This document shows positions 1 through 64,000 of a stretch of DNA of 64,000 nt, piece by piece. The notes under the pieces were generated by a model. That model worked only from the letters and a program-made list of their open reading frames with translations. It made no database searches and was not told the DNA's origin. Origin of the DNA: Hyphomicrobium sp. ghe19 (GTDB taxonomy: Bacteria; Pseudomonadota; Alphaproteobacteria; Rhizobiales; Hyphomicrobiaceae); assembly GCF_902712875.1 (NCBI RefSeq), contig NZ_LR743509.1, forward strand, positions 1,116,001 to 1,180,000. The letters are read 5' to 3'. Numbering within the stretch: position 1 is the stretch's first letter; each line of letters begins with the position of its first letter. Position numbers and translations under genes: made by a program.

Positions 1-838
1 AAGCTGTCGGGCGTCCGTACTGCTTGAAGGCATGTTCGATGACGCCCGCAAGGCTCGTCGACACCGTGCCGAAGAAGCCTCGCGTCGCGTCGCGGATTTC
101 ATCGATCGTATAGCCGCCTTCCGCCGGAGGTAGGGGAGCCGGGGGCGGGAACGGCAGTCCTTCATTCGGCTGCGTCATGGCGACGACCGGCGGCCCGCTC
201 GCATTATTGGGCTTCGTGCTCGCGGTCCAGCCTTCCGACGGCGCTGGAGCCGCTTTCGCTGCGACTTCGGGCGGCGGGCTCTTTTTGGCTTTTGGCGCAG
301 CGCTCGGTGCCGGACTTTGCGGCGTATTCTGAACCGGCTTCGAAGGCGCGGCGGGCGCGGCCGAGGCGACGGGCTTTTGGGGCTGGGCGTTACGCTGGGC
401 CTCGGCGATCTTCTCATCGAGGCGCTTCAGCATGTAGTCGGACTTGCTCTTGATGACCGTATTCAGCTCGTCGGCGGCGGCGTGCAATTCCTGCAGCTTC
501 GCGCAATCGGGCTGTACGCCCTCTGGCACGCGGCCGAGCGAATCCACGCGCAGCAACAGCGCGCTGCTCTTCTGGTCGAGGTCATCGAGCGTCGCGTCCT
601 GGATCGCGTCCAGGGCCACGTTTTCGTAATCGGTGTCGCTGAGGTTGAGAGCGGCCCGATAGCGTTGCATCCGTTCCTGAAGTTTGGGCTGCGCCTCAAG
701 CGTCAGCGTTCTGAGGCTCGCTCCCGATTGGTCGATTGCGGCCGCGAAATCTTTCGTGGTGCAGGGCTCAGCAGCCGCGGCCTGTCCGGCGACAGCCAGC
801 GAGGCGGCAAGAGCAAAGAGAGCTGGCAACAATCGCAT
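1..838 (-). CDS. Exported Pro/Ala-rich protein, C-terminal DUF1134-like region, partial
   Basis: Open from an ATG at 838 to the window edge, so at least 279 residues are seen and the C-terminus is missing. It opens with a signal peptide (hydrophobic stretch about residues 3-24, ending AAAAEP). A helical region rich in Leu, Asp and Gln follows to about residue 150, then a Pro/Ala/Lys linker of about 80 residues. The last 40 visible residues (IDEIRDATRGFFGTVSTSLA and onward to HAFKQYGRPTA) resemble the start of DUF1134, the domain of the envelope-integrity protein EipA. That protein is normally short and lacks such a long N-terminal region. If correct, this is a periplasmic envelope protein. 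The domain call rests on a partial match; the exported, low-complexity character is read directly from the sequence. Confidence 0.7.
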   Translation of the reverse strand, partial: MRLLPALFALAASLAVAGQAAAAEPCTTKDFAAAIDQSGASLRTLTLEAQPKLQERMQRYRAALNLSDTDYENVALDAIQDATLDDLDQKSSALLLRVDSLGRVPEGVQPDCAKLQELHAAADELNTVIKSKSDYMLKRLDEKIAEAQRNAQPQKPVASAAPAAPSKPVQNTPQSPAPSAAPKAKKSPPPEVAAKAAPAPSEGWTASTKPNNASGPPVVAMTQPNEGLPFPPPAPLPPAEGGYTIDEIRDATRGFFGTVSTSLAGVIEHAFKQYGRPTA

Positions 839-918
839 AAGTCAGAAACTCCGGTGGTGTTGCCGTGCGGCGCACTCAAAACGACTAGCGCGAGCGGAAC
901 GGGGGCTGCAGGCTTCCT

Positions 919-1329
919 CTAACGTCGTGGCAGAGATTTGGCGGCGAGACGCGCCATGAACCGAGGAGTGTCGACGACAATTCGCGTGTGCACGCCGGAT
1001 CCAATCTGTTCGGCCCCGTCGCTGGCAGAGACATCGAAGGTCAGCTTGCGTCCGTCGACCGCTTTTAAGGTTGCTTTCGCTGTAACGGTGAAGCCGATCG
1101 GGGTCGGAGCAGTATGCGCTACGTTGAGATGGACGCCCAGGCTCTGGTGATCATCCGGCAGATGCCCGTCTAGACAGTCGACGGCTGCTGCCTCCATCAA
1201 GGCTATGAGCATCGGACTTGCGAAGACGGGGACGTCACCGCTGCCGACCTTCGTCGCGAGGCGCTCTTCAGTGACAAGGGCGCTCGCCGATCCTTCAAGG
1301 CCCACCTTCAACGATGATAAATCAGCCAT
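919..1329 (-). CDS. FlK-like thioesterase (hotdog fold)
   Basis: A 136-residue protein with the layout of the fluoroacetyl-CoA thioesterase (FlK-like) branch of the hotdog superfamily. The pattern is an N-terminal VTEE segment, the central helix SPMLIALMEAAAVDCL carrying the likely catalytic Glu, then SLGVHLNVAHTAPTP with the likely catalytic His, and a C-terminal beta region ending in IGSGVHTRIVVD. Relatives hydrolyse small acyl-CoA thioesters in the cytoplasm; the substrate here cannot be deduced. No signal peptide. The ATG at 1329 has GGAG about nine bases upstream. It is followed, in the same direction, by the DUF1134-like gene about 80 bp on. Confidence 0.75.
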   Translation of the reverse strand: MADLSSLKVGLEGSASALVTEERLATKVGSGDVPVFASPMLIALMEAAAVDCLDGHLPDDHQSLGVHLNVAHTAPTPIGFTVTAKATLKAVDGRKLTFDVSASDGAEQIGSGVHTRIVVDTPRFMARLAAKSLPRR

Positions 1330-1513
1330 TTCAGCCCGCTCCTATTCACCCTGCAGGCCATAAGGTGCGAAATCTGCCAGATCAATAGGGAGGATGAATG
1401 ATAGGCTATATGCGACGTTAACCTCGTTTGGCCGATGCGATGCACAACGCTCCGTCGCGCGCTCAAGATGCGGCGGTGATTAGAAGGGTTCTGTCTGACC
1501 TCAGGGGAGACGC

Positions 1514-1795
1514 GTGCTTCACCGCTTTCGCTGGTTCGTGATCGCATTTTCGATGGTGCTGGCTCTCGCGCCATTCGCCGGCATTGCCGGGGCCGCTCTC
1601 CTCGCGCTGGTCGCCGGATGCGAGATCAATGACGCTGCGAGAAACGCTTGCTTTGCGTTCGGCGTTGACCTTGGCCCGTGGTTGTCCAGCCTGTCGATGA
1701 CTGGGGCGCTCGGCAATATCACGCTTCCGGCTTTAGCCGCTGTTCTAATGTTTTGGGCCGTTGTCGAGAGCGCATGCGTTTTGTTCCGGCGATAG
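1514..1795 (+). CDS. Small membrane protein, unknown
   Basis: A 93-residue protein that I do not recognise. Two hydrophobic segments (about residues 8-34 and 66-89) flank a short loop with two Cys, suggesting an inner-membrane hairpin. The start is a GTG at 1514 preceded by CAGGGGAGA, a good ribosome site. It ends four bases before the convergent exported gene at 1800-2270. Function cannot be inferred. Confidence 0.55.
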   Translation: MLHRFRWFVIAFSMVLALAPFAGIAGAALLALVAGCEINDAARNACFAFGVDLGPWLSSLSMTGALGNITLPALAAVLMFWAVVESACVLFRR

Positions 1796-1799
1796 CCTA

Positions 1800-2270
1800 T
1801 CAAGGCCGGGAAAATTCCAACAATCCCGGGAAGGCCGTGCCCTTGGGGCCGATTTCCGTCAAGGCTGCCGCGCAGCTTTCATCGATGATGACCTTGCACT
1901 GGTTCGGATCTTCCTCCCGAACGCAATGTTTGACCCTGATCCAGGCGTCGTAAATCTTCTTTTGCTGCGCCTTGAATTCCTCGAGCTCGGCGTCCGCGTA
2001 GAGGGCGGGGAGCGCTGACGCTTTGTCGGTTACCTTCGCACCCGTGCAGAGTTCAGAGGCGCCCAACGCCTGACCGTAGCGGGACCCCGTGTCTCGCGGC
2101 GTCAAGCGGGCGGTCGCAACGGCTGCGCGGGTGGTGCCCACGATGTCCTCGGGAGGCTCGGCGGCAGCCGCTTCCCAGGACGTGCTCCCCCAGACCATGC
2201 TCCCAAAGGCCATGCTCGCCGCTATCGCACCGATTAGAGATCCCAGGCCCTTTTGACGCCCAAGGGACAT
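1800..2270 (-). CDS. Exported protein of unknown function
   Basis: A 156-residue protein. The ATG at 2270 is preferred because GGAGG lies five bases upstream; an upstream in-frame GTG would put the ribosome site inside the gene. A signal peptide occupies about residues 1-37 (hydrophobic SLIGAIAASMAFGSMV, cleavage after AAAA). The mature part has four Cys in two pairs (ELCTG, VKHCV, NQCKV, ESCAA), suggesting disulfides, and a charged helix (ELEEFKAQQKKIYDAW). I recognise no family. Likely periplasmic. Confidence 0.6.
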   Translation of the reverse strand: MSLGRQKGLGSLIGAIAASMAFGSMVWGSTSWEAAAAEPPEDIVGTTRAAVATARLTPRDTGSRYGQALGASELCTGAKVTDKASALPALYADAELEEFKAQQKKIYDAWIRVKHCVREEDPNQCKVIIDESCAAALTEIGPKGTAFPGLLEFSRP

Positions 2271-2282
2271 CGCTTCCTCCAC

Positions 2283-2574
2283 GCCGATTGTATCGGCAAG
2301 TTTATGGTGTTCCGCACCTGATCCCCATGCCGGTAAGGGAACGCCTCAGCTCAGCTCAGCTCAGGCTCGACCAGTTTCCCTTCGTCCGAAAATGAGGGCT
2401 ACGCCTATACTTTTTAGTAAGTAGACCCGAATCCGCATTTCCGCAGTATCGCCGAACGCTTATATCGTCGCCGGGCATGCGAATGCGCAACACCCGTCTT
2501 TATCTTTGCTGCCGGGCAGGGATATAGTTTTTTGCGGGCCGGCTTCTTTATAGCGCCGTCCAAGGAGAATTCAG
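2283..2574. other. Intergenic region with a short tandem repeat
   Basis: No gene is supported here. It contains about four head-to-tail copies of CTCAG near 2343-2364 and AT-richer stretches near 2410-2425 and 2519-2550. These probably hold the promoters of the divergent genes at 2270 (minus) and 2575 (plus). No operator was recognised. Confidence 0.4.
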
Positions 2575-3012
2575 ATGACGTCACGCTTTCTGGTTTCGGC
2601 AGCAGTGTTCGCGACATTCGTTGCCGTGGGCGCGAGCCCGAGCTTTGCACTTTCGACCAAAGAATGCAGCGTGAAGTACCAGGCAGCGAAGTCTGCCGGC
2701 ACTTTGAACGGCGAGACCTGGAACGAATTCCGGAAGAAGGAATGCGCGGGTGGCGAGGCGGCTGCTCCGGCAACGACCGAGGAGAAGCCCGCAGCCAAAA
2801 CCGAGACGACAGCTCCGGCCTCAGGCGGCTCTGCTGTCTTCCCCAAGGCAATCGACACAAAATATTCCAAGGAGACGGCGGGCAAGGCCCGGATGCACAC
2901 CTGCCTCGATCAATACAGGGCCAACAAGGCGAACAACGGCAATGGTGGGCTCAAGTGGATCCAGAAGGGCGGTGGCTATTACAGCCAGTGCAACGCGTCG
3001 TTGAAGAAGTAA
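2575..3012 (+). CDS. PsiF-like exported protein
   Basis: A 145-residue protein with a signal peptide (residues 1-26, cleaved after SFA). An ECSVKYQAAKSAGTLNGETW segment containing paired Cys resembles the PsiF repeat (C.....AA...L.G..R..F...C). A Pro/Ala/Thr linker follows, then a second Cys-containing helical segment (MHTCLDQYRANKANN). Proteins with this repeat are small, periplasmic and of unclear role; psiF in E. coli is phosphate-starvation induced. The ATG follows AAGGAG at a good distance. A strong terminator follows at 3057-3085. Confidence 0.65.
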   Translation: MTSRFLVSAAVFATFVAVGASPSFALSTKECSVKYQAAKSAGTLNGETWNEFRKKECAGGEAAAPATTEEKPAAKTETTAPASGGSAVFPKAIDTKYSKETAGKARMHTCLDQYRANKANNGNGGLKWIQKGGGYYSQCNASLKK

Positions 3013-3056
3013 TCAACGCCGCAGCTTCTCTTGACGAACAATTCTCCTGAAACGGT

Positions 3057-3085
3057 AACGGCGAGATTTTATCTCGCCGTTTTTG
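3057..3085 (+). terminator. Rho-independent terminator after the PsiF-like gene
   Basis: A perfect stem formed by AACGGCGAGAT and ATCTCGCCGTT with a TTT loop, followed by TTTTGTTTT. It sits 45 bp after the stop of the PsiF-like gene and before the convergent small membrane gene, so it may serve both strands. Confidence 0.85.
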
Positions 3086-3110
3086 TTTTCTGACGATTGT
3101 GCGGCCGGTC

Positions 3111-3395
3111 TCAGCGCTTCGTGAGGCGGTCGCGCTGCCAAGTGAGGAACATCACGGTGACGAGCGCTGTCAGGAACATCGTTCCCAGGATTGCCGGCTG
3201 ACGCATGAACGCGCGCCAGACATCGAACCCTTCGAGCCATCCGCCGCGGTTCGTCAGCACGTTGTTCAATACCAAAATGGCGAACGCGACCAGCGATGTC
3301 AGTCCTGTTGCGATGACGGCTTCAACGAGCCTTTTCGTCATTCGAGGTACGGATATCGAATTGCGTCCAATGGCGAGTTGGGTCCGGTCCGACAT
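3111..3395 (-). CDS. Small membrane protein, unknown
   Basis: A 94-residue protein with two predicted transmembrane segments (about residues 24-46 and 68-85). Both ends are basic, and the polar loop contains GGWLEGFDVWRAFM. The ATG at 3395 has GAGGAG a few bases upstream. No family recognised. The short length and two-segment hairpin are typical of uncharacterised inner-membrane proteins of this group. Confidence 0.6.
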   Translation of the reverse strand: MSDRTQLAIGRNSISVPRMTKRLVEAVIATGLTSLVAFAILVLNNVLTNRGGWLEGFDVWRAFMRQPAILGTMFLTALVTVMFLTWQRDRLTKR

Positions 3396-3700
3396 TATGT
3401 GCTCCTCTTGAGTTTCGGCGAAGGGGGCACGGCGATCGCCACGGAGCCCCGGATTTATTCTCCCTATTTACCAGATTCGCTCCCTCAACGTGGCATAGGC
3501 GAGGCGTTTGCCGATGTTCGCCGGCGGCGGGCTTATGCCAATTCTGATGTTTTCATCGCCTGTAACCTCGCGGCGAAACGAAATGCTCACCATGTTTCGG
3601 CTTGCGGCAGCGGGGCTTGCGGCGGTCGCGCTAGATTCATTGCGATGCTCGCAACGAGGGGGCATTCGCGCTGATAAACAACAAGGTGAATGGGTGAGCT
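3396..3700. other. Gap without a supported gene
   Basis: About 300 bp between a minus-strand membrane protein and a plus-strand exported protein. One reading frame starts at an ATG near 3580 with a hydrophobic stretch, but it runs out of frame into the next gene and lacks a convincing ribosome site. I see nothing else. Confidence 0.35.
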
Positions 3701-3958
3701 ATGAGGACCGCTGTTCGTATCGCGACCGCGTTGGTGCTTCCGGTGCTGCTTTCGAATGCCGCCGCCAGCGGGGATTCGATATTTGACGTCGAGCACGCAC
3801 GTGCGGAGTACCGCTCCGGTCGACTGACGCCTGAAAATGCGGATCTCATGGACCGGTGGGGTTGGCCGAGCGGCTGTTATTCGCGCCCCTGTTTCGCGAC
3901 ACCGCCTCCGGACAGACCTTTCTACGTTCGCCGCCCGGATTGGCGAGCCCGCCGGTAA
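3701..3958 (+). CDS. Small exported protein, ARA/RWG family
   Basis: An 85-residue protein with a signal peptide (residues 1-23). Just after cleavage comes the core VEHARAEYRSGRLTPENADL followed by MDRWGW. This matches the core of four other small exported proteins in the window (17351, 17821, 18256, 58262), in the form VE.ARA..R.G.L.....L..RWG. The tail is rich in Pro and Arg with two Cys. Function unknown. It lies 62 bp upstream of the msrB start. Confidence 0.6.
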   Translation: MRTAVRIATALVLPVLLSNAAASGDSIFDVEHARAEYRSGRLTPENADLMDRWGWPSGCYSRPCFATPPPDRPFYVRRPDWRARR

Positions 3959-4020
3959 CGGCGGCCAACGTCCAAGCGTATGCACTTGAAGGTCAACAGT
4001 GGTTGGACGATATAGGACGC

Positions 4021-4458
4021 ATGGACAAGAAAACGATGCCGATGGACGAGTCTGAGTGGCGGAAGCGATTGTCGCCCGAGCAGTATCGGGTGCTGCGTGA
4101 AAAGGGTACCGAGCCGCCATTCACAGGCGAGTATCTGGAAGTCGACAGCGACGGCACGTTTACGTGCGCGGCGTGCGGCAACCCGCTGTTCTCGTCGGAC
4201 GCGAAATTCGACTCAGGCACGGGTTGGCCGTCGTTCGACGAGGCGATTCCCGGCGCGGTCGAATATCATACCGACACCACGCACGGCATGGTTCGCACCG
4301 AGATTACATGTGCGCGTTGCGGCTCGCATCTCGGCCACGTTTTTGACGATGGCCCGACCGAGAGCGGCAAGCGTTATTGCATCAACTCCGTGTGCCTCAA
4401 TCTCGACGAGGCTGGCGACGGCAGCGCCGGTGGAACCGAAGCGACGGGTAAGAAGTAA
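4021..4458 (+). CDS. msrB: Peptide-methionine (R)-S-oxide reductase MsrB
   Basis: A 145-residue enzyme that reduces methionine-R-sulfoxide in proteins. Zinc pairs are C49/C52 and C97/C100, the GTGWPSF motif is at 66-72, and the catalytic Cys is C120 in RYCINS. There is no signal peptide, so it is probably cytosolic. The reading frame stays open further upstream, but homology begins near this ATG; an ATG 15 bases later is also possible. It follows the small exported ARA/RWG protein in the same direction. Confidence 0.92.
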   Translation: MDKKTMPMDESEWRKRLSPEQYRVLREKGTEPPFTGEYLEVDSDGTFTCAACGNPLFSSDAKFDSGTGWPSFDEAIPGAVEYHTDTTHGMVRTEITCARCGSHLGHVFDDGPTESGKRYCINSVCLNLDEAGDGSAGGTEATGKK

Positions 4459-4564
4459 AGCCCGGGGGCATTTCTTCCCGCTTACGTGTGCGTGTCCTCG
4501 TGTTCGTGCCGGCGAACTTTCCTTGTCGCGCGGATCCAGAGAGCCAAGTAAGCGACCATCAGGA

Positions 4565-5419
4565 TCAGGCCCGAGGCTTTCCTACTTTGCCTGCGGGCGA
4601 GACCAGCTCTTGAAAGGCCATGGCGGCGGCCGGGGCGCGGACTTTGCCTTCGTGAATGAAGTAGACGAAGACGTCGCGCGGTTTCTGCGGGGGCTTGTTC
4701 TTCGGATCGATCACCGGAATATCTTGCGGTACGCTGCCGGATGCCCACACCTTCGCGCGTTCGGCCCACTCGGCGAGCGCCTTCGGCTTGTATGCCGTCG
4801 GGATCGTGTCATTGCCTTTCTGCAGCCGCGCGTAAACAAAATCGGCCGTGACGTCGGCGATCGCGGGGTAAGTCGCGTGATCGGCGAAGACGATGGCGAC
4901 TGATTTCTTCCGCGCGAGTTCTATGAATTCGGGCGTGCAGAATGAGGGATGGCGCGGTTCCACGGCATGTCTCAAATTGAGCCCGCCGATCTTCGCGGGC
5001 AAGAGATCGAGGAAGGCACCGAAGTCTGCTTCGTCGAACTTTTTTGTCGGTGCGAATTGCCAGAGCAGGGGCCCGAGCTTCGTTCCAAGTTCGGTTATGC
5101 CGGAATCGATGAAACGCAAGATCGAATCCCCCGCCTCCGCCAAGACGCGGCGGTTCGTCGTGTAGCGGGGCCCTTTCAAGGAAAAGACAAAATTATCGGG
5201 ACTTTCCTTGGCCCAGCTTGCGAACGTCGCCGGTTTTTGTGTGCGGTAGTAGGTGCCGTTGACCTCAATCGTGGCGAGATGGTGGCTGGCGTATGGCAGC
5301 TCTTTTGAATGGGGAAGGCCATCGGGGTAGAATACGCCGCGCCACGGTTCGAACGTCCATCCGCCGATACCGGCGCGGATACTGGCGCGGGTACTGGCGG
5401 TTGCGCTTTTACGGGGCAT
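4565..5419 (-). CDS. DUF72 family protein (TIM-barrel-like)
   Basis: A 284-residue member of the DUF72 (YecE-like) family. The family opening appears as AGIGGWTFEPWRGVFYPDGL, followed by the conserved IEVNGTYYR, FSLKGPRYTT, LLWQFAPT and AVEPRHPSF segments. A C-terminal VFVYFIHEG replaces the usual YFNN..G. The fold is a TIM barrel; the biochemical role is not established. Convergent with msrB. Confidence 0.88.
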   Translation of the reverse strand: MPRKSATASTRASIRAGIGGWTFEPWRGVFYPDGLPHSKELPYASHHLATIEVNGTYYRTQKPATFASWAKESPDNFVFSLKGPRYTTNRRVLAEAGDSILRFIDSGITELGTKLGPLLWQFAPTKKFDEADFGAFLDLLPAKIGGLNLRHAVEPRHPSFCTPEFIELARKKSVAIVFADHATYPAIADVTADFVYARLQKGNDTIPTAYKPKALAEWAERAKVWASGSVPQDIPVIDPKNKPPQKPRDVFVYFIHEGKVRAPAAAMAFQELVSPAGKVGKPRA

Positions 5420-5639
5420 CGTGCGAGGCCCGTGCCGTTTTCTCGATGTAAGGAACGTCGATCATCGGGTCCAGCGAATCGCCTAGTTTGGATGGAACGG
5501 TTTTTCCCGCGACCTCGGGGCGCATCAAAGATATTCGCGGATATGCCATCTCGGCGTTTTTCCGCCGATCAATTATCATTCCTGGTTCGGGCCGGGGCAA
5601 GAAGAGTAATTTGCTACCGTTGGGATCAAACTTAGAAAC

Positions 5640-6677
5640 ATGACTGCCGAGGATGTGGCGCAAACGGCTGGTCTTTCTGTTGCGGGCTTCGCGCGCTGGG
5701 GCACGGGCGCGTCGAATCGCGAGAGAAATTTCTACATCGCGCTCGCATGCGCTGCGCTCTTACACGCTTCGTTTTTCATAAGCGCCGCCAACAATGGCCA
5801 CGCCAAGCGTCTGGGCAGCGAAAAAGGCGCCGACGATGCGATCAGCGTTTCGCTGGTTACGGAAGCCGATCTCAAGAGCCGCGCGATGGCTGACGAGCCG
5901 GTGACGCCGCCTCCCGGTCCGCAGGCGCCCACGCAGGAAGCTCAGCCGCCGCCGCAGCCGGTTCCAACTCCGAAGCCGGAAGAAGCCAAGCAACAGCCCC
6001 AGCCTGAGCAGCCTCCCCCTCCGCCGCAACAGCAGGAGAAGCCGCAGCCGGAAACGCCTCCGGATATGCCGGAGGAAGTAGCGGAGCCTGATCCGGTGAA
6101 GCCCACTCAGGAGGCCGCGGCCAAGCCGGAAGAAGTCAGTCCGGAAAGCATCCCTCCGGAGCTCTTCTCGCTGGAGACGGAAGATCCTTCGAAGATGCAG
6201 AGCAGCGATAAGCCGACGCCGAAGCCGGAGGCTAAGCCCGAAACCAAGCCAGAAGCCAAAAAGCCGACACCCAGCAAGTCGGCGTCCAAGCCGCCCGCGA
6301 AGCCGCAAAAGAAGAACCTGGCGGCTCTCGATCTTTCGACACCGATGGCGCCGTCATTCGGCGGCGGGGGCGGAGCCGCATTCCAGCGGCCGCCCGGCAT
6401 CACGCGATCGGGCCTCAATGATGCGTTTGCCCGGGCGGTTATCCGCGCGTTGCAACAGACGATGCCGCAGCTCACGGGGGCGCTCGGCCGCGTGACGGTC
6501 CGGATTTTGCTTTCGGAAAGCGGGAACGTAGTTGAGGTGAAGCTGCTGTCCGGCGCGAAGGATCCGTCGCTCAGTCAGGACGTTGTGTTTGCCGCCAAGC
6601 AGACGAGCTATCCGATACCGCCTGCCGGTTCCAATCTCGCCGACCGCACGTTCATGGTCACCTATATTTACGACTGA
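5640..6677 (+). CDS. TonB/TolA-like energy-transducing protein
   Basis: A 345-residue protein. A short cytoplasmic N-terminus leads into one transmembrane segment (about residues 30-47), then a 190-residue periplasmic Pro/Glu/Lys/Gln linker with many P-K-P-E and PPP runs. A C-terminal TonB-type domain follows (about residues 255-345: GRVTVRILLSESGNVVEVKL, ending MVTYIYD). Such proteins couple the proton gradient, via ExbBD or TolQR, to outer-membrane transport or integrity. No exbB/exbD or receptor gene is adjacent, so the partner is unknown. Confidence 0.8.
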   Translation: MTAEDVAQTAGLSVAGFARWGTGASNRERNFYIALACAALLHASFFISAANNGHAKRLGSEKGADDAISVSLVTEADLKSRAMADEPVTPPPGPQAPTQEAQPPPQPVPTPKPEEAKQQPQPEQPPPPPQQQEKPQPETPPDMPEEVAEPDPVKPTQEAAAKPEEVSPESIPPELFSLETEDPSKMQSSDKPTPKPEAKPETKPEAKKPTPSKSASKPPAKPQKKNLAALDLSTPMAPSFGGGGGAAFQRPPGITRSGLNDAFARAVIRALQQTMPQLTGALGRVTVRILLSESGNVVEVKLLSGAKDPSLSQDVVFAAKQTSYPIPPAGSNLADRTFMVTYIYD

Positions 6678-6759
6678 GATCGTTCATTCGTCGTGCGGTT
6701 TGACGCCGAAGCGCGGAGCACCGCTCGTGCGTCCAGTCATGCGATGCAATAAGATTTGA

Positions 6760-6882
6760 TCAGCGAGGATATTCGGTCGGGAAGCTTGTGTCCGCTGCGT
6801 GCGTGGCCGACGAAACGGCCAAGCCGACAATCGTCAAGATGAGGAGAGCAAGGAGGAAGATAGCGTCGGTCTTTTCCGTCAT
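6760..6882 (-). CDS. Small single-pass membrane or exported peptide
   Basis: About 40 residues from the ATG at 6882, which has TTGGAG about six bases upstream: MTEKTD, a hydrophobic segment (IFLLALLILTIVGLAVSS), then ATHAADTSFPTEYPR. The frame stays open to an ATG at 7011, but the downstream start has the better ribosome site and yields a typical signal or anchor peptide. No family recognised. Confidence 0.45.
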   Translation of the reverse strand: MTEKTDAIFLLALLILTIVGLAVSSATHAADTSFPTEYPR

Positions 6883-7080
6883 GATCGCTCCAAATCGTTC
6901 ATCGATGCAGCGAATGATCCGCCGTCGATCCAACTTGTGCGTGACCTCGAAAAGTTTCTTCAGACGTTGAGACAAGGGTAAGTTCGACTCAGGCTTGGTC
7001 TCAATAGTCAAAGTGAAGCAGCGTCGACGATACGCTGAACGCGTGGCGCCGGCGCTGCATTATGCGATTTCAAAATGCGA

Positions 7081-7212
7081 TTAGCGCTGCGGAGCGTCTT
7101 GAGAAACCGATGCTGGTCCACCGAGCTTCATCGGTGTGTATTCCGGCGCCTCGCGACGGCAGGCTCCAAGCATCAACGCGGCAATGCATATTCCAAGAGC
7201 GGCGACTTTCAT
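7081..7212 (-). CDS. 43-residue lipoprotein
   Basis: Read from the ATG at 7212, with GGGAGA upstream, to TAA at 7081-7083. It begins MKVAALGICIAALMLGAC, a short basic start and hydrophobic core ending in a lipobox (LGAC, Cys 18). A 25-residue polar tail follows (RREAPEYTPMKLGGP and on). The size and layout resemble very short envelope lipoproteins, but no specific family match is clear. It lies between two unrelated small genes. Confidence 0.65.
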   Translation of the reverse strand: MKVAALGICIAALMLGACRREAPEYTPMKLGGPASVSQDAPQR

Positions 7213-7393
7213 TGGTCTTCTCCCGGTGTGCTGACTGCGGTGGGTAAGATGAATGAGTGCAGTCGACTAACGTCTAGTCGATTAAGGTTGTTCCCAGGTT
7301 ACCAAGTGCGCTGAATAAACGGCGTCCGCCTTCTCTCGACCATGCTCCAGCCATTGTGGCCCGGTTTAATCCGATCCGTTCTCATCGTCGCGA

Positions 7394-8005
7394 GTGCTCT
7401 GCATGTCAGCGCGTCTTCGCCATCCCGCCTTCATTCTATCTGTTCTCGGATTGTTGTCCGGGCTGGCCGGCAGCACGCTGATCGGCGGCAATTACGGCGC
7501 GGCTCCGCACCCGGCCATCTACCTCGTTCTCACCGGACTGTGGTTCGGCCTGGTCGTGGGTTTTGGCGTCTGGGGCTTTGGCCAGATTTCCAGCAGCGTG
7601 GCATCCGTCGCCGGCGCGCTCACTGCCGTCCTGACAACGTGGATTGCGTGGGAAGCGGCGGTCAACGTCGCGATCCAGATCGATGGGCCGTTGTTCGAGG
7701 CAACAGGGCCCAGTGCGCTGAAGTCCTACGTTGCGGGCTTCGTCGCTGGTGCTGTCGGCGCCGGGATAACTTGGACCGGAGCGGCTTTTCACGTGCCTTC
7801 GCTAAGAACCAAGCTCGCTTGCGTCAGCGTTGTCGCTGCTGGTGCTGTTCTCGGCTTGTTGTTGCCGATGACGAATACATATGACAGCGGCGCGGTCTTA
7901 TTGATCCCATGGCAAATCGCGGTCGCGGGATTGCTTGGCCTCAATATGCTACCCTTGGGTGGCCGGAGCCCGGGGCTCCCCCCGGTATTTGCTTCCGACG
8001 GCTGA
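7394..8005 (+). CDS. Multi-pass membrane protein, unknown
   Basis: A 203-residue protein with about six hydrophobic segments and few charges. It starts at GTG 7394, or more likely ATG 7403. The glycine- and alanine-rich helices suggest an inner-membrane protein. I do not recognise a family; neighbours (an exported protein and an MFS transporter) give no clear clue. Confidence 0.55.
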   Translation: MLCMSARLRHPAFILSVLGLLSGLAGSTLIGGNYGAAPHPAIYLVLTGLWFGLVVGFGVWGFGQISSSVASVAGALTAVLTTWIAWEAAVNVAIQIDGPLFEATGPSALKSYVAGFVAGAVGAGITWTGAAFHVPSLRTKLACVSVVAAGAVLGLLLPMTNTYDSGAVLLIPWQIAVAGLLGLNMLPLGGRSPGLPPVFASDG

Positions 8006-8025
8006 CTTGGCCGGGAGGATGTTCA

Positions 8026-8313
8026 ATGTTTGCTCGGATGACGTGCGCCGCATTGATTGCGGGAATTCTGATCGCGCCGGTCGTGTCTGCTACTGCGGCC
8101 TACGCCGATGCCATCTCGGAAGAATCCGCCGGATCAATTGAAGAGCTCCTGAAGTCGGGCTGGGAGATCGCGGGCTACGCCAGCAATTTCGACAACCGGT
8201 CGACCTTCATTCTGTTCAAGAAGCCCAACGAAAATTATCTCGTCCAATGCCTCGCCGGCTACGACGTCACGCGATCCCCCCGCGTGTTTCATAACTGCTA
8301 CCGGTTGCGGTAA
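8026..8313 (+). CDS. Small exported protein, unknown
   Basis: A 95-residue protein from the ATG at 8026, preceded by CGGGAGG. Signal peptide about residues 1-27 (ending ATAAYADA). The mature part has EELLKSGWEIAGYASNFDNR, FILFKKPNENYLVQC and a second Cys near the C-terminus, suggesting one disulfide. It reads like a small periplasmic domain. No family name can be given. Confidence 0.6.
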   Translation: MFARMTCAALIAGILIAPVVSATAAYADAISEESAGSIEELLKSGWEIAGYASNFDNRSTFILFKKPNENYLVQCLAGYDVTRSPRVFHNCYRLR

Positions 8314-8357
8314 GGGCGGCTTCGGCGTAAGTCGCTCAGGGGTCTTGGGCGTGGGGA

Positions 8358-9629
8358 ATGACAGCAAAAGCAAGCCGCGTAGCGTGGGCGATTGTCGGCA
8401 TGCTGTGGGCTGTCGCGCTGCTCAATTATCTCGACCGGCAGCTCGTTGTGACGATGCCCGGTCCGATCAAGGCCGATCTTCGCCTGGGTGACGAGAAATT
8501 CGGCCTGTTGTCCTCCGTCTTTCTTTGGGTCTACGGAATCTTTTCTCCCGTCGCGGGCTACGTTGCCGACCGTGTCGGTAAGAAGCCCGTCATTTTGACC
8601 AGTCTCGTTGTCTGGTCGGTCGCCACGGTTGCGAGCGGGCTCGTCAGTTCATTCGAAGGCATGCTTCTTGCGCGCGCGACGCTTGGGGTCAGCGAAGCCT
8701 TCTACATGCCTGCCGCCGTGGCGTTGATCGTCGAATATCACCGCGGACCGACACGTAGCCGGGCAACGGGTTTGCATCTCAGCGGGGTTTACGCTGGATC
8801 GGTGCTCGGGGGCCTCGGCGGCTTCATGGCGGAAGCGTTCGGCTGGCGCGCGGTCTTTCTCGTTATCGGAGCCATCGGCGTCGCGTACGCGCTTTTGCTG
8901 ACGATCATTTTCCCGGCTTCGTCCGACGGCATGCAGTCGGCGGCGCCTGAGGATGTGGACGTTCCTTCGAAGGGCGGCGCCGCGTTCTCGACGCTGCTGT
9001 CGACGCCGGGTTTTCTGCTGCTCCTCGCGATGAACGTGCTCGATGGCGCCGCCTATTGGCCGGTACGGAATTGGCTTGCAGAATTCTTCCGCGCGGAACT
9101 CGGTGTCGATCCGGCGTGGGCGGGCGTTTATGGTCCGATGACGTTCAACGGCGCGGCGTTCTTCGGAATGCTGATTGCGAGCAATCTTTCCGACTGGTGG
9201 GCGGGCTGGAACGTGCGGGCACGCGCGCTTGTCCCGGCCATCGGATTTATCATTGCGGCGCCGTGTCTCTTTCTCATGGGAGCCGTTGAATATGTTCCTG
9301 TCATTCTCGGCTGCATCGTCGTCGCGGGCATGTCGCAAGGGTTTCTCGATGCGAATCTGATGCCGGCCGCGTGCACGGTCGTCGATTTTCGCTTTCGAGC
9401 CACGGCATACGGGCTTCTCAATTTCGCCGGGACGACAGCGGGTGGTGTCATGACATATGTCGGGGGTCGGTTGAAGGAGCAGCAGGTTCCGTTCAGCGCA
9501 ACGTTTCAGTATGCGAGCGGAATGATCCTGGTAGCGGGTCTTCTACTTTTGATGGTCAAGCCGGCAGGGCGGCGGCAGCAATCCACCAACACCCGGGTTG
9601 ATGAAGCTGTGGCTCGCTCAGGGCCTTAA
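8358..9629 (+). CDS. Major facilitator superfamily transporter
   Basis: A 423-residue, 12-segment MFS permease. TM1 carries LLNYLDRQ and the loop 2-3 motif is ADRVGKKP, both typical of MFS members of the anion:cation-symporter/Spinster type that move organic acids or sugars. A central loop of about 20 residues separates the two halves. The substrate is unknown and no catabolic gene is linked. Confidence 0.85.
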   Translation: MTAKASRVAWAIVGMLWAVALLNYLDRQLVVTMPGPIKADLRLGDEKFGLLSSVFLWVYGIFSPVAGYVADRVGKKPVILTSLVVWSVATVASGLVSSFEGMLLARATLGVSEAFYMPAAVALIVEYHRGPTRSRATGLHLSGVYAGSVLGGLGGFMAEAFGWRAVFLVIGAIGVAYALLLTIIFPASSDGMQSAAPEDVDVPSKGGAAFSTLLSTPGFLLLLAMNVLDGAAYWPVRNWLAEFFRAELGVDPAWAGVYGPMTFNGAAFFGMLIASNLSDWWAGWNVRARALVPAIGFIIAAPCLFLMGAVEYVPVILGCIVVAGMSQGFLDANLMPAACTVVDFRFRATAYGLLNFAGTTAGGVMTYVGGRLKEQQVPFSATFQYASGMILVAGLLLLMVKPAGRRQQSTNTRVDEAVARSGP

Positions 9630-9942
9630 GCTTCGCGCAAGCATTATTCCAAAAATACCCTGCGGTTACGCCGATGTAATCTGAACAGCTATAAGTGGAA
9701 GCGGCCGCGGCGGTCGGAGCGGAACGCGACGTTGGGGTTTTTCTCAACATATTGAAAAACATCATAAGTTTTTGGGGCCGTCGGCGAGCCCAATTCTGAA
9801 CCGGCTTCAGCTAAGTTCCGATATTTCTAAAATGAGAGCGCCGGGCGCTCGTATGCTTCCAGGCTTAGCTCATCTGTGTACCTCCTATTAATGCGCCGGT
9901 TTTAACGTCGGTTTTGCTCATGATGATGAACCGGGCAGAGTT
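9630..9942. other. Intergenic region with a minus-strand Shine-Dalgarno/start-stop element
   Basis: About 310 bp with no convincing gene. On the minus strand TAGGAGGT (complement of 9880-9887) is followed seven bases later by ATG-AGC-TAA (9873 to 9865), then a GC hairpin (about 9836-9850). The rest is AT-richer and may carry the promoter of the GGDEF gene at 9943. Confidence 0.35.
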
Positions 9943-11196
9943 TTGCGTGTGGTGGACCGAGTGACGGGTGAATCTATCCCTGCCGGTATCGACTCGACGA
10001 TCGTCGAGCGGACGATCGACTCTGGCTTCCCGTTATTGATGTTCCCCCGGCGGCTCGAGGCCGCATTCGAACGCGAAGGCGCTGCCGAGCGGTGCCGGAA
10101 ACTCGCGATCGGCGGCTTATTCGGCATCGTACTCTACAATCTGTTTTTGATATCGGACCGGCTGACGGCGCCGGATACTTTTGAAATAGCGGTGTGGATG
10201 CGTCTCGGGGTCGTTACGCCGATCGCATTGCTCATAATCGCAGCTCTCTACTTCAATCCCCCCGTTGCCGTGCGCGAATTGCTCGTGGTGGGAGGCTCCG
10301 TCATCCTTGGAGCGGGGAGCAACTTCTATTTGATGCAAGTCACGCACGGTCAGCACCACGATGCCCAGCACCAAGTCATCATCCTGATCCTGCTTTTCGT
10401 GACGATGGTTGAGAGGGTCCGCTTTTGGTACGCGGTCGCGGCGTGTCTCGGGTGTTTTGCAATCCACGCCGCCGCCTTGGCGATGCTTCCCGCCTATCCC
10501 CTGGAATATCAGATATCGTCGAATGCCGTTTTCGGCTGTGCCGTCGTTCTGTCGATCTTCGCCTCGTACGTGCTCGAACGTGAGATGCGGATGAACTTTC
10601 TGCTGTCTCTGCGCGGACGTCTGCAGCGCCGCGATCTCGACCTCGAGACCCGTCGCGATCCGTTGACCGGTCTTCTCAACCGCCGCTCGCTCGACGAAGT
10701 GATCGAGGCTTGCAACCAGAGCAAGGCTGCCGGGCAGGAACTCGCCATCGTGCTGCTCGATATCGACCGCTTCAAGTCATTCAACGACACCGCAGGTCAT
10801 CAGGCTGGCGATGTATGCCTGAAGCGCGTCGCCGGCATCATTCAGAGTGAGCTTCGCGATTACGTCGATGCGGCGTTCCGGTTCGGCGGGGAAGAATTCA
10901 TTCTCGTTCTGCGCGGGATAGATCTTGCAACCGCCGTCAGAATTTCGGAGCGCATCAGGCGCGCGATCGAAGACGCCGCAATTCCACATCCTGCGCTGCC
11001 ATTGGGCGAAGTCGTGACGGTCAGCATGGGCGCCGCGTCCGCCGTTGTGAGCCGCGACATCCGAGTGGGCGTTATCATTGCCGCTGCGGACACCGCGCTA
11101 TACGCGGCGAAGCGCAACGGGCGCAATCAGGTTGCGCCACGTCTGCCGAGCGCAGATATCGTCGAGATGCCGGATCGCAAACTTCGTTCGAAGTGA
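9943..11196 (+). CDS. Membrane-bound GGDEF diguanylate cyclase
   Basis: A 417-residue protein. About six transmembrane segments cover residues 50-215 (an uncharacterised membrane sensor), followed by a GGDEF domain from about 225 to 395. Substrate and metal residues look intact (RRDPLTGLLNRRSL, LLDIDRFKSFND, RFGGEEF), so it should make cyclic di-GMP. The inhibitory I-site RxxD that normally sits five residues before GGEEF is not present (the segment reads RDYVDAAFRF). TTG at 9943 is the longest start; nearby GTG codons are alternatives. Confidence 0.85.
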   Translation: MRVVDRVTGESIPAGIDSTIVERTIDSGFPLLMFPRRLEAAFEREGAAERCRKLAIGGLFGIVLYNLFLISDRLTAPDTFEIAVWMRLGVVTPIALLIIAALYFNPPVAVRELLVVGGSVILGAGSNFYLMQVTHGQHHDAQHQVIILILLFVTMVERVRFWYAVAACLGCFAIHAAALAMLPAYPLEYQISSNAVFGCAVVLSIFASYVLEREMRMNFLLSLRGRLQRRDLDLETRRDPLTGLLNRRSLDEVIEACNQSKAAGQELAIVLLDIDRFKSFNDTAGHQAGDVCLKRVAGIIQSELRDYVDAAFRFGGEEFILVLRGIDLATAVRISERIRRAIEDAAIPHPALPLGEVVTVSMGAASAVVSRDIRVGVIIAAADTALYAAKRNGRNQVAPRLPSADIVEMPDRKLRSK

Positions 11197-11498
11197 AATT
11201 CTCCTTGCGCCGATAAGTCCAGGCCGCCCTTTGCATCGAATTGAATTCGAAGGAACTGCCTAACTACGATGCGAGATAGCTAACCGGCTTGTGCTGCCTT
11301 CGCGGCGTCTTGCTAAACTTCAATGCATGCATATGCGCATTCTTCATGCATCAGTCGATTTCTGACATGCGCATGACGCGTGCGATTTTCTTCACATCTC
11401 TCTTGCCATGTTGCGTTTCTGTTTGTCGCTATTGACCGCGGAACAACGTCACGTCATTTGCGTTGCCTCTGGGGAATAGTTTTGAAGGAAGATCGAAG
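11197..11498. other. Intergenic region, no gene seen
   Basis: About 300 bp that includes a palindrome-rich patch (ATGCATGCATATGCGCAT near 11324-11341 and a further ATGCAT near 11346). Probably the upstream region of the exported protein at 11499. No recognisable operator. Confidence 0.3.
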
Positions 11499-11759
11499 AT
11501 GCAGAGGCTCGCAATTTTTGCGGCGGTGACGCTTGTTTTGTCGTCCGGTAGTGCTTTCGCGGTGAGCCAAGCTGTCAAGGATGCGTGCAGTTCCGACTAC
11601 GCAGCCTATTGCAGCCAGCACAAGGTCGGCTCGGAAGCCGCGAGGCAGTGCATGCGCGAACATCGCAAAATGCTGACGGAGAGTTGCATTCATGCGCTCG
11701 GCAAGTCGAGCGAGGTCACGCAGGCCGACATCGAGCTTTACAAGCGCGAACACCAATAG
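11499..11759 (+). CDS. Small exported Cys-containing protein
   Basis: An 86-residue protein from the ATG at 11499 (GAAGGAAG upstream). Signal peptide about residues 1-22 (ending SAFA). The mature part contains KDACSSDYAAYCSQHKVGSE, QCMREHR and ESCIHAL: four Cys in a pattern like cysteine-rich small periplasmic proteins. Function unknown. Confidence 0.6.
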   Translation: MQRLAIFAAVTLVLSSGSAFAVSQAVKDACSSDYAAYCSQHKVGSEAARQCMREHRKMLTESCIHALGKSSEVTQADIELYKREHQ

Positions 11760-11785
11760 TGAGCCGGTTCGAATATATCCGACGA

Positions 11786-11814
11786 CCGCCGCCTGCTGTC
11801 AGCGGGCGGCGGAT
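11786..11814. terminator. Hairpin between convergent genes
   Basis: GC-rich stem (CCGCCGCCTGCT / AGCGGGCGGCGG) between the exported gene at 11499 and the convergent SDR gene. There is no strong U-run, so it may be only a weak or bidirectional terminator. Confidence 0.4.
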
Positions 11815-11827
11815 TGCTGTGCCCTGA

Positions 11828-12673
11828 TCACCAGCGGACCTTATTCAAAGAAAAAAACCGATTGAAGATTTTACGCACGAGCGTGCTCGGCAATTTGCCA
11901 CGCGCGAAGTGCATGAATTTCGCCGTCGGCCCGACCGGATAGCGAAACCTGGGCCGCTTGGTCTCCAGAGCATTGGCGACGGCTTTGGCGACCTCTGTCG
12001 GGTCCCGGGCAGATTTTGCAACATACGCGTCTACCACAACCTCGAGATGCTGCAGCATGGGAAGGTAGGGGCTCGTCTTTGGGAAGACGCGCGGCGAACT
12101 TTCCCAGATGCTCGTTTTGTACGCTCCAGGCTCGATCAATATAATATCGATATTGAAGTGCTCGACCTCGTAGGCGAGGGACTCCGCCCATCCTTCGATC
12201 GCCCATTTGGATGCGGCGTATGGTGATGTGGCTGGCTGGCCAGAGAATGCGGCCTCGCTCGAGATGATGACGATCCGCCCGTGCCGCTGAGCGCGGAACG
12301 CCGGTAGCAAGCGCTTCGTTAGCGCCAGCACGCCAAAAAAATTCACCTCCATCACATGGCGCACGTGTCGTTCGTCCAGATCCTCGAACACGCCGCCGAC
12401 AGCGACGCCGGCGTTATGGACGACGGCATCGAGAGGGTGATCAGGGAGGCCGAGGCTCGTGACCGCGCGGTCGATAGACTGCGGATCGGTTACGTCGAGC
12501 TGTTCGATCCGGACGTTAGAGCCCGCTCCCGCGGCAGCCAACGCACGGTCGAGCTCGTTGCGTTTTGCGAGGTCGCGCATGGTGGCGACAACGTCCCAAC
12601 CGCGTTTTGCAAGCTCGACAACCGTCACCAGACCGAAGCCGGACGACGTTCCGGTGACGAGAACTGTTGGCAT
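11828..12673 (-). CDS. Short-chain dehydrogenase/reductase
   Basis: A 281-residue classical SDR. The NAD(P) loop is TGTSSGFG (residues 7-14), NAG is at 87-89 and the catalytic pair is Y152/K156 in YAASK, with Ser 138/139 nearby. It is an NAD(P)-dependent oxidoreductase with unknown substrate, probably cytosolic. The C-terminal 60 residues (FMHFARGKLPSTLVRKIFNR) are typical of the retinol-dehydrogenase-like branch. Confidence 0.88.
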   Translation of the reverse strand: MPTVLVTGTSSGFGLVTVVELAKRGWDVVATMRDLAKRNELDRALAAAGAGSNVRIEQLDVTDPQSIDRAVTSLGLPDHPLDAVVHNAGVAVGGVFEDLDERHVRHVMEVNFFGVLALTKRLLPAFRAQRHGRIVIISSEAAFSGQPATSPYAASKWAIEGWAESLAYEVEHFNIDIILIEPGAYKTSIWESSPRVFPKTSPYLPMLQHLEVVVDAYVAKSARDPTEVAKAVANALETKRPRFRYPVGPTAKFMHFARGKLPSTLVRKIFNRFFSLNKVRW

Positions 12674-12914
12674 GATCGAAACACCTCTCGCGGGTTCGTG
12701 TCGTCCAAGAGATTACGTCAGCAACGGGTCGGGGGCGAGGTCGCGCTGTTACCTGGGGAACAGATTCCCGCGCCGCACACGTGCTCAAGTCCGGCTCACT
12801 GGCTTCCGCGTCGCGGTGTCGGTCGCGAAACGCCCTGGCTGTGGACCCGCCGGCTCACAGGTTGGGTGTGAAGCGGCCGACTCCCCGGCGCGACGGCTGG
12901 CTCAGTCGCCGGCC

Positions 12915-13628
12915 TCAGTCGAGAAATGTGACGCGGCCGCTTGCGATGTCATGCATCGCGGAGACGATTTTCAGCTCGTTTGCGGAGACGAGATCGGCGA
13001 GGACGCTGCCCTTTTTCGTGAGATTCTCGGCGCCGAGTTTGGCATTCGAGATGGCCACGCGCTGGACGAAATCATCGTTCTTCGCCGTGTGTTCTCCCGG
13101 CGCATCCTTGTTGGCATCAACGGCGGGGGCGATCTTTGCCAGCAGCTCCGTCAACATGCCAAGTTTGGCGCCGTCGATCGCGCCTTTAACGGCGCCGCAT
13201 TCGCTGTGGCCGAGCACGACAATCAGTTTGGCGCCTGCGAGCTTGGTCGCGAACTCCGAGCTGCCGATGATATCGTCGTTGACGACGTTGCCAGCGACGC
13301 GGGCGCTGAAAATGTCGCCTATCCGCTGATCGAACACGAGTTCAGGGGGAACGCGGGAATCAATGCATCCGATCACGATGGACGCCGGGTATTGCCCGGT
13401 TGCCGTGGCGTGTACTTGCTTCAGGAGATTGCAATTCAGCGTCTTCCCGGAGACGAAGCGTTGGTTTCCAGCTTTCAGACCCGCCAAGGCTTCATCGGGC
13501 GTGATCGCCGCCTGGCGGGCTTTCGTAAACGCCTCGCACTGTCCCGCAGCAAAGGCCCGGTCGAGTGTAAGCAGGCTCGCAGCGATAGCTCCGCTGCGGC
13601 AGAACTGGCGACGTGAAAACATGGCCAT
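12915..13628 (-). CDS. Tat-exported beta-class carbonic anhydrase
   Basis: A 237-residue protein. The N-terminus carries a twin-arginine signal (SRRQFCRSG at 5-13, then a weak hydrophobic stretch to about residue 28), so it should be folded before export to the periplasm. Zinc ligands of beta-carbonic anhydrase are C88, H141 and C144, with the D90/R92 dyad in CIDSR and HSECGAVKGA. It interconverts CO2 and bicarbonate. Export implies a periplasmic role, for example helping CO2/bicarbonate uptake; that role is inferred. Confidence 0.88.
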   Translation of the reverse strand: MAMFSRRQFCRSGAIAASLLTLDRAFAAGQCEAFTKARQAAITPDEALAGLKAGNQRFVSGKTLNCNLLKQVHATATGQYPASIVIGCIDSRVPPELVFDQRIGDIFSARVAGNVVNDDIIGSSEFATKLAGAKLIVVLGHSECGAVKGAIDGAKLGMLTELLAKIAPAVDANKDAPGEHTAKNDDFVQRVAISNAKLGAENLTKKGSVLADLVSANELKIVSAMHDIASGRVTFLD

Positions 13629-13787
13629 CCCCCTTGGTTCGCAGAGGAATCAGCCCGCAAAGCTTGAACGGTGCGCCGCTGCCCCGAAGCACTGTATGCA
13701 CCAGTTCGCGGCGGGAGGTGAGTGCCTTTTTTTGTCGGAGTGAGCTTAAGTGCCGACCGGTTTGGTCGAGCCGACTGCCTGCGGGCG

Positions 13788-14141
13788 CTATAGCAATCGC
13801 AGCGGGTCGGTGTGGCGGCGCGATTTGCCTTCAAAGAACGAGCCGTTTTCCAGCAATAGCCGCTTGTGCACGATGTCAGCGTTGACCGAGCAGGCGGCCT
13901 TGAGCGTCAGCAGGTTTGCGAAAATCTCGCCCGTAACCTCGCCCATCACGGTCACTTCCTCGGATTTGATCGTTCCTTCGATCACGCCGCGTTCTGTGAC
14001 AATGAGCGAGAGGCAATTAACGTCGCCGAGGACGGTCCCATCGATGACGACGGGTCCAGGGTAATCTACGCCGCCTTCAATCGTCGCGGTGCGTGGAATG
14101 GAAAGCGTGCGGCCGATGTTTCCCGGCTTTCGCTCGATCAT
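13788..14141 (-). CDS. Bactofilin family cytoskeletal protein
   Basis: A 117-residue bactofilin: a right-handed beta-helix of short repeats (GGVDYPGPVVIDGTVLGDV, VTERGVIEGTIKSEEVTVMG, EVTGEIFANLLTL), with short disordered ends. Bactofilins polymerise without nucleotide and act in cell shape, stalk or wall-enzyme placement in alphaproteobacteria. It is divergent from the gene at 14340. Confidence 0.85.
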   Translation of the reverse strand: MIERKPGNIGRTLSIPRTATIEGGVDYPGPVVIDGTVLGDVNCLSLIVTERGVIEGTIKSEEVTVMGEVTGEIFANLLTLKAACSVNADIVHKRLLLENGSFFEGKSRRHTDPLRLL

Positions 14142-14339
14142 TGATATCGCCCCATAGCTGATGCCGTTTTCCGCATGGGTACTTTTGGAAAGATTGGTGG
14201 CGAATTTCGGGCCTGACTGAACGATGTGACGTCTGGCCTCAAATTGTTTTTGCGGCGCTTTGCAACTCCGCTTGCGCGTTCGCAGCCAATCGTATTAGCA
14301 ACCGCCCGGAAACCGGCACTAAAAGGAGTCTTGATAGCC

Positions 14340-14627
14340 ATGGCGGACAACACCAATACGAACGCGGCAATCGCGGACCTGAAGCGCGAGATCGCCGAGC
14401 TCTCGGGGCTGTCGCTCGCCACGGGCGTCATCCTCACGCAGCTCCTGCAGAAAATCGCCAGCCGCGAGATGAACCCGCAGGCATCCGCCACCACGATCGT
14501 GTCCAACGCGCGCGCGGCAATCGAGGGCTTCACCTCGAAAGAGGGGTCAGATCCTGTGATGAAAACGCGGGCTCTCGAGGCGGTGAAGCAATACGAAGAG
14601 CAGATCCGCTCGGTGCTTCGGGATTAG
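14340..14627 (+). CDS. Small helical cytosolic protein, unknown
   Basis: A 95-residue, mostly alpha-helical protein from the ATG at 14340, with AAAAGGAG upstream. No signal peptide. Helical segments are about residues 9-45 and 52-92. I do not recognise a family. Confidence 0.55.
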   Translation: MADNTNTNAAIADLKREIAELSGLSLATGVILTQLLQKIASREMNPQASATTIVSNARAAIEGFTSKEGSDPVMKTRALEAVKQYEEQIRSVLRD

Positions 14628-14691
14628 AAATTTTGCTAACAAGCGGCGGTCCGGTTCCATGTCGCGTCTCGCGACTGTTGCCGGCTGCCCG

Positions 14692-14886
14692 CTAGGCCTC
14701 GCGTGGTCTAATCCGCTTCAGGAATTCCCATACCGGCAGAGCGGTCAGGCCGCCGACGAATCCTCCGATGTAGCTCGGCAACGGGAAGTTGAGAATGGCG
14801 AGCCACACGCGGCCGGCAATCCAACTCACGAACAGCATGGCAATGACGGTGATGAGAAGCCGCTGCCAGAAGGGGAGGTGGAACAT
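14692..14886 (-). CDS. Small two-segment membrane protein
   Basis: A 64-residue protein with two hydrophobic helices (about 9-32 and 37-55) and a basic C-terminus (LKRIRPREA). Typical of small uncharacterised inner-membrane proteins. It is convergent with the gene at 14340. Confidence 0.55.
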   Translation of the reverse strand: MFHLPFWQRLLITVIAMLFVSWIAGRVWLAILNFPLPSYIGGFVGGLTALPVWEFLKRIRPREA

Positions 14887-15018
14887 GGCGTGGGTCCGAG
14901 ATGGCTGAGGAATATTGCGAGGCGACCCGTCGATGCGTAACGGCGGGACGTTTCTATCTTAGATCGGGACGTTTGTCCGCATTCGGCTGTTATCTTCGTT
15001 CAGCACGCGCCCTGTCCT

Positions 15019-16191
15019 TCACATACTTCGCGTATATTTCGCATAGAGCGTCTTCATCACCTCCAGCGTGGCGGGATCGGCTCTGGGACCGGCGATATTT
15101 GTCGCCACAACAATCGCCAAGTCACGATCGACATCAACAATGACGGACGCGAAGTTCATGCCGTTCGAGCCGTTGTGCGTCAGCAGCGGTTTATCTGACC
15201 AGTCGAACTTGGACAGACCCCAGCCGAGTGCGTAGGATCCGGTCTTCGGTGTGCCGGGCTTCGGGTTCTTGATCTCCATGTCAACGACCGGCTGATGGAT
15301 GCGCTTCAGTGTCTCCGGCTTGACGAGCGCCGGTCCGCGCTTGCCTTCGCCTGCGTTCCATCCGGCCCAGGTCGCGAAATCCTTGATGCTCATGTGCGCG
15401 AGCCCGGCGGGGCCGAGGGAACTTGGAAGATCCGCCGGTTGGCCCCAGGGAAATGGGGTCACCTTGCCCCTGTCGTCGACGCGGTGGCCGACCGGAGCGT
15501 CGTATTCGCCGAACGTCGCTTGCGCGCCGAGGCCCGCGGTCTTGAGGTCGAGCGGCTTATAAATGCGCTCGAACATCAGCCGCTCCCAAGGCTTGCCGGA
15601 AGCCTTCTCGATCATCGCGCCGGCGATGACATAGCCGAGGTTCGCGTACTGAAATTTGCCCGAATTTCCGAAGCTGGGATCGTGCCTCGAGCCCCACTCC
15701 TTGATCATTCGCAAGCGCCAATCGGTGAGCGAGTGGTCGTGCGCGTCCGCGTCGAAGTAGAGCCTGCCGATCTCTTCGTTGTCAGCCGCCACGCCGCCTG
15801 TGTGCGAGAGAAGCTCGCGCAGCGTGATGGCGCCAAATTTCGGCCGTAGACCGGGGATGACGGGGCCTAGCACCTCGCTGACGGTTGAGTCCCAGCGGAG
15901 CTTGCCTTCATCGACCAGCATGCCCGCGAGCGTCGCCGTCATCGCCTTTGTTTCGGAACCGAGGTGGAAGCGATCGTCGACCGTCACCGGCGCGTCCCTG
16001 CCGGAAACCCGGACACCGACCGCGCCGTCCGCGACGAGCTTTCCATCCTTCACCACCGCTGCTGCGAGGGCCGGCAACTGATATTTGGTGCGGATGGGAT
16101 CGAGGATCGTGTTGAGGTTCTCGTCGGCGAGCGCGGGGCCTGTGCAATTCAAGGCGATGAGCATGGCGAGGACGGTGAAAATGACGCGCAT
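15019..16191 (-). CDS. Exported serine hydrolase, class C beta-lactamase fold
   Basis: A 390-residue protein with a signal peptide (residues 1-22). The nucleophile motif is S79-E-T-K82 (GSETKAMT), the second motif Y-A-N (KFQYANLGY) and the third H-N-G (LLTHNGSNG). This is the pattern of the beta-lactamase/D-alanyl carboxypeptidase/esterase family. Most members are peptidases or esterases of the envelope rather than true beta-lactamases, and substrate cannot be read from sequence. Confidence 0.85.
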   Translation of the reverse strand: MRVIFTVLAMLIALNCTGPALADENLNTILDPIRTKYQLPALAAAVVKDGKLVADGAVGVRVSGRDAPVTVDDRFHLGSETKAMTATLAGMLVDEGKLRWDSTVSEVLGPVIPGLRPKFGAITLRELLSHTGGVAADNEEIGRLYFDADAHDHSLTDWRLRMIKEWGSRHDPSFGNSGKFQYANLGYVIAGAMIEKASGKPWERLMFERIYKPLDLKTAGLGAQATFGEYDAPVGHRVDDRGKVTPFPWGQPADLPSSLGPAGLAHMSIKDFATWAGWNAGEGKRGPALVKPETLKRIHQPVVDMEIKNPKPGTPKTGSYALGWGLSKFDWSDKPLLTHNGSNGMNFASVIVDVDRDLAIVVATNIAGPRADPATLEVMKTLYAKYTRSM

Positions 16192-16362
16192 GAAACACCC
16201 GTTTTTTGTGACGATAGCTCGGAATGCTGCACGCTGTCCCGGTCGACGGCCGATCCGATCGGGGTTTGGTTTAGCGCCGGTTAAGACGACATCTTCCGAC
16301 GGTATCTTAAACGCGAGGGATGCCAGAAACGGCCTTGGATATGCGGCGTGGTCTTATTTGGA

Positions 16363-16376
16363 TTGTCTAAGATCAA
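16363..16376. promoter_or_regulatory. Possible imperfect FNR/CRP-type site upstream of cytochrome c
   Basis: TTGTC-TAAG-ATCAA, where the FNR consensus is TTGAT-N4-ATCAA: the right half-site is perfect and the left half has two mismatches. It lies 80 bp upstream of the cytochrome c start. Weak on its own, but biologically plausible next to a respiratory gene. Confidence 0.3.
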
Positions 16377-16456
16377 TATGTGTCGGGCGCGACGCGGTTA
16401 GGGTCACCTCGACAAAGCGCAACGCAACCTGACAGAGGGGCAAACAGGGGGCAGGC

Positions 16457-16819
16457 ATGGGAAATCTTCGCAATTGTATCCGGATCATCGTGATGGCGCT
16501 CGGCACGCTTGCCGCGGCGGCGCCGGGCTTCGCCGCGCCGCCGGATGATGATGACGCTGCCGCAAAAGGTCTGGCTATCCTCGAGAAGAATTGCGCGCGA
16601 TGCCATGCGCTCGGACTGACGGGTGCCAGCCCGCATCCGCAGGCGCCGCCGTTCCGCGACGTCGTCGAGCGCTATCCTGTGGAGGACCTCGAGGAATCGC
16701 TCGCCGAGGGGATCGTCTCCGGGCATCCGGACATGCCGGAATTCACCTTCGAGGCGGATGAGGTCAACGCGATCGTGACTTACCTCAACAGCCTGAAGGC
16801 GAAAGAGAACGCCAAATAG
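16457..16819 (+). CDS. Exported class I cytochrome c
   Basis: A 120-residue protein with a signal peptide (1-27, ending GFAA). Heme attaches through C46-A-R-C49-H50, with M93 (HPDMPEF) as the likely axial ligand and a C-terminal helix (VNAIVTYLNSLK). A periplasmic electron carrier. It is convergent with a heme-copper-oxidase-like membrane protein at 16843-17223, so a respiratory link is plausible. Confidence 0.85.
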   Translation: MGNLRNCIRIIVMALGTLAAAAPGFAAPPDDDDAAAKGLAILEKNCARCHALGLTGASPHPQAPPFRDVVERYPVEDLEESLAEGIVSGHPDMPEFTFEADEVNAIVTYLNSLKAKENAK

Positions 16820-16842
16820 CGCGTTACGCTCATGAGTTTGCC

Positions 16843-17223
16843 TTAGGCGCGGCGCACGGACGGCCAGGCGACGATCGCGAAAAGGATCATCGACGCCAAC
16901 AGTCCGGTGGAGCCTGCCGCAGCGAAAGGCTGACCCGCTTCGGTGCGTCCCATGAAGATCTGGACGAGGCCGGCTAGCATGACCAGCAGGCTCGCCTCGG
17001 CCAGCCAGAAATGGGCGGCTGCGAGGCGGCTCTTAGCTGCGGCGGGGAAGAGATGATAGAAAAATCCGAATAGCGCGAAGCTGACCCAGCCCACGACGAG
17101 AATGTGCGCGTGCGTCGGCATTTGAGAATGGTCTTCCGTCATGCCCATCACGAGGCCCAGCGTCATGCCGAGCACGGCGTAAATCAGCGCGGATGCGAAG
17201 AAGCGGCTTGCTAATCCGGACAT
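16843..17223 (-). CDS. Four-helix membrane protein resembling heme-copper oxidase subunit I
   Basis: A 126-residue protein with four transmembrane segments. Histidines lie within or next to the helices (MPTHAHILVVGWVSF and FYHLFP), as in short stand-alone proteins annotated as cbb3-type or subunit-I-like. At a quarter of the size of a true subunit I it cannot be a full oxidase. It may bind heme or be an assembly or sensing partner; that is inference. The ATG is preceded by GGGGGAG. Confidence 0.6.
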   Translation of the reverse strand: MSGLASRFFASALIYAVLGMTLGLVMGMTEDHSQMPTHAHILVVGWVSFALFGFFYHLFPAAAKSRLAAAHFWLAEASLLVMLAGLVQIFMGRTEAGQPFAAAGSTGLLASMILFAIVAWPSVRRA

Positions 17224-17350
17224 CGTTGTTCTCCCCCTGAGGTCTGTCTTTTCTGCCAGTAGTGCCCAAATGGCCTTGCATGAACGGTTGGCGAAGGCAT
17301 TTCAGCCGCCTGATTAGCCGTGGCTGATAGATACGACAAGGAGTTCAGTG

Positions 17351-17581
17351 ATGAGATGGAATTTGCAGCTTTTGGCGGGTGCACTGTTAATCGTCGTGTT
17401 TGTTGCGCCGGCGGCGCAGGCGGAGACGGCTGCAAGCGCCGCGCGTGCTAAGGCGTATCAGCACCGGTACCTTTACCCCGCGGAGCGGTTCAGTGGCCAG
17501 CACGAGACCTGGCGCGGCGGCGACCGTGATTTCGAGTATCGCCGGGCCCGTCGCCATGCCGCGGAGCGCGGATATAGATAG
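17351..17581 (+). CDS. Small exported protein, ARA family, tandem member 1
   Basis: A 76-residue protein. Signal peptide 1-25 (ending AAQA), then ETAASAARAKAYQHRYLYPA, a diverged version of the core seen in the next two genes, and an Arg-rich tail. The start region (GGAGTTCAGTGATGA) is almost identical to that of the gene at 18256, supporting origin by tandem duplication. Function unknown. Confidence 0.6.
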   Translation: MRWNLQLLAGALLIVVFVAPAAQAETAASAARAKAYQHRYLYPAERFSGQHETWRGGDRDFEYRRARRHAAERGYR

Positions 17582-17820
17582 TGCGACGACAGATGATCGC
17601 TCATTTTCAATGAAATGGCGGCGAGGTTCCGAGCCGGATGGCGATTGCTCCGCCGGTAATTTCTCGCGCAAATGCGGGGAGATAGTCGTTCCGCATCGCT
17701 GGTGTGTCTTTCCGCCGCCCGGGTGATCGGAACAGGGGCGGGCGCATCGCGTTCCCAACAGTATGCGCGGGCATGTCAACGCCTGCTTAACCGAACAGTC
17801 GGAGAGACACAGTGAGCGCA

Positions 17821-18105
17821 ATGACGAAACGGAATTGGACGGCTGCGGCAGCGGCCGCATTGATGGTGGCAGTCGTTGCCCCTATGGCGCAGGCGGACTC
17901 GATCGCCGGCGTCGAAGGTGCGCGTGCGAAGGAGCGCCAGGGCAGATATTTGAACCGCCAGGATCGCGAGCAGCTGCGCCGCTACGGCGGCAACGACGAT
18001 TCCTGGCGCGGCTATCGTGGATACGACAACAGCTACGGCTATGATGGTCCGGGCGTCAGCGTGTACGTTGGTCCGCGCGGATATTACGGACCGTACGGTT
18101 ACTAA
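17821..18105 (+). CDS. Small exported protein, ARA family, tandem member 2
   Basis: A 94-residue protein from the ATG at 17821 (a GTG at 17812 is possible). Signal peptide 1-26 (MTKRNW... ending AQA), then the core VEGARAKERQGRYLNRQDRE with QLRRYGG, and a tail rich in Gly and Tyr. The start MTKRNW matches MKRNW of the next gene. Followed by a good terminator. Probably periplasmic or surface; role unknown. Confidence 0.65.
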   Translation: MTKRNWTAAAAAALMVAVVAPMAQADSIAGVEGARAKERQGRYLNRQDREQLRRYGGNDDSWRGYRGYDNSYGYDGPGVSVYVGPRGYYGPYGY

Positions 18106-18129
18106 TTGCATCGAATTCGACCGATATGC

Positions 18130-18163
18130 GCGGCGGGCCTCTGGTCCGCCGCTTTTCTTTTTT
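18130..18163 (+). terminator. Rho-independent terminator
   Basis: Stem GCGGCGGGCC / GGTCCGCCGC with a short loop, followed by TTTTCTTTTTT, 24 bp after the stop of the gene at 17821. Confidence 0.85.
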
Positions 18164-18255
18164 GTGCCCGGCGGCCCGACCGTTTCGTTGGAACGGTCGC
18201 GAGCCGTTCGAGTTGGCAACGCTATCAAGCGGGATATGCGATGAGGAGTTCAGTG

Positions 18256-18486
18256 ATGAAACGGAATTGGGCAGCTGCTGCGGGCGCAGCGTTGATCTTG
18301 GCATCGTTCTTCGCTCCAATGGTTCATGCGGATACCATTTCCAGTGTCGAGGCGGCTCGCGCAAAGGCGCGAACGGGATCGCCTTTGTCGCCGCGCGAAC
18401 GCGCGATGCTGCGCAGATGGGGCACGAGCAGCAGCCCTGACATTCAGAGCGGCCGGCATCGCCATATTCAGAACGGCGGGTATTAA
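18256..18486 (+). CDS. Small exported protein, ARA/RWG family, tandem member 3
   Basis: A 76-residue protein from the ATG at 18256 with GAGGAG eight bases upstream; an ATG at 18241 is in frame but lies before that ribosome site. Signal peptide about 1-25 (ending VHA). The core is VEAARAKARTGSPLSPRERA followed by MLRRWGT, closest to the gene at 17821. The tail contains His, Ser and Arg. Function unknown. Confidence 0.65.
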   Translation: MKRNWAAAAGAALILASFFAPMVHADTISSVEAARAKARTGSPLSPRERAMLRRWGTSSSPDIQSGRHRHIQNGGY

Positions 18487-18495
18487 TTCGCGAAT

Positions 18496-18534
18496 CCCAC
18501 GGCGACGCGCGTTCCGCGCGCCGGCCGCCGTGGG
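18496..18534. terminator. Inverted repeat between convergent genes
   Basis: CCCACGGCG ... CGCCGTGGG with a GC-rich internal palindrome, between the tandem exported genes and the convergent VOC gene. Probably a bidirectional transcription stop; no T-run on the plus strand. Confidence 0.5.
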
Positions 18535-18545
18535 CGGGGGGTATG

Positions 18546-19025
18546 TCAGCCGCGGCGGGCCTTTTCAATCGCGGCGACGTCGATTTTCCGCATGGTCATC
18601 ATGGCTTCGAAGGCGCGCTTTGCTTCGTCGCCGCCGACTGCCAGTGCCTCGGTCAATACGCGCGGCGTGATCTGCCAGTTGACGCCCCATTTATCGCTGC
18701 ACCACCCGCACGCGTTCTCCTTACCGCCGTTGCCGACGATGGCATTCCAATAGCGGTCGGTTTCCTCCTGATCGTCGGTCGCGATCTGAAACGAGAAAGC
18801 TATGTTGTGCTTTATCTCAGGGCCACCGTTGAGGCCCATGCACGGGATGCCGGCGACGGTGAATTCGACCACAAGAACGTCGCCCTTCTTGCCGGACGGG
18901 TAGTCGCCCGGCGCGCGAGTGATGGCGCCGACGGCGCTGTCGGGGAAGGTCTTGGCATAGAAGTGTGCGGCGGCTTCGGCGTCCTTATCGTACCAGACGC
19001 AAATCGTGTTCTTGGGCTTGGTCAT
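18546..19025 (-). CDS. VOC superfamily protein (PhnB-like)
   Basis: A 159-residue protein with the PhnB-type vicinal-oxygen-chelate fold: ICVWYDKDAEAAAHFYAKTF at the start, then FTVAGIPCMGLNGGP, IAFSFQIATDDQEETDRYW and CGWCSDKWGVNWQITP. Members are often named 3-demethylubiquinone-9 3-methyltransferase, but that activity is not supported for the family. Role unknown. GGGAGGA precedes the ATG at 19025. Confidence 0.8.
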   Translation of the reverse strand: MTKPKNTICVWYDKDAEAAAHFYAKTFPDSAVGAITRAPGDYPSGKKGDVLVVEFTVAGIPCMGLNGGPEIKHNIAFSFQIATDDQEETDRYWNAIVGNGGKENACGWCSDKWGVNWQITPRVLTEALAVGGDEAKRAFEAMMTMRKIDVAAIEKARRG

Positions 19026-19114
19026 GCGTTTATCCTCCCTGACGACGTCTCACTTTGCGCAAGCGCTTGGTTTTCTTAAGACGGTCTCACCCGGCCGGTT
19101 CCGACATCTTTTGT

Positions 19115-19160
19115 TGGCGCCTTCCGACTCGCCTCCGGCGAGCTGGCCGGAAGGCGCGGG
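19115..19160 (+). repeat. REP-like palindromic element, copy 1
   Basis: Nested palindrome: outer stem GCGCCTTCC / GGAAGGCGC around an inner hairpin GACTCGCCTCCGGCGAGC plus TGGCC. It matches the elements at 31301, 32719 and 32774, with compensatory base changes in the outer stem. Confidence 0.7.
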
Positions 19161-19211
19161 AATGTTGCTTCTTTCGAGGATGACTGAAGCGCGAAGAACG
19201 AAGCCCCAGGT

Positions 19212-19255
19212 GTGCGCAACCGGCCGGCTCGCGGAACGCGAGTCGGTTGCGCCAA
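19212..19255 (-). repeat. REP-like palindromic element, copy 2, inverted
   Basis: Read on the minus strand: GCGCAACC, GACTCGCG, loop TTCC, then GCGAGCCGGCC and GGTTGCGC. Same inner hairpin and GGCC spacer as the other copies, but a different outer stem that still pairs. It lies about 50 bp from copy 1 in the opposite orientation. Confidence 0.65.
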
Positions 19256-19270
19256 CCAAAAAAGCACGAA

Positions 19271-19326
19271 GCGGACGGGTTCCGCGGCGTAGGGTCTTCG
19301 CAAGGTTCGTTTCGGAACCGGTCCGC
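19271..19326. repeat. Large inverted repeat
   Basis: GCGGACGGGTTCCG pairs with CGGAACCGGTCCGC at the far end, around a 28-base interior. It directly follows REP-like copy 2, making 19.1-19.33 kb a run of stacked hairpins without a gene. Confidence 0.55.
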
Positions 19327-19450
19327 TCCGTGACAGCCAAAGAACAGGGTTCCGGCAGGTCACTTAAGGAAGCGGGATGGTCCGCACACGGTTTCTCTCA
19401 TGCCGTGCGGGCCTGCCTTCCGCCTTGTCCGCATCGCGCGCGTTCCGCGA

Positions 19451-19565
19451 GCGGGTGAGGCTGCCCCATCCGAGCGCCGCGCGACGCCTCGCGCGATGCC
19501 CTTGCCGGATGGGTGAGGGGATTATCGGGGAAGGCGAGAGAGCGGGGATAAGTTTTTTTGTGGCG
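19451..19565 (+). repeat. Direct repeat, short copy (115 bp)
   Basis: Begins GCGGGTGAGGCTGCCCCATC and ends with GGGGATAAGTTTTTTTGTGG and CG. Nearly identical to 20135-20291 except that it lacks 42 internal bases. It contains CCCATCCG and CGGATGGG, which can pair. The two copies flank the small exported gene at 19668-19964. Confidence 0.85.
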
Positions 19566-19667
19566 GAGGTAGAAGGCGCTGGGTGCAAATTGAGAGCGCG
19601 GGGTTAAGTGGTCTGCTTCGGGCCAAAAGTGGCCCAAAGCATCACGAGTCCACGTCTAACTCCGAGT

Positions 19668-19964
19668 TCAGAAGCAAAGCCAGGCGCCTAAGCAGGATGC
19701 GGGCGTCCCGCCCTTGCAGGCTATCTGCGAGGAGTGACACTCAATCATCCCCGAGCCGGTGCAGGTGGTTTTCACGGGCCCCTTCCCTATAAGTCCTCGC
19801 CCGGCGATCGTATTCTTAAGTGCGTTTGTGGAGAACAGAACTGCCAGATCGTGGGTGACGTTATCGCCAATGGCCCCGACCTTCGTACATTCGGCTGCCT
19901 GAGCCATCGCCGAAAGTGCGCCCACCATGACTGCGGCCACGAAGCCTAACTTGAAAACCTGCAT
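19668..19964 (-). CDS. Small exported Cys-rich protein between direct repeats
   Basis: A 98-residue protein from the ATG at 19964, preceded by GGGGGG. The frame is open further upstream, but this start gives a clean signal peptide (MQVFKLGFVAAVMVGALSAM, cleavage after AQA). The mature part holds six Cys (ECTK, TTCTG, IECHS, IACKG, ASCLG, WLCF). I recognise no family. It is enclosed by the direct repeat pair (19451-19565 and 20135-20291). Confidence 0.5.
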   Translation of the reverse strand: MQVFKLGFVAAVMVGALSAMAQAAECTKVGAIGDNVTHDLAVLFSTNALKNTIAGRGLIGKGPVKTTCTGSGMIECHSSQIACKGGTPASCLGAWLCF

Positions 19965-20134
19965 TGCAACCCCCCGTGCGGACAAATCACCTCGAACGGT
20001 AGTCGAGTGCTTGGCGGTTGCCAAGCAAAGGACCGTTGCCGGCACAGATATTTCCCGCAGTGCGATTTATGAGGCGCACCGCAGGGCCATCGATGCGTGC
20101 CCGATTTGGGTGAGAAGCAGACAAGTAAGGGCTT

Positions 20135-20291
20135 GCGGGTGAGGCTGCCCCATCCGAGCGCCGCGCGACGCGCGGATGCGTGTGGGCATCTATTTGGAGC
20201 GCCATCGAGACTTCTCGCGCGATGCCCTTGCCGGATGGGTGAGGGGATTATCGGGGAAGGCGAGAGAGCGGGGATAAGTTTTTTTGTGGCG
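20135..20291 (+). repeat. Direct repeat, long copy (157 bp)
   Basis: Same ends as the copy at 19451 but with 42 extra bases beginning GCGGATGCGTGTGGGCATCT. It ends 104 bp before the start of the AAA15-DUF4435 gene, at the point where base composition drops. Confidence 0.85.
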
Positions 20292-20394
20292 ATTGTCCCA
20301 AGTTAGCTTCAGCCCTTTGAAATTTCCACGGCTCCTCTATGCAGATTGATAGAAAGCTTTGCGCGATCGAGGAATTGGGCCGGATGGGGAAGCA

Positions 20395-22488
20395 ATGAAA
20401 ATCGATACTCTTCTAATCAATAACTTTCGCGGAATTAGTCGTCTAGAGGCCCGAAATTTAGGCGACACTGTTATTATCGCGGGCCAAAATGGATCTGGCA
20501 AGTCGTGTATTTTCGACGCTATTCGGCTTCTTAAGAGCTCGTACGGGGGGTACCAGCAAAACGAATGGCAACAATTCTTCGGTGAGTTTGCAATTCAGCT
20601 TCACGGCGGCGCGCGAAACCTCAGTGGACTATTTAACGACATTCGCAAGTCGCTCGTCATAGAATGCTATTTTCGGCTGCGAGATTCAGAAAAGGCGTAT
20701 GTGAATGCGAATGCTGCTGAGCTATTAGAAACTACGATTTGGCAGACGCTTTTGCCTGAGGCCTTCCAGTGGGGCGGTTATCAAAAAGCGCTTTTTGCAA
20801 ACCAATTTAGAGAGCGCCAGCCCGAGGTTACGGCTCGCGTGAAAGCTGAGCTTCCAGCGCTTCAAAATGAGCTAATGCTCCCGGAATTGCTAGGAAAAAT
20901 AGAGATATTCCCAAATGGAAATATTTCTATCCAAAACTGCCGATTGCTATCGGTTCTGTTTGCCAACTACAGGCCTCGTTACCTCGGTGTTATCGATTTC
21001 CATGGCGCACAACGACATTATGGGCGGGAGATTGTTCAGGGAATAAATCTAAGTCTGGAACAATCCAATCAGCAGCAGGGACAGCATACGCTTTATAATT
21101 ATAACAACAAGTACAACAACGTGAAAAGCGAGATGGCTGGCAACTTTATAAAAGAGCTGCTGGCCGAGAAAGCAATCGCCCGGGCGGGCGATTCTGCATC
21201 CCTTTCGCAAACGTTGAAAGAGCTTTTCGAAGCGTTCTTTCCGGAAAAGAAATTTCTCGGACCTCAGCCGACTCCTGAAGGCAGCCTTTCTTTTCCGGTT
21301 GTTACGCCAAGTGGGGCCGTTCACGATTTGGACGAATTAAGTTCGGGCGAGAAGGAAATTCTCTATGGATATTTGCGAATAAGAAGTTCTGCGCCCCTTA
21401 ACTCCATCATACTGCTTGATGAGCCCGAACTGCATTTAAATCCGAGATTGATACGAGGGCTGCCTGAATTTTATCGCAAACATCTCGGAGAGGCACTTCA
21501 GAACCAGTTGTGGCTCGTTACTCACTCAGATGCCCTTATTAGGGAAGCTGTTGGAAAGCCCGGGTTCAATGTCTATCACATGTTGCCCTGCGGTTCGGAT
21601 GCTAATGCGTCAGGTCAGCTTCGCCCGTTGAGTATAAAAGAGGATATCGAATTGGTTCTCGCAGATCTTGTGGGAGACCTAGCAGCATACCGGCCAGGCG
21701 GCAAAGGCCTTCTATTCGAAGGTGGCGGAAATTCTGATTTCGATAAGACGCTTGCGAGCGTCTTATTCCGGGAGGAATTGCGTGGCATCAACTTGATATC
21801 TGGGGCAAACAAGACCCGCGTTAAGGCACTCCACGAAGTTCTCGAACGCGCATATTTGAATGGTGATTTGCCCACGAAATTTTATTCTATCGTTGATCGA
21901 GACAGTGATGGCGAAGTGGAAGGTTCGAAAGGGCTTACTAGGTTTGTGTGGGATGTATACCACATAGAAAACTATCTGCTGCAAGAAGACGTAATTAGTG
22001 ATGTTCTTAAGTCTCTGGATCTGAAAAAGCACTTCGATGTCAATGCTGTGGCAACGAGCCTAGAAAACGCTGCGCGTCTCGCAGTTCCAGGCATGCTTCA
22101 GCATTCAATTAGATCTTTTGCCAATTCCAAGTTGTTATCTTCCATCGACCTCGGTTTTCCTCCTAACACTCTCACCATCGGTCGCGACTTGCATGCGGCC
22201 GTGGAACGATCGGTAACAAGAATTCAAGCGATGCTTTCTGCCAATCTGTCGGAGAAAGAGCTGATAAATAAGGAGCAGGAGTTCAGAAATCAGTTCGAAC
22301 AGAGCTTTGCGGACGGTTCTTGGAAAGGGACGCTGCCGGGCAGAGAGATATTGAAACAATTCGTTGCACTGGAAGGCATCACAGTCGGATATGAGGTGTT
22401 TCGGAATCTCATAGTAACTCGAATGGGCGAACTCGGTCGAAAACCCATAGGAATGAAAAAAATTATCGATCGTATTGCCGCGGATTAG
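20395..22488 (+). CDS. Fused AAA15-type ATPase and DUF4435/TOPRIM-like protein (PARIS-like)
   Basis: A 697-residue protein from the ATG at 20395 (GGGGAAGC upstream). Residues 1-400 form an SMC/ABC-type ATPase: Walker A GQNGSGKS at 30-37, signature LSSGEK at 315-320, Walker B with D342/E343 in LLDEPELHLNP and a switch His in LVTHSD at 384-389. Residues 435-697 look like DUF4435, a TOPRIM-type nuclease domain: E442 in LLFEGGGNSD, an acidic cluster D501-R-D503-S-D505, HIENY at 523-527 and a late PGREIL. In the PARIS anti-phage system these parts are AriA (AAA15 ATPase, sensor) and AriB (DUF4435 effector, which cleaves tRNA), and fused forms are known. The gene is clearly AT-richer than its neighbours and sits alone between repeats and uvrA, consistent with transfer. 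The PARIS assignment is inferred from domain order; another OLD-like ATPase is the alternative. Confidence 0.75.
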   Translation: MKIDTLLINNFRGISRLEARNLGDTVIIAGQNGSGKSCIFDAIRLLKSSYGGYQQNEWQQFFGEFAIQLHGGARNLSGLFNDIRKSLVIECYFRLRDSEKAYVNANAAELLETTIWQTLLPEAFQWGGYQKALFANQFRERQPEVTARVKAELPALQNELMLPELLGKIEIFPNGNISIQNCRLLSVLFANYRPRYLGVIDFHGAQRHYGREIVQGINLSLEQSNQQQGQHTLYNYNNKYNNVKSEMAGNFIKELLAEKAIARAGDSASLSQTLKELFEAFFPEKKFLGPQPTPEGSLSFPVVTPSGAVHDLDELSSGEKEILYGYLRIRSSAPLNSIILLDEPELHLNPRLIRGLPEFYRKHLGEALQNQLWLVTHSDALIREAVGKPGFNVYHMLPCGSDANASGQLRPLSIKEDIELVLADLVGDLAAYRPGGKGLLFEGGGNSDFDKTLASVLFREELRGINLISGANKTRVKALHEVLERAYLNGDLPTKFYSIVDRDSDGEVEGSKGLTRFVWDVYHIENYLLQEDVISDVLKSLDLKKHFDVNAVATSLENAARLAVPGMLQHSIRSFANSKLLSSIDLGFPPNTLTIGRDLHAAVERSVTRIQAMLSANLSEKELINKEQEFRNQFEQSFADGSWKGTLPGREILKQFVALEGITVGYEVFRNLIVTRMGELGRKPIGMKKIIDRIAAD

Positions 22489-22647
22489 GTCTGGCTTTTT
22501 TCTTTCCGAGGCTACACGTCAGAACGAAGTTCAATCGGGAAGCCCCGACTGCTTGTTTCCGGATGGGCATTAAAGGAGTTCTAGAGGGTGCGCGCGTAAA
22601 GTGCTGTGGTGTGCTCCCACTCTCCTCCCCGCAAGGGGGAGGGTAAG
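22489..22647. other. Gap between the defence-like gene and uvrA
   Basis: Contains CTCCTCCCCGCAAGGGGGAGG at about 22622-22642, a short palindrome of the 'CCTCTCCCC' class also seen at 42035-42125, which can act as a stop for the convergent genes. No gene. Confidence 0.45.
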
Positions 22648-25614
<2,967 letters not shown>

Positions 25615-25880
25615 GAGGTAACGTCTACCCGAGGGGGGCTGGGGCGGCAATGCGACCGGAGCAAGCGCTCACAGATGATACGCGGGCATCGGGATTTCAA
25701 GGCTTTAGGTCGCTTTCGAAGCTTTCGTGGGCCGCGGGGAATGTTCGCCGGGCCTCCGGGATAACGCCCCTCCTGGGTGGTCCGTTCACGGGTCTGTCAG
25801 CAAGCCGTCAGCATTCAGCCTTGACGGCACTGTAAGGCTCGCCGAAACCAAGTGCGCGTCGCTACCGGGAGGGCATATCA

Positions 25881-26498
25881 ATGAGCGAAGCTCCATCTCT
25901 GCTGAATTTTGCGCACCCCGCGCATCCCGTGAACCGGACCGTTTCGGTCGTCAAGCTGCTCGTGCTTGCGGTTTCCGTTGCAGCTGCCGTTCCGACGGCG
26001 CGCAATCTCTATTTCTCGTGGAAGAACGACGTGCCGTTCAATCAGGTCGATCACCGGCTGGCGCAAGCCAAGCTGCTGGAGAAGAATTTCGATTGCAAGA
26101 TCGACTACCGTTCGTTGTCGGCGCAAGGCAATGCGCGGGTGGATGTCGGCTCATGTGCAAAGACCGGCGATATCTCGATCCGGGTGAAGAGCCCTGGCGG
26201 GCAAGTGAACTACGAGTGGATCGCATTCGAGCAGTTGCCGAAGCCGGCGTCGAGATCGGGAAGCCTTGTCAATCTTCTGATATCGCGCGCCTTCGCCGAT
26301 GAGGGGCAGCCGTCGAGCGTTCAGCCGTTCGAAGTCGCGCAGGATGCCGCCGTGCTTTGCCAGGGCAAGGCTGGCGACAACATCGTCCGCGTGGTTCAAT
26401 CGGGCGGACAATGCGTGAAGGAAACGGTTTCCATTTTCCGTGGCTCGGTCGAGAAGAGCGAGACTGTGCCTTGCGATAAGGCGTGTCCGATCAGGTAA
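25881..26498 (+). CDS. Exported or anchored protein, unknown; source of a duplicated fragment
   Basis: A 205-residue protein. A single hydrophobic segment (about residues 22-40: VVKLLVLAVSVAAAVPTA) follows a cytoplasmic stretch, so it is either anchored or has a long signal. The outer part has six Cys, spread over DCKID, SCAK, LCQG, QCVK, PCDKACP. No family recognised. It overlaps the convergent kinase gene by eight bases. Its 5' end and upstream region recur in decayed form at 27165-27312. Confidence 0.6.
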   Translation: MSEAPSLLNFAHPAHPVNRTVSVVKLLVLAVSVAAAVPTARNLYFSWKNDVPFNQVDHRLAQAKLLEKNFDCKIDYRSLSAQGNARVDVGSCAKTGDISIRVKSPGGQVNYEWIAFEQLPKPASRSGSLVNLLISRAFADEGQPSSVQPFEVAQDAAVLCQGKAGDNIVRVVQSGGQCVKETVSIFRGSVEKSETVPCDKACPIR

Positions 26499-27108
26499 GG
26501 CACAACGCAGGTTCCGCAATTGTTGCTGCAACATGCGCAGCTAAAAAAGCGAATGCCCGCGGCGCGGACTTCGTCCGCCTGAAATAGGCATCGAAACGCG
26601 CCAACGACGGAAGTGTTTCGATGATCTGTCCGGCAAGATCCTCAACGGGACTTTCGGCGTTCAGTACCGTGTGCCTATGGGTGTACCAGGGGTTCCATTT
26701 CTTCCGCGCTGAGACAATCGCTTGCCATTCGATCGCGTCTTTCCCGAAAAGGTTGTCGGCCCTGGAAAGGATGCGTCCTCGCGCCGTGGCTTCGGACGCT
26801 TCAAGCACGAAAATATTCTCGAAGCGCGGGAGGTACGTTTCTATGTTGCCGCTAATCCCGCAGATAAATCTCGGCTTCGGTGAGCGAAGCCATCGTTCCA
26901 TTATCTCCTCATTCCAGAAAGTCTGGTGTTTGCTGAAATCGAAGGGGCGCTCTGGTATTGAGATGGCCTTCTTTGTTTTCAGACATCTCCACTGCATAAG
27001 GGTCTGATCGAGGTCGGCGTCGATCGTGAGGAATCCGCGCCGCGACAACTCGGCGGCGAGCGTCGATTTACCTGTTCCGCTATGGCCAGTGATTAGGAAC
27101 AGAGGCAT
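26491..27108 (-). CDS. P-loop kinase-like ATPase
   Basis: A 205-residue protein beginning MPLFLITGHSGTGKSTLAAE, a Walker A loop (GHSGTGKST), then FLTIDADLD as in adenylate/shikimate-type small-molecule kinases. A lid-like region (GRILSRADNLFG) and a C-terminal helix follow. Probably phosphorylates a small molecule, unidentified. It sits between the exported gene at 25881 and that gene's decayed copy. Confidence 0.7.
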   Translation of the reverse strand: MPLFLITGHSGTGKSTLAAELSRRGFLTIDADLDQTLMQWRCLKTKKAISIPERPFDFSKHQTFWNEEIMERWLRSPKPRFICGISGNIETYLPRFENIFVLEASEATARGRILSRADNLFGKDAIEWQAIVSARKKWNPWYTHRHTVLNAESPVEDLAGQIIETLPSLARFDAYFRRTKSAPRAFAFLAAHVAATIAEPALCLT

Positions 27109-27189
27109 TGCTTTCAGGTTGCTCCTAAGTTTCGCTTTGGGTCGATGCGAGCCGCCAAGTTCTGGCGTCGCTATCGGGATGGCATATCA

Positions 27190-27312
27190 ATGAGCGAAGC
27201 TCTGTCTCTGCCGAATATTGCGCACCCGATGAACCGGACCGTTTGAGTCGTCAAGTTGCTCGTGCTCGCGGTTCCCGTCGCGGCGGCCGTTCCGACGGCG
27301 CGGAATCTGGGT
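27190..27312 (+). pseudogene. Decayed 5' fragment copy of the gene at 25881
   Basis: The ATG at 27190 and about 23 bases before it match 25858-25881 closely (ATATCAATGAGCGAAGCT is identical). The copy reads MSEALSLPNIAHPMNRTV and then TGA: an in-frame nine-base deletion and a stop created where the source has TTTCGG. After the stop it still encodes VVKLLVLAVPVAAAVPTARN-like sequence, then similarity ends. A partial duplication, no longer functional. Confidence 0.85.
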
Positions 27313-27664
27313 TCCGGCGCGGCGCCGCGGCCAGGATGACAAGCGAAGCCGGCGTGGTTCCGCTCGGCGGGACGACGGACTTGGCGGGGCGCCGCGAAGT
27401 TGGCGATCGTTTTAGCAAATAGCGAGCAACTCAGGCAGTCATCCTGCAAGGGTCCCGGGCTGATACTGGTTCGTTGGGACATCGCTTTTTCCCCCGCTCG
27501 CTTCGAAATGGCTGGGGCCGGCGTTCCTTTGCAGCAACGAAGATTTGCGCGTCGCTGTGTTCCGCGATCTCGAGGCGGAAGCCAGGCTGCAGTGGCGCTG
27601 ACACTGCCATCGCGACGCGCCGGATGGGAAGCGTCCTTGGAGGAGCGACCGCTGGAGCGCCGTT
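27313..27664. other. Gap upstream of the efflux operon
   Basis: About 350 bp. No reading frame on either strand is convincing. It should hold the promoter of the HlyD/DHA2 pair; I could not identify an operator. Confidence 0.35.
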
Positions 27665-28771
27665 GTGAGCTCGACCGATCTCAAAGCCAAACGCGTCGCG
27701 GATGACGACACAAAGCCGAAGCATCCGGTGATACGTCGTACATTGCTGATCCTGGGGCCGCTCGTCGCCATCGGCATCGGGCTTTGGCTTTATCTGACCG
27801 GCGGGACGTATGTGAGCGAGGAAGATTCCTACGTCCACGCCGCCAATGTCACCATCAATCCGCAGGTCGCGGGCCAAGTGAGCCGGGTGGCCGTCGGGCC
27901 GAACGAACTAGTGAAGGAAGGTCAGCTGCTGTTCGTGATCGATCCGGAGCCGTTTCAGATCACGCTGGATGAGGCCAATGCCAACCTAGCGACCGTCAGC
28001 CAGACGCTGAGGGGACGCGTCGCGACGTACAAACAAAATCTAGCGGACGTGGACCAGTCGAAGGCCGATGTCGTCTATGCCAAACAGGAATTCGAGCGCA
28101 TCAGTGCGCTCGTGAAGGATGCCGTGGCAACGGAGGCGCAGTTCGATCAGGCGCAGAAGGCGCTGCGCGTCGCCCAGCAGTCGGTCCGTGCGGCAGAATC
28201 CAGTGCCGCGTCCACTCTGGCGGACCTCGGCGGCAACATCGGACTACCCATCGAACAGCACGCCAGCTATCTGGCGGCGAAAGCCAAGGTCGCTCTGGCT
28301 GAGCGCAATGTGCGTCTGACCCGTATCCTTGCGCCCTTCGCCGGTACGGCAACGAGGGTCGAGAACATCCAGCCGGGAAGTTATCTGACCGTTGGGGCGG
28401 CGGCCTTCTCGTTGATCGGTTCCGATACCTGGGTCGATGCGAACATCAAGGAAACGGATCTCACGCACATCAAAGTTGGAGATCCGGCGACGATCGTTCT
28501 CGATTCCTATCCGGGGCAGACGCTGCAGGCGAAAGTTCAAAGCATCACGCCGGCAAGCGGATCCGTGTTTGCGTTGATCCCAGCTCAGAATGCGTCGGGC
28601 AACTGGGTCAAGGTCGTGCAGCGCATGCCGGTCCGGCTCGTCGTCACGAAGCCCGACCCGAACGTCGTGATGCGCGACGGCGCCAGCGCGACGGTCTCGA
28701 TCGATACCGGCTATCACCGCACACTTCGCACGCTGTGGCGTGACCTGACTGGGTTGGTGGGATTCAGCTGA
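27665..28771 (+). CDS. HlyD/EmrA-type membrane fusion protein
   Basis: A 368-residue periplasmic adaptor: a cytoplasmic N-terminus, one transmembrane segment (about 25-43), then a lipoyl-like half (VTINPQVAGQVSRVAVGPNE), a long coiled hairpin (about 100-200), the second lipoyl half (RILAPFAGTATRVENIQPGS) and a beta-barrel region. With the next gene it forms a two-part drug efflux pump that would need an outer-membrane TolC. GTG start at 27665; the stop overlaps the next ATG (TGATG). Confidence 0.88.
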   Translation: MSSTDLKAKRVADDDTKPKHPVIRRTLLILGPLVAIGIGLWLYLTGGTYVSEEDSYVHAANVTINPQVAGQVSRVAVGPNELVKEGQLLFVIDPEPFQITLDEANANLATVSQTLRGRVATYKQNLADVDQSKADVVYAKQEFERISALVKDAVATEAQFDQAQKALRVAQQSVRAAESSAASTLADLGGNIGLPIEQHASYLAAKAKVALAERNVRLTRILAPFAGTATRVENIQPGSYLTVGAAAFSLIGSDTWVDANIKETDLTHIKVGDPATIVLDSYPGQTLQAKVQSITPASGSVFALIPAQNASGNWVKVVQRMPVRLVVTKPDPNVVMRDGASATVSIDTGYHRTLRTLWRDLTGLVGFS

Positions 28772-30321
28772 TGACGGGCGTCGCCGCGACAGCACCCACA
28801 CCGCTGACGGGTTCGATGCGTACCCTCGTAACTGTTTGCGTGATGATCGCGGCGCTAATGGAGGCGCTGGATTCGACGATCGCCAACGTTGCGCTGCCGT
28901 ACATGAAGGGCAGTCTTGCGACGACCGAATATCAGATCGAATGGGTGCTTACCTCCTACATCGTCGCGGCTGCGATCATGACCCCGGCGACGGGTTGGCT
29001 CGACGCGCGTTTCGGCCGCCGCCCGGTGTTTCTCACCTGTATCGCAGGCTTCATCATTTTCTCGATGCTGTGCGGGACCGCCACCAACATCAGCGAGATG
29101 GTCAGTTACCGTTTGCTGCAAGGCGTGTTCGGTGCGCCGCTCGTACCGCTGTCTCAGGCTGTTCTGCTCGACAGCTATCCGCTCTCTCAGCGGGGACAGG
29201 CGATGGCGATTTTCGGCGTCGGCGTGATGCTCGGGCCGATCCTTGGTCCGACGCTCGGTGGCTGGCTGACCCAGAATTACAACTGGCGCTGGGTGTTTTA
29301 CGTCAACGTGCCGTTCGGAATCCTGACGTTTGTGCTGAGTTGGTTCTTTCTGGCCGAGAGGGACAAGATGCCCTCCGCAAAGCTCGATTGGATGGGCTTT
29401 GGAACGCTAGGCCTCGGGATCGGTGCGCTGCAGCTTTTCCTCGACCGTGGCCAGCAGCTGGACTGGTTTTCGTCGACGGAAATCAAAATCGAATTCGCCC
29501 TCGCCATTCTCGGCTTCTATCTCTTCATCGTCCACACGGCGACGGCGCGAAAAGCGTTCCTCGACGGCCGATTGTTCGTCGACCGCAATTTCGTGATGGG
29601 GAATGTGTTGATTTTCATCGTCGGCGCGGTGCTGTTCGCGACGCTGTCGCTGCTCTCGCCCTACCTCGAAAATCTGTTGAACTATCCGGTGTTGACGGCC
29701 GGATTGGTGCTTGCGCCACGGGGCCTCGGCACAATGGTGGCGATGGTGTTGGTTGGACGGCTGATGACCGTCGTGGACAGCAAATATCTGCTGCTCGCCG
29801 GCCTGGCCATGACCGCCCTCTCGCTCTATCAGATGAGCCAGTTCACCGCGGATATCTCGCAAGCGGCGATCGTCAAGACCGGGATCATCCAGGGGTTCGG
29901 TCTCGGCTTCGTCTTCGTGCCCCTGAGTACGGTGGCTTTCGCGACGTTGCCGGATGCGCTCAACGCGCAAGGGACCGGTTTCTTCAACCTGATGCGCAAT
30001 GTCGGATCGAGTGTCGGCATCTCGGTGACGTCATTTCTGTTGACCCGAAATTCGGACATCATGCATTCGGACCTCGCGGGTCACATCTCTCCTTACAGCC
30101 GCGGCGTTCAAGATCTGGGTTCGGTCATCGATCTGCATACTGAGAAGGGCAAAGCGATCGTCAATGAGCTGGTCAACGCTCAGGCGCAGAACATCGGTTA
30201 TGAAGATAATTTCCGGCTCATGATGTACCTGGCCATCCTGTCGATGCCGCTCGTGTTCCTGCTGCGCCATACGAAGCCTGTGAAGGCGCATCCCGCTGGG
30301 GCCCAGGAGCGCGCGACGTGA
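28771..30321 (+). CDS. DHA2-family (EmrB-type) drug efflux transporter
   Basis: A 516-residue, 14-segment MFS antiporter. Features are LMEALDSTIANVALPYM in TM1, GWLDARFGRRPVF in the loop 2-3, and the motif C-like MLGPILGPTLGGWL in TM5. Overlaps the adaptor gene by one base, so the two are co-transcribed. Probably exports hydrophobic toxic compounds across both membranes. No linked repressor is seen. Confidence 0.9.
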   Translation: MTGVAATAPTPLTGSMRTLVTVCVMIAALMEALDSTIANVALPYMKGSLATTEYQIEWVLTSYIVAAAIMTPATGWLDARFGRRPVFLTCIAGFIIFSMLCGTATNISEMVSYRLLQGVFGAPLVPLSQAVLLDSYPLSQRGQAMAIFGVGVMLGPILGPTLGGWLTQNYNWRWVFYVNVPFGILTFVLSWFFLAERDKMPSAKLDWMGFGTLGLGIGALQLFLDRGQQLDWFSSTEIKIEFALAILGFYLFIVHTATARKAFLDGRLFVDRNFVMGNVLIFIVGAVLFATLSLLSPYLENLLNYPVLTAGLVLAPRGLGTMVAMVLVGRLMTVVDSKYLLLAGLAMTALSLYQMSQFTADISQAAIVKTGIIQGFGLGFVFVPLSTVAFATLPDALNAQGTGFFNLMRNVGSSVGISVTSFLLTRNSDIMHSDLAGHISPYSRGVQDLGSVIDLHTEKGKAIVNELVNAQAQNIGYEDNFRLMMYLAILSMPLVFLLRHTKPVKAHPAGAQERAT

Positions 30322-30340
30322 CGCGCCCGCCAGCCAATCG

Positions 30341-30733
30341 TCACCACTCGTCTTTTTGCGGCAAGCCGTCGGTGATGTCGTAGTAGTCGGATTTCGACGC
30401 GACGAAGATGTGCCCGCCGATCTTGAGGTCCGTCGGTTGGTCGAGTGTTCCGGCTGTGATGTAGATGTCGGGGGCATCCGTTTGCTTCCAGAACAGATTG
30501 CTGCCGCAGAGTGCGCAGAAGCCCCTGTTGCCCGTCTCGGACGATTGAAACCAGCGCAGGCCTTCGTCGGACAACATCGCAACGTTGCCGGCCGCGGTGC
30601 TCGTCATTGCCGCAAAGTTACCGCTCGTTTTGGCGCATTGCGAGCAGTGGCATGCCAGAATGGGACTGAGCGTACCGTTGACTTCAAAACGCACGCTTTT
30701 ACAGAGGCAACCGCCGCTTTTCTTTGTTGTCAT
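30341..30733 (-). CDS. GFA/CENP-V domain protein
   Basis: A 130-residue zinc protein of the glutathione-dependent formaldehyde-activating (GFA) family. The Cys pattern is C9/C11, C28-H-C30-S-Q-C33 and C73-A-L-C76, with the family's GNRGFCALCGSNLFW motif. True GFA binds glutathione and formaldehyde; most family members have unknown substrates. In a possible methylotroph a formaldehyde link would be attractive but is inference. Convergent with the efflux operon. Confidence 0.85.
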   Translation of the reverse strand: MTTKKSGGCLCKSVRFEVNGTLSPILACHCSQCAKTSGNFAAMTSTAAGNVAMLSDEGLRWFQSSETGNRGFCALCGSNLFWKQTDAPDIYITAGTLDQPTDLKIGGHIFVASKSDYYDITDGLPQKDEW

Positions 30734-31226
30734 CGTTGTCGTCTTTCGTTGTTGATTTCAGTCCTGACGCCAATGCGACTGCATAACAGAGGAAATATGC
30801 GGGGGCGATATTGTGATCGATTTCCGCTTTGTGACGGGTTGACGACAAGAGCTTTGAGGCACACATTTGTAGTGTGACGGTGCTGCTTTCGCTGACCGTT
30901 CCGGTAAATGCGTCTCGGCCGATGGGCCGATGAGCTGCGGTTTGGAAGGCGAGCCGTGTCTGTTCGTGAGCGCGTAAGGGCCCCGAACTGACACGGTAGG
31001 TAGCAGGCGTGACGGCGCAATCTTGCGAGGAGAGGAGATGACTCCACCGGGTTATCAGACGAGACCTCGAGGACGTTCGCGAGGTCAGCAGCTAAGGTGA
31101 GCGCTCTCGAGAACTTGGCCGCGCTTGGCTGGGCTGTTTCCACAACAATTTGGATTATTCGTGAGGGCGGCGAAACCGCATCCTCAATCAAGGTCCGGTT
31201 ATAATCTGGGCCATCCATCGAAGGTT

Positions 31227-31268
31227 AGAACCCCGCGCGTGATCCGAGGATCCGGCGGGGTTTTATTT
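31227..31268 (+). terminator. Terminator-like hairpin without an obvious upstream gene
   Basis: AGAACCCCGC ... GCGGGGTTTT with an internal GGATCC-type hairpin, followed by ATTTTTG. A plus-strand transcript ending here would come from the gap at 30.73-31.2 kb. Confidence 0.65.
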
Positions 31269-31300
31269 TTGTTGATCGCGCGTGGTGAGCTTGTTTGTTT

Positions 31301-31343
31301 GCGCATGGCGACTCCCCTCCGGGGAGCCGGCCGCCATGCGCGG
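31301..31343 (+). repeat. REP-like palindromic element, copy 3
   Basis: Outer stem GCGCATGGC / GCCATGCGC around inner hairpin GACTCCCCTCCGGGGAGCC plus GGCC. A further GAGTCGCCACGCGCAAAC at 31355-31372 can pair with the left arm, giving an alternative larger fold. Confidence 0.8.
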
Positions 31344-31375
31344 GATGTTTTCGCGAGTCGCCACGCGCAAACAAA

Positions 31376-31744
31376 TTAGTCTTTATGATTGGTGATCGCG
31401 GCGAACGTCGGGTCGTTCTGGCAGCGGCGCTCGTGCATCAGGAAATCGTAATATCCGCAGCGGCCGTGGCCCGGATAATCGCGGCAAGCGGCTGGTCGCG
31501 CCTTATAGATCGTGCAGCGGCGTTCCTTGGTGTCGAAGAACTGGCAGATGCGGCCGTAGATTTTATCGCCCTTGCGACGCATCAGATATTTGTGGCCGTG
31601 GCCTTCGCGCGTGAAGCGCCGTTTCGCTGTTTCGTATTTCAGCGTGAAATGCTTGGCGAGGCGTTCGACGTCGCGCTTGTTCAGCGCGATAACCGGATAC
31701 GAACAGCAATATCCCGGACAGTTGAGGCAATTGTAGTGAGCCAT
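31376..31744 (-). CDS. YkgJ-type CxxCxxxCC zinc/iron-chelating protein
   Basis: A 122-residue cytosolic protein with the N-terminal metal cluster C6-LN-C9-PGY-C13-C14 and later Cys (ICQFF, RCTIY, AACRDYPGHGRC), as in the YkgJ-like family annotated as metal chelating. Function of the family is not established. It is divergent from ssb; the LexA box lies in the shared upstream region. Confidence 0.85.
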   Translation of the reverse strand: MAHYNCLNCPGYCCSYPVIALNKRDVERLAKHFTLKYETAKRRFTREGHGHKYLMRRKGDKIYGRICQFFDTKERRCTIYKARPAACRDYPGHGRCGYYDFLMHERRCQNDPTFAAITNHKD

Positions 31745-31938
31745 TTGCGGCGTGGTGCTCCGAGGGCGCGCGCTCGCGCTATTATCTACAACGGCCTAGA
31801 CGATGCTGCATGTCAGTCAAGAAGACATTCCGGGCACCGCAACACAATTTGGCAGCGGGGGCGCGGGGTGAGGATTCGCAGTGTCACTGTGAGGCTCTGC
31901 ACGACCCCACTTGCGGGGATGGGGCGGTTTCCTATATA

Positions 31939-31953
31939 GAACAATTGGAGAAC
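31939..31953 (+). promoter_or_regulatory. LexA (SOS) box, GAAC-N7-GAAC
   Basis: GAACAATTGGAGAAC, an exact match to the direct-repeat operator of alphaproteobacterial LexA (GTTC-N7-GTTC on the other strand). It sits beside an AT-rich CCTATATAG that could be a -10 element, 240 bp upstream of ssb and about 195 bp upstream of the divergent YkgJ-type gene. ssb is a known LexA target in this class. Confidence 0.75.
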
Positions 31954-32192
31954 GAGCCGCTGTTTGATGGGCGTCCAGACTTCAGACGCTAAGGCCGTGG
32001 ACAACGGTAAATGATTGGAAGAACGCCGGTCGACGAGCCTTTAATGTCGGCGGAGAGATTCCGCTTCCTTGAGCGGCGTGTCGATGCAACTCAATTGGTG
32101 CTGGCGTGTAGAAACTCCGTCGGCGCTGCGGTCTGGCGGCCATCGCGTTTGCGGTCTGGCGGTCGTCGCATTTTATTTAAGGAGACGAACGA

Positions 32193-32714
32193 ATGGCAGG
32201 GTCGGTCAATAAGGTCATTCTGGTTGGCAATGTCGGCAAGGACCCTGAGATCCGCCGCACGCAAGACGGCCGCCCGATCGCCAACTTGAGCATCGCGACG
32301 AGCGATACGTGGCGCGACAAGGCAACCGGCGAACGCAAGGAAAAGACCGAGTGGCATCGCGTCGTCGTTTTCAGCGAGCCGCTTTGCAAGGTCATCGAGC
32401 AGTACGTCAAGAAGGGCGCGAAGCTCTACATCGAGGGCGCGCTGCAGACGCGCAAGTGGACCGATCAAAGCGGCGCCGAGAAGTATTCGACGGAAGTCGT
32501 CATTCAGGGCTTCAACGGCGCGCTGACGATGCTTGATGGCGCCGGTGGTGGCCGTGGCGCATCGGTCGGGATGCAGGAGAGCGGCGCTGATTACGGTAAC
32601 GACGGCGGCTTCGGCTCGTCGAGCTCAGGCGGTGGCGAGACACGTCGCGTCGCCAAGACCGGCGCTCCGAAGGGCGGCTTCGACAAGGCAATCGACGACG
32701 AGATTCCGTTTTAA
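32193..32714 (+). CDS. ssb: Single-stranded DNA-binding protein
   Basis: A 173-residue SSB. The OB-fold covers residues 1-110 ([51 protein letters not shown]). A Gly/Ser-rich linker follows, then the acidic tip DDEIPF that recruits repair partners. It protects ssDNA in replication and repair. AAGGAG precedes the ATG. The LexA box upstream suggests SOS induction. Confidence 0.97.
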
Positions 32715-32718
32715 GTTT

Positions 32719-32762
32719 GCACTTGGCGACTCCCCTCCGGGGAGCCGGCCGCCAAGTGCGGA
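32719..32762 (+). repeat. REP-like palindromic element, copy 4
   Basis: Outer stem GCACTTGGC / GCCAAGTGC, inner hairpin GACTCCCCTCCGGGGAGCC. It begins five bases after the ssb stop codon, so it may also work as the ssb transcript end. Confidence 0.8.
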
Positions 32763-32773
32763 AGTTTGAGTTT

Positions 32774-32818
32774 GCGCGTGGCGACTCCCTGAAGGGAGCC
32801 CTGCCGCCACGCGCGCGG
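32774..32818 (+). repeat. REP-like palindromic element, copy 5
   Basis: Outer stem GCGCGTGGC / GCCACGCGC, inner hairpin GACTCCCTGAAGGGAGCCC. In tandem with copy 4, with GTTTG preceding both. Confidence 0.8.
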
Positions 32819-32999
32819 CTTGGCGCGGCGTGGATGAGCCGATCATCACGCGGGTTTGTTTGTCACGCGGGTGTGTTTTGAATTGGCGCCTGCGCGGGTG
32901 TTTAGTCGCCGCCGTATTCAATTCCCTGCGGCGCCGCCGCGATGGGCGAAGGTTTCGGACAGAGGGACAGTCGTTGGCGGAATCGCAGCGTTCTGCGTA

Positions 33000-33983
33000 T
33001 TAGTGGGCGGCGCTGCCAACGACTTGGACATGAGACGCGTTCTTGCTCGCTGCGAAAGTCTGCTCCGACTGCACCTCGATGTAGAGATTATGCACGTCCG
33101 GGTAGCTTGATTTGATCGCCGTCCGCAGTCGCGCCGTCACGTCCTCGACCGTCCTCGCGCTTACCCAATCATCGAAATCGACGCTCGCCGTCACCAGGAT
33201 GTCCTGGGGTGCGAGGTGCATCGTCCGAATCTCGTTGATCTTACGGATCGGTTTGCCGGGTCCCGTTTCCGTTTCGATGATTTCGCGTATGCCGGTTTGA
33301 ACGGGGCGGGATGCCGCTTCGCCGACGATGAGCGAGCGGATTTCGCTCGACATGAAGATCGCGACGCAGGCGAGCACGCAACCGATCAAGATCGAGGCGA
33401 CGCCATCGGCCCAATCGTAGCCGCCGAGATGCGCCGCCATTGTTCCGAGAAGCGCAATCGTCAAGCCGATCATCGCTGCCAGGTCTTCGAGCACGATCGC
33501 GAAGAGCGTCGGGTCTTTCGAGGCTCGCAGCGCCACAACGAAGCCCTGTCCGGATGACCGGCGTCTCTTATTGAATTCACCGACAGCCTTCACGGTCGAA
33601 TAGCCTTCGAGCAGCATCGCAACGACGAGCACGGCGTAAAGGATGAAAACGTTCTGGAGCGGATGCGGGTGGAGGACTTTATCGACGCCTTCGTAGATCG
33701 CGACCCCGGCGCCAAGAGAGAAGAGCACCATCGCGACGATGAAGCTCCAGAAGTAGATTTCCTTGCCGTGGCCGAAGGGATGCTGCGCATCCGGCGGCAG
33801 CTTTGCGCGGTTGATGCCGAGAAGCAGGAGGAGCTGGTTCGAGGTATCGACGACGGAGTGGATCGCTTCCGAGAGCATCGCCGAGGACTGCGTCCAGGCA
33901 GCTGCCAGGAACTTCGCGATCGCAATGCCGAGATTGCACGCGAACGCGACGAAAATAACGCCTTTCGATCCGCCTGCTTCCAC
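33000..33983 (-). CDS. Cation diffusion facilitator (CDF) transporter
   Basis: A 327-residue inner-membrane exporter with about six helices: FACNLGIAIAKFLAAAWTQS, the metal-site S/H/D pattern SEAIHSVVDTSNQ, then HPFGHGKEIYFWSF, and a second site region LEDLAAMIGL. A cytoplasmic ferredoxin-like C-terminal domain (about 230-315) follows. It belongs to the SLC30A9/MMT-like branch and exports divalent metal, probably zinc, iron or manganese. GTG start at 33983. Confidence 0.88.
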   Translation of the reverse strand: MEAGGSKGVIFVAFACNLGIAIAKFLAAAWTQSSAMLSEAIHSVVDTSNQLLLLLGINRAKLPPDAQHPFGHGKEIYFWSFIVAMVLFSLGAGVAIYEGVDKVLHPHPLQNVFILYAVLVVAMLLEGYSTVKAVGEFNKRRRSSGQGFVVALRASKDPTLFAIVLEDLAAMIGLTIALLGTMAAHLGGYDWADGVASILIGCVLACVAIFMSSEIRSLIVGEAASRPVQTGIREIIETETGPGKPIRKINEIRTMHLAPQDILVTASVDFDDWVSARTVEDVTARLRTAIKSSYPDVHNLYIEVQSEQTFAASKNASHVQVVGSAAH

Positions 33984-34080
33984 TCTTTTCGGTCTCCTCG
34001 TTTTTGAGCCCTATCCCATCCCTAGCTGAAAGGCGGCTGGAGCGTCCAGGCCGTTCAAACGCATGCGTCGTGCACGCACA

Positions 34081-34110
34081 AAAAAGAGGCCCGGATTTCT
34101 CCAGGCCTCA
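34081..34110 (-). terminator. Rho-independent terminator of ompW
   Basis: On the minus strand GAGGCCTGGAGAAATCCGGGCCTC followed by TTTTTT, 32 bp after the stop of the OmpW-like gene. Confidence 0.85.
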
Positions 34111-34142
34111 AGGCGAGCGATCGCGCGGTCGGCGCGCGAGCG

Positions 34143-34823
34143 CTATTTGAGCGGGGCAGGGGCTGCCCGAGAGCCGAGGAGGTCCGCCAAGTTGAAGCGG
34201 TAGCCGACGCCGACGGATACGATGAGCGGGTCGACGGTGACGTCGGCCTTGACGGCGGTGTCTTTCCACGACGCATCCGTATCGAGCCAGACTTTCTTGA
34301 TGTCGGCGTTGAGGTACCAGCCCCGGCCGATTTCGACGTCGATGCCGCCTTGCAGGGCAAAACCCCAGGAATCGTCGAGGCTGATTTTGGCGCCGCCAAG
34401 ATCACTTCGGCCGCCGTCGAAGTAGTGGATGTACTGAACGCCCGCGCCGACGTAGGGCTTGAGGCCGCCGATGGGATCGAAATGATATTGGAGCGTCAGG
34501 ATCGGCGGGAAGACCCAGAAGCTGCCGAGGTCTGCACCTTTGAGATTGCCTTCGCCCTTAGCGTCGAAGCGCCCAAAGCAGCAAAAGAGTTCGGCAGCGA
34601 CGTTTTTCGTGAAGAAGTGGGTGAGCGTCAGGGTCGGTATCCACTCGGTGCTGACGTGGGCATCTGCACCCGGATCTATATTGACCTTCGCACTCGAGTC
34701 CGGCGCGACGAGCGTACCTTGAACGCGCACCAGCGTGTCGCCGCTATAGTCGCCGGCGTTTGCCTTGGCGACGTTCAGCGATAGCCCTAGCGCCAGAAGT
34801 ACAACTATTCCCACTCTTCGCAT
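34143..34823 (-). CDS. OmpW-family outer-membrane beta-barrel protein
   Basis: A 226-residue protein from the ATG at 34823 (frame open upstream, but the signal peptide MRRVGIVVLLALGLSLNVAK begins here). The mature protein shows OmpW features: LVRVQGTLVAPDSSAKV, EWIPTLTLTHFFTKNVAAEL, PPILTLQYHF, LKPYVGAGVQYIHYF and a C-terminal VGYRFNL strand. OmpW forms an eight-stranded barrel with a hydrophobic channel. A perfect FNR-type site lies 180 bp upstream; ompW of E. coli is FNR-controlled. Confidence 0.85.
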   Translation of the reverse strand: MRRVGIVVLLALGLSLNVAKANAGDYSGDTLVRVQGTLVAPDSSAKVNIDPGADAHVSTEWIPTLTLTHFFTKNVAAELFCCFGRFDAKGEGNLKGADLGSFWVFPPILTLQYHFDPIGGLKPYVGAGVQYIHYFDGGRSDLGGAKISLDDSWGFALQGGIDVEIGRGWYLNADIKKVWLDTDASWKDTAVKADVTVDPLIVSVGVGYRFNLADLLGSRAAPAPLK

Positions 34824-35002
34824 CCGTCGGCTCCCCTCAGAGTTCCTGCTGTCCCGCCGAGACATTTGTCGACTCAACGGTCTCTTTGGGAGTTATCGGT
34901 GCGTCGCTGCAGGGCGCACAGAGGCCTTGGACGCTGTCTTCTGACCGGCGTCAGATCGATGCCGCGATCTCGATGTCTGTGACACGCGCGACACGGCATT
35001 TA

Positions 35003-35016
35003 TTGATTCACATCAA
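35003..35016. promoter_or_regulatory. Perfect FNR/FixK-type operator
   Basis: TTGAT-TCAC-ATCAA, matching TTGAT-N4-ATCAA exactly. It lies between the ompW-like gene (start 34823, minus) and the Crp/Fnr regulator (start 35085, plus), 69 bp from the latter. Likely oxygen-responsive control of one or both genes, perhaps by autoregulation. Confidence 0.75.
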
Positions 35017-35084
35017 ATGCCGCTCCGCTCGTCCGGTCGATAACGGCCAATCAAGAAGCCGAACGCCCCGGAGTAGATAGCTGC

Positions 35085-35837
35085 ATGTCCATGATGGCCT
35101 ACAACTCCGCCTTGAGAAGCGGTGAACGCGCCGGCGAGCGCGTCAGAGCCGATGCGGATCTAATGCCATTGATGAGACTTCAAGGGCGCGCGCAGTTCGT
35201 GCGCCTTGGCAATTGCTGCGCGCTTGCGGCGCTTGGCAGCGGCTTCGTCTACGTCGTCGCCAAAGGCGTGGTCGGAATCGAATGCGCGGTTGTTTCCGGC
35301 GTTCGCGTCATCACTGCGCTGCTCTATCCCGGTGACGTCGTCGTTCCCGAACTTCAGGCGCCGCTGCCCGGGCTTGCGCTGAAGTCGCAACGGTCAGCCG
35401 AATTCTGGAAGATCACGACGACGGCGTTTGCCGAAGAATCGATCGGCGACAACCGGCTCTGGCAGACGATCTTTCTGCGTCTCAACGCTCAGAATGCCCG
35501 ACAGCAGATGCACGCGGCGGCGATGGCGGCGCTGAATTCGGAAGAGAGGGTAGCGGCATTCCTCGTGGAGAGCGGAACCCGGCTCGGAATTCCGTCCGGC
35601 CGGTCGATCTCATTCGAGCTGCCGCTGTCGCGCTACAGCATCGCCGATTATCTTTCGCTCAATGCCGATACGGTTTCGCGCACATTCTCGGCGCTCGCCG
35701 CAGCGAAGATCATCGAGCGTCGAGGCCGCTTCCAAATATCAGTGCGCGACTGGTCGGCGCTCGCCGCAAAATGTCCGCTCAGCGAAGCGATCATCAAGTT
35801 GCACGAAGCGGGAAAGCCGGTGCTCACTACTCGGTGA
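35085..35837 (+). CDS. Crp/Fnr family transcription regulator
   Basis: A 250-residue regulator with an N-terminal cyclic-nucleotide-binding-like beta-roll (about 25-130), a dimer helix (about 135-165) and a C-terminal winged helix (LPLSRYSIADYLSLNADTVS, RTFSALAAAKIIERRG), typical of FnrN/FixK-type members. An N-terminal four-Cys [4Fe-4S] motif as in FNR is not seen; only a CC pair near residue 44 and later single Cys. So direct oxygen sensing by a cluster is unlikely and a FixK-like role is more plausible. Confidence 0.85.
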   Translation: MSMMAYNSALRSGERAGERVRADADLMPLMRLQGRAQFVRLGNCCALAALGSGFVYVVAKGVVGIECAVVSGVRVITALLYPGDVVVPELQAPLPGLALKSQRSAEFWKITTTAFAEESIGDNRLWQTIFLRLNAQNARQQMHAAAMAALNSEERVAAFLVESGTRLGIPSGRSISFELPLSRYSIADYLSLNADTVSRTFSALAAAKIIERRGRFQISVRDWSALAAKCPLSEAIIKLHEAGKPVLTTR

Positions 35838-35895
35838 CGGACAAATTCTTCGTTTCGGCTCACGCTTATGCCCGAGGCAGTAAAACTCTCACACC

Positions 35896-35986
35896 ACGTC
35901 ATCCCCGCCAAGGCGGGGATCCGTCCAAACAGAAGTTCTTCGCAAATTTCAGGCTTGGATAGATCCCGGCCTACGCCGGGATGACG
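35896..35986. repeat. GTCATCCC-type palindromic repeat
   Basis: ACGTCATCCCCGCCAAGGCG / GGGAT (hairpin 35901-35920) and ATCCCGGCCTACGCCGGGAT (35963-35982) followed by GACGT; the outer ends can pair. A further GGGATGACG lies near 36025. This class of dispersed palindromes is common between genes in alphaproteobacteria. It lies between the Crp/Fnr gene and gyrA. Confidence 0.75.
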
Positions 35987-36049
35987 TTGATACAGATGAA
36001 CTCCGCCTTCGCCGAGCTCTACGGGATGACGTCAGAGTGATGGTGAATT

Positions 36050-38794
36050 TCACTCCGTGACGGCTTCCTGCGCTTCTTCCTCGTCCTCTGGGATCCGCTC
36101 GACGGAAACGACCTTTTCATCGGCGTCCGTCTTGAAGATGCGAACACCCTGAGTGTTGCGTCCGGCGATGCGGATGTCGTGCACGGGGCAGCGGATCAGC
36201 TGACCGCCGTCGGTGACAAGCATGATCTGATCGTTGCCGCCGATCGGGAACGATGCGAGCAGGCGGCCGTTGCGATCGTTGACAACCATCGCGACGATGC
36301 CTTTGCCGCCGCGTCCCGACGTACGGAACTCGAACGATGACGAGCGCTTTCCGAAGCCTCTGATCGAAACGGTCAGCACGAACTGCTCGGCCGCTTGCAT
36401 GGCAGCGAAACGTTCGGGGCTCAGCGTCACGGCGTCAGCGCTCACTTCCTCCGCGTCCGCTTCCGGCACAGTCTCGGCGTCTTCGGCTTCCTCCGAACGG
36501 CGCAGTGCGCTCGCCTGCTTCAGGTACGCGGCGCGTTCTTCGGCGGAGGCATCGAAGTGGTCGAGGATGGCCATCGAAATCACTTCGTCGCCGTCGGCCA
36601 GCCTGATGCCCCGCACGCCCGTCGAGTCGCGTCCCTTGAAGAGACGGATTTCATCGCTGATGAGGAAGCGGACGCATTGGCCTTCCGCGCTCGTGAGCAG
36701 GACGTCCTGGTCCGGCTTGGCGATGGCGACCTGCACGATGCGATCGCCCTCGTCGAGCTTCATCGCAATCTTGCCGTTGCGGTTGATGCTCTCGAAGTCG
36801 GCGAGCGCGTTGCGCCGCACGTTGCCGGACAGCGTCGCGAAGATCAGCTCCAGCTCGCCCCAGGTGGCGGAATCCTCCGGCAGCGGCAGGATCGACGTGA
36901 TGACTTCGCCTTCTGCCAACGGCAGGAGGTTGACGAGCGCCTTGCCGGGCGATTGTGGAGATGCGGCGGGGAGGCGCCAGACCTTCATGCGGTAGCACAT
37001 GCCGCGCGATGAGAAGAACAGCACGGGCGTATGCGTCGACGTTACGAAAAGCTGGGTGACGAAATCCTCATCACGCGTCGACATGCCGGAGCGGCCTTTG
37101 CCGCCGCGTCTCTGTGCGCGATAGGCCGCGAGAGGCACCCGCTTGATGTAGCCCTTGTGGCTAACGGTGACGACGCAATCTTCGCGCTGGATCAGATCTT
37201 CGTCATCGACGTCGCCGTCGAAATCCATGATCTCGGTTTTACGCGGCGTCGCGAATTCGTCTCTGATCGAAGTCAGCTCGCCCTTGACGATATCGACGAC
37301 GCGGGCGCGCGAGGCGAGGATTTCCAGGTATTCCCTGATCTCGGTCGCGATCTTGTTCAATTCATCGGCGATTTCGTCCCGGCCGAGAGCGGTGAGGCGT
37401 GCCAGCCGCAATTCGAGAATCGCTTTCGCTTGCTCCTCGGAGAGGCGGTAGGTGCCATCGGAAGAAACGGTATGGCGCGGATCGGCGATGAGCTGGACCA
37501 GCGGTATCATATCTCTCGCGGGCCAGTCCCGGGCCATCAATCCTTCTTTCGCCTCGGCGGGAGATGCCGAGTGGCGGATGAGCTTGATGACTTCGTCGAT
37601 GTTGGCGACGGCGATTGCGAGACCGACGAGAACGTGGGCGCGATCGCGCGCTTTGTTGAGAAGGTGTTTGATCCGCCGGGTCACGACTTCCTGGCGGAAG
37701 TGGGTGAACGCAACGATGAAGTCCTTGAGATTGAGGCTTTCGGGGCGGCCGCCGTTGATCGCCAGCATGTTGGCGCCAAACGTCGTCTGCAAGTCGGAGT
37801 ATTTATAGAGATTGTTCAGGACGACATCGGCGACGGCGTCGCGCTTCAATTCGATGACGATGCGGATGCCTTCGCGATTCGATTCGTCCCAAAGGTCGGA
37901 GATGCCCTCGATCTTCTTGTCGCGCACGAGGTCGGCGATCTTCTCGATCAGCGTCCGTTTGTTGACCTGATAGGGAATTTCCGAGACGATCAGAGCTTCT
38001 CGATCCTTGCGGATATTCTCGGTGGTAACGCGGGCGCGCATGATGATCGAGCCGCGCCCCTTGTGATAGGCGGAGAGAATGCCGCCGCGGCCGAGGATGA
38101 TGCCGGCCGTCGGGAAGTCCGGCCCTTGAATGATCTGGGCAAGTTCGTCGATCGTTATCTCGGGATTTTCGAGTTCGGCGATACAGGCGTCGATGACTTC
38201 GCCCAAGTTGTGCGGCGGGATGTTCGTCGCCATGCCGACGGCGATGCCGCCTGCACCGTTGACGAGCAGGTTCGGAAACTTCGCGGGCAGGACGGACGGC
38301 TCTTTCAGCTGGCCGTCGTAGTTGTCCTTGAAATCGATCGTATCGTTTTCGAGATCGTCGAGAAGGTATGTCGCGACTTTGGCGAGACGGGATTCGGTGT
38401 AGCGCTCGGCTGCCGGAGGATCGCCGTCGATGGAGCCGAAGTTACCCTGGCCGTCGACGAGCGGAACGCGGACGGAAAAGTCCTGCGCGAGGCGAACGAG
38501 GGCGTCGTAGATCGCGAGGTTGCCGTGGGGATGGTATTTGCCCATCACCTCGCCGACGATGCGCGCCGACTTGACGTACTTCTTGTTCCAGTCGAGCCCA
38601 AGCTCGTTCATCGCGAAGAGGATGCGCCGGTGCACAGGCTTCAGACCATCGCGCACGTCGGGCAGCGCGCGGCTGATGATGACGCTCATCGCATAGTCGA
38701 GATAAGAGCGTTTCATCTCGTCCGAAATCAAGATCGGACGGATATCGCTCGGCTCGCGGCCAGCCGGTTGGTCGTCGTCGCTTCTGTCGGTCAA
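36050..38794 (-). CDS. gyrA: DNA gyrase subunit A
   Basis: 914 residues from a TTG at 38794 ([10 protein letters not shown]...), chosen because homologues begin here; a longer frame to 38851 exists. GyrA cuts and rejoins DNA in the gyrase A2B2 complex. The breakage-reunion domain has [20 protein letters not shown] and the active Tyr in AERYTES, and the C-terminal beta-pinwheel has the GyrA box QRRGGKG. In the quinolone pocket the sequence is H-G-N-L-A-I-Y-D, so the positions of E. coli D82 and S83 are N92 and L93. Confidence 0.97.
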
Positions 38795-38851
38795 AGTGAG
38801 CTCTTTCTGGGGTAAAATCGGGCGGGCTGGATGCGCCGGCGGCCGGTGCAA

Positions 38852-39111
38852 AAATCGTAGCTATACTCTAGCAGAAATGAATTGTGAAAGCCACTCGCGC
38901 GGCGTCGTGCCACGGCCCCTCAACGGCCGAAAAAACCTCGTCAAAACAATGCATTGCATGGGCACCCGGCGCCCGGATCAGAACATGTGGACGACTTGCT
39001 GCAGACATACTCGGGATCTACAGGCTGAGCCCCGCGCGGGTGGCGACAGATTCGCTCGCCAGCGCGGGCGGCGCGGCACCTTATCGAGCCCGCCCGTTAC
39101 CCCAAAAGGAC
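38852..39111. other. Upstream region of gyrA and the PRC-barrel gene
   Basis: About 260 bp. Contains AT-rich stretches near 38853-38885 probably used as gyrA promoter on the minus strand. Longer reading frames here lack ribosome sites and a plausible composition. Confidence 0.35.
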
Positions 39112-39117
39112 ATGCAA

Positions 39118-39711
39118 ATGACTCCCAAGATCATGGCTCTGGCGCTTGGCGCGCTGATCGCCGGCGCGATGCCGGCACTCGCCGACGAAACGTTTTTCGC
39201 CGAACAGAAGCCGACGGAATATCTCGCCAAGGACCGTCTGCTCGGAGCGAACGTTCACGACCAGGACGGCAAGATCATCGGCGACGTCGAAGACCTCGTC
39301 GTCGATAGCGATAACAGGATCGTCGGCGTGATCATCGGCGTCGGTGGATTGCTTGGCGTCGGCGAGAAGAAGGTCGCCGTCAGCCTGCCGTCGCTCGGCA
39401 TCGAAGCCGCCGGCGGCAAGATCAACGTCACGATGCCATCGGCGACGATCGACTCGCTTAACGCTGCGCCTGCCTACAAGCGCGCCCATCCGCCGATCGG
39501 CTGGCTGCAACGCGCAGCCGATAAGAGCGAGGAGATTCGCGACAAGTCGGGCCCGGCTTACGAAAAGGCCAAGGAAGCCGCGAAGGAAGCCTACGAATCC
39601 GCAAAGGAGGCGGCAGGGCCTGCACTCGAAAAAGCCAAGGAGGAGGCTCGCGAAGCTCTCGACAAGGCAAAAGACGCGACGCATCCATCGGACCCGCCGA
39701 AGGCCAACTGA
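39118..39711 (+). CDS. Exported PRC-barrel domain protein
   Basis: A 197-residue protein. ATG 39118 is preferred over 39112 because AAAAGGA is seven bases upstream. Signal peptide 1-22 (ending PALA). The PRC-barrel (about 35-100) has DRLLGANVHDQDGKIIGDVE and VIIGVGGLLGVGEKKVAV. A long Ala/Lys/Glu helical tail follows, built of repeats like AKEAAKEAYESAKEAA, similar to stress-protein (LEA-like) helices. Probably periplasmic; function unknown. Common next to gyrA in related genomes. Confidence 0.8.
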   Translation: MTPKIMALALGALIAGAMPALADETFFAEQKPTEYLAKDRLLGANVHDQDGKIIGDVEDLVVDSDNRIVGVIIGVGGLLGVGEKKVAVSLPSLGIEAAGGKINVTMPSATIDSLNAAPAYKRAHPPIGWLQRAADKSEEIRDKSGPAYEKAKEAAKEAYESAKEAAGPALEKAKEEAREALDKAKDATHPSDPPKAN

Positions 39712-39750
39712 CGGCGCGCGCGCTCAAAACATTCGAACATTGCTTTGATG

Positions 39751-39784
39751 AAAACCCCGGTGGGAACGCTGCCGGGGTTTTTTG
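39751..39784 (+). terminator. Rho-independent terminator
   Basis: AAAACCCCGG ... CCGGGGTTTTTT hairpin with loop TGGGAACGCTG, 39 bp after the PRC-barrel gene. Confidence 0.9.
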
Positions 39785-39857
39785 CGTTAAATGCTCAAGA
39801 ACCGCTTCAAAAAGAAATTTACCCGGCGAATTCCTTATCGCCATGGGAGGAGGTCCC

Positions 39858-40256
39858 GTGCGTATTCTTCTTATCGGACTAGGCGCGCTGTCCGTTGCTT
39901 TCGCTCCAGCGGCATTTGCGGCCGATTCCGATATTGCAAACGATGCCACGGGCACTTCGGGCGCCGAAGTGTTCAATAACAACTGCCGGACATGCCATTC
40001 GTGGAAGAAAAACGATAACCGCCTGGGGCCGAGCCTTCATGGCGTCGTCGGGCGAAAGGCTGGTGCTGTCGAAGGCTTCAATTATTCGGCCGCGATGAGG
40101 GAAGCCAAAATCACTTGGGATGAGGGCACGCTCGACAAGTTCATTGCCAATCCGGACGGGGTCGTGCCGAACAACAATATGAAGCCGTTTACGGGGATTT
40201 CCGACATCAAGACGCGCAAGGATATCGTGGATTTCCTGAAATCGAATCCGGATTGA
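39858..40256 (+). CDS. Exported class I cytochrome c
   Basis: A 132-residue protein. GTG 39858 is chosen because GGAGGAGG lies five bases before it, and an ATG at 39843 precedes that ribosome site. Signal peptide 1-21. Heme motif C43-R-T-C46-H47; axial M108 in NNNMKPF. It has the cytochrome c2/c550 pattern (LGPSLHGVVGRKAG, FNYSAAM). A periplasmic electron carrier. Confidence 0.9.
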   Translation: MRILLIGLGALSVAFAPAAFAADSDIANDATGTSGAEVFNNNCRTCHSWKKNDNRLGPSLHGVVGRKAGAVEGFNYSAAMREAKITWDEGTLDKFIANPDGVVPNNNMKPFTGISDIKTRKDIVDFLKSNPD

Positions 40257-40413
40257 GGCCGTTATTCCGGCAGCGCGGGAATTGGCGCGTCGAGCGTCTG
40301 GGTGGCCCGTTCGTTCATCCTACCGGTTAAAGTCTTCGCGTTTCCTACCGATCCCTCTGGGCAATTCGCACGGCCGACGCTATTCAGGAGTTTCCTGAAT
40401 TGCGAAGGCTCCC

Positions 40414-40917
40414 ATGATCCGCATCGGCTTCTATTCCGGTTCTTTTGATCCCGTGACGCTCGGGCATACGGACGTGATCCGACGCGCGGCGGGCCTTCTG
40501 GACAAGCTCGTCATCGGCATCGGCGTCAATCCAGGCAAGGCTCCGATGTTCGACGAAGCCGAGCGCGTGGCGATGCTCGAAGATGAAGTGCGCTCCATCG
40601 CCGAGGCGACGAAGACGGAGATCGCGATCGTTACATTCTCGGGGCTTGCCGTCGAGGCGGCGCGTGCCAACGAGGCGTCGATCATTATCCGCGGCCTTCG
40701 CGACGGCACCGACTTCGATTACGAAATGCAGATGGCGGGCATGAACGGCGAGATGGCGCCGGAGATCCAGACCGTCTACGTGGCGGCTTCGCCGTCCGTC
40801 CGGCATATCGCTGCGAACCTCGTTCGCGCCGTCGCGTCGATGGGGGGCGATCCGTCGCCTTTCGTGTCGAAAGCCGTGCTGAAGCGTCTCAAGGCAAAAG
40901 GGCCGAAAACGCGATAG
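40414..40917 (+). CDS. coaD: Phosphopantetheine adenylyltransferase
   Basis: A 167-residue enzyme of coenzyme A synthesis that transfers AMP to 4'-phosphopantetheine. Signature GSFDPVTLGHTD near residues 8-19; other family segments are IGIGVNPGK, RGLRDGTDFDYEMQM and SPSVRHIAANLVR. Cytosolic hexamer. Typical neighbour of gyrA in this order. Confidence 0.95.
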   Translation: MIRIGFYSGSFDPVTLGHTDVIRRAAGLLDKLVIGIGVNPGKAPMFDEAERVAMLEDEVRSIAEATKTEIAIVTFSGLAVEAARANEASIIIRGLRDGTDFDYEMQMAGMNGEMAPEIQTVYVAASPSVRHIAANLVRAVASMGGDPSPFVSKAVLKRLKAKGPKTR

Positions 40918-40926
40918 GCCGACGTC

Positions 40927-41328
40927 ATGGCCTTACGATCAAAAGCCGAGCTGCTGACGCTTCTTCGCAAAATTCCAGTGGGGCGCGTTACGACGGCGGA
41001 GTGCCTCGCGGCGGAGACCGGCATTCCAGCGCCTCTCGCCGTCACGATGCTGTCGCAGCTTTCCGAAGATGAACGCGACATCGTTCCGTGGCACCGGGTT
41101 GTTGCGAAAGGCGGCGGCATTGGCCGTGGTCCGCATCGCGATCAGCAGTTCGCGAGGCTCGTTCGCGAAGGGGTGATGGTTTCTCCGGCGGGCATCGTGC
41201 AGGATCTTGCCCGGCATCTGCTGGCGACGCTCGACGACGCGTCATTATTAAAAGCGTCCCGGGTGGAGCCTCCGCCACCGGACGGCAAGCCTGCGGGCCG
41301 CTCGCGGGGCATGAAGCTCCGGCCGTAG
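40927..41328 (+). CDS. Alkyltransferase-like (ATL) DNA-damage protein
   Basis: A 133-residue protein with the C-terminal domain of O6-alkylguanine-DNA alkyltransferase (IPVGRVTTAECLAAETGIP, DIVPWHRVVAKGGGIG). The active-site Cys of PCHR is replaced by Trp (P54-W55-H56-R57), the hallmark of ATL proteins. These bind alkylated guanine and route it to nucleotide excision repair rather than repairing it directly. The C-terminal 40 residues are low complexity. It lies nine bases after coaD. Confidence 0.85.
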   Translation: MALRSKAELLTLLRKIPVGRVTTAECLAAETGIPAPLAVTMLSQLSEDERDIVPWHRVVAKGGGIGRGPHRDQQFARLVREGVMVSPAGIVQDLARHLLATLDDASLLKASRVEPPPPDGKPAGRSRGMKLRP

Positions 41329-41468
41329 CGTGCAGGCCGGCCAAGCGGTCACTTGCGGGTCAGCCGTCAAATCGCCATAAGGGCGGCAACACTGCCCGCC
41401 GCCACATCGGATGGCCGTGATCGGCAAATGGAAACGCCGGCGAAATCATAAATCCACGAGGAGCGCCA

Positions 41469-42008
41469 ATGGCCAGACTTCTTTCGGTAATTCTCGCGTC
41501 GTTGCTCGCAATGACCGCGTTCGGCGACATGCCGGCGCGCGCCGCCGGTGACAAGCTCGTCATCGAGCTCAAGAACGGCAAGGTCGTCATTCAGCTGAGG
41601 CCCGATCTCGCGCCGAAGACCGTCGAGCAGATCACGACGCTCGCCAACCAGGGTTTCTACAACGGCATCAAATGGCATCGCGTCATGGACGACTTCATGG
41701 CCCAGACCGGCGATCCGACGGGAACGGGCGCTGGCGGCTCGAAGCTTCCCGATCTTCCGGCCGAGTTCTCGAATGAAGAGTTCAAGCGGGGGACTGTCGC
41801 AATGGCGCGCACGTCCGACCCGAACTCCGCGAACAGCCAGTTCTTCATCTGCTTCAATAGCATCGGCTGCGCGAGCCTGAAGGGCAGCTACACGATTTTC
41901 GGCCAGGTGGTCGAAGGCATGCAGTTCGTCGATCTGATCAAGCGCGGCGCACCGGGTTCCGGAACGGTAACCAACCCGGACGTCATGCAGAAAGTCTACG
42001 TGCAATAA
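41469..42008 (+). CDS. Exported cyclophilin-type peptidyl-prolyl isomerase
   Basis: A 179-residue protein with a signal peptide (1-26), so periplasmic. The cyclophilin core has FYNGIKWHRVMDDFMAQTGD, the Q in NSANSQFFICF and a YTIFGQVVEG segment. It speeds proline isomerisation in protein folding. It is paralogous to the next gene, from which it is separated by a large inverted repeat. Confidence 0.92.
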   Translation: MARLLSVILASLLAMTAFGDMPARAAGDKLVIELKNGKVVIQLRPDLAPKTVEQITTLANQGFYNGIKWHRVMDDFMAQTGDPTGTGAGGSKLPDLPAEFSNEEFKRGTVAMARTSDPNSANSQFFICFNSIGCASLKGSYTIFGQVVEGMQFVDLIKRGAPGSGTVTNPDVMQKVYVQ

Positions 42009-42034
42009 TTGAAACTCGCTCTTCCCATTGCCAC

Positions 42035-42125
42035 TTGGCGATGGGGAGAGGGTTGGGGTGAGGGGCGGCCATCGGCTCGGTTTTTCCGCCCCTCACCCTA
42101 GCCCTCTCCCCGCCAACGGGGAGAG
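42035..42125. repeat. Inverted repeat of CCTCTCCCC class between the two cyclophilin genes
   Basis: Left arm 42035-42068 (TTGGCGATGGGGAGAGGGTT...) pairs imperfectly with 42086-42116 (CCGCCCCTCACCCTAGCCCT...). A nested CTCTCCCCGCCAACGGGGAGAG lies at the right edge. Such elements are dispersed in many Hyphomicrobiales genomes. Here it separates two co-oriented genes and could stop or stabilise transcripts. Confidence 0.8.
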
Positions 42126-42149
42126 GAAATAACAAGAAAGGATGGTCTC

Positions 42150-42626
42150 ATGGCCGAAATCAAAGATCCGGAAAACACGCTCGTCATCGAGACAACGAAA
42201 GGGCCCGTCACGATCGAGCTGCGCCCCGATCTCGCGCCGCAGCACGTCGAGCGCATCAAAACGCTGGCTCGCAACGGCTTCTACGACGGCATCGTTTTTC
42301 ACCGCGTGATCCCCGGCTTCATGGCGCAGACCGGCTGTCCGCAGGGACGCGGAACCGGCAGCTCGGATCTGCCTAACCTGCCGGCCGAGTTCAACGCCGA
42401 GCCGCACGTGCGCGGCGTTTGCTCGATGGCGCGATCGGCGAACCCCAATTCGGCGAACAGCCAGTTCTTCATCTGCTTCGATGACGCGACGTTCCTGGAC
42501 AAGCAGTATACGGTCTGGGGCAAGGTGATCGACGGCATGGACAACGTCGACAAGATCGCCAAGGGCGAGCCGCCGCAGAACCCGGACAAGATGGTGAAGG
42601 TTCGCGTCGCGGCGGATGCAGCCTGA
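42150..42626 (+). CDS. Cytosolic cyclophilin-type peptidyl-prolyl isomerase
   Basis: A 158-residue cyclophilin without signal peptide. Core segments are FYDGIVFHRVIPGFMAQTGC, NSANSQFFICFDDATFLD and YTVWGKVIDGMDNVDKI. Folding helper in the cytosol. The stop overlaps the next start (TGATG), indicating co-transcription with the DUF423 gene. Confidence 0.93.
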   Translation: MAEIKDPENTLVIETTKGPVTIELRPDLAPQHVERIKTLARNGFYDGIVFHRVIPGFMAQTGCPQGRGTGSSDLPNLPAEFNAEPHVRGVCSMARSANPNSANSQFFICFDDATFLDKQYTVWGKVIDGMDNVDKIAKGEPPQNPDKMVKVRVAADAA

Positions 42627-43033
42627 TGCGCGACATCGGCAACAACGGTCAAGGCGCGCTCTCAAGCGCGCCTTTTCTCATTCTTGTATGGGCCGGTCTG
42701 GCGGGTGCCGCGGGCGTCGGGCTTGCCGCGGCGGCAGCGCATAAAGTCGACAGTCCGGCGCTCGGAACGGCGGCGAATATGCTGACGCTGCACGCTGCTG
42801 CGTCGGTGGGCATTTTTGCCGTGGCGCTGCGTGCGGCCTGGCGGAAGCTCTGGAGTGCGACAGCGCTTCTGATGCTCTTTGCTGCTTCGCTCTTCACCGG
42901 CGAGATCGCGTTTCATACGTTCACGAACGACGCGACGTATCAGATGCTGGCGCCCGTTGGCGGGAGCTTGATGATCCTCAGCTGGCTGCTCGTCGCTCTT
43001 CTCGCCATTGCAGAGGCGCTCGCCAAGCGCTGA
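42626..43033 (+). CDS. DUF423 family membrane protein
   Basis: A 135-residue protein with four transmembrane segments and the DUF423 pattern: [10 protein letters not shown] near TM1, [22 protein letters not shown] and a [17 protein letters not shown] end. Inner membrane, function unknown. It overlaps the upstream cyclophilin by one base and ends 22 bp before queA. Confidence 0.8.
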
Positions 43034-43055
43034 GCTGCTTATCCAAAGTCTTTTG

Positions 43056-44156
43056 ATGCGTACCGATCTTTTCGATTTCGAATTGCCCGACAGCGCCATC
43101 GCGCTTTATCCCGCGGAGCCGCGAGATGCTGCGCGTCTCCTCGTCGTGCATCCGGTTCAAGGCAGTTGCGCGCGTGACGACGCGGATCTTGGCGATCAGA
43201 GCGTTCGCGATTTGCCGAGCCTGCTGCGTCCGGGCGATGCTCTCGTCTTCAACGATACGAAGGTTATTCCGGCGGCGCTTTCCGGCGTCCGCATTCGCGG
43301 CGAGACGCGGGCGAAGGTCGATTTCAATCTGACGAAGCGGACGGGCGAAAATTCGTGGCGGGCATTCGCGCGTCCGGCGAAACGTCTCGAGGCTGGCGAT
43401 CGCGTGCATTTCGGCCACGACCAGGATAGCTGCATGCTCGGTGCGCTCGACGCGACGGTCGCAGCGAAGGGCGAAGCGGGAGAGGTCGAACTTGCGTTCG
43501 ATCTCACTGGCGCGGCGCTCGACGACGCGGTCAAGGCCGTGGGGCTGATGCCGTTGCCGCCTTATATCGCGCTGAAGCGGGAGAGCGACGTTCGAGATCG
43601 TGAGAGCTATCAGACGATCTACGCCCGCAAGGAGGGCGCGGTTGCGGCGCCGACGGCCGGCCTGCATTTCACGCCAGAGCTGCTGGCGGCGCTCGATGCG
43701 CGGGGGATCTCGCGCCATTTCGTGACGTTGCATGTTGGGGCCGGCACGTTTCTTCCCGTCAAGGCGGACGATACCGACGCACACGTGATGCACTCCGAAT
43801 GGGGCGAGGTATCGGCGGAAACGGCGGCGGCGCTCAACGATGTGCGGGCACGCGGCGGGCGGATCGTCGCCGTCGGCACGACGTCGCTCCGTCTTCTCGA
43901 AAGCGCGGCGAAGGACGATGGCGCAATCGCGCCCTGGTCGGGTGAAACTGCGATCTTCATAACGCCGGGCTATCGCTTCAAGGCCATCGATATTTTGATG
44001 ACCAATTTCCATCTGCCGCGCTCGACGCTCTTCATGCTCGTGTCGGCGTTCGCGGGGCTCGGCACCATGCGCGCAGCCTACGGCCATGCGATCCGCTCGG
44101 GCTACCGGTTCTATTCCTACGGCGACGCTTCGCTTCTATTCCGCACGCCCGGCTGA
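43056..44156 (+). CDS. queA: S-adenosylmethionine:tRNA ribosyltransferase-isomerase
   Basis: A 366-residue enzyme from the ATG at 43056 ([20 protein letters not shown], the standard QueA opening). It moves the ribosyl part of S-adenosylmethionine to preQ1 in tRNA, giving epoxyqueuosine. Family segments include [43 protein letters not shown] and [16 protein letters not shown]. Usually next to tgt; here one gene intervenes. Confidence 0.96.
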
Positions 44157-44241
44157 TATAGCTGAACCGGCTGCGAGGAAGACCGCGCGATCCGGTCGAA
44201 GCCGCTCATTGCGTCGCGTCAACAGACAGCTGGGTGTTCCC

Positions 44242-45417
44242 ATGACATCGAGAACCGGCATTACACGGGCCTTCGCGGCATGCGCTTGGCTCGCGGCGGC
44301 GCCATTCATTTCTCTCTCAGCGGACGTTGCAAAGGCCGACGAGGCTTGCACTTCGGTCAATGTTCCGCGCTGCGTGCAAAAGCTGCCGACGGGCATCGAC
44401 ATGGCGTACGTCGAGGTCGGGCCAGCCGACGGCAAGCCCGTCATTCTCATCCACGGTTTGACGGACAGTGCGCGGTCCTGGATGCTGGCGATGGACGCGC
44501 TGCACAAGCTCGATCCCAAGCTGCGCATCATTGCGGTCGATCTGCGCGGCCATGGCCAGAGCAGCATGCCGGATGCCAAGATTTGTGCCCCGGCGCCCGA
44601 GGCCTGCTATCGCATATCGGACCTCGCCGGCGACGTGATTGCCTTCATGGACGAGAAGGGCATTCACAAAGCCGATCTCGCCGGACATTCGATGGGTTCG
44701 TTCGTGGTGCAAGAGATTGCGCTCACGCACCCGGAAATGGTCGGTCATGCAATCTTGAACGCCACGGGCGCCAAGAGCGTCGGCAACGCCGCGCTGGGCG
44801 ATTTCGTTCTCAATCAGACAATCGAGGGCGCTTGGAAGAAATCCTTGGAGGCGCAGGGCAAGGCGTTTCCCGCCGATGTCTATGAGTTGACGCCGCTGGA
44901 TGCCGACCCGAAGGCGAGCGAATGGATTGCGGCAAACTGGACCATCGATCCGGCCGCAGAAGCGTCGTTCCTGGAGCCTTACACGCCGGAGACGGCAAAG
45001 ACGAAGCTCGGCACATGGATCGGCGCGACGAAAGGGCTTCTCGCGCAGGACAATACCGCGCGACTAGAGAGCATGTCGGTCCCGACCCTCGTCATGTGGG
45101 CGACGCAGGACAGCATCTATCTGGCGAAAGATCAGGACGAGATCAAAGCGGCCCTCAAGGCGGCAGCCGCCAAGTCGGGATTAACGTTCTACTGGAAGGA
45201 ATATGGCAAGCTCCCGCTGCCGGCATCCGGAGCGCAGGAGAGCGACATCGGCCACAATATTCAATGGTCGGCGGCCGAGACCGTGGCGAAGGATATCAAC
45301 GCCTTCATCACGACGGGCGCGCCGACGATGGATCTGGTGCATAGCGATGCGGCGCCGAACTTCAGCAAGCTCATCGTCGAGCCTGGCAAGGGCGTCGTTG
45401 AGAAGATCGAGAAGTAA
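44242..45417 (+). CDS. Exported alpha/beta hydrolase
   Basis: A 391-residue protein from the ATG at 44242. Signal peptide about 1-32 (ending VAKADEA). Alpha/beta hydrolase fold: HG oxyanion motif in VILIHGLTDSARSW, DLRGHGQSS, nucleophile in AGHSMGSFV, and late Asp/His candidates (WATQDSIY, SDIGHNIQW). Likely an esterase, lipase or peptidase of the periplasm. It is placed between queA and tgt, 86 bp after queA, and is followed by a terminator. Confidence 0.83.
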   Translation: MTSRTGITRAFAACAWLAAAPFISLSADVAKADEACTSVNVPRCVQKLPTGIDMAYVEVGPADGKPVILIHGLTDSARSWMLAMDALHKLDPKLRIIAVDLRGHGQSSMPDAKICAPAPEACYRISDLAGDVIAFMDEKGIHKADLAGHSMGSFVVQEIALTHPEMVGHAILNATGAKSVGNAALGDFVLNQTIEGAWKKSLEAQGKAFPADVYELTPLDADPKASEWIAANWTIDPAAEASFLEPYTPETAKTKLGTWIGATKGLLAQDNTARLESMSVPTLVMWATQDSIYLAKDQDEIKAALKAAAAKSGLTFYWKEYGKLPLPASGAQESDIGHNIQWSAAETVAKDINAFITTGAPTMDLVHSDAAPNFSKLIVEPGKGVVEKIEK

Positions 45418-45431
45418 GAGAAACATTCAGC

Positions 45432-45481
45432 GTTGCCGCCGGCCGGGGATCAATCGCCTTGCCGGCGGCCGTTGCTTTTTG
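45432..45481 (+). terminator. Rho-independent terminator
   Basis: TTGCCGCCGGCCG ... CGGCGGCCG-type stem (GCCGCCGGC / GCCGGCGGC) followed by GCTTTTTG, between the hydrolase and tgt. tgt therefore probably has its own promoter or some read-through. Confidence 0.75.
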
Positions 45482-45492
45482 AATTGAGATCA

Positions 45493-46683
45493 ATGAACGT
45501 CGCGACACCCGAACACGTGACTGAGAAACCCTCGCCGGCATTCGGCTATCGCCTTTTGCGACAAGACGGCAGCGCGCGCCGCGGCGAGATCGTTACGCCG
45601 CGCGGTGTGATCCGCACGCCCGCGTTCATGCCGGTGGGCACTGTCGCGACTGTGAAGGCTCTTTACCCGGAGCAAGTGCGCGACGCGGGCGCCGATATCC
45701 TGCTCGGCAACACCTATCATCTGATGCTGCGCCCGGGCGCGGAGCGCGTCGCGAAGCTCGGCGGCCTGCACAAGTTCATGCGCTGGGAGAAGCCTATTCT
45801 CACCGACTCGGGCGGCTTCCAGGTGATGAGCCTCGGCAAGATCCGCAAGATCACGGAAGAGGGCGTCGCCTTCCAATCCCATATCGACGGCTCGCGGCAC
45901 ATGCTGTCGCCGGAACGTTCGATCGAGATTCAGTGTCTGCTCGGTTCCGACATTCAGATGCAGTTCGACGAATGCATCGAGCTTCCGGCCGAGCGAAAAG
46001 AGGTCGAGCGTGCGATGGAATTGTCGCTTCGCTGGGCCGAGCGGTCGAAAGGCGCCTTCGAGATGCAACTCGCGTCAGGCGGCGCGGGGCCGGGGCAAGC
46101 GCTGTTCGCCATCGTGCAAGGCGGAACGGACGTAGAGCTTCGCCGGAGGTCGGCGGAAGCGCTGGTCGCGATGGATTTTCCCGGTTACGCGGTCGGCGGG
46201 CTCGCGGTCGGCGAGGGGCATGAGGCCATGATCGCGACGCTCGGCGAGACGCTGCCGCATTTGCCGCTTAACAAGCCGCGCTATCTGATGGGCGTCGGGA
46301 CGCCGCTCGACCTCATCGAATCCGTGCGGCTCGGCGTCGACATGTTCGATTGCGTGATGCCGACAAGAAACGGCCGCCACGGCTATGCCTTTACGTGGAA
46401 CGGTCCGGTCAACATGCGTAATGCCAAGCATGCCGAGGATCCGTCTCCACTCGACGAAGCAAGCTCGTGTCCGGCAGCGCGCGAGTATTCACGCGCCTAC
46501 ATTCATCACCTGATCAAGTCGGGCGAATATCTCGGCGCGATGATCCTGTCGTGGGTCAACACCGTCTTCTATCAGGACCTGATGGCGGCGATGCGCTCGG
46601 CGATCGACGATGGCCGCTTCGACGCTTGGGCCGCAGAGACGAAGGCGCGCATCACCGTTGCTCCACCGGCTCAAGAGCCATAA
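45493..46683 (+). CDS. tgt: tRNA-guanine transglycosylase
   Basis: A 396-residue enzyme from the ATG at 45493. It swaps guanine 34 for preQ1 in tRNAs with GUN anticodons, the step before QueA. Seen: [20 protein letters not shown], the catalytic Asp in [13 protein letters not shown], and [13 protein letters not shown] zinc-site region lies near the C-terminus, with one Cys in [17 protein letters not shown]; the usual CxCxxC may be altered (only one clear Cys seen there). The stop overlaps the convergent EamA gene by 32 bp. Confidence 0.94.
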
Positions 46684-47554
46684 GGCTCTCCCGGTGCGCG
46701 ATGCGTTCGCGATGGATCAGGTAAAGTCCCGACGTGACGATGACCAGCGATCCGGCAAAGCTCCACCGATCCGGCTGATCGCCGAACACGAGGTAGCTCA
46801 GCGTGATCATGCTGATGAGCTCGAAATAGAGAAACGGCGTCACGGCCGAGACCGGCGCGAACTTGTATGCCTTGATGATCAGATAGTGACCGCCGCCGCC
46901 GAGTGCGCCGAGCGCCAACAGCAGAACCCACGTCGAAATGTTGTCCGGCCATAGCCATTCGCTGATGGCGAACGGGGCAGTGGCGATGGTTCCGACAACG
47001 GTTCCGTAGAACAGCGTCACGAGCGAGGTGTCGAACTCGGAAAGGCGGCGCGTGACGATAATCATTACCGAATAAGCGAGCGTCGAGAGAAACGCCGCAA
47101 TGAATGCGGGATGCACGGTGCTGACGCCCGGCCGCACAACGACCAAAACACCGAGGAATCCGACGAAAATGGCCGCGGCGCGATGCCAGCCGATGTGTTC
47201 GCCGAGCAGAGGGACGGCAAGTGCCGCAACGATCAGCGGCGTCAAGAACGTGATCGAAAGTGTCTGGTCGAGCCGCAGATAGGTCACTGCAATGAAATTG
47301 GCGATGGTCGTCACGAGCATCAGCGTCGACCGGGTCAGCTGAAGTGTGAGATTTTTCGTTTTCAACAATCTCGGGATCGTCGTCGGGCCAAGCACCAGCG
47401 CCATACACAAGACCTGTCCCGCAAAGCGCAGCCAGACGATCTGCGAAACGGGAATTGCCGTCGTCGTGCAGAGATACTTTGCTGACGTGTCGAGGCAGGC
47501 GAACAGCGTCACCGCCATACACATCAAGAGAATGGCCTTTAGCCGATCGGGCAT
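46652..47554 (-). CDS. EamA/DMT-family transporter
   Basis: A 300-residue membrane protein with ten hydrophobic helices in two EamA repeats: first half from [20 protein letters not shown], second with [20 protein letters not shown] and a late [20 protein letters not shown]. Drug/metabolite transporter superfamily, close to the S-adenosylmethionine/amino-acid exporter-like group; substrate unknown. Confidence 0.85.
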
Positions 47555-47678
47555 GTTTGCGAAGCTTCAATAGCGGGGGGCGAGCACGGGGCCATAGAAG
47601 GAGGCCGGCGGCGCGCTGCGGATTAGCGGGAGGGATGGCGGCTTATATCTTTCGATGAGTCGTGCGCCGGAGTGAGGG

Positions 47679-47876
47679 CTACTTTTTCTTGAGCAGGGCG
47701 TCTCGCTCCTTGAGAAGGGCGTCGAGTTGAGCTTGCTGGGTTGCGATCCGATCGGAATTGAGTTCGTCATCGGCTGCGCCTGAATAGCCGGCGGCCTGTT
47801 CGACAAGCTCGCGAAGATTGTCGCGGATGATCGCGATGCGCTGTTCAATTTCGGCGAGGGCTTCGGGGTCAGCCAT
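47679..47876 (-). CDS. Small coiled-coil protein
   Basis: A 65-residue, highly helical protein from the ATG at 47876 (CAGGAAT upstream): MADPEALAEIEQRIAIIRDN, then QLDALLKERDALLKKK at the end. Heptad-like Leu/Ile spacing suggests a coiled coil. No signal peptide. Unknown function, but composition and ribosome site look genuine. Confidence 0.6.
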   Translation of the reverse strand: MADPEALAEIEQRIAIIRDNLRELVEQAAGYSGAADDELNSDRIATQQAQLDALLKERDALLKKK

Positions 47877-48161
47877 GGCAATTCCTGCTCGATACCGGTC
47901 GCGCGCGCCGAAAAGGCGAGGCGACTTCTTCGGGGAGATATACCGCTCAAGCCGAGCGCGAGCCACCCACGTTTATGCAGGGCTGCGACCATCCGTCAGA
48001 AGAGCTGGTGGAATGAGGGTTGCGGGTTCCGAGCACCGTTTCTATAAGCTCGCTTCGGCGCGCGACGCGGCGCATCCTTCAAAGGGGTGCGGCGAGGCAT
48101 GGGCCGGAATGGCGCCGGACGAAATGCTTTCGTCCAAGTTATTGATTTGGTGTGTTAAAAA

Positions 48162-48236
48162 GGGCCCGTAGCTCAGCGGTAGAGCATCTGACTTTTAATC
48201 AGAGGGTCGTTGGTTCGATCCCAACCGGGCTCACCA
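48162..48236 (+). tRNA. tRNA-Lys (UUU anticodon), CCA encoded
   Basis: A full cloverleaf: acceptor GGGCCCG / CGGGCTC, D-arm TAGCTCAGCGGTAGAGCA, anticodon arm CTGA-CTTTTAA-TCAG with anticodon TTT, and T-arm GTTGG-TTCGATC-CCAAC with encoded CCA. It decodes AAA/AAG. The glycosyltransferase island begins about 600 bp downstream. It is also of interest because lysine tRNA is the reported target of the PARIS effector. Confidence 0.97.
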
Positions 48237-48829
48237 CCAACATCAATAACTTCGTTCGCCTGCCGGAAGGAACGGATCGCCAAAGAGCTGATCCTTCCAA
48301 AGTTGCACGCAAGGCATTTCGAAATTGAAAGAGGCGCGGGCCGCGGCCTGACAATCGGTGTCCCGTTTATTTGTTGCGCCCCAATAATTCGTTCCACGGT
48401 CGCACGACACCGGAATTCGCATGTGTCTGCCATGCAAGATTCCGAGATGCAGCCGTTTGGATTCCGGCAGCGCATAAACCGTTGAATGATGCAATTCAAA
48501 CACGAATGCGATTTGAATAGCGCCGTTTTGGAGGGAACGGAATTGATCGTTGACGCTTTGTGGTTGTGTGTTTACTTCTCTTCCCGGGACTCGTAAGCGC
48601 GGTCCGTGGGGGCGCTCATCGGCAATTTCAATTAGCTAATTGAGACGGCGCGCTTGCTGCCTAGCCGGGATTGACGGCTATGAAACCCACCGATTTCCCA
48701 AAGTTCATATGGACGTCGATGTGTGCTCGAGGTCCTTCGCAGTGATGACGACCTGAAGGCAATCACGCAGGCCACCGCCTAATTGAGGTCAGCGCGGTTA
48801 ATCCGATAAACCGAGGGTGGAATTCTATT
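48237..48829. other. 590-bp gap between tRNA-Lys and the glycosyltransferase operon
   Basis: No solid gene. A minus-strand frame at 48243-48503 (60-86 residues depending on start, with MRIPVSCDRGTNYWGATN) has an acceptable composition but no ribosome site I trust. AT-rich stretches near 48520-48660 are possible promoters for the operon. No repeat of the tRNA 3' end, as would mark an attachment site, was found inside the window. Confidence 0.35.
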
Positions 48830-51445
48830 GTGAGGGGCGACGATGAGGGCAATCCTCGACTGATATTTTCCCACATCGAAGACCGGTCTGCGCTTTCGCA
48901 GATCGAACGAAGTTCCCTCTCCGAGGAGCTTCGCCTATCTGACTTCAAAGCATCGACATTGATGCAGTACGTGCTGAAGAGTAACCTCGCAGTCCGGCGG
49001 CGAAGCGCACTTGGGACGCTGGCTCGGACATTCGGCAAGAGCAAACTCGCGAAGACATGCAGAACTTTGGAGCGGTCCGGTCTCTTTGATCGTGATTGGT
49101 ATTTGCAACAATACGACGACGTTCGCGCTTCCCGAATTGAACCCGTGGCCCACTACATTTTGTGCGGAGCTTTCGAGGGGCGGAAGCCCAACCGCGCGTT
49201 CGATACTGTCTACTACTTGAAAACCAATCCTGACGTGTATGCCAGCGGTCTCAATCCGCTGCTCCACTACATCCGCGTCGGTGAGAAGGAGAACCGAAGG
49301 CCGTCGCAAAAGTTCGACCCGGCGGCTTATCGCCTTTCAAATCCTGATGTTAGTGCTGCGGGCGGCGCGCTCCTGAAGCATTTTCTGAGGCAAGCGAACA
49401 ATACGTCTGCGGGACCGGCCTATTGTCCCAAGGAACCGGCGTGGAGCGTTTTCGAAGAGATACTCAGCACCACAGGCGGACGCGCGGAGCAGGCGAGCGG
49501 TGCTGCCGTTGTCGATGTGGTTATCCCCGTGTTCAAGGGATATTCCGATACGTTGGCTTGCATTGCGTCGGTGCTCTCAGCCACGAACCAAACGGCGTTC
49601 GAGCTGGTGGTCATCAACGATGCTTCGCCGGACGAGAGGCTTAGCGAGGCGCTCACTCGCCTTAGGGCCATGGGTCTCATCACGCTCATCGAGAACGAGG
49701 TGAATCTCGGTTTCGTAAAAACGGTCAATCGCGGGATGAGCCGGTCGAGCCGGGACGTCATCATCCTCAACAGCGATACGTTGGTTTTCAATCACTGGAT
49801 CGACCGGCTTCGCGGTCATGCGAATGGTGCCAAGGTCGGGACGGTGACGCCCTTCACCAACAATGGCGAGATTTGCAGCTATCCGACGTTCTGCGCTTCC
49901 AATCCCGCGGCTCTGGAAATTGAATTCGCGGAATTGGATCAATTGGCCGCCGTCGTGAACAATGGCCGATCTCTTGAAGTGCCGACGGGCGTGGGATTCT
50001 GCATGTATATCACCCGCGCGGCGCTCGATAGCGCCGGTTATTTCGATTTCGAATTGTTTGGGGTGGGTTATGGCGAGGAGAATGATTTCTGTCTGAGGGT
50101 GAAAGAATTAGGATTTTCCAATAAGCACGCGCTGGATGTTTTTGTTTTCCACTCGGGGTCGGGGTCTTTCGGAACAAGAGAAAAGACGCTCAAGCAAAAA
50201 GCAATCCGTACACTGACGAAGAAATACCCCGATTATCAAAAGGTCGTCGGCAAGTTTATCGAGCGTGATCCGGCCCGCATTTACCGGACGAAGCTCGATG
50301 TGGCCCGCATGCTACGCCAGGCTCCGGCCGCTCTGACGTTGGTGTTTACCCACGCGCTCGGCGGAGGCGTTGAAAAGTTTCTTCGCGACCGGTCCGCGCG
50401 CTTGCCATCGGGCGAAGCAATCTTGGCGGCGTATCCCGACAACGGCGGCAAAGGCATTCAGCTGCACCGGGGCGGAGCGGGCCTCGACCTGCCTAACATT
50501 CCGAGTTTCGACCTGGATGCCGATGAGGGGGCGTTCGCTGCTCTGCTCGTCGAGTTGAACGTAACCAGGATCGAGGTGCACAGCACCGCCGGATGGTCCG
50601 TCTCGCTGTTCGAAAAGCTCCGGCGGCTCAAAGATTCGACCGGCGTCTCCTATGATGTCCACCTGCACGACTACACCGCGATCTGTCCGCAGATCACGCT
50701 CATCGATCAGAGCGGCGTGTATTGCGGCGAGCCTGGCGTCGCGGCGTGCGACCGTTGTCTTTTGGCCAAACCCGACAGGCTCAGAAGCATCCATCCGGAT
50801 GCCGACAGGTTTTTCCTGACAAACATTCGCGCCTGGCGAGAGATCTATCACCGGTTCCTGCTCGCTAGCCGGAGCGTCGTTGCGCCTTCGGAAGATACGC
50901 GGCGGCGGGTGCGCAAGTATTTTCCAGATGTCGAAATCCGGGTCGAGCCGCATCCGGAAGACCGTCAGACGCAATCCGGGATCGCGCGGACATATACGGA
51001 TGGCCCCGTGAAGGTCGCCGTCATCGGCGCTATCGGTCCGCACAAAGGTTCCAACCTTTTGCTCGAATGCGCGCGAGACGCCTTGCGGCGTTCCTTACCG
51101 CTCGAATTCGTCGTGGTCGGCTACACGGATCTCGACGTCCAAACGTTGCCACCAAATTTGAAAGTTACGGGACGCTACGAAGAACACGAGGTCATCTCGA
51201 TACTCGAGCGCCAGAACGCGCATGTCGTTCTGATGCCGTCGGTGTGCCCGGAAACGTATTGCTACACGCTGTCGATCGCGCTTTCGGCGGGGTTCCCGGT
51301 CTATGCGTTCGACCTCGGCGCTCCGGCCGAAAGGCTCGCGAGCGACGCAAGGCACGTCTTGCTTCCGCTGTCGCTGATGACGGAGCCGGCGTCCCTCAAC
51401 GATCTGTTGGTTTCGAACATCGTACCATCGCAGTTAAGTGCATAA
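48830..51445 (+). CDS. Two-domain glycosyltransferase (GT2 + GT4-like) with NPDV repeats
   Basis: An 871-residue protein. Residues 86-190 hold three 38-residue repeats of the form FD..YYL..NPDV...G.NPL.HY...G..E.R.P. A GT-A domain of family 2 follows (about 227-480: VVDVVIPVFKGYSDTLACIA, INDASPDE, LNSDTLVF, GEENDFCLR), then a GT-B, family-4-like domain (about 500-871: TLVFTHALGGGVEKF, VAVIGAIGPHKGSNLL, PSVCPETYCY). It probably adds two sugars to a surface glycan. GTG start, with GAGGGTGG upstream. First gene of a four-gene operon. Confidence 0.85.
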   Translation: MRGDDEGNPRLIFSHIEDRSALSQIERSSLSEELRLSDFKASTLMQYVLKSNLAVRRRSALGTLARTFGKSKLAKTCRTLERSGLFDRDWYLQQYDDVRASRIEPVAHYILCGAFEGRKPNRAFDTVYYLKTNPDVYASGLNPLLHYIRVGEKENRRPSQKFDPAAYRLSNPDVSAAGGALLKHFLRQANNTSAGPAYCPKEPAWSVFEEILSTTGGRAEQASGAAVVDVVIPVFKGYSDTLACIASVLSATNQTAFELVVINDASPDERLSEALTRLRAMGLITLIENEVNLGFVKTVNRGMSRSSRDVIILNSDTLVFNHWIDRLRGHANGAKVGTVTPFTNNGEICSYPTFCASNPAALEIEFAELDQLAAVVNNGRSLEVPTGVGFCMYITRAALDSAGYFDFELFGVGYGEENDFCLRVKELGFSNKHALDVFVFHSGSGSFGTREKTLKQKAIRTLTKKYPDYQKVVGKFIERDPARIYRTKLDVARMLRQAPAALTLVFTHALGGGVEKFLRDRSARLPSGEAILAAYPDNGGKGIQLHRGGAGLDLPNIPSFDLDADEGAFAALLVELNVTRIEVHSTAGWSVSLFEKLRRLKDSTGVSYDVHLHDYTAICPQITLIDQSGVYCGEPGVAACDRCLLAKPDRLRSIHPDADRFFLTNIRAWREIYHRFLLASRSVVAPSEDTRRRVRKYFPDVEIRVEPHPEDRQTQSGIARTYTDGPVKVAVIGAIGPHKGSNLLLECARDALRRSLPLEFVVVGYTDLDVQTLPPNLKVTGRYEEHEVISILERQNAHVVLMPSVCPETYCYTLSIALSAGFPVYAFDLGAPAERLASDARHVLLPLSLMTEPASLNDLLVSNIVPSQLSA

Positions 51446-51460
51446 TTCGACGGGCAGGAA

Positions 51461-53500
51461 ATGGTCACTTTTCAGGGATTAGAGCGTTCGCGTAAGTGGT
51501 CGAGGCTGATAGCTGCTCTTCGCCATCCGCGAAGGCGCGATAAACGCAGGAAGTACCGGCGTCGCGTGGTGGACTTGCAGCGGGCTGCGATCAGCGGTGA
51601 CGAAGGCGGATCGGATGCGGTGTCGGTCCAGCGCCTCGTGCGCGAGGTGATAGCCTCGGAATTCGACACTACGTATTACCTGGATCGCTACGATGATGTT
51701 CGCGCGGTTGCGGCATCGGCAGTCGCCTTCGATGCGCTAGACCATTACCTGGAAATGGGTTGGAAAGAGGGGCGCGACCCCAACGCCGATTTCTCGACCG
51801 AATATTATGTTCAGTCGAACCCGGATGTTTCGATGTCTGGGATCAATCCCTTTTTTCACTTCCTGACGATCGGCAGACGGAAGGGATTATCGCCAAGTCT
51901 GAAGAAGCGGAGCGCCGGATCGGCGTCGGACCTTGTCTATGAGGTTATCGCCAAGGAATTCGATTGTGAGTACTACCTCGGTACGAACCGCGACATCGCA
52001 CGCGTCAAGGAGGCGAATAAAGATTTCGATCCGATAGCGCATTACATCACGAACGGTTGGCGTGAGGGACGAAATCCTCGTGCGGATTTTTCGACGAGCG
52101 ACTACATGCTGGCGAACCCTGATGTCGTTGCCGCGAATTTGAATCCCTTCTACCACTACATCGGAAGCGGTAGGCGGGAAGGACGGTCTCCTGCATTGCC
52201 GGGCGGGTTCCGCACGCGCTATCTGAGGACGATGCGTTCGTTGCCGGAAGTCGTTTCCGCCTGGACAATTCCTTCGAGGCCATACCTGCCGAAATCGTCA
52301 GCCGCGCTCGCGCAGATAATTTCATCGTCTGCGGAACGCACGCACGGCCGCATCGCGATTTCGTTGAGTCACGACAATTACATCGAAGGCATGGGCGGCG
52401 TTCAGCTGTGCGTGAGGCAAGAGCAGCAAGAGTGTCTAGCTCTCGGCTGCTCATATCTGAACATTCATCCGGTTCAACCGCTGCCGATTCTGGCGGCTTC
52501 CGAGAACTGGTCGGCTCAGTTGGTTCGATTGGTTTTGAACGGTGAGGTGATCGGCGTCACGACAGCGGCCAATCTGATCGCGGCCATTGAACCGGTGGCA
52601 ACCAGCTTCACGAAGGCCGCCGTTTTCGTGCACGCCATGCACGGTCTCACGACTGAGATGGTTCTCGCGCTCGCAGATGCCGTACCCGACAGCCAAACGT
52701 ACTTTTGGCTGCACGATTTCTTCTCCGTTTGTCCGGGCTACAACCTGCTGCGGAACGACATCACGTACTGCGGTGCGCCATCTCCGGATTCGCAAGCCTG
52801 TTCGATTTGCAAATACGGCGATAGCCGGCGCGAGCACATTAGCCGATTTACGGCGATGTTCGAGAGAGCGAGATTTACGGTCGTGTCTCCGTCCGACGCT
52901 ACCCTGGATCTCTGGAAAAAGGCGTCGCATCTTTTTCAGGGACGGGCGATCGTGCACCCGCATTGCGCCTTAGCGAGCAGTCCTGCGCCGACGCGAGATG
53001 CCACTAAGCCGATAAAATTCGCTTTCATTGGTAGCCCGACGGTGCACAAGGGCTGGCCCGTTTTCAAAATGCTCGCCGATGCCGGATGCACTCATCAGAA
53101 TTATCAGTTCTACTATTTCGGAATGGCCGACATCGGCGAGTCCCAGATCGAGCAAGTCACGGTCAGCGTGTCGCTGGAAGACCGGTCTGCCATGAGCGAT
53201 GCGCTCGCGGCGCACGAGATCGATTACGCGATCGTCTGGTCTCTCTGTCCTGAAACGTTCTGCTTCGCTGCCTATGAGGCTGCTGCCGCCGGTGCTTACG
53301 TTGTCACCAATCGCGATTCCGGGAATGTTGCAAGAATGGCCGCCGACAAGTCTTTAGGAATGGTTCTGGCCGACGAGCACGAGCTGCTCGAACACCTGAA
53401 CAACGGGTTCTTCGAACGACACCGGGGGAAAATCGAACCGCACCGGGGAAGGTTGGATTTCCGTTGTTTCGTGCGCGAACTGTTCGGTGAGGTCCAATGA
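51461..53500 (+). CDS. GT4-like glycosyltransferase with duplicated NPDV-repeat region
   Basis: A 679-residue protein. Two copies of a ~90-residue block (about 56-146 and 156-244), each made of two repeats: YYLDRYDDVRA...HYLEMGWKEGRDP then YYVQSNPDVSMSGINPFFHF, and again YYLGTNRDIAR...HYITNGWREGRNP then YMLANPDVVAANLNPFYHYI. A GT-B-type glycosyltransferase region follows (about 310-679: IALSHDNYIEGMGGVQLCVR, FAFIGSPTVHKGWPVFKMLA, SLCPETFCFAAYEAAAAGAY). Starts 15 bp after the first gene and overlaps the next by four bases. Confidence 0.82.
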   Translation: MVTFQGLERSRKWSRLIAALRHPRRRDKRRKYRRRVVDLQRAAISGDEGGSDAVSVQRLVREVIASEFDTTYYLDRYDDVRAVAASAVAFDALDHYLEMGWKEGRDPNADFSTEYYVQSNPDVSMSGINPFFHFLTIGRRKGLSPSLKKRSAGSASDLVYEVIAKEFDCEYYLGTNRDIARVKEANKDFDPIAHYITNGWREGRNPRADFSTSDYMLANPDVVAANLNPFYHYIGSGRREGRSPALPGGFRTRYLRTMRSLPEVVSAWTIPSRPYLPKSSAALAQIISSSAERTHGRIAISLSHDNYIEGMGGVQLCVRQEQQECLALGCSYLNIHPVQPLPILAASENWSAQLVRLVLNGEVIGVTTAANLIAAIEPVATSFTKAAVFVHAMHGLTTEMVLALADAVPDSQTYFWLHDFFSVCPGYNLLRNDITYCGAPSPDSQACSICKYGDSRREHISRFTAMFERARFTVVSPSDATLDLWKKASHLFQGRAIVHPHCALASSPAPTRDATKPIKFAFIGSPTVHKGWPVFKMLADAGCTHQNYQFYYFGMADIGESQIEQVTVSVSLEDRSAMSDALAAHEIDYAIVWSLCPETFCFAAYEAAAAGAYVVTNRDSGNVARMAADKSLGMVLADEHELLEHLNNGFFERHRGKIEPHRGRLDFRCFVRELFGEVQ

Positions 53501-54537
53501 CTATCTGTTGCTTCACGAGTTTCACGTTCAGCTATCTGGCGAAAGCCGCCGTTCTCGCTGCTTCGGTGAAGCGCTATCATCCCGACTGGATCATGTGCGC
53601 GGTGATTACCGATCGCGAACCGGGCGGATACACGTTCGACCCAGAGACCGTGCCATTCGACGAGATCGTTTGGGGCGATGAATTATTCGGGTCGGCAACT
53701 CCGGCGTGGCTGTTCAAGCACGACCTCGTCGAGGCCTGCACCGCTGTGAAGGGGCGAGCGCTTCGCCAGCTGCTGCAGCAGTATGACAAGGTCATCTACC
53801 TCGATCCGGACGTTGCTGTTTTCGGTCCGATGACTTCGATCGTCGATGGGCTCGACCGGTACTCGACGCTTCTTACGCCACACCAGCTCGAGCCCGCGGT
53901 TACCGAAAGCTCCATCCGCGATAACGAATTCGGCTCGCTGAAGCACGGCACTTTCAACCTGGGGTTTCTTGCAGTCCGCAGCGACGCTGAAGGTGACCGC
54001 TTCGCAGAATGGTGGGAGGATCGCCTTACGAGGTTCTGCTTCTCCGATCCGGTAAGCGGCCTTTTTGTTGATCAAAAATGGTGCGATCTAGCTCCCGCAT
54101 TCTTCAGCGAGTTGGGCATCGTTCGCGACCCCGGTTACAACGTTGCCAGCTGGAATCTCAATCGTCGGCGTGTGACCATCGACGTCGATGGAGCGATCAA
54201 GGTGAACGGTGAGCCGCTCAAATTCTATCATTTCACGAAGCTCGGCGAGGTCGGCGATACCGCGACGATGCGATATGCCGGCGACAGTTTCGAGGTCTTT
54301 GAAATCTGGGCCTGGTACAAGCGCGCGGTTGCGAGCTGGACCGACACGAGAATACCTGAAAGATGGTGGCACTACGCACAGTACGATAACGGGGAAAGAA
54401 TCCCCCAGTACGCGCGGGAGCTTTACCGAAACCGCCCGGATCTTCAGCACCACTTTCCGCATCCGTTTTCGACGGCCGGAGAATCCTACTACGCGTGGCT
54501 CCAGGCTCAGGGGCTCACATCCGGGTCTGCAGGCTAG
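53497..54537 (+). CDS. GT-A fold glycosyltransferase (GT8-like)
   Basis: A 346-residue protein without signal peptide. N-terminal AKAAVLAASVKRYHPDW and a DxD-type metal motif YLDPDVAVFGP are typical of GT8-like or nucleotide-diphospho-sugar transferases. Later HGTFNLGFLAVRSDAEGDRF, WCDLAPAFF and YNVASWNLNRRRV match this type of enzyme. Donor and acceptor unknown. The ATG overlaps the upstream stop (ATGA), so translation is coupled. Confidence 0.8.
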   Translation: MTICCFTSFTFSYLAKAAVLAASVKRYHPDWIMCAVITDREPGGYTFDPETVPFDEIVWGDELFGSATPAWLFKHDLVEACTAVKGRALRQLLQQYDKVIYLDPDVAVFGPMTSIVDGLDRYSTLLTPHQLEPAVTESSIRDNEFGSLKHGTFNLGFLAVRSDAEGDRFAEWWEDRLTRFCFSDPVSGLFVDQKWCDLAPAFFSELGIVRDPGYNVASWNLNRRRVTIDVDGAIKVNGEPLKFYHFTKLGEVGDTATMRYAGDSFEVFEIWAWYKRAVASWTDTRIPERWWHYAQYDNGERIPQYARELYRNRPDLQHHFPHPFSTAGESYYAWLQAQGLTSGSAG

Positions 54538-54573
54538 AGCGATTGCCCCTCGGCCGTTCGTTGGAGAGACGCA

Positions 54574-55944
54574 TTGAAGTGGTACTTTTGCCTGGACGCG
54601 TTCGGCGCCAATCGCGAAATTGGTGCATGGGCGGAGCTTGCAGTACAGAGCGCGCGTAAAAACACGAGCCTGCATCCGGTCTGTCTCTTCGACGGCCCCG
54701 CGGACGATCCGCTCGTCGGCCGGTTGAAGGCGTTGGACGTCGAGGTGATCATCTCGCGTTCACGCTTGGCGGACATCATTGAAAACGCGCACCGCACGTC
54801 GAACTATCCGATCCACGGAAAGGGCGCTTTTCTGCGCGCGGAGGTCCCCCGCATTGCGGCCGGCGACGAGCACGCGTTTTATACCGACTGCGACGTCTTC
54901 TTCTTTTGCGACCCACAGACGTCGGAACTTAAGCCAGACTTTTTCTCGGCAGGTCCGAGGCAGCTGCTCAGCGAGACCGATCTATTCAACAGCGGGGTTC
55001 TTTATTTCAACGTCGAACGGTTTCGTTCGGTTGAAGACGAATTCTTCGCATTTTGTCAAAGCAATCTGTTCAAGTTCCTTCCGGGGATGGACGAGCCACT
55101 CTTCAATGCGTTTTTCCGTGAGAAGTTCGATCCCTTGCCGGCGGGCTTGAACTGGCGACCGTTTTTTGGCTTCAACCGGTCCATCTCGGTTCTGCATTTT
55201 CATGGACCCAAGCTCGAGCATCTGGCCGCTTATCTCTCTTCCGGACCCGATGCGGATTGGGGCCCTTATGCAAAGGATCTGACGGAGCTCATCGCCAGCA
55301 GCATTCACTCCTATTACCGCTACATCGAAGATATCGTTGCCGCGGTTACGCCTCCGGCTTATCTGGACGTTTCGATGCAGCAATTTCTTCGCCTATACCC
55401 CAAGTTTTGTTCGACCATATTCGAACTCCACGGAGAGGCAGCTTTAAGCAAGCAAATAGAATTGCGGGAGCTATCCTGCACCCTAAAAAAGAGACAGAGA
55501 AAAGTAGCCGATCACATATTCGGTACATCGTCCAAAAGCGACGTCGTCGTCTCTCAGTACCTCTTTGAGGGCGGTGCTGTGACGTATCCGCACTTGCTCA
55601 TCAAGCTCTTTCCGAATGCCGGTGTCGGTGAATTGCGGAAGGTGTCGTACGCCTACAAGGCCGACCCGAATACTTGGCACGAGTGTTCTCTCGATGCGAT
55701 TGAGAAGCGTGGATGCGACGCGAGCGCCTTGGCTGTCGGAGGGCTAAGCCTCATAGCGCAAGCGCATGAGGTGCAGCTCGTGATACCGCCCAAAGCTATA
55801 CCGAACCGGCATGATCTACACGCGATCCTGGTGGAGTGCCGGGAGTGTGCAGACGAAGTCGCGACGGGAATTTACGCGGATTCCCAGGGTCGCTTTTTTT
55901 CCGTTAACGGCGCAACGCCCACCAAGACGATCCGGCAACAGTAA
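54574..55944 (+). CDS. Glycosyltransferase-like protein with C-terminal domain of unknown function
   Basis: A 456-residue protein from a TTG at 54574 (TGGAGAG upstream). The N-terminal half is GT-A-like: WAELAVQSARKNTSLHPVCL, the DxD-like motif FYTDCDVFFFCDP, LFNSGVLYFNVERFRS and LPGMDEPLFNAFF. The C-terminal 180 residues (about 275-456) are mixed alpha/beta with no recognised family. Last gene of the operon; its job in glycan assembly is inferred from neighbours. Confidence 0.75.
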   Translation: MKWYFCLDAFGANREIGAWAELAVQSARKNTSLHPVCLFDGPADDPLVGRLKALDVEVIISRSRLADIIENAHRTSNYPIHGKGAFLRAEVPRIAAGDEHAFYTDCDVFFFCDPQTSELKPDFFSAGPRQLLSETDLFNSGVLYFNVERFRSVEDEFFAFCQSNLFKFLPGMDEPLFNAFFREKFDPLPAGLNWRPFFGFNRSISVLHFHGPKLEHLAAYLSSGPDADWGPYAKDLTELIASSIHSYYRYIEDIVAAVTPPAYLDVSMQQFLRLYPKFCSTIFELHGEAALSKQIELRELSCTLKKRQRKVADHIFGTSSKSDVVVSQYLFEGGAVTYPHLLIKLFPNAGVGELRKVSYAYKADPNTWHECSLDAIEKRGCDASALAVGGLSLIAQAHEVQLVIPPKAIPNRHDLHAILVECRECADEVATGIYADSQGRFFSVNGATPTKTIRQQ

Positions 55945-56039
55945 TCGGAAGACTCGCGGCTAATCTCGGACGAAGCGAAGGGCGTATGGCGCCTGGGCGT
56001 CACGGCTCGGGGGGCCGTCAGTAGCGTTTCGATCGCAGA

Positions 56040-56630
56040 TCAATAGGGTGGTTGTTTGTGGGCGCGCTGGCTCCGGGCGGCTTCTGTCCACCATGCGAGG
56101 TCATCGGCAAACCGCGGGAACGCTTTTTTGAGCGCGGCTCCCGGCTCGCCGATGGGCTCGCCTTTATCGTTCAGCGTCTGGGCAATCGGGCCAACCGCGA
56201 GGGTCGAAGAGATGACGACCATTCCCATCTCCGACAGTGTGCCGTGCCAGGTGAAACTCGATCTTGCGCCAGCAATCCGGCCTGCGGAATAGCTGGCTAT
56301 CGCCGCCGGACGCCAATACCACTCCTCCAGGAAATGGTCGGTGAGATTCTTTAAACCCGGCTGCATTCCCCAATTGTATTCTCCCGTCACGAAGACGAAG
56401 GCGTGGGCCGCTTTGATTTTCTTCGCGAGTTCTTCCATCGCGGACGGCGCTGACCCGGGCTTATATTCTTTGTACATCCGATCGAGTATCGGCAGGCCGA
56501 CCGCCTTGGCGTCGATGAACTCGACGTCGGCGCCGCGGGCGCGGAGTTCGGAGACGATGAAGTCTGCAAGGCGGATGCCCATCCGGTCGCTTCGATAGGA
56601 ACCGTAGAAGACGAGGATGCGATCCGTCAT
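56040..56630 (-). CDS. NADPH-dependent FMN reductase
   Basis: A 196-residue flavodoxin-fold protein: phosphate-binding start ILVFYGSYRSDRMGIRLADF, the conserved AFVFVTGEYNWGMQPGLKN (P.YN..P..LKN-type) motif and a later GAR segment. Such enzymes reduce flavins, azo compounds or quinones with NAD(P)H. Cytosolic. AAGGAG precedes the ATG at 56630. Convergent with the glycosyltransferase operon. Confidence 0.85.
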   Translation of the reverse strand: MTDRILVFYGSYRSDRMGIRLADFIVSELRARGADVEFIDAKAVGLPILDRMYKEYKPGSAPSAMEELAKKIKAAHAFVFVTGEYNWGMQPGLKNLTDHFLEEWYWRPAAIASYSAGRIAGARSSFTWHGTLSEMGMVVISSTLAVGPIAQTLNDKGEPIGEPGAALKKAFPRFADDLAWWTEAARSQRAHKQPPY

Positions 56631-56770
56631 AAAGCCTTCTCCTTGCGATCAACGCTTTGCGCTCAACCGGTGCGGCCGCCCAGCCGGCGTGCGGTCTCGG
56701 GCAACTTGGAGCGGGTGCTCCGAGTTCCGTGCCGTTGTCGATCCTTGGCTGCGTTTCTCGTGCGTGATTT

Positions 56771-56820
56771 CACATCGGCTTCGCATGATCGCCGTTGCGC
56801 CGCGCGAGCACCTCTTCGGA
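56771..56820 (-). pseudogene. Duplicated 3' tail of the slipin gene
   Basis: Fifty bases nearly identical to 57279-57328, with about four mismatches. On the minus strand it still encodes PEEVLARRNGDHAKPM and a stop, against [16 protein letters not shown] at the end of the slipin. Only the C-terminal tail is present and no start or domain is linked, so it is a remnant. Confidence 0.8.
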
Positions 56821-56887
56821 CTGCGCTCTGGAACGGCTTCTGAGCGGCGGCCTTTAATCCCTATCAGGCAATGTCTCGCGCCACCGG

Positions 56888-57166
56888 CTAACCGCTTTCG
56901 CAGTACCTGTATCGCGCCCACCATTTGAGTTCGTTGCTATCCAACGCTCTCTGATGGAAGTAGTCGCACTTGCCGTGCGGGATGATGGCGTGGTCTTTGT
57001 AAGTGACGAGTCCCCCAGACGCGGCTGACGCTTCCGCCTGGGCATCGGCAGACGGCACTGTGGCTGGGTGCGGCTCGATTTTGGCTTCTTCGGCAACGAC
57101 GGCAACGGCGAGCAAACCACAAATGCTCGCGCCGATTCCGAAGGCTTTCCAAACATTCATTGCCAT
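56888..57166 (-). CDS. Small exported protein, unknown
   Basis: A 92-residue protein from the ATG at 57166 (GGGAGG seven bases upstream). Signal peptide about 1-25 (ending AVVAEE), an Ala/Ser/Pro linker, then a short C-terminal domain with HAIIPHGKCDYFHQR and WWARYRYCESG, whose two Cys may form a disulfide. It lies between the slipin gene and that gene's duplicated tail. No family recognised. Confidence 0.6.
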   Translation of the reverse strand: MAMNVWKAFGIGASICGLLAVAVVAEEAKIEPHPATVPSADAQAEASAASGGLVTYKDHAIIPHGKCDYFHQRALDSNELKWWARYRYCESG

Positions 57167-57277
57167 GGCGGAACCTCCCGTATGAGGGCGCACCTATGAT
57201 TGCGAGATGTCGGCTGCGGGTTCAATAGCCTGTTCGATCTAAGTCGCTTTCATCGCAGTGCGGCGAGAGAGAAACGT

Positions 57278-58081
57278 TCACATCGGCTTCGCGTCATCGC
57301 CGTTGGGCCGCGCGAGCACCTCTTCGGGTTTGGGCGCCGGCTTCAAAGTCGCCAGTGCCTCTTGGACCGTGGTCATGAACTGTGCTGGGAAGATGATGGT
57401 CGAATTCTTCTCGGTCGCGATCTCGGCCATCGTCTGCAGCGTTCGCAATTGCAGAGCGACCGGATGCTGGGTGATGATGTCGGCGGCTTCGCCGAGCCTC
57501 ATTGCGGCCTGGAATTCGCCTTCGGCGGCGACGATCTTGGCGCGGCGCTCGCGTTCCGCTTCGGCTTCCTTCGCCATCGCGCGCTGCATGTTGTCAGGAA
57601 GGAAGATGTCCTTGATTTCGACTGCCGTGACCACTGTACCCCAGGGCACGGTGTGCGTGTCGATGACTTCCTTGATCAGCTCGTTGACGTCCGTCGTTTG
57701 TGCCAAGAGCTGATCGAGCGAGAAACGGCCGACGACATTCCGGACGGTCGTCTGGCTGATCTGATTGATGGCCTCGTAGACATTCTCGATCGCGATGACT
57801 GCCTTCTCGGGATCTGAAATATGGTAGTAGGCGACGGCCGCGATATCGATCGAAACGTTGTCCTTGGTGATGATTTTTTGTGACGGAATTTGCATCGTGA
57901 CGGTGCGGAGCGAAACGCGCGTCATCGTTTGAAACGGGGTCAAAAGGAAAATCAGCCCGGGCCCTCGAACGCCTGCGAATTTGCCGAGCGCAAAAACGAC
58001 ACCTCGCTCGTATTGGCGAAGGATCCGCAAGCATACGAGAACGTAAATGAGCAATACGATCGGGATGACAGGTCCAAACAT
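57278..58081 (-). CDS. SPFH/band 7 protein (slipin, stomatin-like)
   Basis: A 267-residue protein: N-terminal membrane segment (about 3-20), then the SPFH/band-7 domain (about 22-190: [73 protein letters not shown]). A coiled [18 protein letters not shown] stretch and a short Pro-rich tail follow. Slipins organise membrane microdomains and often pair with an NfeD protease, which is not seen here. AAAGGAG precedes the ATG. Confidence 0.9.
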
Positions 58082-58261
58082 TTTCCGATCTCCTTTGGCG
58101 GCATAGCCGCGATGCGCAACCCAAAAACTGTCTGCGTGAGGATCGTTTGTTTACGATATCACCATGGCAGGCCCGTCCGGGAAGATTTTGTCGTCCGGCG
58201 CGGAGCTTGAATTCTTGGAGCGACTTCCGACTTATGCTTTCTGAAGCCTGGAGGTCATGCG

Positions 58262-58513
58262 ATGTCTCGATTGATAGCGATAGCAGCAGGAATGGCCACG
58301 CTTGCGGCAGCGGTTCCGGCCTATGCCGGGGGCGGTGGGGAAGCCGCAGAGTTAGAGGGCGCTCGCGCCAATGCGCGTGCAGGTGGCCCGATCAGCGCTC
58401 GCGATGCTGAATTGCTTCAACGGTATGGCTGTACGAGCGGTACGCGAAGTTGGGCGTGCAATAATGGTCGGCCTTACCGGCCTTACTATCCCGGGCAGTA
58501 CCGCCGGTACTGA
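58262..58513 (+). CDS. Small exported protein, ARA/RYG family
   Basis: An 83-residue protein. Signal peptide 1-22 (ending PAYA), then LEGARANARAGGPISARDAE with LLQRYGC, the same core as the proteins at 3701, 17821 and 18256. The tail has two Cys, then Pro/Tyr/Arg-rich sequence. About 40 kb from the tandem trio. Function unknown. Confidence 0.62.
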   Translation: MSRLIAIAAGMATLAAAVPAYAGGGGEAAELEGARANARAGGPISARDAELLQRYGCTSGTRSWACNNGRPYRPYYPGQYRRY

Positions 58514-58783
58514 GACGCGGCATCTTTCCGAGCACATTCCCGCAAATGGCTAGTTGGAAAAAATCGATCACGAATAAGCCACAGCGGGTTATGAATATCG
58601 GATGAATGGATTGCAATTCGGCGCCGATACCGCGGTGACCTATAGCCATCTGAAATGGCTCTTTAATCGCCTCCATATGCGAAATCCAGCACGACGCAAC
58701 GCGCGGTTTGCAACCAAATCGGGTTCGCGCGCGTTGGTCGGTTAAGAACGCGCGGGTGCATCCCGCAAAGTTGGAGGAACACG

Positions 58784-59062
58784 ATGAGAAAATATATTGG
58801 CATTGCTGCCGCGCTGGCATCGGCTCTGCCGCTCGCAACGATCGCCACGACGGCCGATGCAGGTCCGCGTCACGGATACGGCGGCCGGCATTACGCTCAC
58901 GGCGGATATGATCGTGGCCGTTACGGTCATCATCGCGGCCGTGGCTATTGGCACAATGGCCAATGGATTGCGCTGGGTATCGGGGCCGCGATCGTTGGTG
59001 CCGCGGCCGCTGATTCATACGGCGGTTGCTACTGGCGCCATGGATATCGCTACTGCGACTAG
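58784..59062 (+). CDS. Small exported Gly/His/Tyr-rich protein
   Basis: A 92-residue protein. Signal peptide 1-26 (ending TADA). The mature part is rich in Gly, His, Arg and Tyr (GYGGRHYAHGGYDRGRYGHH), then a hydrophobic glycine-zipper-like segment (ALGIGAAIVGAAAA) and two Cys at the end. Similar low-complexity exported proteins are common in alphaproteobacteria; role unknown. GGAGGAA precedes the ATG. Confidence 0.65.
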   Translation: MRKYIGIAAALASALPLATIATTADAGPRHGYGGRHYAHGGYDRGRYGHHRGRGYWHNGQWIALGIGAAIVGAAAADSYGGCYWRHGYRYCD

Positions 59063-59093
59063 CGCCACGCACGCATGAATGAATTGCCCGGTC

Positions 59094-59115
59094 TCGGAAG
59101 AGGCCGGGCTTTTCT
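59094..59115 (+). terminator. Rho-independent terminator
   Basis: GCCCGGTCTC / GAGGCCGGGC hairpin followed by TTTTCTTT, 32 bp after the Gly/His/Tyr-rich gene. Confidence 0.85.
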
Positions 59116-59280
59116 TTGCGTCCGCTCGCGCGCGTCATGTTGGAACGCGGCCGGTATGCCGCCAGGTTTTACACAGGAGCCTGTGCACTATTCGATTTGT
59201 GTGGGAATCCGACGGCCGCGTGGTTGGCGGATGCCAGCCTCCCATGCTGCTTAGTGCGCTTTGAGTAAGGGGAGTATGTG

Positions 59281-59649
59281 ATGTTGGGTTCTACGGCGTC
59301 TAAGGTCATTGCCTCCGTCGTTCTTGTTGCGTCTGCAGGCGGGACGGCGAGCCTTCCGGTAAAGCCGGAACATCCCGGATCCCGTGAAACTCCCGTCGTC
59401 CTCGACAACCGTTCGCTGCTCGTTGCAACGCTCGCCAATGGCGATCTGCAGACTCAGTGGATGTCTCGCGATGTCTGCGAGCGTATCGCGGCTTCCGTGA
59501 TTTCGGGCGATGCCGTCGCCGGTGTGAGGGCGGACGGCGTGAAGGTTTATATTGCTCGCGCCAACTGCAGCACGCGCCGTGTAGCGGTCCATTCAAGCGC
59601 GACGGCTCTCAACGCTGCCGTCGAGAGAAACGGGCACTCCGGCAATTGA
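59281..59649 (+). CDS. Exported protein, unknown
   Basis: A 122-residue protein from ATG 59281 (GTG 59278 adjacent; AAGGGGAG upstream). Signal peptide about 1-24. The mature part is a single small domain with SLLVATLANGDLQTQWMSRD and two Cys (DVCERI, ANCSTR) that may bond. No family recognised. Confidence 0.55.
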   Translation: MLGSTASKVIASVVLVASAGGTASLPVKPEHPGSRETPVVLDNRSLLVATLANGDLQTQWMSRDVCERIAASVISGDAVAGVRADGVKVYIARANCSTRRVAVHSSATALNAAVERNGHSGN

Positions 59650-59957
59650 GTTGAGATTGCTGCGAGGCAGCCGATCCGGCTCGATGGCGCATTCGTAAAA
59701 GTCGCCGATGAAATCAAGAAGGCCGCCTTTGGCATTGTCATAAGACTCTGCCTAGGGCGGCCTTCGTGCAATCGTACGCTAGAATACATAGGTAGATGCA
59801 ATACGGTATTCGTAGCAGCGACAAACGCGGCTTGATATCATCCGTTTGGCTGATAGGCCGTCAAAAAAATCGCGCCAGATGAATGGGGCCTGACTCTGTC
59901 GTGGCATGAAAATCGGTGTTCAGATCAGTCGTTCATTTTTCGACACCGTTTCCGGTG
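59650..59957. other. Intergenic region, no gene supported
   Basis: Contains an inverted repeat AAGGCCGCC ... GGCGGCCTT at about 59720-59763, possibly a bidirectional stop. A minus-strand frame of 84 residues overlaps the upstream gene's antisense and is not credible. Confidence 0.4.
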
Positions 59958-62900
59958 TCAGGCGGCATTCTGCCGGGTGTCCGGTTCAGCGCGGAGAATT
60001 TCCCGTATGACGTCGGAGGGCTGCGCCTTCTGAAACAGGAAGCCTTGCGCCAACGTGCAGCCGTAGTCCTTGACGATTTCGAACTGCTCGGCCGTTTCGA
60101 CGCCTTCGGCCGTCGTCCGCATGCCGAGGGTTCGCGCCAGCTCGACGATGGTCGAAAGAATGGCGCGGGCTTCCATCGAGATCGCGAGATCGCGGACGAA
60201 GGACCGGTCGATCTTGATCTTCTGGAAGGGGACCTTGGTCAGCGAGCTGAGGGAGGAGTAGCCCGTGCCGAAATCGTCCATCGCGATTTCCACGCCGAGA
60301 TCGCAGACCTGCCGAAGAATATGGGTCGCGAGCTGCACGTCCTTCATAATGGTCGATTCAGTGACTTCAATTATGAGGCGGTGGCTCGGCAAGCCGGATT
60401 CGGCCAGAGCCGTCTTGACGGTGTCGACGAAGCTTTCGGCTTCGAGCTCAATGGCGCTGACGTTGACGGAGACGCTCGTCTGGTCGGGCCACGCCATCGC
60501 TTCCTTGCATGCCTGGCGCAGGACTTTCGCGCCGAGATCGGCGATCATGCCGATTTCCTCGGCGATGGGAATGAAGTCGGCGGGTGAGGCAAGGCCGAGG
60601 CGGGGATGCCTCCAGCGAAGCAGCGCTTCGGCTCCGACGGCTCTCATCGTCTGTACGCAGAAAATCGGCTGATAGTGGATCTCGAATTCGTTGTTGTTGA
60701 TCGCGTCGCGCACCTCGGTTTCGAGAAGATTGCGCGCCTTGACCTTGGCGTCGAGTTCGCGCTCGAAAAGCCGGTAGGTGCCTCTTTGATCTTCTTTGGC
60801 TGCATAGAGCGCGAGGTCGGCGAGGCGGAAGAGTTCGATCGGATCACAGCTATGATCCGGGGCCATCGCAATGCCGACGCTGCCTCCGCAGATGACGTCC
60901 TTTGTGCCGATGCGTACGGGTTCGCTGAGGATGCTGATCAGCCGTTCGGCCAGTTTCGTCGCGCTCGACGGATGATCGAGATCGACAATCAACACCGCGA
61001 ATTCGTCGCCGCCGAGACGCGCCACGGTATCGGTTTCGCGCAGCGTCTTGGTGAGGCGGTCGGCCATGACCTGCAATAGTTCGTCGCCGGCGGCGTGGCC
61101 GAGCGTGTCGTTCACGACTTTGAAATTGTCGAGGTCGAGCAAGAGAAGCGCCATGCGGTCGCCGCGTTTCGCCCGAGCCATCGCGAGCTGCATGCGCTCG
61201 GCAAGCAAATGGCGGTTGGGGAGGGACGTCAACGCGTCGTGGCGGGCCATGTAGGCCGCCTTGCGATCCGCCTTCCGGCGTTCGGTCACATCGATGGCCG
61301 CGATCAAAAGAGCATCGCGGCCCTCATGCACGAGCGGTCGGACGTAGACTTCGACTTCCATCGAGCGTCCGTCGCGGCGGTAATGCTTGAACGACTGCGG
61401 CTCGTCGGTCTGACCAATATGCTGCACGTTGCTTTCGAGCGGTAAAATAAGGTCGCCACTCTGAATTTCCCGTAGCGACAGACGCGAGAAATCCCGGCGG
61501 GTGTAGCCGTAGTGAGAAGCCGCAGCGTTGTTGACCGCGAGTATGGCCATCTGGTCCCGGCTGACGACGAACATCGGCAAAGGGTTGTTCTCGAACAGCA
61601 GCCGGATCGATGCTTCGCGCTGCTTCATCTCGGTGATGTCGATGCGCAGGCTGATCAGGCCGCCCTCGCTGGTCCGGCATTCCTCGATCAGATAGCAACG
61701 GCCATCGTCGAGAAGCTGCTCGTGCGGAAGGGCTGGTGTGCGAAGGTTCTTCAGACGCTCGGCGAGCCAGGCTTCTTCGCGGCCGAAAGCCTCGGGATAC
61801 ATCTGGCGCTCGAGGCCGATGCGCACCGCTTCTTCGAGGCTGCCTCCGACGACGATCGTATCGATGGCCCGATGATAAATCTGAGCATACTTTTTGTTCC
61901 AGGCGACATACCGGTTGTCGGCGTCGAGGATGACGATGCCTTCGGGGAGGATTTCAATCGCCTCCTTCAACCGGTTGTGCATCTTCTCAAGCTCGGCCTT
62001 CTGCTCGGAAATGGCCTGTTCCTGGGTCTGAAGGTGATCGTTCAAGCCATCGCGCAGAGCGATTTCCGCCGAGAGGCGCTCCTGAAGGCGCGACTGTGAA
62101 TCGATTGTTTCGGCGAGCGGCATGACCGTGAGAAAAGCAGTGAGGATCAGAAGCTGCGTCATCTGGACATCTGTCAACACAGCCAGCTCCGAGACCTGCT
62201 GGCCGCTTTGAAGGCCTAACGCGGTGCATGCGAGCACGGCAGCCGACATCAGCAACGTCGCGGCCGACGTCGCGTTGGGTCCGAGGCGACAGGCGATCAG
62301 CACGAGCACCGGCATAATGAGGAAGGCGAGGTATCGCTCAGGCAGGCCGACAACCAGAACCATCGTCATCGCGAGGGCCGTGAAGAGTGCGCACGTTTCC
62401 CAGCTCGATGCCGTCGACGAGGGCGTCGTGCGGGCCAGACGAAGGCGGACGATCGCCGGAGTGACAGTCAACAAGCCCAGCAAGTCCGCGAAGAACCAGG
62501 ACGTGAACACATGGAGTGTGACGGCTTCGTACGTCGCCGCGGCGATAAAGGCCGCCGCTATCGCCGCGATGGCCGAACTTGCCATGGCGGCGATTGAGAA
62601 CGACATCAGGAAGCGGAGGCTGCGGAATTCGGAGGGCTTCGATTCTTTGAAGTTGATTAGGCGGAATGCAACATAGGTCTCGAGCGTATTTGTCAGCGCG
62701 AAGCCGATGTTTGTCGCGAGTTCGCGATGCGCGAAGATGTTGGCGATGATATTTGCAATAAAACAAAGAAACAGAATTTGGTGCCGGCGCCACGGCCGTT
62801 TCGCCAGGATGACTGCGGCGAGCGTTATCCCATTCGCCGGCCAGACGGTCGCTATGCCATCGACGTTCTGGGTATAGGCAATAGACAGATAGGAGACGAC

Positions 62901-63059
62901 GCCGAATATGATCGCCACGGCGAGCGCGCGAGCAAGGCCGTCGTTGTCTGCTGCATATAGCTTTCTCAACTGCGAGAATGAGCGAAAGCGGTCTCCGCTA
63001 TCAAACATGTCTAAAGCTCTCATCCCCCGTCGAGCCGAAGATCGGCGCGATATTCCCAT
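59958..63059 (-). CDS. MASE1-PAS-GGDEF-EAL cyclic di-GMP signalling protein
   Basis: A 1033-residue protein. The N-terminal MASE1-type membrane sensor (about 45-320, eight or more helices) carries YTQNVDGIATVWPANGITLA. A coiled linker, two PAS-type regions (about 360-600) and a GGDEF domain follow (VARLGGDEFAVLI near residue 681, with the RETD inhibitory site before it). An EAL domain closes it (GAEALLRW near 806; EVTES, DDFGTGYSS, KIDRSFV and AEGVE present). Both cyclase and phosphodiesterase sites look intact, so net activity cannot be told. ATG 63059 is the longest start; 63023 and 63008 are alternatives. Confidence 0.92.
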   Translation of the reverse strand: MGISRRSSARRGMRALDMFDSGDRFRSFSQLRKLYAADNDGLARALAVAIIFGVVSYLSIAYTQNVDGIATVWPANGITLAAVILAKRPWRRHQILFLCFIANIIANIFAHRELATNIGFALTNTLETYVAFRLINFKESKPSEFRSLRFLMSFSIAAMASSAIAAIAAAFIAAATYEAVTLHVFTSWFFADLLGLLTVTPAIVRLRLARTTPSSTASSWETCALFTALAMTMVLVVGLPERYLAFLIMPVLVLIACRLGPNATSAATLLMSAAVLACTALGLQSGQQVSELAVLTDVQMTQLLILTAFLTVMPLAETIDSQSRLQERLSAEIALRDGLNDHLQTQEQAISEQKAELEKMHNRLKEAIEILPEGIVILDADNRYVAWNKKYAQIYHRAIDTIVVGGSLEEAVRIGLERQMYPEAFGREEAWLAERLKNLRTPALPHEQLLDDGRCYLIEECRTSEGGLISLRIDITEMKQREASIRLLFENNPLPMFVVSRDQMAILAVNNAAASHYGYTRRDFSRLSLREIQSGDLILPLESNVQHIGQTDEPQSFKHYRRDGRSMEVEVYVRPLVHEGRDALLIAAIDVTERRKADRKAAYMARHDALTSLPNRHLLAERMQLAMARAKRGDRMALLLLDLDNFKVVNDTLGHAAGDELLQVMADRLTKTLRETDTVARLGGDEFAVLIVDLDHPSSATKLAERLISILSEPVRIGTKDVICGGSVGIAMAPDHSCDPIELFRLADLALYAAKEDQRGTYRLFERELDAKVKARNLLETEVRDAINNNEFEIHYQPIFCVQTMRAVGAEALLRWRHPRLGLASPADFIPIAEEIGMIADLGAKVLRQACKEAMAWPDQTSVSVNVSAIELEAESFVDTVKTALAESGLPSHRLIIEVTESTIMKDVQLATHILRQVCDLGVEIAMDDFGTGYSSLSSLTKVPFQKIKIDRSFVRDLAISMEARAILSTIVELARTLGMRTTAEGVETAEQFEIVKDYGCTLAQGFLFQKAQPSDVIREILRAEPDTRQNAA

Positions 63060-63391
63060 TCCAAATCGGATCAGCGCAGCGCCTAATTAGCAGGCAGAAA
63101 TGCCAATTAATTCAGCAGTCTCCGTCACTTGTTCCAATCTTGAGTTAAGCTGAAGCGATATCATTAATTTAGGGTCAAGGCGGATATTGCGGGGCAGCAA
63201 TTAGATTCGATTCGGGCTGGATAAATCGCCAATCGGCAATTGGGGGGGCGAAATCGGAGATGCGAAAGCCTAAGGAATTAATTTTGTTAATTGATGGCGC
63301 GGGATCAAGCATGGCCGTGCCGCGGTTTTTTGCGGCACGACCCAAGAGAGATGCGGATCGCCTCAGCGCCTAGTCTTACAGTGCTTTATGT
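63060..63391. other. Intergenic region, AT-richer, no gene
   Basis: About 330 bp between two minus-strand genes, with several TTAATT and AATTAG stretches. Probably the promoter of the large signalling gene and the tail of the next transcript. No operator recognised. Confidence 0.35.
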
Positions 63392-63790
63392 TCAGCGAAA
63401 GCCGGCGGCCTCGCGGAGTTTGCCGATTGCGTCTTTCATGGATGGCGATGTGAAGCGCGAGCGCCATGATGTCCGCTGATCGAGGAGGGCTTCGGCTTCA
63501 GATCCAGATTTACCGGCGCGTGCGGTGGATGCCATTGCGAGCGCTTGTTGGACCAGTGTCGGCCTCTGTGATCGGCTGCGGTTGTTGAGGTTTCGGAGGT
63601 TGCCCGTTGTCAGGATTGGCAACTGCTTCGTCTTGCCGAGTGTCGCTCTCCGCAGACTGGCCTTCGCGACGGGGGCGGAGATTCCAAGTTTGTTGTTCGG
63701 GCGATCGACTGCCCATGCCGGATGCGCGATCGCGACAAGTGAAAGAACGACACACGTGCGGCCTGTTAATTTGGTTCGCTTCAATTCCAT
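63392..63790 (-). CDS. Exported basic protein, unknown
   Basis: A 132-residue protein from the ATG at 63790 (AGGGAGA upstream). The frame continues upstream but without hydrophobic or conserved sequence. Signal peptide about 8-28 (TCVVLSLVAIAHPAWA), then an Arg/Lys/Ser/Asn-rich disordered mature part. No family recognised. Confidence 0.5.
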   Translation of the reverse strand: MELKRTKLTGRTCVVLSLVAIAHPAWAVDRPNNKLGISAPVAKASLRRATLGKTKQLPILTTGNLRNLNNRSRSQRPTLVQQALAMASTARAGKSGSEAEALLDQRTSWRSRFTSPSMKDAIGKLREAAGFR

Positions 63791-64000
63791 CGCCGTCTCC
63801 CTGAATTTGTTCGAACGCGAGAATTTGCCGGAACGCCCGAGCCGGTTGGCCCAAGGGTGCGGATGATCTCGTGTGATGCGGCGGGGCTGGCGCCGCTGTT
63901 CCGCGTGGAACAGGTTCGTGTTGCGAGGGCGGGCGTTCCGTCGCAGCGACGGCGGCCGCGTCCGCAATCACGCGGGATGAGCGCGGAGCTATGAGCGTGC

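Follow-up and report, generated by a model that had tools for sequence, protein, structure and literature searches.

In the stretch of DNA analysed here, a window of 64,000 nucleotides from Hyphomicrobium sp. ghe19, a 697-residue open reading frame without internal stop lies beside uvrA (Table 1). We refer to it as ariAB. A TTG codon upstream, at 20359, would yield an alternative product of 709 residues; the alignment of relatives begins at the ATG instead. The core genes on the two sides are a small conserved gene, which we take to encode a VOC family protein, and uvrA itself. With 98% identity to proteins named as Hyphomicrobium, UvrA assigns the host to that genus (Alphaproteobacteria). The original prediction had set the gene between repeats and uvrA, and this arrangement holds, with an 86-nt direct repeat on the left and uvrA on the right. 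Promoter and terminator scans at ariAB gave results near the shuffle level.

Table 1. Features of the ariAB locus and its surroundings, in window coordinates
Feature	Position	Strand	Remark
Small conserved gene, 159 aa	18546..19025	-	left core flank of the slot
Direct repeat copy 1, 86 nt	19480..19565	+	with a 37-nt piece at 19451-19487
Direct repeat copy 2	20206..20291	+	left slot edge; with a 37-nt piece at 20135-20171
Slot content, DNA not common to congeners	20290..22643	.	replaced gap in 5/5 mapped relatives
ariAB, fused PARIS gene, 697 aa	20395..22488	+	PADLOC PDLC02981 AriAB profile match
Walker A GQNGSGKS, residues 30-37	20482..20505	+	K36 in 51/51
ABC signature LSSGEK, residues 315-320	21337..21354	+	
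Walker B LLDEPE, residues 340-345	21412..21429	+	E343 in 51/51
H-loop LVTHSD, residues 374-379	21514..21531	+	H377 in 51/51
Conserved ATPase-effector junction, residues 424-441	21664..21717	+	mean top-residue frequency 0.85
DUF4435 / Toprim effector domain, residues 442-627 per Pfam match	21718..22275	+	
E442, predicted catalytic Toprim glutamate	21718..21720	+	51/51
D501-x-D503, Toprim DxD	21895..21903	+	51/51
HIENY, residues 523-527	21961..21975	+	partly common to two-gene AriB; H523, E525, N526 invariant in 51
uvrA	22648-25650	-	right edge of the slot
tRNA-Lys(UUU)	48162-48236	+	possible target type, outside the system

The ariAB product matches the AriAB model of PADLOC over nearly its entire length (residues 1-696 on profile positions 1-692 of 694; 652.2 bits, E 2.9e-196), the second-best model being AriA at 74.4 bits, with Old at 36.3 and GajA at 40 bits. 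All three Pfam domains expected of an AAA15 ATPase fused to a DUF4435 effector score above their cut-offs: AAA_21 (67.9 bits, cut-off 27), AAA_15 (51 bits, cut-off 32.1) and, barely, DUF4435 (27.3 bits against a cut-off of 27; 30.2 bits in the genome search). A protein search that scored 7999 candidates returned 1864 matches at E<=0.001, the query itself included, and among the 120 of them listed (again with the query) 119 span its full length and one 95%. The full-length match to the PARIS family is real and far beyond chance.

The structural comparison, in which VIA-align 2 was run on the top 1000 chains from Foldseek, agrees with this assignment for the effector half, to which the solved AriB is the closest fold by about 3 Z units; AriB ranks above the Toprim domains of OLD and GajA, and an OLD-type Toprim is not the better match for the C-terminal half. 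For the ATPase half, the fold came out nearer to PtuA than to AriA. Sequence searches of solved structures (queries P0001, A1, A2, A3 and the AriB of congener G001) did not reach AriB; fold comparison alone did. The full-length PADLOC match, the Pfam domains and the AriB-nearest effector fold are independent tests, and together they support the identification, made in the original prediction, of ariAB as an intact single-gene PARIS, an antiviral system already described. A 2022 study, in the part concerned with such fusions, reports their detection (Rousset et al. 2022, PMC9122126). The gene is an ordinary fused PARIS, new only as a member, and what it adds is its context.

Translation confirms the ATPase motifs, E442 and HIENY named beforehand, and gives D501-R-D503-S-D505 between the last two. 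We aligned 51 fused proteins, drawn from 28 of 43 genome loci, one viral contig and 21 others among the 120 listed proteins, the others being 38-76% identical to the ariAB product; K36, E343, H377, E442, D501 and D503 are identical in every one. Position 505, by contrast, is variable (D in 24 and E in 19 of the 51), so that of the supposed D501-x-D503-x-D505 cluster only the first two residues stand, and the motif is really a Toprim DxD. If no gap intervenes, E442 shares DUF4435 profile position 8 with E38 of the AriB encoded by the two-gene system of G001. D501-x-D503 and the ENY of HIENY align to D93-x-D95 and ENY of that AriB. The Toprim mutant of published AriB described in a portion of PMC12409363 is E26A.

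The spacing between the two halves is nearly constant, 65 residues separating H377 from E442 in 42 of the 51 proteins and 63, 64, 73 or 74 in the remaining nine. In a sequence search of solved structures, residue 428 of AriA (464 aa) matches residue 381 of ariAB, which, if ungapped, sets the AriA H-loop histidine at about 424 and leaves 40 residues behind it; adding the 26 up to the AriB glutamate gives about 66. Since this computed distance is so close to the one seen, AriA and AriB have apparently been joined end to end without an extra linker. Mean top-residue frequency is 0.85 over the 18 residues that lead up to E442 and 0.84 over residues 20-60, around Walker A. With conservation at that level, the junction hardly resembles a loose tether. 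Conservation is lowest, among the parts measured, in the C-terminal 167 residues (mean top-residue frequency 0.48).

Mapping of congeners outlines the DNA between the repeat and uvrA as a replaceable slot. Homology to G001 and G020, whose mapped pieces average 91.1% and 90.4% identity, ends at 20289, the end of repeat copy 2, and restarts by the stop codon of uvrA, at 22644 and 22647; for G015, G006 and G018 it ends at 19558-19560, near the end of repeat copy 1, and restarts at 22649, 22688 and 22649, respectively. The left-edge limit of homology falls at 20284-20289 in G001, G020, G013 and G014. All five mapped relatives hold different DNA in the slot, 1.9-2.7 kb in length. Besides smaller gaps, two further intervals vary strongly among them, at about 26.5-30.3 kb and 48.2-56 kb. 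The first (26500-30340) carries genes that by eye resemble EmrA/EmrB transporters, and the five mapped congeners lack this stretch, have a shorter one or carry other DNA in its place; the second (48348-56038), just downstream of tRNA-Lys, comprises about 7.7 kb of genes that by eye resemble glycosyltransferases, and faces a 33-bp gap in G001. Seven proteins from these two intervals were compared with PADLOC, six of them without a match and the one encoded at 26494-27108 with a weak match (E 1.3e-4).

The two 86-nt repeat copies are 97% identical, and related copies occupy the same place in 9 of 17 congeners. They terminate in GGATAAG or a close variant of it and then a run of T, past which they enter either one common unit or dissimilar DNA. 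The notion of a widely dispersed element was dropped because a search of the 4.6-Mb genome with <=3 mismatches finds the 28-nt core of the repeat only twice, both times at the slot, and that of a special hairpin because of a folding z of 0.34. The 19-nt end motif occurs seven times in the genome and not at all in the control. Near one of its five copies elsewhere, at a distance of 940 bp, lies a gene (L122:220-3825; G000:C1:1911219-1914824) for a 1201-aa Dsr1-like protein, matched over its N-terminal part at E 2.8e-99. Four low-GC open reading frames near those copies were tested, and the three besides the Dsr1-like one gave no PADLOC match at E <= 1e-5; with one match among four, we claim no rule linking the motif to defence genes.

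What else does the slot hold? Of the 17 congeners fetched, one sequence ended at once (G021) and two carried no low-GC cargo (G005, G004); from the remaining 14, 20 slot proteins, picked by place and low GC, were submitted to PADLOC. Partial stretches of G016, G003, G011 and G012 were inspected and left out of the submission, G012 being without low-GC cargo. In nine of the 14 congeners, a gene no more than 1.8 kb from the uvrA end matches a defence or candidate-defence family at E<=1e-10. The cargo comprises AriA (9.2e-28) with AriB (2.6e-16) in G001, a CBASS cyclase with a 2TM effector in G020, the TIR-like PDC-S35 in G015, a ThsB-like TIR in G018, PDC-S39 in G009, PDC-M41AB in G010 and an AbiU-like protein with an AIPR domain in G008; PDC-M28C in G007 and a CBASS cyclase in G019 lie beyond the 159-aa gene, which there adjoins uvrA. 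Generic families were matched in G017 (reverse transcriptase) and G002 (QueC), a weak CHAT match (1.4e-6) was obtained in G013, and the slot proteins of G006 and G014 had no PADLOC match at E <= 0.001.

Some of this cargo merits description of its own. In G002 (L084:2123-4362), three low-GC genes encode a QueC-like protein, a PfkB and nucleoside 2-deoxyribosyltransferase protein and a 144-aa product with no family assignment, and together they may form a defence cassette not yet described; G014 carries a 710-aa protein with a weak HATPase_c_3 match (L088:1472-3604), and G006 a 390-aa protein without family (L081:2307-3479). The PADLOC control consisted of ten window proteins, a small set that allows no formal enrichment test, of which UvrA was matched, one gave a weak match (E 1.3e-4) and the other eight gave none. 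That a housekeeping ATPase such as UvrA is matched by mads_3 (E 1.9e-100) and mads_8 (1.3e-35) illustrates the risk of false positives. Judged by these profile matches, the uvrA-side slot appears often to hold defence or defence-like genes in Hyphomicrobium.

The two-gene PARIS of G001, a sister species, lies on the strand of uvrA, ariA first and 118 bp from uvrA, then ariB, and its AriA matches solved AriA chains (E 3.2e-13). Its likeness to ariAB is remote: 39 residues align significantly (BLAST of the single pair, E 4e-05), and hhalign matches are short. An origin of ariAB on site from this two-gene system was therefore dropped, cargo replacement being the better fit than on-site fusion. 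That two distant PARIS forms, the only DUF4435 loci found in the genus set, share one address fits a defence slot whose cargo is exchanged.

The gene is AT-richer than its neighbours, as had been pointed out (GC 0.473 against 0.599 for the remainder of the window), and its GC3 of 0.481 is the lowest among 25 long open reading frames, the others ranging over 0.655-0.874, although the rule of choosing among overlapping frames by length times GC3 favours high values in them. The composition was dropped as proof of recent arrival: in other hosts, too, the gene is AT-richer than the DNA around it, at every one of the 18 loci measured among 43 found, so that low GC is a family trait. We base the case for transfer instead on the tree, on the mapping of congeners and on the absence of the gene from relatives. 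A protein search of 60 genomes, the own genome included, found any match at E<=0.001 in eight, the best apart from the own copy reaching 28% identity over partial length, and no ariAB orthologue was found by this search in the 59 relatives. DUF4435 was found in 2 of 22 genomes of the genus, this one and G001, in both cases in the uvrA slot. The relatives of ariAB are found elsewhere: one encoded by a plasmid from Kovacikia, a cyanobacterium, is 72% identical, a frameshifted Mesorhizobium copy is 76% identical across its first 485 aligned residues, and others are Noviherbaspirillum and Pseudomonas proteins. In a tree of 42 rows (29 genome loci, one viral contig, the ariAB product and 11 listed proteins), ariAB sits in a well-supported set of 15. 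Twelve rows of this set are unlabelled, the Pseudomonas and Kovacikia proteins among them, and the labelled ones are an alphaproteobacterium and two betaproteobacteria.

Several other copies are broken or unusually placed. In Tianweitania populi (L031:8001-11421), the halves corresponding to residues 1-387 and 385-697 stand 1.3 kb apart, with open reading frames that by eye resemble transposases on the opposite strand between them. At L022, L020, L024 and L043 the matches are split over two frames, through decay or sequencing error. A fused copy, 58% identical, lies at one extremity of a contig of 29.6 kb that is classed as viral (L052, IMGVR_UViG_2883984901_000001).

How might the fused protein act? 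In the account given in sections of PMC12409363, six AriA form a hexamer that holds three AriB inactive. Binding of Ocr or other phage proteins to AriA releases AriB, which forms dimers and makes a nick in tRNA-Lys(UUU) after position 40, before 41, and also nicks some other tRNAs (sections of PMC12409363; PMC11455837). Fused forms are mentioned in places in PMC9122126 and PMC12409363, and a passage in a review calls it not clear whether they work differently (PMC10568477). In ariAB the effector is covalently attached at a fixed 1:1 ratio, which leaves no room for a release like that of AriB, and we propose activation in place. The protein would form inactive multimers through its ATPase part; binding of a phage protein to that part, a role played in E. 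coli PARIS by Ocr and other anti-restriction proteins, would alter its shape; neighbouring tethered Toprim domains would then pair where they are and nick tRNA (mainly tRNA-Lys(UUU) in E. coli, at 40/41), and translation and phage growth would stop. Abortive infection, trigger and tRNA cleavage are here carried over from E. coli PARIS by analogy. The tRNA-Lys(UUU) gene cited in the original prediction does exist, and no other tRNA was found in the window; being a housekeeping gene 26 kb away, it was dropped as evidence. The host tRNA-Lys(UUU) reads TCAGA at 39-43 in our numbering, and the presence of C40-A41 is compatible with PARIS without being discriminating.

We put at roughly three in four the probability of the whole reading, namely that ariAB is a horizontally acquired single-gene PARIS in the uvrA slot, made of an AAA_15/AAA_21-type ABC ATPase and an AriB-type Toprim with intact active-site residues, and working by the mechanism proposed. 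We hold only tentatively, at somewhat less than even odds, that fused AriAB forms a mechanistically separate branch of PARIS, activated within or between ATPase assemblies without release, which in Hyphomicrobium is interchangeable with the two-gene form as cargo of one repeat-marked uvrA slot. Among the alternatives, a protein that is PARIS-like in outline and has another tRNA or RNA target, or another trigger signal, survives best, unlikely as we consider it: the poor conservation of the C-terminal 167 residues, the ATPase fold nearer to PtuA than to AriA and the range of carriers from Actinomycetota to a cyanobacterial plasmid speak for it, and the C40-A41 of the host tRNA-Lys against. An OLD-type or Gabija-like DNA nuclease that nicks phage DNA in place, with likeness to AriB reflecting ancestry only, seems improbable in view of the lead of AriB in the fold comparison, the 652 bits of the AriAB model against 36-40 for Old and GajA, and the ENY motif that ariAB and AriB have in common. 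A decayed or silent passenger is the least credible, the reading frame being of full length with every checked family-invariant residue intact, even if frameshifts or interruptions affect several copies at other loci (L022, L020, L024, L031) and four promoter candidates against a shuffle mean of 2.4 are no clear excess.

PARIS has been explained in print by the release and dimerisation of AriB, and the worth of ariAB lies in the testable question of activation that it raises and in the slot it occupies. Because a natural fusion rules out release, ariAB can show whether release is essential or one route of activation. The slot offers a short and easily located place to look for antiviral genes in Hyphomicrobium, some of which have no known family, and it brings two remote forms of PARIS to one site in sister species.

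Class 1 OLD and Gabija GajA unite an N-terminal ATPase and a C-terminal Toprim in one chain, a layout that ariAB shares; its profile scores to them are weak and its structural score is lower. Septu PtuA, like retron PtuA, differs from ariAB, in which a Toprim on the same chain serves as effector; among the neighbouring open reading frames viewed by eye, of which uvrA and the 159-aa gene were scanned, no PtuB partner of the HNH type was noticed. From two-gene PARIS (AriA with AriB; 8ux9, 8v45, 8v46), ariAB is set apart by its ATPase fold, closer to PtuA than to AriA, and by its single chain, in which the ratio is 1:1 and release impossible, against the six AriA to three AriB of the complex treated in PMC12409363 (in the same sections). 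With known single-gene PARIS it shares domains, order and length, no anatomical difference being seen, and it differs in its Hyphomicrobium slot adjoining uvrA. The slot itself recalls the core defence hotspots cDHS1 and cDHS2 of Pseudomonas aeruginosa, where, as part of PMC10250203 relates, defence genes of lower GC are swapped between fixed core genes, with PARIS in cDHS2. The likeness extends to swapped defence genes, fixed core genes, lower GC and PARIS, whereas the uvrA slot belongs to another genus, has another flank, measures about 2-4 kb and bears a direct repeat at its left edge.
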